Source of the DNA: a virus | Virus record (IMG/VR): IMGVR_UViG_3300038701_001233 | Coordinates: 1-25,468 of that record | Reading direction: 5' to 3' (one strand) | Length of the DNA: 25,468 nucleotides | Shown: positions 1-25,468 of the stretch, one piece after another | Position numbering within the stretch: position 1 is the stretch's first letter | How the letters are laid out: each line of letters opens with the position of its first letter | The notes under the pieces: generated by a model | Database searches by the model: none | What the model saw: only the letters and a program-made list of their open reading frames with translations | What the model was told of the DNA's origin: nothing | Program-made: the position numbers and the translations under genes

Positions 1-117
1 GCCGCTCGGCTTGCGCGGCGGGTGCGCCCATGTGCGCGTCGAGTAGTCGTGTCTCATGGTCATATCCTCTCGGGTCAGGTGTCCGGCGCGGCGCGCGAGG
101 TCGGCGGGGTCAGTCAT
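1..117 (-). CDS. Small phage protein, partial (C-terminus outside window)
   Basis: An open frame starts with ATG at 117 on the minus strand and stays open for 39 codons to the window edge, beginning MTDPADLARRAGHLTRED. Its start codon overlaps the stop of the next gene upstream (ATGA, 4 bp), the same coupling seen throughout this operon, and this is the main support for it. The visible part is hydrophilic, with no recognisable domain, signal peptide or membrane segment. It is probably an accessory early-left protein. The family is unknown and the length cannot be judged. Confidence 0.55.
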   Translation of the reverse strand, partial: MTDPADLARRAGHLTREDMTMRHDYSTRTWAHPPRKPSG

Positions 118-299
118 GCTGCGCTCCTTTGCTCTGCCAAGAGGCTGTCACGCTCCCGCACCAGGGCGCGGAGAAGGTCAGCGATGGCGTATGCGTCCCT
201 CGTGTCGATGGCGGTGCGAAGCTGGCCCTCGGACAGAACGTGGTCTTTGATGTGAACCGCGATGAAGAGTTCGACAGCGGCGGTGCTCGTGTCGGTCAT
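114..299 (-). CDS. Hypothetical 61-aa protein of left operon
   Basis: Short acidic-helical protein (MTDTSTAAVELFIAVHIKD...). It has a probable amphipathic helix in the second half (DLLRALVRERDSLLAEQ), which could mediate oligomerisation. I do not recognise a family. The ATG overlaps the TGA of the gene upstream (296-299), and its own stop overlaps the start of the partial gene at 117. It is therefore probably translated by coupling from one leftward transcript. Function unknown; an accessory role is inferred only from its position left of the immunity switch. Confidence 0.55.
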   Translation of the reverse strand: MTDTSTAAVELFIAVHIKDHVLSEGQLRTAIDTRDAYAIADLLRALVRERDSLLAEQRSAA

Positions 300-607
300 G
301 TGTCGGCTCCTTTAGCCTTGGCTATTGCGGTGCAGATTGTGGCGTGTGTTTCGCGGGCGGGCTTCGCCAGCAATTCGCCCGAGAGCGCTTGCGCCCATTC
401 GTCAGTGTATTCGGAGCGGATGAACGCTTCGGCAGCTTCCAACGCCGCGAGAAGATCGTCGCGGTCGGCAATCACCTTCGCCAAGTCCTCCGCGTACAGC
501 GTGGTCTTGCCGTGCAGGTCGAACGCATAGACGTGCTCATTGCCGGTGCGGTATAAGGCGCGGCGGGTGGCTTCGGCGCTGAATGCGCGCAGGGTTTCAT
601 TGCTCAC
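296..607 (-). CDS. Hypothetical 103-aa protein of left operon
   Basis: Starts with GTG at 607, inside a GTGA overlap with the stop of the upstream gene, and ends in an ATGA overlap with the next gene. The protein begins MSNETLRAFSAEATRRALY. It has an Ala/Leu/Glu-rich helical stretch around residues 45-65 (DRDDLLAALEAAEAFIRSEY), and the rest is soluble in character. No domain is recognised. Phage early regions often contain short helical proteins of this kind. The operon position is consistent with an accessory or anti-host role, but nothing in the sequence proves it. Confidence 0.6.
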   Translation of the reverse strand: MSNETLRAFSAEATRRALYRTGNEHVYAFDLHGKTTLYAEDLAKVIADRDDLLAALEAAEAFIRSEYTDEWAQALSGELLAKPARETHATICTAIAKAKGADT

Positions 608-972
608 AATCCATTCTCCGTTCTGTTCTGGTCGTTCTCGATACCGTCAACCCAAGCCTGCCCCACGAGGGCAATGACAGCGGCGCGGTCGTGGTACGTG
701 TTCACCCAGTTGCCTGCGGTGCCGCTGGTGACGCGGACGCCTTGCAGGATGGCGCTGACTTGCCATTCGCCGCCCCTGTCGTTCCAGTCTGGCTCACACC
801 ACACGTCCGCATGGTCAAAGAAGGCAGTACAGGCGTCCTCCGTGGCCGTAGCGGTCATCCATTCGTCGCTCACGTCGCGGGTGCTGTCGCCAAGGCGCGC
901 CCAGGTCGGCGGGCTGGCGAGGTTCAGGCGGGCGGCGGTGACGGTGCGGTGGGGGCGGAATAGCTGGTTCAT
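604..972 (-). CDS. Hypothetical 122-aa protein of left operon
   Basis: I place the start at ATG 972 (MNQLFRPHRTVTAARLNL...) because it forms an ATGA overlap with the stop of the upstream gene at 969-971. A longer frame starting at 990 would overlap that gene further and has no better ribosome site. The protein is soluble and rich in Trp and Asp (for example ADVWCEPDWNDRGGEW near the middle), suggesting a compact alpha/beta fold. No family is recognised. The stop overlaps the GTG start of the next gene. Confidence 0.55.
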   Translation of the reverse strand: MNQLFRPHRTVTAARLNLASPPTWARLGDSTRDVSDEWMTATATEDACTAFFDHADVWCEPDWNDRGGEWQVSAILQGVRVTSGTAGNWVNTYHDRAAVIALVGQAWVDGIENDQNRTENGL

Positions 973-1208
973 TTGATGAACTCCTCCCACAGCGCATCTT
1001 CATCCTTCGACGCTTTGCCGTTCATTTCGTCGCGGACCTGTTCGGCTTGAGCGCGGTCATAGAATTTGGATATGCCGCCGCTCCTACCTGCAACGCATTG
1101 ACCGGAGCGGTTCTCGACGGTGAAATACCGTGTCCCGTTCGGCCATTGCTGCGAGCGGACCATGAACCACTTGGGGTCAGTGAGGTGCTTTGCCTTGTGC
1201 GTGGTCAT
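969..1208 (-). CDS. Hypothetical 79-aa protein of left operon
   Basis: Basic small protein, MTTHKAKHLTDPKWFMVRS..., with a charged C-terminal helix (KASKDEDALWEEFIK). The N-terminal half (WFMVRSQQWPNGTRYFTVENRSG) reads like a short beta-sheet unit, and the middle (KFYDRAQAEQVRDEMNG) like a helix. This is the pattern of many small phage proteins of unknown function. A GGGAG ribosome site lies upstream of ATG 1208. A strong G+C hairpin (1232-1251) separates this gene from the first gene of the operon. Function unknown. Confidence 0.6.
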   Translation of the reverse strand: MTTHKAKHLTDPKWFMVRSQQWPNGTRYFTVENRSGQCVAGRSGGISKFYDRAQAEQVRDEMNGKASKDEDALWEEFIK

Positions 1209-1231
1209 CTATCGGTCTCCCGGTGAAAGGA

Positions 1232-1251
1232 GCGGGGGCCGTAACCCCCGC
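1232..1251 (-). other. Intercistronic GC hairpin in left operon
   Basis: Perfect 7-bp inverted repeat GCGGGGG / CCCCCGC with a 6-nt loop, in the 53-bp gap between the first and second leftward genes. No T-run follows it on the minus strand, so it does not look like a full intrinsic terminator. An RNA processing, stability or attenuation element is more likely. Confidence 0.5.
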
Positions 1252-1261
1252 GCGTTGAGGG

Positions 1262-1471
1262 TTAAGCGGGGTAGACGGTCGCCTGAAATCCGGTCGGGCC
1301 GGACTTGCGAAAGAACGTCAGCGTCGGAACGCCATCGTCGCTGTAGGTCTTCGCCGCCCACGTCTCGGGGAAAACGGGCAGCTTGGAGCCGCCGAGCGTG
1401 ACAATCATCGCGCGGGTTTCGCTGAGGTCTTCCGCGTCAAAGGTGAAGGTTTCGAGTGCTGCGTTGGTCAT
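1262..1471 (-). CDS. Hypothetical 69-aa protein, first gene of left operon
   Basis: First gene downstream of the leftward operator/promoter region, so probably repressed directly by the phage repressor. The protein starts MTNAALETFTFDAEDLSE. It looks like a small beta-rich domain with an alternating hydrophobic C-terminal half (PTLTFFRKSGPTGFQATVYPA). No signal peptide or membrane segment is seen and no family is recognised. The Shine-Dalgarno sequence (AAGGAG) lies in the loop and 3' arm of a 10-bp hairpin just before the ATG. As the promoter-proximal leftward gene it would be the most strongly expressed of the cluster on derepression. Confidence 0.6.
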   Translation of the reverse strand: MTNAALETFTFDAEDLSETRAMIVTLGGSKLPVFPETWAAKTYSDDGVPTLTFFRKSGPTGFQATVYPA

Positions 1472-1498
1472 GTCTGTTCTCCTTGGTTGAGAACAGAC
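1472..1498 (-). promoter_or_regulatory. 10-bp inverted repeat enclosing the ribosome binding site
   Basis: GTCTGTTCTC (1472-1481) and GAGAACAGAC (1489-1498) are perfect inverted repeats with a 7-nt loop. On the minus-strand RNA the 3' arm ends directly at the ATG (1471). The AAGGAG ribosome site is partly in the loop and partly paired. It could be a translational switch or, as DNA, a protein-binding dyad. Confidence 0.5.
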
Positions 1499-1502
1499 TA
1501 CA

Positions 1503-1516
1503 TAGACAATAGTCTA
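1503..1516. promoter_or_regulatory. Left repressor operator copy
   Basis: TAGACAATAGTCTA is a dyad TAGAC-N4-GTCTA with the same half-sites as the perfect palindrome at 2047-2060 on the other side of the repressor gene. An extra half-site (AGACTA) sits just outside at 1495-1500. It overlaps a candidate leftward promoter (TTGGCT at 1528-1523, 18 bp, TATGTA at 1504-1499), so binding would block the left operon. Confidence 0.6.
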
Positions 1517-1530
1517 AGTGCAAGCCAAAA

Positions 1531-1546
1531 TTAGACTGTAGACTAA
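1531..1546. promoter_or_regulatory. Second left operator copy (imperfect)
   Basis: TTAGACTGTAGACTAA is an imperfect dyad built from the same TAGACT element (outer four bases on each side match, centre differs). It lies just downstream of a second candidate leftward promoter with -10 TATAAA (1555-1550) and a weak -35 TTCGAT (1579-1574) at 18-bp spacing. Its centre is about 29 bp from the centre of the operator at 1503-1516, so two dimers could sit side by side. Confidence 0.45.
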
Positions 1547-1683
1547 AAATTTATAGGGCCTTGCCCAGAATCAATCGAAAGGGCATTTTGGAACAATGCA
1601 AGAACAAGAACGAATGTTTATGGAGTTGATGCGCGCAGTACCATCGGGCGCAATCCCGGCGCTTGCCCGTGATGTGCGGGCGC

Positions 1684-2031
1684 TTACTTGCTTAGAAGTC
1701 CACGAATGGACGCCAGCAGAAACTCGCGCTTTTCTTGCGGAAGCTGGAAGTACAGACGACGAAGTTCGTCATAATCCTCCTCGCCATCCATCTTAACGCC
1801 AAGCGCATCAGCCAGGGCTTTAGCGTTCTCTGCGCTGGTCGTGGCGTTCTCGCGTTTCAAGAACTTGTCGAGCGCATGGTAGGGAACGCCGGATTCCCGA
1901 GATAGAGCGGCCTTGCTCATCTCTTGCGCCTTCATGGCGCGCAGAATGCGGTCTCTGAAAGATATTCCAGCCATGGCGAGATAGTACGCCGGTGGAAAAT
2001 ACGCTGCTACACGCCGATTGTCTAACATCAC
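1684..2031 (-). CDS. HTH transcriptional repressor (CI/C1-like immunity repressor)
   Basis: A small 115-aa DNA-binding protein, probably the immunity repressor. A helix-turn-helix of the lambda-repressor/XRE type spans about residues 28-75, with the recognition region around MSKAALSRESGVPYHALDKF followed by LADALGV. The C-terminal part is a short helical tail (YFQLPQEKREFLLASIRG), perhaps for dimerisation. There is no LexA/CI-type autoprotease domain. I prefer the GTG at 2031, with AAGGAGG 9 nt upstream; the adjacent ATG 2028 and ATG 1974 (MAGISF) are alternatives. The gene lies between operator copies and diverges from the Cro-like gene. Without a cleavage domain, induction probably works by another route, such as an antirepressor or unstable protein, but this is inference. 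Confidence 0.8.
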   Translation of the reverse strand: MMLDNRRVAAYFPPAYYLAMAGISFRDRILRAMKAQEMSKAALSRESGVPYHALDKFLKRENATTSAENAKALADALGVKMDGEEDYDELRRLYFQLPQEKREFLLASIRGLLSK

Positions 2032-2035
2032 GGTA

Positions 2036-2064
2036 TTGACCCTCCTTAGACTATAGTCTATTTT
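2036..2064 (+). promoter_or_regulatory. Rightward early promoter (PR-like)
   Basis: TTGACC (2036-2041), 17-bp spacer, TATTTT (2059-2064). Transcription would begin near 2071-2073, essentially at the ATG of the Cro-like gene. The perfect operator palindrome 2047-2060 fills the spacer and touches the -10, which is ideal for repression. The repressor ribosome site (AAGGAGG, 2047-2041) lies on the opposite strand of the same segment. Confidence 0.65.
2047..2060. promoter_or_regulatory. Right repressor operator (perfect 14-bp palindrome)
   Basis: TAGACTATAGTCTA is fully self-complementary. It sits between the rightward -35 and -10 and just downstream of the candidate start point of the repressor promoter. 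The same half-sites recur at 1503-1516 and 1531-1546. Confidence 0.7.
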
Positions 2065-2067
2065 GTT

Positions 2068-2095
2068 TAAGTATGGATAGAACCGAGATTATCAA
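2068..2095 (-). promoter_or_regulatory. Leftward repressor promoter (PRM-like), candidate
   Basis: On the minus strand TTGATA (2095-2090) is followed after 16 bp by TACTTA (2073-2068). The start point would be near 2061, giving a short leader into the GTG at 2031. The promoter lies inside the 5' end of the Cro-like gene, back to back with the rightward promoter. Confidence 0.45.
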
Positions 2096-2270
2096 GGCGG
2101 TCGATGATTATGCGGAGGCTTCAGGCCTGTCGCAGTCAACGATTTGTCAGTACGCGCTTCGGAACCGGAAGGTTTACGACCGCTTGAAAAATGGCGGCTC
2201 GTGCAGCTTTGCCAGTGTCGAGGCTCTTTTGCGGTGGATGGAAGAAAACCCCGCCAAGGGGGCAGCATGA
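2073..2270 (+). CDS. Cro-like small HTH protein
   Basis: A 65-aa protein, MDRTEIIKAVDDYAEASGLS..., with a helix-turn-helix at about residues 13-40 (EASGLSQSTICQYALRNRKV) and a short C-terminal helix (VEALLRWMEENP). Size, position and orientation opposite the repressor fit a Cro-type regulator that would compete for the TAGAC-N4-GTCTA operators. No Shine-Dalgarno sequence precedes the ATG, and the promoter predicts a transcript starting at or within about 2 nt of it, so it is probably a leaderless message. The stop overlaps the next start (ATGA). The family assignment is from fold pattern only. Confidence 0.75.
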   Translation: MDRTEIIKAVDDYAEASGLSQSTICQYALRNRKVYDRLKNGGSCSFASVEALLRWMEENPAKGAA

Positions 2271-2413
2271 CCACCACTCACCAGATTGCAGCCACGCCTG
2301 TCATAGCAGGCTTTCTCGCGCACGGGGGCAGCGTTGGCTGCAATGCCCCCAACCTCCTGTTGGACTACCCCGGTGCTTCGGCATCGGGGGCCTTTCTTCC
2401 GGGGGTGGCGTGA
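2267..2413 (+). CDS. Hypothetical 48-aa protein
   Basis: A very short frame joined on both sides: ATG 2267 overlaps the Cro-like stop (ATGA) and its TGA overlaps the next ATG (TGATG, 2411-2415). The product begins MTTTHQIAATPVIAGFLAHGG and is mildly hydrophobic, without a clear membrane helix. Its existence rests on the two coupling overlaps and the lack of another use for the segment. It may only relay translation to the nuclease gene. Function unknown. Confidence 0.45.
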   Translation: MTTTHQIAATPVIAGFLAHGGSVGCNAPNLLLDYPGASASGAFLPGVA

Positions 2414-2850
2414 TGGCTGACTCCCGCAACAAGGGCGCAACCTTCGAGCGCAACATCGCGCGCGAACTGTTCCGCGAACTGGGTATCACGTTCAAGCGTG
2501 ACCTGCGCCAGTACCAGACAGCCGATTACGGCGACCTCATCACGGATCACGCGGGCTGGCCCTTTGTGATCGAGTGCAAGGCATACGCCAGCGGCGCAGA
2601 CGCGCAGGCCGCATGGGTCGCGCAAGTGTTCAAGTCGGCAGAGGCAACCGGACTGCACCCGGCGCTGATCTACAAATTCAACAACAAGCCGGTTCGGGCG
2701 CGCGTCTGGATGGACGCCATAGCCGAAGCGCATGGCGGAACCGCCGTCTGCACCGAATGGGCCGACCTCTCAATTCAAGGTTTCGCCTACATCGCGCGCG
2801 AACTCATGGCGCGACAGGCACAACGAAAAGGTGCCGGGGTCACGGGGTAA
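2413..2850 (+). CDS. PD-(D/E)XK nuclease, Holliday-junction-resolvase-like
   Basis: A 145-aa protein with the core of a small restriction-endonuclease fold. A helix with GATFERNIARELFREL (residues about 8-23) is followed by YGDLI (metal-binding Asp) and then FVIECKAY (E-x-K, about residues 53-60), with an Ala-rich helix after it. This E...D...ExK order is typical of Hjc-like phage resolvases and VRR/Mrr-like nucleases. It would cut branched DNA formed by recombination or replication forks before packaging. It is the first large gene of the rightward early operon and starts in a TGATG overlap with the 48-aa frame. Specificity (resolvase versus another nuclease) cannot be decided from sequence alone. 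Confidence 0.75.
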   Translation: MADSRNKGATFERNIARELFRELGITFKRDLRQYQTADYGDLITDHAGWPFVIECKAYASGADAQAAWVAQVFKSAEATGLHPALIYKFNNKPVRARVWMDAIAEAHGGTAVCTEWADLSIQGFAYIARELMARQAQRKGAGVTG

Positions 2851-2935
2851 CACCCGTGGGGCCTGCTCTGCCCGCTGCGCCCCGGCATCAACCGACCGCA
2901 GCAAAGAGCAACGCAGCATGAAAGGAGCAAACGAC

Positions 2936-3766
2936 ATGCAAATCATCAAAGCCTCAGACAGGCTCAAGGACCGTGGCGGCATCAAGGCCGTGATCCTCGG
3001 CCCGTCCGGCATCGGCAAGACGACCTTGCTGAAGACACTGGACCCCGAAAAGACGCTGTTCTTCGACCTGGAAGCCGGAAGCCTTGCTGTTGAAGGCTGG
3101 TCCGGTGACGAAGTGCGCCCGCGCACATGGGACGATTGCCGCAGCTTGGCGGCGCTGATTGCAGGGCCGAACCCGGCGCTGCGCGAGGATCAGCCATATA
3201 GCCAAGCGCACTTCGACCATGTGAACACCGACAACGCGGCGGCGCAATTCGCCAGCTATGAAACGATCTTCATCGACAGCATCACGGTTGCGGGTCGGCT
3301 TTGCTTCCAGTGGGCGCAAGGTCAGCCGCAGGCATACAGCGAGAAGACGGGCAAGCCCGACACACGCGGGGCCTACGGCCTGCACGGTCGGGAAATGCTG
3401 GCTTGGCTGACGCAGCTTCAACACGCGCGCAGCCGCAATGTCGTCTTTGTCGGCATCCTCGACCAGAAGGAAGACGACTACGGGCGCACACAGTGGTTGC
3501 CGCAGATCGAAGGTTCCAAGGTCGGGCGCGAACTCCCCGGCATCGTGGATCAGGTCATCACGTACCAAGAAATTCAGGCAGAGGACGCCAAGTTTCGCGG
3601 CCTCGTCTGCACCAGTCCGAACCCTTGGGGGTATCCCGCCAAGGATCGGAGCGGTCGCCTCGACCAGATCGAGAAACCGCACCTTGGCGAGTTGTTCGCC
3701 AAAATCCGCAACGGTCAGCGTGTGGACACGCTGAACACCGAAATCCCGCAAACAGACGCAGCATAA
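2936..3766 (+). CDS. Sak4-like RecA-fold ATPase (phage recombinase)
   Basis: A 276-aa P-loop ATPase. Walker A is GPSGIGKTT (residues 22-30), and a Walker B-like strand, TIFIDSIT, has Asp at about 114. The following region (GLHGREMLAWLTQLQH, then VVFVGILDQKEDD) matches the phage nucleotide-binding family (AAA_24) that includes the Sak4 single-strand annealing proteins, which are remote, short RecA relatives. It would promote annealing of homologous strands, working with the SSB-like protein encoded next. The start at 2936 has AAAGGAG at 8-nt spacing; an in-frame ATG at 2918 is less likely because it precedes that site. The next gene begins 12 bp downstream. Confidence 0.8.
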   Translation: MQIIKASDRLKDRGGIKAVILGPSGIGKTTLLKTLDPEKTLFFDLEAGSLAVEGWSGDEVRPRTWDDCRSLAALIAGPNPALREDQPYSQAHFDHVNTDNAAAQFASYETIFIDSITVAGRLCFQWAQGQPQAYSEKTGKPDTRGAYGLHGREMLAWLTQLQHARSRNVVFVGILDQKEDDYGRTQWLPQIEGSKVGRELPGIVDQVITYQEIQAEDAKFRGLVCTSPNPWGYPAKDRSGRLDQIEKPHLGELFAKIRNGQRVDTLNTEIPQTDAA

Positions 3767-3778
3767 GGAGCAAACGCA

Positions 3779-4375
3779 ATGTCTGACTGGATGAACTTTA
3801 GCACCGCAGAGGAACAGACCGGCGGCGACGTGATCCCTCACAAGACACTCGCCAAGGTCCACATGAAAATCCGCCCCGGCGGATACGACGATCCGCAAAA
3901 GGGCTGGACGGGTGGCTACGCCACGCGGAACGAAGAAAAGGGGTCGGTTTATCTCGACTGCGAATTCACAGTGATCGGCGGCAAGTACAACAAGCGCAAG
4001 GTCTGGTCGCTGGTCGGCCTGCACTCGCCCAAAGGCCCGAAGTGGGAACAGATGGGGCGCAGCTTCATCCGCGCCGCTCTGGAAAGCGCACGGGGCATCA
4101 AGCCGCAAGACGCCAGCGACTCCGCGATGAAGGCTCGCCAGATCACCGGCTTTGCCGACTTGAACGGGCTGGAATTCGTTGTGCAGATCGACGTGGAGCA
4201 GGCCGAACCGGGCAGCAGCTACGATGACAAGAACAAGATCAACAACGTCATCCCGGTCACGCACAAGGAGTATGCGGCCTTGATGGACGGCACCGCGCCT
4301 GTCCAGACCGGCAGCGCCAACACTCAGACCGCACCCGCTCAGTCGGGCGGTGGGTTGCCGCAGTGGGCGCAGTAA
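3779..4375 (+). CDS. SSB-like DUF669-type ssDNA-binding protein
   Basis: A 198-aa soluble protein. The core (residues about 15-165) has the pattern of phage DUF669-type proteins, with GSVYLDCEFTVIGGKYNKRK (long beta hairpin) and then LESARGIKPQDAS and LNGLEFVVQIDVEQ. The tail (about 165-198) is Gln/Thr/Ala/Gly-rich and disordered, ending LPQWAQ. Its place right behind a Sak4-like gene fits the known pairing of Sak4 proteins with a cognate SSB. Unlike bacterial SSB, the last residues are not an acidic DDIPF tip; such a tip occurs on a separate small protein at 4728-4943. The Shine-Dalgarno AAGGAG overlaps the upstream stop codon. ssDNA binding is inferred from context and pattern, not proved. 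Confidence 0.65.
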   Translation: MSDWMNFSTAEEQTGGDVIPHKTLAKVHMKIRPGGYDDPQKGWTGGYATRNEEKGSVYLDCEFTVIGGKYNKRKVWSLVGLHSPKGPKWEQMGRSFIRAALESARGIKPQDASDSAMKARQITGFADLNGLEFVVQIDVEQAEPGSSYDDKNKINNVIPVTHKEYAALMDGTAPVQTGSANTQTAPAQSGGGLPQWAQ

Positions 4376-4644
4376 CGAAGCGCAAGAAGGGGGCGCAAAG
4401 CGCACCCCCTTCCCCTGCCGATGAAGCAGACGTCAAGGCCCTCGACCACGCCGTCCAAACGATGATCGAGGGACCATTGAGCGATTGGGACCATAGCCGT
4501 CCCCTTGGCTCTTTGAACAGAGGCGATCTGCGGAAACTCGCAACGGCCTGCCTGACAGGCTGGATACTGCAAAGGGCTGCAAACGGATGTCACGCGGACA
4601 GCAAAATGGAAGACCTGATTTCCGCTGCGGCATCTGCGGAGTGA
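4363..4644 (+). CDS. Hypothetical 93-aa protein of replication module
   Basis: Starts with GTG at 4363, overlapping the upstream gene by 13 bp, and begins MGAVTKRKKGAQSAPPSPAD. A basic N-terminus and Pro/Ala linker are followed by a helical domain (LGSLNRGDLRKLATACLTGW, about residues 48-67). No family is recognised. The basic end could contact nucleic acid or the SSB-like neighbour, but that is speculation. The ribosome site is weak, so coupled translation from the SSB-like gene is likely. Confidence 0.6.
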   Translation: MGAVTKRKKGAQSAPPSPADEADVKALDHAVQTMIEGPLSDWDHSRPLGSLNRGDLRKLATACLTGWILQRAANGCHADSKMEDLISAAASAE

Positions 4645-4727
4645 ACCTTGGGAAGTCCCCCTGGCTGGGGCTTCCCGACGATCCTCACACGGCCTGCGGG
4701 TGCTACCCGCCAAAGGAGCAAAAGAGC

Positions 4728-4943
4728 ATGATTACCAAACCAAGCCCGACCGAAAAAGTGCAGGCAATCACAGACACGGTAAAGCCGGTGGCCGAGTACC
4801 TGCAAACCATCGGCAAGATCGAAGCTTTCAACGAATTCACCAAGGACGAAATCTGCGGCCTGATCCGCGTGGCTCAAGAAGGGGTGCAGGAAAGCCTGTG
4901 CCGCCAAATGGGCCGCGTGGTTGACGACCAGATCCCGTTTTGA
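4728..4943 (+). CDS. 71-aa protein ending in an SSB-tip-like DDQIPF
   Basis: The start at 4728 has a strong AAAGGAG 9 nt upstream. The protein, MITKPSPTEKVQAITDTVKP..., is a compact helical domain (about residues 8-62) and ends RVVDDQIPF. The last residues closely resemble the C-terminal tip of bacterial SSB (DDDIPF), the docking peptide for RecO, RecQ, PriA, Exo I and others. The SSB-like protein two genes upstream lacks this tip. A plausible role is to recruit host or phage repair proteins to phage ssDNA. A longer in-frame start at ATG 4587 would add a Cys-rich segment (CGICG ... CGC) to give 118 aa, but the strong internal ribosome site favours 4728. Confidence 0.65.
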   Translation: MITKPSPTEKVQAITDTVKPVAEYLQTIGKIEAFNEFTKDEICGLIRVAQEGVQESLCRQMGRVVDDQIPF

Positions 4944-4953
4944 GGTCGGGGCC

Positions 4954-5685
4954 ATGATCCTCGACTTCAACAACACCAGCACAAAGGCCGATCACTTTGT
5001 TGACCTGATCGACAAGGCAATCGACGCGCAAGGCGCAAGGGAAACCAAGCGCGCATACCTCGGAGGCTCTGCCGTTGGCGAGACCTGCGAGCGGCGCTTG
5101 CAGTACGACTTCCAGAACGCGCCACAAGACGAGGGGTCGGGCTTCGCAGCCCGTACCCGCCGCATCTTCCACAGGGGCCACCAGGGCGAGGAATGGATGG
5201 CCGAATGGATCAAGGCCGCTGGCTTCAACCTTCGCACCCACAAACCCACAGGTGCGCAATTCGGCTTTGAAGACTGTGACGGTCGGTTCAAGGGTCACAT
5301 CGACGGGGTGATCGTGGAAGCGCCGGAAGGCTTCAAAGCGCCCGCGCTCTGGGAAAACAAGGTTCTCGGGTCCAAAGGTTTTAACCAACTAAAGCGGCAC
5401 GGGGTTGCAAAAGCATATCCCAAGTACGCGGCACAGGTGGCCGTGTATCAGGCATACATGCAGCTTGCCGAGCATCCGGCATTCTTCACGGCGCTCTGCG
5501 CCGACACGATGGAAATCCACCTCGAACTGATCCCATTCAATCAGGAACTGGCACAGCACAGCATCGACAAGGCTGCAAAGGTTCTGGCGGCGTGTGACCA
5601 CGGCGAGACCTTGCCGCGCGCCACAGATGACCCTGCGTCCTTCGTGTGCCGCTTCTGTCCCTTCAAGGGAGTGTGCTGGGCGTGA
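4954..5685 (+). CDS. Cas4-like PD-(D/E)XK nuclease with predicted 4Fe-4S cluster
   Basis: A 243-aa RecB/Cas4-family nuclease. Motif order: Cys45 (GETCERR), RGHQGEEW (about 74-81), GHIDGVI with Asp117, WENKVL with Glu134 and Lys136, QVAVY with Gln161 and Tyr165, then C-x2-C-x5-C (Cys232, 235, 241). One early and three late cysteines are the 4Fe-4S signature of Cas4/AddB-type nucleases. It probably resects DNA ends to ssDNA for the Sak4-like annealing protein. I chose ATG 4954 because GAGG lies 8 nt upstream; a TTG at 4921 would overlap the previous gene. There is no CRISPR array or other cas gene nearby, so a phage recombination role is more likely than adaptation. The stop overlaps the primase start (GTGA). 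Confidence 0.85.
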   Translation: MILDFNNTSTKADHFVDLIDKAIDAQGARETKRAYLGGSAVGETCERRLQYDFQNAPQDEGSGFAARTRRIFHRGHQGEEWMAEWIKAAGFNLRTHKPTGAQFGFEDCDGRFKGHIDGVIVEAPEGFKAPALWENKVLGSKGFNQLKRHGVAKAYPKYAAQVAVYQAYMQLAEHPAFFTALCADTMEIHLELIPFNQELAQHSIDKAAKVLAACDHGETLPRATDDPASFVCRFCPFKGVCWA

Positions 5686-7778
5686 GCTTCTTCGACTTCA
5701 ACACAGCAAGCGCAGTGGCGACTGACACGCCACAAGCGCCGCAGTGGGCCACGTCACCGGGTTACGACAGTGACGAGGTACGCCGCACACTCATTGCGCA
5801 GCTAGAGGGCGTTCTAGGCTACCTCTATCCACAGGGCTTTGCTGACCCCAAAGCACGTAAGTTTTACATCGGCAGTGTTCAAGGCGAAGCCGGGGAAAGC
5901 CTCAGTGTCGAACTGCAAGGCGACAAGGCCGGGTTGTGGCATGACTTCGCCACGGGCGACGGTGGCGATATCTTCGACCTCTGGAAAGCTGCACGCGGCC
6001 TGTCAAGCTTTCGTGAGACCCTCAAGGACGCTGGCGAGTACAGTGGCGCAACCGCCAACACACCGCGTCGCACACCCAAGCGCAAAAGCCCGAAGGGCGG
6101 CGAGGCGTGGGGCGCTCCGACTTGCGTTTATCGCTACACCGACCCCAAGGGCGGCATCATTGCGGAAATCGAGCGGTACGATTGGGAAAAGGATGGCGAG
6201 GCGAAGAAGACATTCCGGCCTTGGGATGTCGCGCGCAGAAAGTACACCCATCCAGAAACCAGACCCCTTTACAATCTGCCGAACATTGCCAGCGCGCCCG
6301 AAATCATTGTCACCGAAGGCGAGAAGGCCGCAGACGCGCTGATCGCTCAGAACATCGACGCGACAACCGCAATGGGCGGCAGCAATGCCCCGCTCGAAAA
6401 GACCGACTGGACGCCGCTACGAGGCCGGAAGGTCGTGATCTGGCCCGACAACGACGAGGCGGGCAGGGCATACGCCGAACGCCTCAAGACGCACTTGGAA
6501 GCGCAAGGCGCGCTTGCCGTGTCGATCCTGTCGGTTCCGACCACGCGCCCCGCCAAGTGGGACGCGGCAGACGCCGAAGGTGAGGATCTTGGATCGCTCA
6601 TCCGGTCAATGCGGGTGGATGCTACCAGCGAAAGCGCTGTGCGCTTCAACGTGACCTTCTGGGACACCGTAGACCTGGCCGCAATCCCGCGCGTCGAATA
6701 CGTCTATAATCACTTCTACGCCAAGGGCTACACGTCCGTGACAGCCGCACCGCCAAAGGTCGGCAAGTCGCTATTGGGGCTGATCGAGGCCGTAGACATC
6801 GCAACCGGTCGCGGCATCCTCACGGGTGACGTGCAAGCGCCGCAGCGCGTCTATTACTACAACGCGGAAGACGACCTGAACACGATACACAACCGGGTCG
6901 GCGCAATCCTGAAGCACTACGGCATCGGACAGGAAGAAGTCCGAGGCAGGCTTGCGCTTGAATCCGGCGTTGGTGACGGCGGGTTCTACATCATCAGCGG
7001 GCAAGAGGGCGACATAAACGAAGCGCAGTTTCAGGCGATGGAGAAAGCCTGCCTCACGCACAAGATTGACTGCGTTATTCTCGACCCATTGCAAGACCTT
7101 TCACGTAGCCCCGAAACTAACGAAGTGATGCGCCTTTTGGGCGGTCGCCTGCGCCGCATGGCAAGCAAGTGTCAGCTTGCTATCGGTCTGATCCACCACA
7201 CGCGCAAAATGCAGGCTGGAGTAAAGGCCAGCATTGACGACATGCGCGGCGGTTCTGCGCTGCGAGGTACAGCCCGCTTTAATCGCTTGCTGGTTCCCAT
7301 GTCCGAAGACGACGCGGTGAAGGCCGGGTTAAACGATCACCGTTCACACTTTCAGGTTGGCGACATTGAAGGCAACCTTGCACCGCCATCCAGCGACTAC
7401 GCGAAGTGGTACGAAAAGGTTTCCGTCATCGCAGACAATGGCGAAAGCGTCGGGGTTGTCACGCCTTGGGATTGGCCGGATGCGTTCCACGGCTTGCGCC
7501 GTGAAGACGCTGTTGCGGTCAGAAATGCAATCGGTGAGTGCGACCCGCCAGCGCGGGAACACTATTCAAGCCCCGATTGGGCCGGTCTCATTGTGGCCGA
7601 TACACTGGGCTTGGCTTGCGAAGAAAAGCCCGAACGCGCCCGCGTCAAAAGCATCCTGAATGAGTGGATCAAGTCCGGCGTTTTGTCCGTCGAACTATGG
7701 CGAGACCCGAAATCACGCCGCGATGTGAAGGTCATTCTGCCCGGTTCAAACAGCCTTTCAGAAGGTCAGGAGCCATGA
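5682..7778 (+). CDS. Bifunctional primase-helicase (TOPRIM + RecA-like ATPase)
   Basis: A 698-aa replication protein, starting at GTG 5682 (AAGGGAG 10 nt upstream), inside a GTGA overlap with the nuclease gene. The N-terminal 110 residues include GLWHDFATGDGGDIFDLW, typical of the region before phage primase domains. A TOPRIM domain follows, with TEGEKAADAL (Glu212) and WPDNDEAG (Asp256, Asp258). The C-terminal half is a RepA/AAA_25-type helicase with Walker A APPKVGKS (356-363) and Walker B CVILDP (Asp468). It would unwind and prime phage DNA. No separate initiator gene is seen, so this protein or its 3' flank (repeats at 7788-7806) may define the origin. Length fits phage primase-helicase fusions. 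Confidence 0.9.
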   Translation: MSFFDFNTASAVATDTPQAPQWATSPGYDSDEVRRTLIAQLEGVLGYLYPQGFADPKARKFYIGSVQGEAGESLSVELQGDKAGLWHDFATGDGGDIFDLWKAARGLSSFRETLKDAGEYSGATANTPRRTPKRKSPKGGEAWGAPTCVYRYTDPKGGIIAEIERYDWEKDGEAKKTFRPWDVARRKYTHPETRPLYNLPNIASAPEIIVTEGEKAADALIAQNIDATTAMGGSNAPLEKTDWTPLRGRKVVIWPDNDEAGRAYAERLKTHLEAQGALAVSILSVPTTRPAKWDAADAEGEDLGSLIRSMRVDATSESAVRFNVTFWDTVDLAAIPRVEYVYNHFYAKGYTSVTAAPPKVGKSLLGLIEAVDIATGRGILTGDVQAPQRVYYYNAEDDLNTIHNRVGAILKHYGIGQEEVRGRLALESGVGDGGFYIISGQEGDINEAQFQAMEKACLTHKIDCVILDPLQDLSRSPETNEVMRLLGGRLRRMASKCQLAIGLIHHTRKMQAGVKASIDDMRGGSALRGTARFNRLLVPMSEDDAVKAGLNDHRSHFQVGDIEGNLAPPSSDYAKWYEKVSVIADNGESVGVVTPWDWPDAFHGLRREDAVAVRNAIGECDPPAREHYSSPDWAGLIVADTLGLACEEKPERARVKSILNEWIKSGVLSVELWRDPKSRRDVKVILPGSNSLSEGQEP

Positions 7779-7933
7779 CCAACCGAACACTAACGCACAC
7801 TAACGCGACAGTAAAAAACACGAGGTGTGCGCTCACCCCGTGCGCACCGCACACCACCCCCCTCTATGGGGTGTGGGGTGTGGTGTGCGCGGTGAGTGTT
7901 GCCACCCTCACCACGAAACCGCGCGCACACTAA
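7775..7933 (+). CDS. Doubtful 52-aa frame over a repeat/hairpin region
   Basis: The ATG overlaps the primase stop (ATGA), with AGGAG upstream, so a start is possible. The product (MTNRTLTHTNATVKNTRCAL...) is low-complexity and rich in Thr/His/Cys/Val, because the DNA beneath consists of direct repeats and a long GC hairpin. The nucleotide structure is more likely to be the functional element than the peptide. A leader-peptide role is possible. Confidence 0.25.
   Translation: MTNRTLTHTNATVKNTRCALTPCAPHTTPLYGVWGVVCAVSVATLTTKPRAH
7788..7806 (+). repeat. Tandem direct repeat CACTAACGC, 10-bp period
   Basis: CACTAACGC occurs at 7788-7796 and 7798-7806, one helical turn apart, directly after the primase-helicase gene. 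A related CACTAAACC lies at 7928-7936 beyond the hairpin. It could be an iteron-like binding site for a replication protein. Confidence 0.45.
7832..7896 (+). other. Long imperfect GC-rich stem-loop
   Basis: Outer arms CTCACC (7832-7837) and GGTGAG (7891-7896) enclose a 9-bp perfect stem GCACACCAC (7849-7857) / GTGGTGTGC (7880-7888), which continues inward as C-tract against GGGG. No T-run follows, so it is not a standard terminator. It lies in the about 180-bp gap between the primase-helicase and the next confident gene. Confidence 0.55.
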
Positions 7934-7959
7934 ACCGCACACCAAAAGGAGCCGCCCAA

Positions 7960-8241
7960 ATGAACACCAACATGAAACCCGCCGACGAACTGCTCACCAT
8001 CCGAAAGCGCATCAAGGAACTGCAAGCCCGCGAGAAGGAAATTTCGGACGGCATCAAGTCCGGTGATCTGGATGACGCGGGAGACTTCGCAATCGCGCGG
8101 CTGTCCCCGCGCAAGACAACCCGCTTCGACAAGAAGGCCGCAGAGGAAGAACTGGGCGACCTGTCGCGCTTCAACGTCACCGGCGAGACCGTGACGCTGA
8201 CCTTGGATGAACTGGAACTCGCCCCGGAGGCACGCGCATGA
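7960..8241 (+). CDS. Hypothetical 93-aa protein, N-terminal coiled coil
   Basis: The start at 7960 has a strong AAAAGGAG at 8-nt spacing; an in-frame upstream extension would run back through the hairpin and is rejected. Residues about 8-35 (ELLTIRKRIKELQAREKEI) form a charged heptad-like helix. The rest (RLSPRKTTRFDKKAAEEEL) is basic and then acidic. Proteins of this shape are common in phage early operons and have no assigned function. The stop overlaps the start of the winged-helix gene (ATGA), suggesting they are made together. Confidence 0.65.
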   Translation: MNTNMKPADELLTIRKRIKELQAREKEISDGIKSGDLDDAGDFAIARLSPRKTTRFDKKAAEEELGDLSRFNVTGETVTLTLDELELAPEARA

Positions 8242-8864
8242 CCCTGCACCAACACCAGACAGCCCGTCTCAACGCCACGCCGCGCCTTGCGCACATCGAC
8301 ACGCCGGAGCCGGTGACGCCGAAGTTCGACAACCTGGAGGACGCGATAGAGGCCATGAAGGCCGACGCGCGGGACATCAAGCGCCGCAACGCGGGCCTCA
8401 CCGTAAAAGACGGGGCGCAAATCGAAATCACCGACGCGGAGATCCTCGCCATCATCGCCAGCAGACCCGGCGCGAGTGCTGACGAAATCGCCAAGATGTG
8501 CCGCCGCGCACCGGGCACCATGCGCAGCCGGTTGTCGAGCATGACGCATCGCGGGCAGGTCAAGGTGCAGATGGTCAAGCAATCGGGCCGCTCCATCCGC
8601 ACGTTCTATCCGCACCCGTCGCCGCCAAAGCTGACATCGGAGGGCAACATCATGCGGGCCTCGCCTATCCGTGACCGCTTGGTGGCTTTCATTCGCGCAA
8701 ACCCCGGATGCAGCACACCGGAAATCGCAGAGCACACGGGCGTTTCCAACAAGCTGGCGGCTGCACAAATCGCGGAGGCGCGCAAGAAAGTCAGCATTCG
8801 CAGCGTCGGAGGCGGGGGCAGCACACCCGCGCGGCACTGGCTTGAAGCGCAGGAGGGCGCGTGA
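8238..8864 (+). CDS. Tandem winged-helix DNA-binding protein
   Basis: A 208-aa protein with two winged-helix-like units. The first (about 66-126) has ILAIIASRPGASADEIAKMC, a recognition-type helix (PGTMRSRLSSMTHRGQVKV) and a wing ending RTFYPH. The second (about 143-202) has LVAFIRANPGCSTPEIAEHT and a wing ending ARHWL. The arrangement resembles MarR/ROK-type phage regulators. It could control the middle or late switch, perhaps at the promoter at 9811-9839, or act in replication initiation. There is no ATPase, effector domain or membrane segment. It is coupled by 4-bp overlaps to both neighbours. The DNA-binding prediction is good; the target is unknown. Confidence 0.65.
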   Translation: MTLHQHQTARLNATPRLAHIDTPEPVTPKFDNLEDAIEAMKADARDIKRRNAGLTVKDGAQIEITDAEILAIIASRPGASADEIAKMCRRAPGTMRSRLSSMTHRGQVKVQMVKQSGRSIRTFYPHPSPPKLTSEGNIMRASPIRDRLVAFIRANPGCSTPEIAEHTGVSNKLAAAQIAEARKKVSIRSVGGGGSTPARHWLEAQEGA

Positions 8865-9139
8865 TGGGCGACCAGCTATTCACCGGCTATCCCAGCACCT
8901 TCGAAGCCGAGTGCGCGGAGCTGCGGGCAGAGAACGCGGCGCTGCGGGCAAGGGTCGAGGCGCTGGAAGCGGCGTTGCGGTTTTACGCGGATGGCACATG
9001 GCCGGAAGATTACCCCGGCGGCGTTCTGTATGCCGAGGAAGGCGACGAACACGCCAACTGTCTCGATTACGGCGACCAAGCCCGCGCCGCGCTACAGCAG
9101 GAGGCCACCACAGCGCCACACAGGCCGGACAACGGCTGA
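8861..9139 (+). CDS. Hypothetical 92-aa coiled-coil protein
   Basis: GTG 8861 and ATG 8864 are adjacent in-frame starts at the stop of the winged-helix gene (GTGATG). A leucine/alanine coiled coil covers about residues 14-43 (ECAELRAENAALRARVEALE), followed by a small acidic domain with FYADGTWPEDYPGG. Similar coiled-coil plus short domain proteins are frequent hypotheticals in phages of this group. Role unknown; oligomerisation is likely. The next gene starts 19 bp downstream with its own ribosome site. Confidence 0.6.
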   Translation: MMGDQLFTGYPSTFEAECAELRAENAALRARVEALEAALRFYADGTWPEDYPGGVLYAEEGDEHANCLDYGDQARAALQQEATTAPHRPDNG

Positions 9140-9158
9140 CACCAGAGAGGGCAGGACA

Positions 9159-9785
9159 GTGAAGAATTACACCAAGTCGGCAAAGCGACGGGCCAAGAAG
9201 CAACTGGCAGGCTTTGACCTGGCCGAAACACCCAAGCGGGAACCGAACGGGCGAAAGCAGCGCGAGACATCCACCAAGCCGGGTGTCGAGCGAAACCCGG
9301 AGGCCGTGGTTCTCAAGGCAAGGGCGCGACACATGGGGCAAGCCGAGGGCAAGTTCAAAAACATGCGGGCTGCGATGCTCTCAGACGCCGCAGGAATGGC
9401 CTTGTGCCTCAAGTGCGACCCGGACACCGCCCAAAGGCTATGGGGCCACTATGCGGCGCTTACATCAGCGGAGGCGCGCTATCACCGCACACTTGGCCTA
9501 AGCATCCACGCCAAGACGGCGAAAATCGAAATGCAGCCCGAGCGGTTCGAGGTCAGGGCCGACACGACACCCGACCCGCGCACCCAGGAAGAACGGGACG
9601 CCGCCGCCGCGTCAAGCTGGGACAAGTGGAACCGGATGCTGAACGAGATCGGCCTAGCTCACCGGTCCGCCATCGACACGGCCAAGCAGGACTTCGCGCC
9701 GCTGGTGGATCAGGGCAAGGTCACGCCAGCCGGGGAGAGGTTCGTGGATGCGATGCGGGCGCTTGATGGGGTTTGTGCGAATTAA
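9159..9785 (+). CDS. Hypothetical 208-aa phage protein
   Basis: I place the start at GTG 9159 (MKNYTKSAKRRAKKQLAGFD), with a purine-rich AGAGAGG/CAGGA tract upstream. An in-frame ATG at 8991 lies inside the previous gene and would give a nonsense N-terminus. The first about 45 residues are very basic, and the rest is a helical domain (AGMALCLKCDPDTAQRLWGH at about 82-101; SSWDKWNRMLNEIGLAHRSA near 155-175). The position before a promoter and the terminase genes, and the basic tail, suggest a DNA- or terminase-associated protein, but no family is recognised. It ends the early/middle operon. Confidence 0.65.
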   Translation: MKNYTKSAKRRAKKQLAGFDLAETPKREPNGRKQRETSTKPGVERNPEAVVLKARARHMGQAEGKFKNMRAAMLSDAAGMALCLKCDPDTAQRLWGHYAALTSAEARYHRTLGLSIHAKTAKIEMQPERFEVRADTTPDPRTQEERDAAAASSWDKWNRMLNEIGLAHRSAIDTAKQDFAPLVDQGKVTPAGERFVDAMRALDGVCAN

Positions 9786-9810
9786 TCCGGGGAAATATCG
9801 CACAAAGGTG

Positions 9811-9839
9811 TTGACGTGTTCGCTCTTATGGCGCATAGT
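9811..9839 (+). promoter_or_regulatory. Sigma-70-like promoter before small-gene cluster
   Basis: TTGACG (9811-9816), 17-bp spacer, CATAGT (9834-9839), in the 93-bp gap upstream of the gene at 9879. It is one of the best promoter matches in the window and would transcribe three small genes up to the terminator at 10519-10548. Confidence 0.6.
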
Positions 9840-9878
9840 CGTTACATAGACAGAAACACAGCAACCCGGAGAGATAAA

Positions 9879-10118
9879 ATGAACACCGCAACCGAAGCCA
9901 AGCTGAACGAAATCCTCGCCTTCGCACGTGAGGGCCGCGAAGTCCTCCCGATGATGTTTCAGCCGATGATGGGCGGCAGCAACGCAGTCTCCGCCGCGAT
10001 CCGCATTGCACTCAAGCGCGGGCTTCTGGTGCAGGACGGCGTTGACGGTTGCGGAAAGCCGAAGTACCGCGCGCCGATGCCGACAGCGACACACACAGCA
10101 CCGGCGGTCACTCAGTGA
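9879..10118 (+). CDS. Hypothetical 79-aa protein, possible winged helix
   Basis: Starts at ATG 9879 with GGAGAG upstream; an in-frame start at 9816 would lie inside the promoter. The protein, MNTATEAKLNEILAFAREGR..., has helices and a short hairpin (SAAIRIALKRGLLVQDGVDG, about 45-64) ending in a KPKYRAP strand. This looks like a minimal winged helix. The last 12 residues are a Thr/Pro/Ala tail. It is the first gene behind the promoter and is coupled by overlap to the next one (GTGA). A regulatory role is possible but not shown. Confidence 0.6.
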   Translation: MNTATEAKLNEILAFAREGREVLPMMFQPMMGGSNAVSAAIRIALKRGLLVQDGVDGCGKPKYRAPMPTATHTAPAVTQ

Positions 10119-10306
10119 CCCCGGCCCGCCGAAGTGCCTTGCAGTGGTTCTATGACAAGGGCGCAGTCGTCAAAGCCCTTGCGTGTGCAGACGCACCTAG
10201 CGCGACGATGATGAACCAGATGCAGAATGACGGGCAGTTGCAGATGAGCCTAGAAGGCTGGGTTCTGACCGACAAAGGCCGTCAAGAATTGTGGGAAAGC
10301 AGATGA
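10115..10306 (+). CDS. Hypothetical 63-aa protein, winged-helix-like
   Basis: GTG 10115 overlaps the stop of the preceding gene. The protein, MTPARRSALQWFYDKGAVVK..., resembles a small winged-helix unit: two or three helices, then MSLEGWVLTDKGRQELW as hairpin and end helix. It looks like a sister of the gene before it in general layout (short helix, wing, tail), though clear similarity is not visible by eye. The stop overlaps the start of the zinc-ribbon gene (ATGA). Function unknown. Confidence 0.55.
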   Translation: MTPARRSALQWFYDKGAVVKALACADAPSATMMNQMQNDGQLQMSLEGWVLTDKGRQELWESR

Positions 10307-10473
10307 GCGCGGTTAAGGTCGAAGATCTCCGCCCCGGTGACGTGGTTCGCGGCACAGTGCATGAATGCGCCTGCGGTTGTGGCGTCGTATTCATAGCCCG
10401 TGCGGATGCGATGTATTACACAAACGCCTGCCGGGTAAGGGCAAGCCGGAGCCGAGACAACGACACGGGTTGA
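10303..10473 (+). CDS. Small zinc-ribbon-like protein (56 aa)
   Basis: Starts at ATG 10303 in an ATGA overlap. The sequence contains HECACGCGVVF (about residues 21-31) and, about ten residues later, YYTNACRVRASRSR. This resembles the CxxCG...YCSxxCRxxAxR ribbon of small phage and bacterial zinc proteins, with an unusual C-x-C-x-C spacing in the first knuckle. The basic C-terminal end suits nucleic-acid binding. It is the last gene before the terminator at 10519-10548. Metal binding is inferred. Confidence 0.6.
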   Translation: MSAVKVEDLRPGDVVRGTVHECACGCGVVFIARADAMYYTNACRVRASRSRDNDTG

Positions 10474-10518
10474 CAAATCCGCGTAGACGGGTCACAAAGA
10501 GAAAATCGAAGATTTGCG

Positions 10519-10548
10519 CGCCTGCGGGGAAACCTTGCGGGCGTTTTT
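10519..10548 (+). terminator. Intrinsic terminator after early/middle genes
   Basis: CGCCTGC (10519-10525) and GCGGGCG (10537-10543) form a 7-bp stem with one G-U pair, extended by GG/CC inside, followed by TTTTT (10544-10548) and more T-rich sequence. A small AAATC-GAA-GATTT hairpin precedes it at 10503-10515. It separates the small-gene cluster from the packaging operon. Confidence 0.75.
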
Positions 10549-10683
10549 CGTTTCGGCGCTACTCCCCACCGCTCCACACGTCAGCGGTCAGCCACTATGC
10601 CCTATGGGGTCAACCCGGCGCGCCGCACTTCATGAAGCCGGGAATTTTGGCGGGCGTGAATATCCAACATCGGAGACAGACAC
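10549..10683 (+). other. Non-coding structured gap before terS, candidate cos/pac region
   Basis: No gene is visible here. Just before terS the segment holds palindromes CGGCGCGCCG (10616-10625) and CTTCATGAAG (10628-10637), enclosed by CCCGGC (10614-10619) / GCCGGG (10637-10642) arms. Packaging sites of tailed phages often lie beside the small terminase gene. A late promoter must also be near, but I see no convincing one. GGAG upstream of ATG 10684 is the terS ribosome site. Confidence 0.35.
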
Positions 10684-11319
10684 ATGAGCGACCGTGAAGA
10701 GGGCGCAACCAGCGGCCCTACGCGGAAGCTGGACGCCCGCGAAACCCGATTTGTTCAAGAGTATCTTGTCAGCCTTGACCCAAAGCAGGCGGCTTTGACT
10801 GCGGGATACAGCGAGACTGTAGCAGCATCCAAGGCTTATCAGTGGGTAAGCAATGGTAAGGTTAAGCCGCATGTCTTCGCAGCCGTGCAAGAGGCACAGG
10901 CCGAACGCGCCGAACGCACCAAGATTGACGCTGATTGGGTGCTGACCCGGCTGGCGACAGAAGCCAACGCAGACCTTGCAGATATCCTTGACGATGCGGG
11001 CGCAATAAAGCCCGTTGCCGAGTGGCCGCTTATCTGGCGGCAGGGTTTGGTCGCGGGCATCGACATTACCGAAAACACGGTCGATGGCGTGAAAATGGGC
11101 GAGACCGTCAAGCTGCGCCTGTCCGACCGGATCAAGAGAATTGAACTGATCGGAAAGCACGTTGATGTGCGCGCGTTCTCGGAGCGCCACGAGCACACCG
11201 GCGCAGGCGGCGGGCCGATACAGACCGAAGAGGTAAGCGCGATTGACCGCATCAACAGCCGCCTTGATAGCCTCATTGCCGCACAGCCAGAGGGCGACGA
11301 TATTTCGGGGGCTGAGTGA
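10684..11319 (+). CDS. terS: Terminase small subunit
   Basis: A 211-aa DNA-recognition subunit of the packaging motor. The N-terminal region (residues about 17-65: ARETRFVQEYLVSLDPKQAA, LTAGYSETVAASKAYQWVSN) is the Terminase_2-type helix-turn-helix. The middle is a helical oligomerisation part (LADILDDAGAIKPVAEW), and the C-terminus is Gly/Ser/acid-rich, probably contacting the large subunit. It binds the packaging site on phage DNA as a ring and hands it to TerL. The next gene begins inside its 3' end with a 77-bp overlap. Length and position before TerL are typical. Confidence 0.85.
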   Translation: MSDREEGATSGPTRKLDARETRFVQEYLVSLDPKQAALTAGYSETVAASKAYQWVSNGKVKPHVFAAVQEAQAERAERTKIDADWVLTRLATEANADLADILDDAGAIKPVAEWPLIWRQGLVAGIDITENTVDGVKMGETVKLRLSDRIKRIELIGKHVDVRAFSERHEHTGAGGGPIQTEEVSAIDRINSRLDSLIAAQPEGDDISGAE

Positions 11320-12550
11320 AAGCGACCTTGCCAAACTCGAACACGACTGGCGTTTTTGGGCGCGACCAGAGCAGCTTGCACCGGAAGGCGATTGGTCGGT
11401 CTGGATTGCACTTGCTGGACGGGGCTTCGGAAAGACCGAGGCAGGCGCGCAATGGGTAAGGCAGCGTGAAGCAGCGGGGGCACGTTCAATCGCGCTTGTG
11501 GCAGAAACGCAGAAAGACCTGGAAGAAGTCATGGTTCCCCGGCTTCTGTCGATCTACCCGGCGGATCAAGCGCCTTCGGTAAGGTTCCGCCCGGTGCGGA
11601 TCACTTGGCCGTCTGGCGCGGTTGCTCTGGGCTACAACGGCACCGAGCCGAACCAGCTTCGCGGGCCTGAGTTTGACACGGCTTGGGTCGATGAGTTGGC
11701 GAAATACAGATACGCCCGCGAGACTTGGGACATGCTGCAATTCACGATGCGGTCAGGCGACGATCCGCGCGTGTTCGTGACGACAACGCCAAGGCCGATT
11801 CCGGTCATCAAGGAAATCGTCGCTGACCCCGGCACGGTCATCAGCAAGGGATCGACCTTTGACAACGCGGCCAACCTTCCAAAGCAATTCCTTGACCGCC
11901 TCAAGAAGCGATACGGCGGCACGCGACTGGGGCGGCAAGAACTTAACGCCGAGATTTTAGACGATCTGCCGGGGGCACTTTGGACCCGCGCGATGATTGA
12001 CGACAAGCGGATACAGGAAGCGCCGGACATGCGCCGGATCGTCGTGGCAGTTGACCCGTCCGGCACCGCAGGCTCCGAAGATGACGGCGACAGCATCGGG
12101 ATTGTGATTGCGGGGCAGGGCATCGACGGGCGCGGCTATGTGCTGGGAGACTGGACGTGCAAGCTATCGCCGGACGGATGGGGCAAGCGCGCCGTGCAGG
12201 CGTATCACAAATTCGGGGCAGACCGCATCATCGCAGAACGCAACTTCGGCGGCGCGATGGTCGAGCATGTCATTCGCACGGTCGATAAGTCGGCCAGCTA
12301 CAAGGAAGTCACCGCCAGCCGGGGCAAGGTCGCACGGGCCGAACCTATCGCTGCGCTATACGAGCAGGGCCGCGTGTCACACGTTGGCGGTTTGCCGGAA
12401 CTCGAAGACCAGATGTGCCAAATCGGGCCGGAAGGCTTCATCGGTGAAGGTTCACCGGACAGGGCGGATGCGCTGGTTTGGGCGCTTTCGGAACTGATGC
12501 TGGCTGACCAAGCGACCGCAGGCGTGTTCCTGAGAAAGAAGAACAGATGA
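11243..12550 (+). CDS. terL: Terminase large subunit (ATPase-nuclease)
   Basis: A 435-aa packaging motor. Walker A is GRGFGKT (59-65), Walker B with catalytic Glu is AWVDE (Asp150, Glu151), and a coupling-type TTTPRP follows. The RNase H-like nuclease begins at VAVDPSG (Asp271). It cuts concatemeric DNA and drives it through the portal. There is no ATG before the conserved region, so I use TTG 11243, which has GAAGAGG about 9 nt upstream; the residues it adds (ALIASLPHSQRATIF ... LEHDWRFWARPEQLAP) match the usual N-terminus of GTA-like alphaproteobacterial TerL proteins. This makes the 77-bp overlap with terS genuine. The end overlaps the portal start (ATGA). Confidence 0.92.
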   Translation: MTASTAALIASLPHSQRATIFRGLSESDLAKLEHDWRFWARPEQLAPEGDWSVWIALAGRGFGKTEAGAQWVRQREAAGARSIALVAETQKDLEEVMVPRLLSIYPADQAPSVRFRPVRITWPSGAVALGYNGTEPNQLRGPEFDTAWVDELAKYRYARETWDMLQFTMRSGDDPRVFVTTTPRPIPVIKEIVADPGTVISKGSTFDNAANLPKQFLDRLKKRYGGTRLGRQELNAEILDDLPGALWTRAMIDDKRIQEAPDMRRIVVAVDPSGTAGSEDDGDSIGIVIAGQGIDGRGYVLGDWTCKLSPDGWGKRAVQAYHKFGADRIIAERNFGGAMVEHVIRTVDKSASYKEVTASRGKVARAEPIAALYEQGRVSHVGGLPELEDQMCQIGPEGFIGEGSPDRADALVWALSELMLADQATAGVFLRKKNR

Positions 12551-13860
12551 ATCCTCTTGCTTTCATGGTCAACGCGGCACGACGCCTGGAGAATATGTTT
12601 CCGGGCTATTTCCCCGACCAGAAGCACGACCACATTAAGGATTTCGGCTACCCCACGACCGTCATATTCAACCAGACGTACCAGATGTACCTGCGCAACG
12701 GCGTGGCACGGGCGGCAGTCGAAAAGACCATCCTGAAAACATGGCAGGACAACCCGACGCTCTGGGAAACGGAAAAGCCGGAGGAAACCGAGCGCGAGAA
12801 GGAAATTCGCCAGAAGTTCGATGACCTGCGCTTGTGGCAAAAGCTGGCAGAGGCAGACCGGCGGGCGATGGTTGGCGGCTATGCTGGCGTCATCCTGCGC
12901 TTTGCGGATAGCAAGCGGTTTTCCGAGCCGGTGGATACGGTTCCGGGCGGGCTTGATGGTTTGGTCGAAATCATTCCGGCATGGGAAGGGCAGTTGACCG
13001 TTTCCGAGTGGGACGGCGACGAGCGGTCAGAGACCTACGGGCAACCTCTGATGTTCGGATTCAACGAGGCGGCAGTAGGCGACAACCAACGGCAGGCGAA
13101 AAACCGCAGCTTCGAGTTGCACCCGGATCGCGTCATCGTCTGGTCAAAGGACGGCACGGTTCACAATCGCTCCGATCTTGAGCCGGGGTTCAATGACCTC
13201 ATCACGATGGAGAAGATTAGCGGGGCCGGTGGCGAAGGCTTCTGGAAGAACTCGAAGTCAACCCCGATTTTGGAGACAGACGCGGGCGTCAGCATCGAAG
13301 ACATGGCGAAGGGAATGAATGTCCCGGTCGCTGAAATCGCCGACAAGATGAACGAGCAGGTCGAGGACTTCAACAAGGGCTTCGACGCCATGCTGATGCT
13401 GCAAGGGCTGAAGGCGAAGACCCTTGGCGTCACGCTGCCCATCCCGGAACATTTCTTTGCCGTCGCACTGAATGCCTTCGCCGCGTCCATGCTGATCCCG
13501 GTCAAGATCCTGATCGGGATGCAGACCGGCGAGCGGGCCAGCACCGAAGACGCAGACGAATGGGCGCAGACCAACAAGGCGCGCCGGGTCAACATCGCTA
13601 TCCCGAACATCATGCAGATGGTTCAGCGGCTGGAGCGGTTCGGCATCCTGCCCGAACGCGATTGGCACCTGCACTGGCCGGACCTTACAGAGGCCAGCAT
13701 GGCCGAGAAGATCGACCGGGCCGTAAAGATGGCCGAGGTGAACGCCAAGATGCTGGATGAGCCGGTTTTCTTGCCGGAGGAAATCCGCGCAGCCGTGGAT
13801 ATGAAGGCGCTAGGCGACCTGCCGGACCCATACGGCGAAGAAGGAGATGAAGATGAGTAA
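12547..13860 (+). CDS. Portal protein (DUF1073 type)
   Basis: A 437-aa protein in the canonical place after TerL and with the pattern of DUF1073-type portals: an N-terminal helical start (YQMYLRNGVARAAVEKTI), a beta-rich wing (IIPAWEGQLTVSEWDGDER), then LHPDRVIVWSKDG and a long C-terminal helix set (KILIGMQTGERASTEDADEW). It forms the dodecameric ring at one capsid vertex through which DNA passes. Database names for this family sometimes say anti-CBASS Acb1 because some members carry such a domain. I see no paired H-x-T/S motif and no extra domain here. It overlaps the next gene by 8 bp. Confidence 0.85.
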   Translation: MNPLAFMVNAARRLENMFPGYFPDQKHDHIKDFGYPTTVIFNQTYQMYLRNGVARAAVEKTILKTWQDNPTLWETEKPEETEREKEIRQKFDDLRLWQKLAEADRRAMVGGYAGVILRFADSKRFSEPVDTVPGGLDGLVEIIPAWEGQLTVSEWDGDERSETYGQPLMFGFNEAAVGDNQRQAKNRSFELHPDRVIVWSKDGTVHNRSDLEPGFNDLITMEKISGAGGEGFWKNSKSTPILETDAGVSIEDMAKGMNVPVAEIADKMNEQVEDFNKGFDAMLMLQGLKAKTLGVTLPIPEHFFAVALNAFAASMLIPVKILIGMQTGERASTEDADEWAQTNKARRVNIAIPNIMQMVQRLERFGILPERDWHLHWPDLTEASMAEKIDRAVKMAEVNAKMLDEPVFLPEEIRAAVDMKALGDLPDPYGEEGDEDE

Positions 13861-15001
13861 GAAAATCCGCGTCAACATCCGCACGGTCGCCAACATGGGC
13901 GGCATTCGGCGCGAGCGGCGCAACGGGCGGGACAAGATCATTGTTCCGAGCGCAACGCTGCCCGATGGCATCGTGATGAACAACATCCAGTATCCGGCGG
14001 ATGAGATCGAAAAGGGTTTTGCGACCCTAAACGGCACGCTGGCCCCGCTTGGACACCCGACCGTTAACGGGCAATTCGTCAGCGCATCGCACCCCGAGGG
14101 CATCAATATCGGTTGGATCGGGGCTTACAACGAGAACGTCCGGCGCGAGAATGGCCGCGTGTATCTTGACAAGGTGATTGACGTGGCCCGCGCGAACGAA
14201 AGCGAAGGCGGCAAGGCTGTTCTGGCGGCTATCGAGAAGGGCGAGCCGATCCACACCAGCACCGGCCTTCTGTGCGACCTGGAGGACACCGAGGGCGACG
14301 GCTTCAAGCACATCGCCCGGAATATGCTTTTCGACCACGACGCCATCCTCTTGGGGGAAGAAGGCGCGGCCACGCCTGAGCAGGGCGTCGGAATGCTGGT
14401 CAACGCCTCTGGCGAGGCTACCGAAATCGAAGTCATCAACTCGGCTCTGGAAGACGCAGACCGGGAACTGGATTGGGCGGTGGATCACCTCGCCCGAGCT
14501 TTGGAGCGGCGCGAGCGTGTGCCGATGCTGGAGCGAATGAAGACCGCACTTATCGAGGCGTTCACGCCAATGCGGGAACCCGACCCAACGCTGAACAAAA
14601 AGGAAAGCGAAATGGACAAAGAACAGTTCGACGCGCTGTCCGCGAAGGTGAACGCCCTCACGGATGCACAAGACAAGATGGGCGAGACCATCGCCAATGC
14701 CGTCAAGGACGCGGTGAAGCCGCTGGTTGACGCACAGGCCGAGATGAAAGCCAATCAGGACGCCAAGGACAAGGCTGAACTGGAAGGCCATGTCGCGGCA
14801 ATCGTGAAGGCGAACATCCTGGACGAGGAATCGGCCAAGGAACTGACCCTGAACGCCGCGCGCAAGCTGGCCGAAAAGGCCAAGCCCGGCAAAGCCGCAG
14901 CCCTCAACGGCGCATTCGGAGGCAAGGAAGACGCCGACGAATGGGAAGGCTATTCCCTCAACGCCGCAATCGACGGCACCAAAGAAAAGGCGGTGAACTG
15001 A
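13853..15001 (+). CDS. Prohead protease-scaffold protein (DUF2213-like)
   Basis: A 382-aa protein in two parts. Residues about 1-190 are a DUF2213-type protease-like domain with LGHPTVNG (His68), EPIHTSTGLLCD (Ser136 as candidate nucleophile) and LFDHDAILL (His162). Residues about 250-382 are an acidic helical scaffold-like region (KVNALTDAQDKMGETIANAV ... AARKLAEKAK). Protease and scaffold are needed for prohead assembly and maturation. ATG 13853 is chosen because AAGGAG sits 6 nt upstream; ATG 13847 directly abuts that site. Catalytic residues are proposed by position only. An internal start at 14612 probably gives the scaffold alone. Confidence 0.8.
   Translation: MSKKIRVNIRTVANMGGIRRERRNGRDKIIVPSATLPDGIVMNNIQYPADEIEKGFATLNGTLAPLGHPTVNGQFVSASHPEGINIGWIGAYNENVRRENGRVYLDKVIDVARANESEGGKAVLAAIEKGEPIHTSTGLLCDLEDTEGDGFKHIARNMLFDHDAILLGEEGAATPEQGVGMLVNASGEATEIEVINSALEDADRELDWAVDHLARALERRERVPMLERMKTALIEAFTPMREPDPTLNKKESEMDKEQFDALSAKVNALTDAQDKMGETIANAVKDAVKPLVDAQAEMKANQDAKDKAELEGHVAAIVKANILDEESAKELTLNAARKLAEKAKPGKAAALNGAFGGKEDADEWEGYSLNAAIDGTKEKAVN
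14612..15001 (+). CDS. Nested in-frame scaffold protein, probable internal start
   Basis: In frame with the protease gene, ATG 14612 (Met254 of the long protein) is preceded by the purine tract AAAAAGGAAAG at about 5-10 nt. It begins exactly at the change from linker (PTLNKKESE) to the helical scaffold region (MDKEQFDALSAKVNALTDAQ). Separate production of a 129-aa scaffold would parallel lambda C/Nu3, where a scaffold gene is nested in the protease gene. The product is acidic, helical and ends KEKAVN. It rests on start-site evidence only. Confidence 0.5.
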   Translation: MDKEQFDALSAKVNALTDAQDKMGETIANAVKDAVKPLVDAQAEMKANQDAKDKAELEGHVAAIVKANILDEESAKELTLNAARKLAEKAKPGKAAALNGAFGGKEDADEWEGYSLNAAIDGTKEKAVN

Positions 15002-15002
15002 T

Positions 15003-15443
15003 ATGGCTGGCAACGTCATTTATCGCGGGCCGATTGAACGGCAGCCGCGCACCATCAACAAGCCGGTGGCGGGTGCATACTTGACCGGCACGATGGTCGA
15101 AGAAACGGCGACTGAACTCGTCCAGATCACAACTGGCTTGGCAAAGCGCCCCCTGATCCTGACCAACATGGACTTCAAGGATCAGGACATTGCGACCGCA
15201 TACACGGACGAAGACACCGGCATTGCTTACGAGCCGATGCCGGGTGACGTGTTCCAGTGCCGGGTTGCAGCCGCAACCTATGCCAAGGGCGCACCCCTGA
15301 CCATCGCGGCCTCTGGTCGTCTCGCAGCCGCAACCGCCGCAACGGTGGTCGTGGCTTTCTTCGATGACACGCCGGGCGCAAAGTCGGCGGGTGATCTGGT
15401 GGATGTCGTGTGGGCTAATTCCTACACCGTCCCGGCGGCATAA
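15003..15443 (+). CDS. Capsid decoration/cement protein
   Basis: A 146-aa beta-rich protein directly before the major capsid gene, as in many phages with decoration proteins. It begins MAGNVIYRGPIERQPRTINK and contains short strand repeats (KGAPLTIAASGRLAAATAAT, then VVVAFFDDTPGAKSAGD). These are consistent with an outer-surface protein that stabilises the expanded capsid. The start is 1 bp after the upstream stop (TGATATGG). No signal or membrane segment is present. The precise family is not certain. Confidence 0.7.
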   Translation: MAGNVIYRGPIERQPRTINKPVAGAYLTGTMVEETATELVQITTGLAKRPLILTNMDFKDQDIATAYTDEDTGIAYEPMPGDVFQCRVAAATYAKGAPLTIAASGRLAAATAATVVVAFFDDTPGAKSAGDLVDVVWANSYTVPAA

Positions 15444-15457
15444 GGAGGACACCTGAC

Positions 15458-16444
15458 ATGCTCCGATTCACACAAGAACAGCAGGCGTTCATTCTGGCAA
15501 ATCGTCGCCAGTTCAACGCCGCTCAGACGGCTATGGCCGCAGCCCACGGGCAAACGCTTGTTGGCAACGCCCTGCCGCTCCCCAAGGACGTTTGGGGCGA
15601 ATGGGACCGCGAAGGCATCGAAGTTCAGCGCACCACGCTGGCAGTCTTCAACGACCTCGCCGCATCCGTCGCAATGCCCATGCCGATTGGCAAGCTGGTG
15701 CATCACTTCCAGACCATCAGCGACAGCGGGCAAGCGAACATCTCGCTCGACGGGCGCTCCAAGGGCCGCACTGACCAGCCGGTCTTTGCCTACCACGGAA
15801 CGCCGCTGCCCATCGTTGACAGCCCGTTCAGCTACGGCTGGCGGCAGGTCGAGGCAGCACGCACCGAGGGCTTCCAGCTTGACAGCGCGGGCCGGGCCAA
15901 CGCCATGCGCACCGTTGCCGAAAAGGCGGAAAACATCGTGCTGGATGGTGACGCATCCATCGTTGTTGGCGGCGCACAGCTTTACGGCCTGCGCAACCAT
16001 CCCAAGCGGAACACCCGTTCGACCACGAACACGCTGAATGGCGCGACCGGGGCCGAATGGCTGGCGGATATCACCGCAACCCTGAAGTTGCTTCACGGCG
16101 ATAACTTCAAGGTTCCGGCGACCATCTATGTCAACTGGGACGATTGGTTCTATGCGACCAGCACCGAGTTTACGACCGGCTATCCCAAGACCATCGCTCA
16201 GCGCGTGCTGGAACTTGGCGGCGTGCGTGAAATCATCCCGTGCGATAGCATCGTGGCGGATGAAATTATCGCTCTGGTGAAGGACCGCCGTGTGGTGCAG
16301 ATCCTGAACGGGATGCCGATGTCCACACGGGCGCAGTTCCGCGCGAACCCGGAAGACGATTACAACTTCGTGACCATGATGGCCGCGTCGTTGGAAGTGA
16401 AGTTCGACGCAGAAGACAACTGCGGCGTTGCTCACTCGACCTGA
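15458..16444 (+). CDS. Major capsid protein (HK97-like, DUF6260-type)
   Basis: A 328-aa protein preceded by the strongest ribosome site of the operon (AAGGAGG, 8 nt before ATG 15458), as expected for the most abundant product. Features include an N-terminal helix (MLRFTQEQQAFILANRRQF), an extended region with FNDLAASVAMPMPIGKLVHH, a spine-helix-like segment (GRANAMRTVAEKAENIVLDG, about 149-168), and an A-domain with PATIYVNWDDWFYATS and VVQILNGMPM. This fits DUF6260-type, encapsulin-like HK97 folds. No long N-terminal delta domain is visible, consistent with a separate scaffold. A terminator follows at 16454-16477. Confidence 0.85.
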   Translation: MLRFTQEQQAFILANRRQFNAAQTAMAAAHGQTLVGNALPLPKDVWGEWDREGIEVQRTTLAVFNDLAASVAMPMPIGKLVHHFQTISDSGQANISLDGRSKGRTDQPVFAYHGTPLPIVDSPFSYGWRQVEAARTEGFQLDSAGRANAMRTVAEKAENIVLDGDASIVVGGAQLYGLRNHPKRNTRSTTNTLNGATGAEWLADITATLKLLHGDNFKVPATIYVNWDDWFYATSTEFTTGYPKTIAQRVLELGGVREIIPCDSIVADEIIALVKDRRVVQILNGMPMSTRAQFRANPEDDYNFVTMMAASLEVKFDAEDNCGVAHST

Positions 16445-16453
16445 TTTCCATGA

Positions 16454-16477
16454 GGGGCCGGGAAACTGGCCCCTTTT
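16454..16477 (+). terminator. Partial terminator after major capsid gene, GAAA tetraloop
   Basis: GGGGCCGG - GAAA - CTGGCCCC followed by TTTT: an 8-bp stem (one G-U) with a GNRA tetraloop and a short T-run. It starts 10 bp after the capsid stop codon. The T-run is short, so read-through to the later genes is expected. Confidence 0.75.
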
Positions 16478-16499
16478 ATGAGATCAGCAGGAGATAGAA

Positions 16500-16769
16500 A
16501 TGGCAAATCCCTTCGATTCCGTGGCCGCTCCTAGCGGGCCTCTGGCACCATCAACCGACATTCTGGAAGTCACGCCGGACGACGACACGGACCTGACCGT
16601 AACGGCGCGTTCGTTCTATGCCGAGGTTGCAGGCGACATTCGCGTGACCACGGCATCGGGCAACGTGCGCACTGTCCCGGTCGGCGCGTTTCAGATCATC
16701 CCGACCGTCATCACTCGTGTTCACTCTACAGGAACGACCGCGACAGGTATCGTTTGCCTCTTTGGATAA
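16500..16769 (+). CDS. Head-spike base-like protein (RcGTA Rcc01079 family)
   Basis: An 89-aa beta protein with AGGAGA upstream. After a flexible N-terminus, the pattern is DDDTDLTVTARSFYAEVAGD, then IRVTTASGNVRTVPVGAFQI, then TRVHSTGTTATGIVCLFG. This matches the spike base/head fibre family found in the Rhodobacter gene transfer agent and many alphaproteobacterial phages. In the GTA this protein forms the base of head spikes that touch the host capsule. No partner spike gene is visible next door. The position between capsid and connectors fits. Assignment is by pattern and memory of the family. Confidence 0.7.
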   Translation: MANPFDSVAAPSGPLAPSTDILEVTPDDDTDLTVTARSFYAEVAGDIRVTTASGNVRTVPVGAFQIIPTVITRVHSTGTTATGIVCLFG

Positions 16770-16779
16770 GGACCAGCCC

Positions 16780-16974
16780 ATGAAGATCGAAATCACAGAA
16801 CCCGGCGTTTACGACCAGGACGGCAAGCGCGTTCCGGTCGGAACTGAAATCAACGTCAAAGGTGATGGTGTTCCGGCATGGCTCAACGGTAAGGGCCGCG
16901 TTGTGGCTCAGGCCAAGGCAAAGACTGCCGTGACGAACCCGGCGAAAGACCCGGTGCAGGAAAAGGCCGACTGA
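16780..16974 (+). CDS. Hypothetical 64-aa head-region protein
   Basis: Starts at ATG 16780 with AAGGA about 8 nt upstream. The product begins MKIEITEPGVYDQDGKRVPV, a small beta barrel-like domain (EPGVYDQDG ... VPAWLNGKGRVV), followed by a basic, Ala/Lys-rich tail. Very similar small proteins occur between capsid and connector genes in many phages. Role unknown; perhaps a minor cement or an assembly aid. The next gene begins 1 bp after its stop. Confidence 0.65.
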   Translation: MKIEITEPGVYDQDGKRVPVGTEINVKGDGVPAWLNGKGRVVAQAKAKTAVTNPAKDPVQEKAD

Positions 16975-16975
16975 T

Positions 16976-17398
16976 ATGGCCGCGACTGTCGCCGCATGGA
17001 TCACATACGCCGCTGCGGGCGGTGACGCTGTTTCCGATGATGCGGACAGCGCGGCGGCACTCGTGCGCGCACAGCGGCATATTGCGCACCACTACTTGAA
17101 CCGGCTTTTGCCGGGCGTGGATGCGACCACGCTGGCCGTTGTGGATGATGCGACATACGAGATTGCCAAACTGGAACTGGCAACGCCGGGTTTCTTCAAC
17201 AAGGTATACACGCCAGCCGAACAGAAGGTGTTGACCGAGGTGAAGGGTATCCGGTGGACGCCGGTAGCGGGCGGCAAGGGCGGCTTTCAGGACGCCACGC
17301 CGGTCAGCACGCTGGTTGACGCAATGTTTGACCCGTATGTGACTGACCGCCGGGGGCCGTTCTTCGGCTTCATGACGGTGGGGAAAACGCCAGCATGA
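16976..17398 (+). CDS. Head-tail adaptor (gp6-like/DnaT-like fold)
   Basis: A 140-aa helical protein: an N-terminal helix (AADSAAALVRAQRHIAHHYLNR-like region at about 20-44) and AKLELATPGFFNKVYTPAEQ (about 63-82), then WTPVAGGKGGFQDATPVSTL. This is the pattern of phage head-tail connector proteins of the gp6/DnaT-like type. These form a ring under the portal after DNA packaging. The order capsid, adaptor, stopper, gp10-like protein, tail terminator agrees. It overlaps the following gene by 4 bp (ATGA). Confidence 0.7.
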   Translation: MAATVAAWITYAAAGGDAVSDDADSAAALVRAQRHIAHHYLNRLLPGVDATTLAVVDDATYEIAKLELATPGFFNKVYTPAEQKVLTEVKGIRWTPVAGGKGGFQDATPVSTLVDAMFDPYVTDRRGPFFGFMTVGKTPA

Positions 17399-17808
17399 CC
17401 GGCACCGCCATTGCAGCCGAGATCGCCGCAGCCCTTGCCGAAGCTGGCGAGGCTGTCGGAACGGGGCCGCTGGTCTGCACCATCCGCCGCGCGAGTGCCG
17501 AGCCTGACGAACCTCAAAACCCGTGGGACGAACCTGCGGACCCGGTGAACGCGCCGACTGACTACGCGGTGACGGCTGTTGAGGACGTGCAGGACATCCG
17601 CGACATGAGCGGCACACTTGTTGGCATCCAAAAGCGGACGCTGACGGTATCCGCGACGGGTGTTGCGCCGCTCAAGTCTGACACGATTGCGGTCGGGGTT
17701 GCGCCAAGCGCGGTGACGGCTGATACTGCGTTCGAGCAGATCCTTGCCGTGAAGCCGCTCGCACCTTCCGGGGTCGCGCTTTTGTATGAGTTGGAACTGA
17801 GTGCCTAG
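17395..17808 (+). CDS. Head-tail stopper-like protein
   Basis: A 137-aa protein whose central part is beta-rich (PTDYAVTAVEDVQDIRDM, TLVGIQKRTLTVSATG, DTIAVGVAPSAVTADT) and whose end reads VALLYELELSA. Size, position and strand pattern resemble the head-closure/stopper proteins that sit between adaptor and tail. An N-terminal Ala-rich helix (AIAAEIAAALAEAGEAV) comes first. It is translated from an ATGA overlap, and its 3' end overlaps the short gene at 17801. The function is deduced mainly from gene order. Confidence 0.65.
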   Translation: MTGTAIAAEIAAALAEAGEAVGTGPLVCTIRRASAEPDEPQNPWDEPADPVNAPTDYAVTAVEDVQDIRDMSGTLVGIQKRTLTVSATGVAPLKSDTIAVGVAPSAVTADTAFEQILAVKPLAPSGVALLYELELSA

Positions 17809-17956
17809 CACGTATCAACTTTGGTGCATCTTGTGGCACCTCAACCGGGGCGACACCGACGCCGCGCGGATCGTGGCAAGCCTACCGCCTGAGTGCTTTC
17901 GCCCGTTCGACGCGATGCTAGAGGCGGCGTTCATTCTGGGCATGTCCCGAGACTAA
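17801..17956 (+). CDS. Small 51-aa protein between stopper and minor head gene
   Basis: A frame from GTG 17801 to TAA 17956 overlaps the stopper stop by 8 bp. It encodes MPSTYQLWCILWHLNRGDTD, followed by IVASLPPECFRPFDAMLEAA and FILGMSRD. The composition (Trp, Cys, Leu, Pro) and balanced codon use look like a real protein rather than a chance frame. Gene-sized space is otherwise unused here (17809-18006). It may be a small assembly factor. No family is recognised. Confidence 0.5.
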   Translation: MPSTYQLWCILWHLNRGDTDAARIVASLPPECFRPFDAMLEAAFILGMSRD

Positions 17957-18006
17957 CCACCACCACAACCGAACCAACCGGCCCTGCCTTGAGCGGGGTC
18001 TTACGC

Positions 18007-19047
18007 ATGGGGGGTCGCATGGCCCAAGACCGCCTGACACGCCAGCAACGGCGGCAAATCCGCGAACTGCTCGCCACGCATGACCCGCTCATTCGCGCGG
18101 CGTTCATCCAGGCAATCCGCAACGCGCGCGGCGCGCTGGATTTTGACGCGCTGACAGCCGCCGTGAGAGCCAACGACTTGCAGCGGGCATTCGACCTGCT
18201 GAGATTGAACCAAGCCGTTCTGTGGCCGCTAGAGGAAGCCATACGGGCCGCAATCTATGCCGGGGGCGCGACGGTGACACTGCCGAGGGGCGTTCAGGGC
18301 GCTTTCTCGTTCGACGGCAACCATATTCGGGCGCAAGAACTGGTGCAACAGATGGGCGCGCGGCTGGTGACGGAACTGGGCAACCCCGGTTTCGAGCCAA
18401 TCCGCGACATCATCCTTACCGGCCAACGCGAGGGGCTAGGCGCGCAACGCACGGCGCAGAACTTGGCGGGCAAGCTGAACCGCCGCACCGGCATCCGCGA
18501 AGGCGGCATCATGGGCCTTGACCAGCCACGGGCAGACCGGGCCGCAAAGGTTCGCGCCATCCTGTCCGACCCTGACCGCATCGGGGAGTATTTCAGGGGC
18601 AGTGACCCGCGATACAAGCGGACCAGTCGCCAGTTTGACAGCCGCGTTCGCAAGGCTATCGAGCAAGGCAAGGCGCTTTCGCCGGATTGGGTGGACCGGA
18701 TAGCGAAGGACCACGAGGCGCGGTTGATTAAGGACAGGTCGCAGACAATCGCGGCCAACGAGACTTTCAGGGCACAGGCACAAGGGCGGCGCGAGGCTTA
18801 CGCGCAGTTGATGGAGAGCGGCGCGGTTGAGAGCATCCAGAAGCGGTGGAACCATAACACGTTCAAAGACCCGCGACCGGATCACGCGCGGCTTGATGGC
18901 GTGGAGGTCGGGTTCAACGAGGCTTTCCCGGCAATGGATGACGGTTCGATGCTTCAATTTCCACACGATCCAGCAGCGGGGCCGAACCACAGCGTGTCAT
19001 GCAAGTGCACGGTGATTTACATTCCGCAGTATCGGAGGCCGACATGA
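18007..19047 (+). CDS. Minor head protein (Mu gpF/SPP1 gp7-like)
   Basis: A 346-aa helical protein with the C-terminal signature of phage head-morphogenesis proteins: RPDHARLDG, then DGSMLQFPHDPAAGPNHSVS and CKCTV. The N-terminal 100 residues are helix-rich (LTRQQRRQIRELLATHDPLI). Such proteins enter the prohead with the portal. Candidate starts are ATG 18007 (a GAGCGGGG tract upstream) and ATG 18019; an in-frame extension to 17893 overlaps the 51-aa gene and is rejected. In most phages this gene follows the portal directly, whereas here it sits behind the connectors. The stop overlaps the next start. Confidence 0.75.
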   Translation: MGGRMAQDRLTRQQRRQIRELLATHDPLIRAAFIQAIRNARGALDFDALTAAVRANDLQRAFDLLRLNQAVLWPLEEAIRAAIYAGGATVTLPRGVQGAFSFDGNHIRAQELVQQMGARLVTELGNPGFEPIRDIILTGQREGLGAQRTAQNLAGKLNRRTGIREGGIMGLDQPRADRAAKVRAILSDPDRIGEYFRGSDPRYKRTSRQFDSRVRKAIEQGKALSPDWVDRIAKDHEARLIKDRSQTIAANETFRAQAQGRREAYAQLMESGAVESIQKRWNHNTFKDPRPDHARLDGVEVGFNEAFPAMDDGSMLQFPHDPAAGPNHSVSCKCTVIYIPQYRRPT

Positions 19048-19484
19048 GCAAGAGTTTCGTGGCCCAGCTTGACGACATCATTGATCTGACTGTTGAAGCG
19101 ATGGAATACACCATGCGGCAGTCAATCTCTGACGTGATGGTCGGGGCGCAGGAAACGCAGATCGGCATCACGCAGGGCGCAACCAGCTTTGTCGAGGGCA
19201 AGGTTCCTGTCGGTGGCGGCCTGACCGGCGGCGAACTGGCGAACAGCTTGACCGTGGATGGTGCCGAGGGCGCTGACGTTTCGGTGAAAATTCAGGGAAT
19301 GGAGATTGGCGACACGATGCGGTTCGCTTGGACCGCGCCACATGCGCGCCGGATTGAATACGGCTTCACTGGCGAGGATAGCTTAGGCCGCACCTACAAC
19401 CAGCCGGGGCGCTTCTTTATGACCCGAAATGCCGAGAAATTCCCCGCCCATGTCAAAAAGCGCGCGGCTGAGGTGCGCAAGTGA
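19044..19484 (+). CDS. Neck/tail-completion protein (HK97 gp10-like)
   Basis: A 146-aa protein starting at ATG 19044 in an ATGA overlap. It has N-terminal helices (FVAQLDDIIDLTVEAMEYTM), a central region with PVGGGLTGGELANSLTVDG, and then WTAPHARRIEYGFTGEDS, PGRFFMTRNAEKF and a basic C-terminal helix. The HARRIEYG and PGRFF elements are typical of the HK97 gp10-like family, which sits at the head-tail junction. It lies directly before the tail terminator gene, as expected. It would help stabilise the neck or cap the tail. Confidence 0.75.
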   Translation: MSKSFVAQLDDIIDLTVEAMEYTMRQSISDVMVGAQETQIGITQGATSFVEGKVPVGGGLTGGELANSLTVDGAEGADVSVKIQGMEIGDTMRFAWTAPHARRIEYGFTGEDSLGRTYNQPGRFFMTRNAEKFPAHVKKRAAEVRK

Positions 19485-19882
19485 TCTCCAACACCGCCAT
19501 CGCCAACGTGCTAGGCCAGCGCCTGCAAACGCTGGTTCCAGAGCTGGCAATCGCATGGCCGAACAAGGACCTGCCAGCCGGGACGACGCATCCTTATCTG
19601 GTGTTTGACCATGTGCCGGTGAGCCGGACGGATGACACCCTGAGCGGCGGCGTTCCAATCAGCCGGGGCTTTCTCATGGTCACGGTGATGAGCGAAATCG
19701 GCACCTTCGCCAGCACGGCAACCGATACCGCCGAGGACGTGGCGGCGCTCTACCCCTACGCTTTGCGCTTCGCTGTGACGGGCGGAACCATCACCATCAC
19801 CAACCCGCCAGAGGTCATGCAGGGATATCCTGACGGCCCGCATTGGCGAACCCCTGTCAAAATCAATTACGAGGCATCCTGA
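19481..19882 (+). CDS. Tail terminator protein (DUF4128-like)
   Basis: A 133-aa protein starting with GTG 19481 (GTGA overlap). The pattern PYLVFDHVPVSRTDDTLSGG, then GFLMVTVMSEIGTFASTATD and AEDVAALYPYALRF corresponds to DUF4128/gpU-like tail terminators. These form a ring that stops tail-tube growth and joins the tail to the head. The alternation of N-terminal helix, beta sheet and late helix fits that fold. It overlaps the next ATG by one base (TGATG). Confidence 0.75.
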   Translation: MISNTAIANVLGQRLQTLVPELAIAWPNKDLPAGTTHPYLVFDHVPVSRTDDTLSGGVPISRGFLMVTVMSEIGTFASTATDTAEDVAALYPYALRFAVTGGTITITNPPEVMQGYPDGPHWRTPVKINYEAS

Positions 19883-20064
19883 TGGAAGACGAACAAGCAC
19901 CTGTCGAGCAGGCCGAAGCGCCGAAGGCGACCAAGCCCAAAGCCAAGCCCAAGCGCGTCAAGATGCGCAACACGCGCGCCGGGAACGGCAAGGTCGGCGA
20001 CATCGCACGCCCGTGGGAAAAAGACGTTCCCGTTTGGGAGCAAGCGGGCTGGGTCCGCGCCTGA
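19882..20064 (+). CDS. Small 60-aa Lys/Pro-rich protein
   Basis: Starts in a TGATG overlap at 19882. The first 12 residues are acidic (MEDEQAPVEQAE), followed by an Ala/Lys/Pro linker (APKATKPKAKPKRVKMR) and a short folded end (DIARPWEKDVPVWEQAGWVR). Short proteins ending in a W-x-x-AGW-type strand occur next to tail tube genes in several phages. Role unknown, possibly a tail assembly factor. The charge pattern (acidic then basic) is unusual for so small a protein. Confidence 0.6.
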   Translation: MEDEQAPVEQAEAPKATKPKAKPKRVKMRNTRAGNGKVGDIARPWEKDVPVWEQAGWVRA

Positions 20065-20084
20065 GTTTGCCCCGCCTGCGGGCT

Positions 20085-20096
20085 GATCTTCGGATC
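20085..20096 (+). other. C(UUCG)G hairpin upstream of tail tube gene
   Basis: GATC-TTCG-GATC forms a 4-bp stem closed by the very stable C(UUCG)G tetraloop, with a second small GC hairpin (CCCG...CGGG, 20071-20082) just before it. They lie in the 116-bp gap 20065-20180. There is no T-run, so RNA stability or processing is more likely than termination. Confidence 0.45.
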
Positions 20097-20180
20097 GAAC
20101 GGTAGGCATTTCCTCAACTTTGGACAGCAACATCCGCCCCGGCGGCCCTGTCCGCTTTGCCAAAATGAAAGGGCAAAACA

Positions 20181-20672
20181 ATGGCTTCAACACGTAACAA
20201 CATCGGGAAAAGCATTTACTTTTCCGCATCGCTACCGGCGACAAACGACGCCGCAGGATTCGAGGCCCTGACGTGGCTCGAACTGGAAACACCGCAGACT
20301 TTGCCGCAATTCGGCGTCACGCACTCGAACATCGACGTGCCTGACCTGAAATCCGGCTTCACCAAGGGCAACAAGGGCGCGGCGTCCGGCGTGGACAGCC
20401 AAGGCTCTTGCCGCATCGTGGACAGCGCACTGGCGACCAATCAGGCGACCTTCAAGGGCATCTGCGACAGCGCGGGCGGCGACATCGCCCTGAAGATCGG
20501 CGCAGGCTCCGGCACGGCGAACGCTTTGGCCGAGGGTGACGTTGTGGAGTACGCGCAGGGGTACGTGCACAGCTACCAGGAGAACCAAGCGACCGACAGC
20601 ACGCATGAAGGGTTCACCTACAACTTCAAGCAAAATGAACTGACCGTCAAAGACACTGAACCGGCGGCCTGA
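20181..20672 (+). CDS. Major tail tube protein
   Basis: A 163-aa protein, MASTRNNIGKSIYFSASLPA..., in the position and size class of siphovirus tail tube proteins. It is beta-rich: FEALTWLELETPQTLPQFGV at the N-terminus, TFKGICDSAGGDIALKIGAG in the middle, and YAQGYVHSYQENQATDSTHE near the end. These hint at the gpV/Hcp-like barrel whose hexamers stack into the tube. It is the second most abundant virion protein in such phages. An AAAGGG ribosome site lies about 8 nt before ATG 20181. The gene is flanked by stable hairpins on both sides. Confidence 0.8.
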   Translation: MASTRNNIGKSIYFSASLPATNDAAGFEALTWLELETPQTLPQFGVTHSNIDVPDLKSGFTKGNKGAASGVDSQGSCRIVDSALATNQATFKGICDSAGGDIALKIGAGSGTANALAEGDVVEYAQGYVHSYQENQATDSTHEGFTYNFKQNELTVKDTEPAA

Positions 20673-20673
20673 T

Positions 20674-20724
20674 CCGCTTCGGCGGGTAATCGGAGGGTGG
20701 CGGAATGGTTCGCCGCTGCCCTCC
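20674..20724 (+). other. Two stable hairpins after the tail tube gene
   Basis: CCGC-TTCG-GCGG (20674-20685) begins 1 bp after the tail tube stop. It is followed by a 12-bp stem GGAGGGTGGCGG (20692-20703) / CCGCTGCCCTCC (20713-20724) with two G-U pairs and a 9-nt loop. No T-run follows. They probably protect the tail tube message or partly block read-through into the chaperone gene. Confidence 0.55.
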
Positions 20725-20756
20725 ACCTTGAACCATGAACCGCAAAGGATAGAACC

Positions 20757-21239
20757 TTGGATTTCAACATCATCAACACCAAAGCGGACGCAGATCGCGG
20801 GTCAATCCTGCACTTCGTCCACCCGCAAACCCGACACCCGCTCTACACTGGCGAGGGTGCCGACGAATTGGGCCGTCTGGTCGATTCATCCAAGCCTCAC
20901 GAGAAGGTCACGGCGCGCGTGCTGGGCTTTGAAAGTGAGCGCGTTCGGGAGGAAGCCAAGCGCGTCCAGAAGGCAGCGGCGAGAACCGGCGTTCATGACG
21001 ATAACGGCTATCGGTTCGCGGCGTCACTCATCACCGAATTGAACGGCGTCTTTGACGGCGACCGGAAAATCGGTGCATCGTTCGAAGACCTGAAATGGTT
21101 CTTCAAGCGGTCGGAAGACTTCGCAACCCAAACAATCGAGTTTGCCAAGGATTCCGAGAATTTTTTCGTGGAGCCGTCGCCCGTCTCATCCTCTACGCGC
21201 GGCAAATCGGCTTCCTCCACTCAACCCCCGAAGGAATGA
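20757..21239 (+). CDS. Tail assembly chaperone, upstream frame (gpG-like)
   Basis: A 160-aa protein starting at TTG 20757, supported by AAAGGA 7 nt upstream; no in-frame ATG is better placed. It begins MDFNIINTKADADRGSILHF and contains RVREEAKRVQKAAARTGVHD and FEDLKWFFKRSEDFATQTIE. It is helical and charged, as expected of a gpG-type chaperone that coats the tape measure protein before tube polymerisation. After residue 137 (Phe) the frame reads VEPSPVSSSTRGK, a low-complexity end, while the -1 frame continues well-formed protein. A slippery heptamer marks the change (21161-21167). Most ribosomes would give this short form. Confidence 0.75.
   Translation: MDFNIINTKADADRGSILHFVHPQTRHPLYTGEGADELGRLVDSSKPHEKVTARVLGFESERVREEAKRVQKAAARTGVHDDNGYRFAASLITELNGVFDGDRKIGASFEDLKWFFKRSEDFATQTIEFAKDSENFFVEPSPVSSSTRGKSASSTQPPKE
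21161..21167 (+). promoter_or_regulatory. Programmed -1 frameshift site T_TTT_TTC
   Basis: Read in the frame of the chaperone gene the codons are AAT TTT TTC, giving the heptamer T TTT TTC, a classical X_XXY_YYZ slippery sequence. A -1 shift leads into the downstream frame that stays open to 21547. The fused product would have 137 + 126 = 263 residues. Confidence 0.8.
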
Positions 21240-21547
21240 AGCAGACCCGCTTTGCTCAACTACAAGAGCAGGCGGTGAAGTGGAAAACCGAACCGGAACA
21301 CGACCTGCCTGACCTTGAGGCAGGTCAATATCTAGTTGACGCCATGTTCAAGCTACGCCCGACACGTTCGAGCGCGGCGGGCATGGTGCCGACAGACTGG
21401 CCGGAAATCGCAGCCTTCGCGGCGGTCACGCAGAGGATAGACGAGCCTTGGGAATGCGAGGCGCTTTTTGATATGTGCCAAGCCTACTACGAGGAATTGC
21501 ACACTGGCGAAAAGCCGTTGGCAATCCCTCCGGTGGAGCGGGGTTAG
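21236..21547 (+). CDS. Tail assembly chaperone, downstream frame (gpGT T-domain)
   Basis: An ATG at 21236 gives 103 aa (MKQTRFAQLQEQAVKWKTEP...), but its AAGGA directly abuts the ATG, poor spacing for independent initiation. The same frame is open from the slippery site at 21167 and there encodes RGAVARLILYARQIGFLHST, which looks like real protein. The product is therefore probably made as the C-terminal part of a G-T fusion, which in lambda-like phages links chaperone to tail tube subunits. The stop TAG overlaps by 2 bp the stop of the minus-strand gene that follows. Confidence 0.7.
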   Translation: MKQTRFAQLQEQAVKWKTEPEHDLPDLEAGQYLVDAMFKLRPTRSSAAGMVPTDWPEIAAFAAVTQRIDEPWECEALFDMCQAYYEELHTGEKPLAIPPVERG

Positions 21548-21873
21548 GGCTTGCAGATGTAAGTGTCGAGCCTTGGCGCTGACCCTGACTTGGGGCGCAT
21601 GATGTGCAGATGCACGGCGTCCCGCCCGGAAGGCCAGAACACGGCGAACCTATCCGGGGACACTTCGTAAATATCGAAAACCAAGCCATCGCTGGTGATT
21701 GGCATTTTCGTGATGCTGTCGCCATTCGACAAAACCAAAGCGCCATCCTGCACCAGTAGGGCGGCGCTGGACTGCGGAAACTCCGGCGAATTCAGGTGCG
21801 TGCCTTCGCAGTTGTATGTTTGGGCGGTTGCGCCGGTCGCGGCGAACATCGCCACCAGTAGAGCAATCTTCAT
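21544..21873 (-). CDS. Secreted protein, moron-type gene antisense to tail operon
   Basis: A 109-aa protein from ATG 21873, with AAAGGGA 8 nt upstream. The first 18 residues (MKIALLVAMFAATGATAQ) are a typical Sec signal peptide cleaved near ATAQ. The mature part (about 90 aa) has two cysteines, near its ends (YNCEG and YICKP), likely a disulfide, and a beta-rich middle (ALLVQDGALVLSNGDSITKM). It would act in the periplasm or be exported. It is the only minus-strand gene in the late region, between chaperone and tape measure, with an intergenic space of 69 bp upstream for its own promoter (weak candidate TTGCCG-N17-TAGCTT). This fits a lysogenic-conversion gene expressed from the prophage. No family is recognised. 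Confidence 0.75.
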   Translation of the reverse strand: MKIALLVAMFAATGATAQTYNCEGTHLNSPEFPQSSAALLVQDGALVLSNGDSITKMPITSDGLVFDIYEVSPDRFAVFWPSGRDAVHLHIMRPKSGSAPRLDTYICKP

Positions 21874-21942
21874 CTTCAATTCCCTTTGTCCTGTCGCTGT
21901 AAAGCTATGGGGTCGAGGCTGTTTCGGCAAGGAACACCGCAT

Positions 21943-24900
21943 ATGAGTTTTGCAGAACTGGTGCTCGACGCAAGAACAGACGGCCTGCGGCGTGCCAAGG
22001 GTGATCTTGACGACCTGCGGAATACGGGCGCGCGCACAGAGCAGGGCGTGTCCGGTTCGATGGGCAAAATGTCCAAGGGCTTCAATGTGGCGGCTATCGC
22101 GGCGGGCAAGATGGCCGTGGCCGCAACCGCAGCAATCGCATCCGTTGCGGGCATCGGCCAGGCCATCGGCGTCATCCGCCAATTCGAGAGCAGCATGTCC
22201 CAAGTCGCGGCCATCACCGGCGCGACGACGGCTGAACTCGCGGCGTTGCGCGACGTTGCCAAGGATCTCGGATCGACAACAGAATTTAGCGCGGCGCAAG
22301 CTGCGGACGGTCTGAAATTCCTTGGCATGGCCGGGTTCAACGCCGCCGAAAGCATCAAGGCCATCCCGGCGGTTCTGGACCTCGCCACGGCCTCGGCAAT
22401 GGGGCTGGCACAGGCGGCGGACATTTCGTCCAACGTGCTTTCGGGCTTCGGTCTGGCGGCTGGAGAGGCGGCACAGGTCGCGGACGTTCTGGCGGCGGCA
22501 TCATCGCGGTCGAATACATCGGTTGCCCAGCTTGGCGGGGCCATGTCCACGGTCGCGCCTATCGCGGCGGCGCTTGATATCAGTTTGCAGGACACGGCGG
22601 CGGCTATCGGGGTCATGTCTGACGCTGGCATTCAAGGTGAGCGCGCAGGGACAGCCCTACGGGGCGTGCTGGCGTCTCTGGCTGGCCCTACAGAGCAGGC
22701 GGCGGATGCGCTGTCCAAGTATGGCGTCACGGTCGCGGATGTGGACCCTGCCACCCGGTCACTGACCGAGATTTTCGGGCTGTTGCAAGAGCGCGGCCTA
22801 TCGACTGCCGACGCGATGGAGATTTTTGGTCGTGAGGCGGCGTCCGGTGCCTTGGTGCTGACAGAGGCAAGCGCGCGGGTTGGCGAGTTTGGCGAGGAAC
22901 TCCGAGGCGCGGAAGGCGCGGCGTCCGACATGGCGTCGATCATGCGGGACAACCTCGGAGGCGCTGCCAACACGCTCATGTCAACCGTGCAGGGGCTTGC
23001 CATTGCCTTGGGAGAGGCGGGGCTGACTGCCGTTCTGGTGGCGGCGCTTGATGGGGCGACTGCGCTTGTTCGTGGCCTGACGATGCTTGTCGAAGGTATC
23101 GGCGCGGCGATTGACTTCGTGCGGCGGCACACGACAGCGACAGAGGCCGTCACTGAGGCGATGCTTGAGCAGACGTTGCAAGGCGGCGACCTGAAAACAT
23201 CGACTGACGATGTAGCGGACGCTTCGAGGAACGCAGCAGAGGCGGCGCTGCAAGAGGCGCGCGCCCGTATGGCGGTGATCGACGCGCAACGCGAAACAAT
23301 GGCTATGAGGGCGATGGAATCCGAGGCGTATCAGAATCTCGAATTTGCCATTGGCGAGGCGACGATTGCTTACACCAACTTCATGAACGAGCAGGAGCGC
23401 AACGGCGGCAGGTTCGCCCCGATGGCGGATGAAGATGCACGGGCGCTGGATGACATAAAGACCCGCCTCATCCTTGCCCGGAACGCACAGCAGGAATTGC
23501 TCGAAAGCGCGACCTTCACCTCCACGGAATACAACAACCTGCAAGGCGATGTTGCGCGGCTGGAGGCTGAACTCGCACTTGCGGCGGCGTCTGGCGGGAA
23601 GTTGCCTGATGAAATCATCCCACTAAGCCCGATCATCACCAGCGCGACCGGCAACGTATCTGCCCTGAAATCCGTTCTAGATGGCGCGGCAGCAGCAGCA
23701 CGGGCTTTGGCTGGGGCTATGGCATCGGCGGCAAGCCAGCTTGGCCCGCTCGGGTCTGCACTGTCTGCGCTTGGCGGTGGCGGCATTCTGGGGCGCGTCA
23801 CGGGCAACGTGGGCGGCATCCTCGGGAACATCATCAACAGCGATGCGGTGGACGCGGCGGGCAACCGCTTGGCCCAGCTTGGCAACACGATGAAGATCCT
23901 GTTCGAGCGGTCGAAAGAGGCGGCGGTTGCGCAGGATCAATTCGCGTCATCGCTTGGCAGCGCAGGCGGCGCGGCGGGCAGTGCCGAGAAAGACGTGAAG
24001 GCCCTTGCCGACGAGATTTCGCGTCTTGAGGACGCAGCCGATCCGACACGCAAATTCGTGCGGGAACTGGCGCGGCTGGACGAATTGCGCGCGCTCAAAA
24101 ACGGCCTGTCCGATGGCGCATATGCGGAAGGCGTGCGCGCCCTGAATGAAGAACTGGTCGAGAGCACGCCGCTCTTGCAGGGCGTCAACGACGCCTTCGG
24201 GAACATGGTCGATTACATGTTCGACGGCTTCAAGGACGGGATGAAAGGCATCCTGAACATCTTCGTCAACAGCCTGAAGCAAATGGCGGCGGCGGCGCTC
24301 AAGAGTCGCATCACCATTGGCGTCGGCATGGCTGGCGGCGCGGGCGGTGCGGCAGCAGCGGGCACACCGGGCATGGGTGGCGGTGGTTGGCTGTCGGCGC
24401 TTGGCAGCTTCGGCGGAGGCGTGGGGGCCGGGTTCAGCCAAGCCATCGGAGCAGGCAGCGCGGGCATCTTCAACGTCATGGGCAATGCTCAGGCGGCGGT
24501 CGCGGCAAGCCAAGGCGCGGTCAGCGCGTTTTCTGCCACGGTCGGCGCGGCACTGCCCGTCATTGGCGCAGCGGTCGCGGGCTTCACGCTCCTGAAATCC
24601 GCCATCGGCACCACGACCAAGTTGACGAACGCCATCGAAGGCCGGTTTGAACTGGCGGGTCTGACCGGCGGCGGCGAATACGACCTGAAGGAAAATGACG
24701 GCTGGTTCTCGAAGGGCATCGAAAAGAACTTCGAGGCTTGGGAAGGAAGCTGGGCCGAGGACATCGGACGTCACGCGGACGAGACATTCAGGGAAATCGC
24801 GGGGCAGGTTCGGCAATCCATCACCGACATGGGCCTTGAGGTGCAGGACTTCGTTCACGACTTCGACTTCCAATTCAAGGAAGGCTCGCTTGAACCGGGC

Positions 24901-25468
24901 GCGCTTTATACCGTGGTCGAAGAGGAAGCCCGCAAGGCCGGTGATGCAATGCTGAAAGCTGCGCTTGAGGCGGCAGGGCTGGCGCGCGAAGGCGAGACCG
25001 GCGCGGAGACCTTGCAGATCCTGAACCAAGCGATGAACACCGTGAACGGCACGTTGCTCTTGTTCGGCCAAAGCATGATCGAGGCAGACGCCAATATCGC
25101 GGGCGGGATGCGCAGCCTGATTGAAATGTCGGGCGGGCTGGATGCGTTCAACACCAAGGTCAGCACCGTTTTCGAGGGAATGCTGACCACGCAGCAGCAG
25201 ACCGAACGGGCCACGGCAGTCGCTCAGACAGCCTTGGACGGGTTCAACAGCACGTTTGAGGAACTCGGAATTGTCCTGCCCGAAACCCACGCCGGGTTCA
25301 TGGACCTCCTGAACAGCGCCGACCTGACGACCGAAGGGGGCCGCAATCTCTACGCCGCCCTGCTCGACGTGGCGGATGAGTTTGTCACCGTCAACGGCAC
25401 GGCGCAGCAAGTTGCCGACGCTGCGGCGAATGAATTGGTCCCGGCGCTTGAAGATACAGGCGATGCAG
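21943..25468 (+). CDS. Tape measure protein, partial (runs off right edge)
   Basis: An open frame from ATG 21943 (AAGGA about 9 nt upstream) to the window end: 1175 codons visible, no stop. Residues about 70-290 match the TP901-1-type tape measure core: TEFSAAQAADGLKFLGMAGF, then AADISSNVLSGFGLAAGEAA and QGERAGTALRGVLASLAGPT. A hydrophobic Gly/Ala-rich part near residues 790-850 (GVGMAGGAGGAAAAGTPGMG) may cross the host membrane during DNA entry. Long helical stretches (ARMAVIDAQRETMAMRAMES) fit a rod. The protein sets tail length and is the substrate of the chaperones encoded upstream. The true length is unknown. Confidence 0.9.
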   Translation, partial: MSFAELVLDARTDGLRRAKGDLDDLRNTGARTEQGVSGSMGKMSKGFNVAAIAAGKMAVAATAAIASVAGIGQAIGVIRQFESSMSQVAAITGATTAELAALRDVAKDLGSTTEFSAAQAADGLKFLGMAGFNAAESIKAIPAVLDLATASAMGLAQAADISSNVLSGFGLAAGEAAQVADVLAAASSRSNTSVAQLGGAMSTVAPIAAALDISLQDTAAAIGVMSDAGIQGERAGTALRGVLASLAGPTEQAADALSKYGVTVADVDPATRSLTEIFGLLQERGLSTADAMEIFGREAASGALVLTEASARVGEFGEELRGAEGAASDMASIMRDNLGGAANTLMSTVQGLAIALGEAGLTAVLVAALDGATALVRGLTMLVEGIGAAIDFVRRHTTATEAVTEAMLEQTLQGGDLKTSTDDVADASRNAAEAALQEARARMAVIDAQRETMAMRAMESEAYQNLEFAIGEATIAYTNFMNEQERNGGRFAPMADEDARALDDIKTRLILARNAQQELLESATFTSTEYNNLQGDVARLEAELALAAASGGKLPDEIIPLSPIITSATGNVSALKSVLDGAAAAARALAGAMASAASQLGPLGSALSALGGGGILGRVTGNVGGILGNIINSDAVDAAGNRLAQLGNTMKILFERSKEAAVAQDQFASSLGSAGGAAGSAEKDVKALADEISRLEDAADPTRKFVRELARLDELRALKNGLSDGAYAEGVRALNEELVESTPLLQGVNDAFGNMVDYMFDGFKDGMKGILNIFVNSLKQMAAAALKSRITIGVGMAGGAGGAAAAGTPGMGGGGWLSALGSFGGGVGAGFSQAIGAGSAGIFNVMGNAQAAVAASQGAVSAFSATVGAALPVIGAAVAGFTLLKSAIGTTTKLTNAIEGRFELAGLTGGGEYDLKENDGWFSKGIEKNFEAWEGSWAEDIGRHADETFREIAGQVRQSITDMGLEVQDFVHDFDFQFKEGSLEPGALYTVVEEEARKAGDAMLKAALEAAGLAREGETGAETLQILNQAMNTVNGTLLLFGQSMIEADANIAGGMRSLIEMSGGLDAFNTKVSTVFEGMLTTQQQTERATAVAQTALDGFNSTFEELGIVLPETHAGFMDLLNSADLTTEGGRNLYAALLDVADEFVTVNGTAQQVADAAANELVPALEDTGDA

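Follow-up and report, generated by a model that had tools for sequence, protein, structure and literature searches.

A proposed antisense slot for exchangeable, predicted-exported moron genes at the tail chaperone/tape-measure border

Introduction

HK97 gp15 (NP_037709.1), a superinfection-exclusion moron of an Escherichia phage, is encoded between the frameshifted tail chaperone genes and the tape measure gene, and appears in the HK97 record as a small separate gene annotated as a moron product. The gp15 protein reportedly acts on DNA injection, at the membrane, and escape from it is reported for HK97 hybrids carrying a different tail tube and tape measure (PMC10883804). Ltp, a superinfection-exclusion lipoprotein of Streptococcus phage TP-J34, reportedly acts through the tape measure protein (PMC10883804), and Tab, of Pseudomonas phage JBD26, is a small prophage-expressed moron of the late operon that targets the tape measure (PMC10884400).

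Here, we analyze a 25.5-kb virus record (the window, by which we mean the whole stretch of DNA) whose plus strand holds packaging, head and tail genes, and whose chaperone/tape-measure border carries a minus-strand ‘cargo’ gene. This gene lies at the same border as gp15, and the likeness is one of position; gp15 differs in being encoded on the plus strand, in having a putative terminator of its own and in being 62 aa long by its annotated coordinates. Ltp is, by description, a comparable prophage-encoded exported protein (export being a prediction for the window cargo), but a Gram-positive surface lipoprotein. Tab is likewise a small moron inside the late operon, but sits elsewhere in that operon and concerns tail assembly inside the cell rather than the envelope. 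Individual morons are already well known; what is new here is an antisense, exchangeable port for predicted exported proteins of disulfide type. Our literature search, with many subscription papers outside its reach, found no published description of an antisense version of the slot.

Results

Cargo gene and its neighbors

The cargo gene separates a chaperone gene read in two overlapping frames from the 5′ part of a tape measure gene (Table 1). The chaperone matches PF23812 just under the Pfam cut-off (E 6e-6) and the tail assembly chaperone family phrog_8233 (E 0.006). Across positions 21548-21942, only the minus-strand cargo frame, among the six, is free of stops, and no coding signal is seen in the longest plus-strand ORF of this gap (21695-21946). 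The cargo coding sequence has a GC3 of 0.74 and a positive codon score, 0.13 per codon, which is below the 0.18-0.40 of other phage genes; its GC is 0.58, vs 0.61 for the window.

A preliminary description of this DNA had proposed a minus-strand gene at this border that converges on the chaperone gene with overlapping stop codons, has its own ribosome site, and encodes a Sec signal peptide and two cysteines. We find the ORF, a 4-nt overlap of the stops and the ribosome site in the sequence, and our own rule likewise predicts the signal peptide, with both cysteines retained after cleavage. The start at 21942 given there appears to lie too far upstream, since it would bury the signal peptide behind 23 additional residues. 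The likelier start is the ATG at 21873, which has AAAGGGA upstream and lies 69 bp from the tape-measure start.

Table 1 Features of the cargo locus and of the window
Feature	Coordinates	Strand	Basis
Cro/C1-type regulator	1684..2031	-	PF13443, E 1.1e-6, above cut-off
Tail assembly chaperone, two overlapping frames (20757-21239; -1 frame ending 21547)	20757..21547	+	PF23812, phrog_8233
Convergent overlapping stops, TTAG: cargo TAA (minus) and chaperone TAG (plus)	21544..21547	.	Sequence; 4-nt overlap
Cargo (moron) CDS, 109 aa, orphan, predicted exported	21544..21873	-	ORF; same-position minus-strand exported ORFs in 18 relatives
Sec signal peptide codons, residues 1-17 (predicted)	21823..21873	-	Heuristic score, home-made rule, not SignalP
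Cargo ribosome site, AAAGGGA	21881..21887	-	Sequence
Promoter-like element, TTGCCG-N17-TAGCTT (-35, 21925-21930; -10, 21902-21907)	21902..21930	-	Sharing among carriers
Tape measure gene, 5′ part, runs off window	21943..25468	+	PF10145, E 1.6e-44; many PHROG tape-measure matches

An in-frame slippery heptamer, T TTT TTC, occurs at 21161-21167 within the chaperone frame overlap, and is likely the site of a -1 programmed frameshift like that of lambda G/GT. This heptamer also precedes the tape measure gene in L094, L035, L055 and L142. In L021, L023, L027, L028, L030 and L039, the last 33 residues of the chaperone are repeated in a separate short ORF before the tape measure, as if the 3′ end of the chaperone gene had been duplicated.

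An orphan protein with a predicted signal peptide

The cargo protein begins with MKIALLVAMFAATGATA, followed after the predicted cleavage point by QTYNC. Its n-region is short and basic, its h-region is uncharged, and the cleavage motif is ATA. Here and in the relatives, we identified signal peptides with a home-made rule that passes those of DsbA and OmpA and rejects LacZ. With cleavage after residue 17, the mature protein keeps cysteines 22 and 107.

Searches of Pfam, PHROGs, PADLOC and NCBIfam returned no match to the window protein, nor did searches of phage and plasmid records or scans of viral and genome contigs. A search of 391 genomes from the order of a Roseobacter carrier yielded no homolog either, although an empty result with no positive control says little. 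AlphaFold gives an all-beta model of low confidence (mean pLDDT 53.5); a PDB fold search with this model gave nothing below E 0.2, and a profile search of solved structures gave nothing meaningful. Thus, no family or fold match in these resources points to a specific activity. The YxC motif at both ends of the protein had suggested a lysozyme-inhibitor-type beta barrel; we dropped this idea given the low model confidence and the empty fold search.

Homology between the window cargo and that of L029 was also considered and rejected because the mature parts are dissimilar: the full-length match (E 4e-4) is driven by the signal peptide, and the mature parts align at E 0.78. A three-sequence profile built from the L029 cargo and the homologs it has in Rhodobacteraceae fails to retrieve the window protein. 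These homologs, which carry signal peptides, occur in two Rhodobacteraceae genomes (L203:1477-1800 and L204:1396-1761), the first adjoining ABC transporter genes, suggesting from sequence comparison that the L029 cargo may have been exchanged with host chromosomes.

A recurrent minus-strand slot with changing contents

Relatives were collected via the tape measure, the major capsid protein and a tape-measure profile, and later via two diverged tape measures. A minus-strand ORF for a predicted exported protein occupies the chaperone/tape-measure border in 19 distinct phages or prophages: the window, L005, L010, L029, L040, L064, L073, L086, L092, L094, L098, L109, L114, L140, L142 (a lipoprotein), L177, L217, L219 and L241. 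Tape-measure starts were called heuristically, with a few corrected by hand (L092, L098), and L183 was left out of the count because its start call is uncertain. In many carriers, the stop codons of the cargo and chaperone genes overlap or are almost adjacent, and most other relatives have no minus-strand exported gene at this border. Contents differ even within the nearest trio, the window, L005 and L006, whose tape measures are mutually 73-79% identical: L005 has an unrelated exported cargo and L006 has no minus-strand exported gene.

In 135 dereplicated loci, a strict definition gives 13 minus-strand exported ORFs in the 98 kb of border sequence vs 6 in the other 1,598 kb, the background being the rest of the fetched loci and mostly late-gene DNA. 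This enrichment is 35-fold (binomial p 1.5e-12), a value that, like the other counts and p values given here, should be read bearing in mind that the carriers share ancestry to some degree.

By comparison of mature sequences, the 19 cargo proteins fall into about 15 mostly unrelated families. L005/L219, L010/L142/L217 and L098/L114 form multi-member families, and the others are single. Nevertheless, exactly two mature cysteines are found in 18 of the 19 (L092 has four), vs 13 of 129 ordinary proteins of 80-170 aa encoded at the same loci. This signature fits export and disulfide bonding, as far as sequence can indicate, and its presence across the cargo proteins argues that these ORFs are genes.

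A shared promoter-like element

Between the cargo and tape measure genes, 9 of the 19 carriers (the window, L010, L040, L064, L092, L140, L142, L177 and L219) share the pattern TTG-N20/21-TAGCNT, with TAGCNT ~30-40 nt before the cargo start. The pattern occurs in none of about 120 non-carriers (Fisher p about 2e-9, the non-carrier number being approximate) and has a background expectation of 0.0045 per region scanned. Once the pattern had been fixed, 4 of 6 newly found carriers also had it. Of the 10 carriers without the element, most have only about 18-42 bp between the cargo and tape measure genes, which would place any promoter within the tape measure gene itself. For the majority of carriers, the TTG falls on the sequence complementary to the ribosome site of the tape measure gene (in the window, AAGGAA at 21929-21934, overlapping the cargo -35). 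Its conservation could therefore have either of two causes, a caveat that does not extend to TAGCNT or the spacing.

A scan upstream of the window cargo found no sigma-70 consensus at the threshold used, and a consensus scan after its stop found no minus-strand terminator-like site. Heat-shock-type and EcfG-type readings of the element were dropped, as by eye they misfit most carriers.

Plus-strand counterparts

In gammaproteobacterial relatives, the same border holds plus-strand genes for signal-peptide proteins or lipoproteins; between these genes and the tape measure there is often a hairpin resembling an intrinsic terminator. The plus-strand cargo genes of L120, L129, L160 and L188 resemble minus-strand cargo in their border and in three common families (L188 with L005/L219, L129/L120 with L010/L142/L217, and L160 with L241), and differ from the window cargo in orientation. 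Enterobacterial-type loci also differ from the window in their leader and in having a terminator before the tape measure. Their leader has GGGGATAGGGAT directly before the start codon, preceded in several of these loci by TTGTCG-N15-19-TACGAT. Behind a near-identical leader, L119, L120, L123, L128, L130, L131, L134 and L135 carry differing plus-strand genes, many for lipoproteins, and leader and hairpin are retained even in some loci without exported cargo. Phage phiLM21 has a plus-strand lipoprotein-like gene and a terminator-like hairpin at the same border (L002:14035-14724).

Discussion

The moron placement that the preliminary description had assigned to the cargo gene is well supported, because the gene is absent in close relatives, the slot is swapped, a promoter-like element lies upstream and the phage family is temperate. 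Temperate growth is indicated by the Cro/C1-type regulator in the window together with relatives, several in number, that reside in bacterial chromosomes. We therefore favor, as probably correct, an explanation in which the gene is exchangeable moron cargo in a fixed antisense slot, with a product proposed to be exported and to act at the envelope. Comparison of relatives had been suggested as a check, with conservation as a virion protein in all of them counting against a moron; we looked for such conservation and instead find the gene absent or replaced at the same locus.

How might the cargo work? In a lysogen with a silent late operon, a putative promoter at 21902-21930 would drive the minus strand, and the 109-aa product would be exported by Sec, cleaved after residue 17 and oxidized to form a C22-C107 disulfide. 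We infer expression, export and the disulfide from the features described above. In the envelope, the mature protein could then make the cell respond differently to other incoming phages, most likely by impeding genome entry that depends on the tape measure, as reported for HK97 gp15. Exclusion activity is the weakest step of this mechanism. It is a guess drawn from predicted export, location and the analogy with gp15, and we put superinfection exclusion forward as the favored effect, plausible though somewhat less likely than not. A direct tape-measure target is weakened because the cargo families do not follow tape-measure similarity.

The main rival to exclusion is a function in host fitness, in which the slot would hold captured host periplasmic proteins that alter the envelope, stress responses or surface of the lysogen. 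The L029 cargo does have Rhodobacteraceae chromosomal homologs outside any obvious prophage context, no cargo protein matches a PADLOC defense model, and the cargo is chemically diverse beyond export and cysteines. The slot nonetheless adjoins the tape measure, its sole well-studied occupant, HK97 gp15, excludes phages, and the window protein has no host homolog in the genomes searched. On this evidence, we regard a benefit other than exclusion as a serious but somewhat doubtful alternative.

If the minus-strand transcript acted mainly as an antisense RNA that represses the chaperone gene or late operon in the lysogen, the protein would be secondary. The cargo gene converges on the chaperone gene with overlapping stops, and with no minus-strand terminator found in the consensus scan, read-through would be antisense to the chaperone. 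However, a role of the RNA alone needs no signal peptides, ribosome sites or paired cysteines in unrelated proteins, and the gammaproteobacterial relatives have the same cargo families on the plus strand. Antisense RNA as the principal function is thus improbable; antisense regulation of the chaperone as a side effect of the moron is possible.

A spurious ORF might account for the lack of any homolog of the window protein in our searches and for its codon score below that of other phage genes, but we think this very unlikely given exported ORFs at the same position and on the same strand in 18 other phages, mature-sequence homology within cargo families, an aligned promoter-like leader and strand-specific enrichment. 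Equally far-fetched is a late lytic or virion-associated protein encoded backwards by chance: the gene does lie within the structural operon, but most relatives that have these tail genes either lack it or encode an unrelated protein in its place, and signal peptides are unusual in virion proteins.

More broadly, a fixed reversed slot, a common promoter-like element and predicted exported two-cysteine cargo together amount to a rule rather than a one-off annotation, and this rule predicts where unknown envelope-acting lysogen genes may be sought. The slot gives the impression of a port reserved for genes that modify the envelope of the infected cell. In its widest form, which we offer as conjecture that may well need revision, widespread temperate phages, mainly alphaproteobacterial, would use a conserved promoter at this border to drive swappable small exported disulfide proteins that guard the envelope against rival phages, with the same families on the plus strand in gammaproteobacterial relatives. 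The about 15 uncharacterized families are candidates for superinfection exclusion in alphaproteobacteria, and several are present in prophages of sequenced strains. Carriers among such strains include Roseobacter sp. HKCCD6576-2, Roseovarius sp. MMSF_3281, Oceaniglobus ichthyenteri YLY08 and Pelagibacterium lentulum B2.

Some other minus-strand genes are found at a distance from the tape-measure border. In L061/L062 (13357-13662), one such gene, ~3.4 kb after the capsid gene, encodes a homolog of the L129 cargo family and hints at a second slot; in L137/L138 (6590-6946), a homolog of the L109 cargo, likewise on the minus strand, is encoded ~2.6 kb downstream of where the tape measure gene starts and possibly marks another. 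The head genes of phiLM21 are interrupted by a small gene on the minus strand whose product has no signal peptide (L002:9395-9688).
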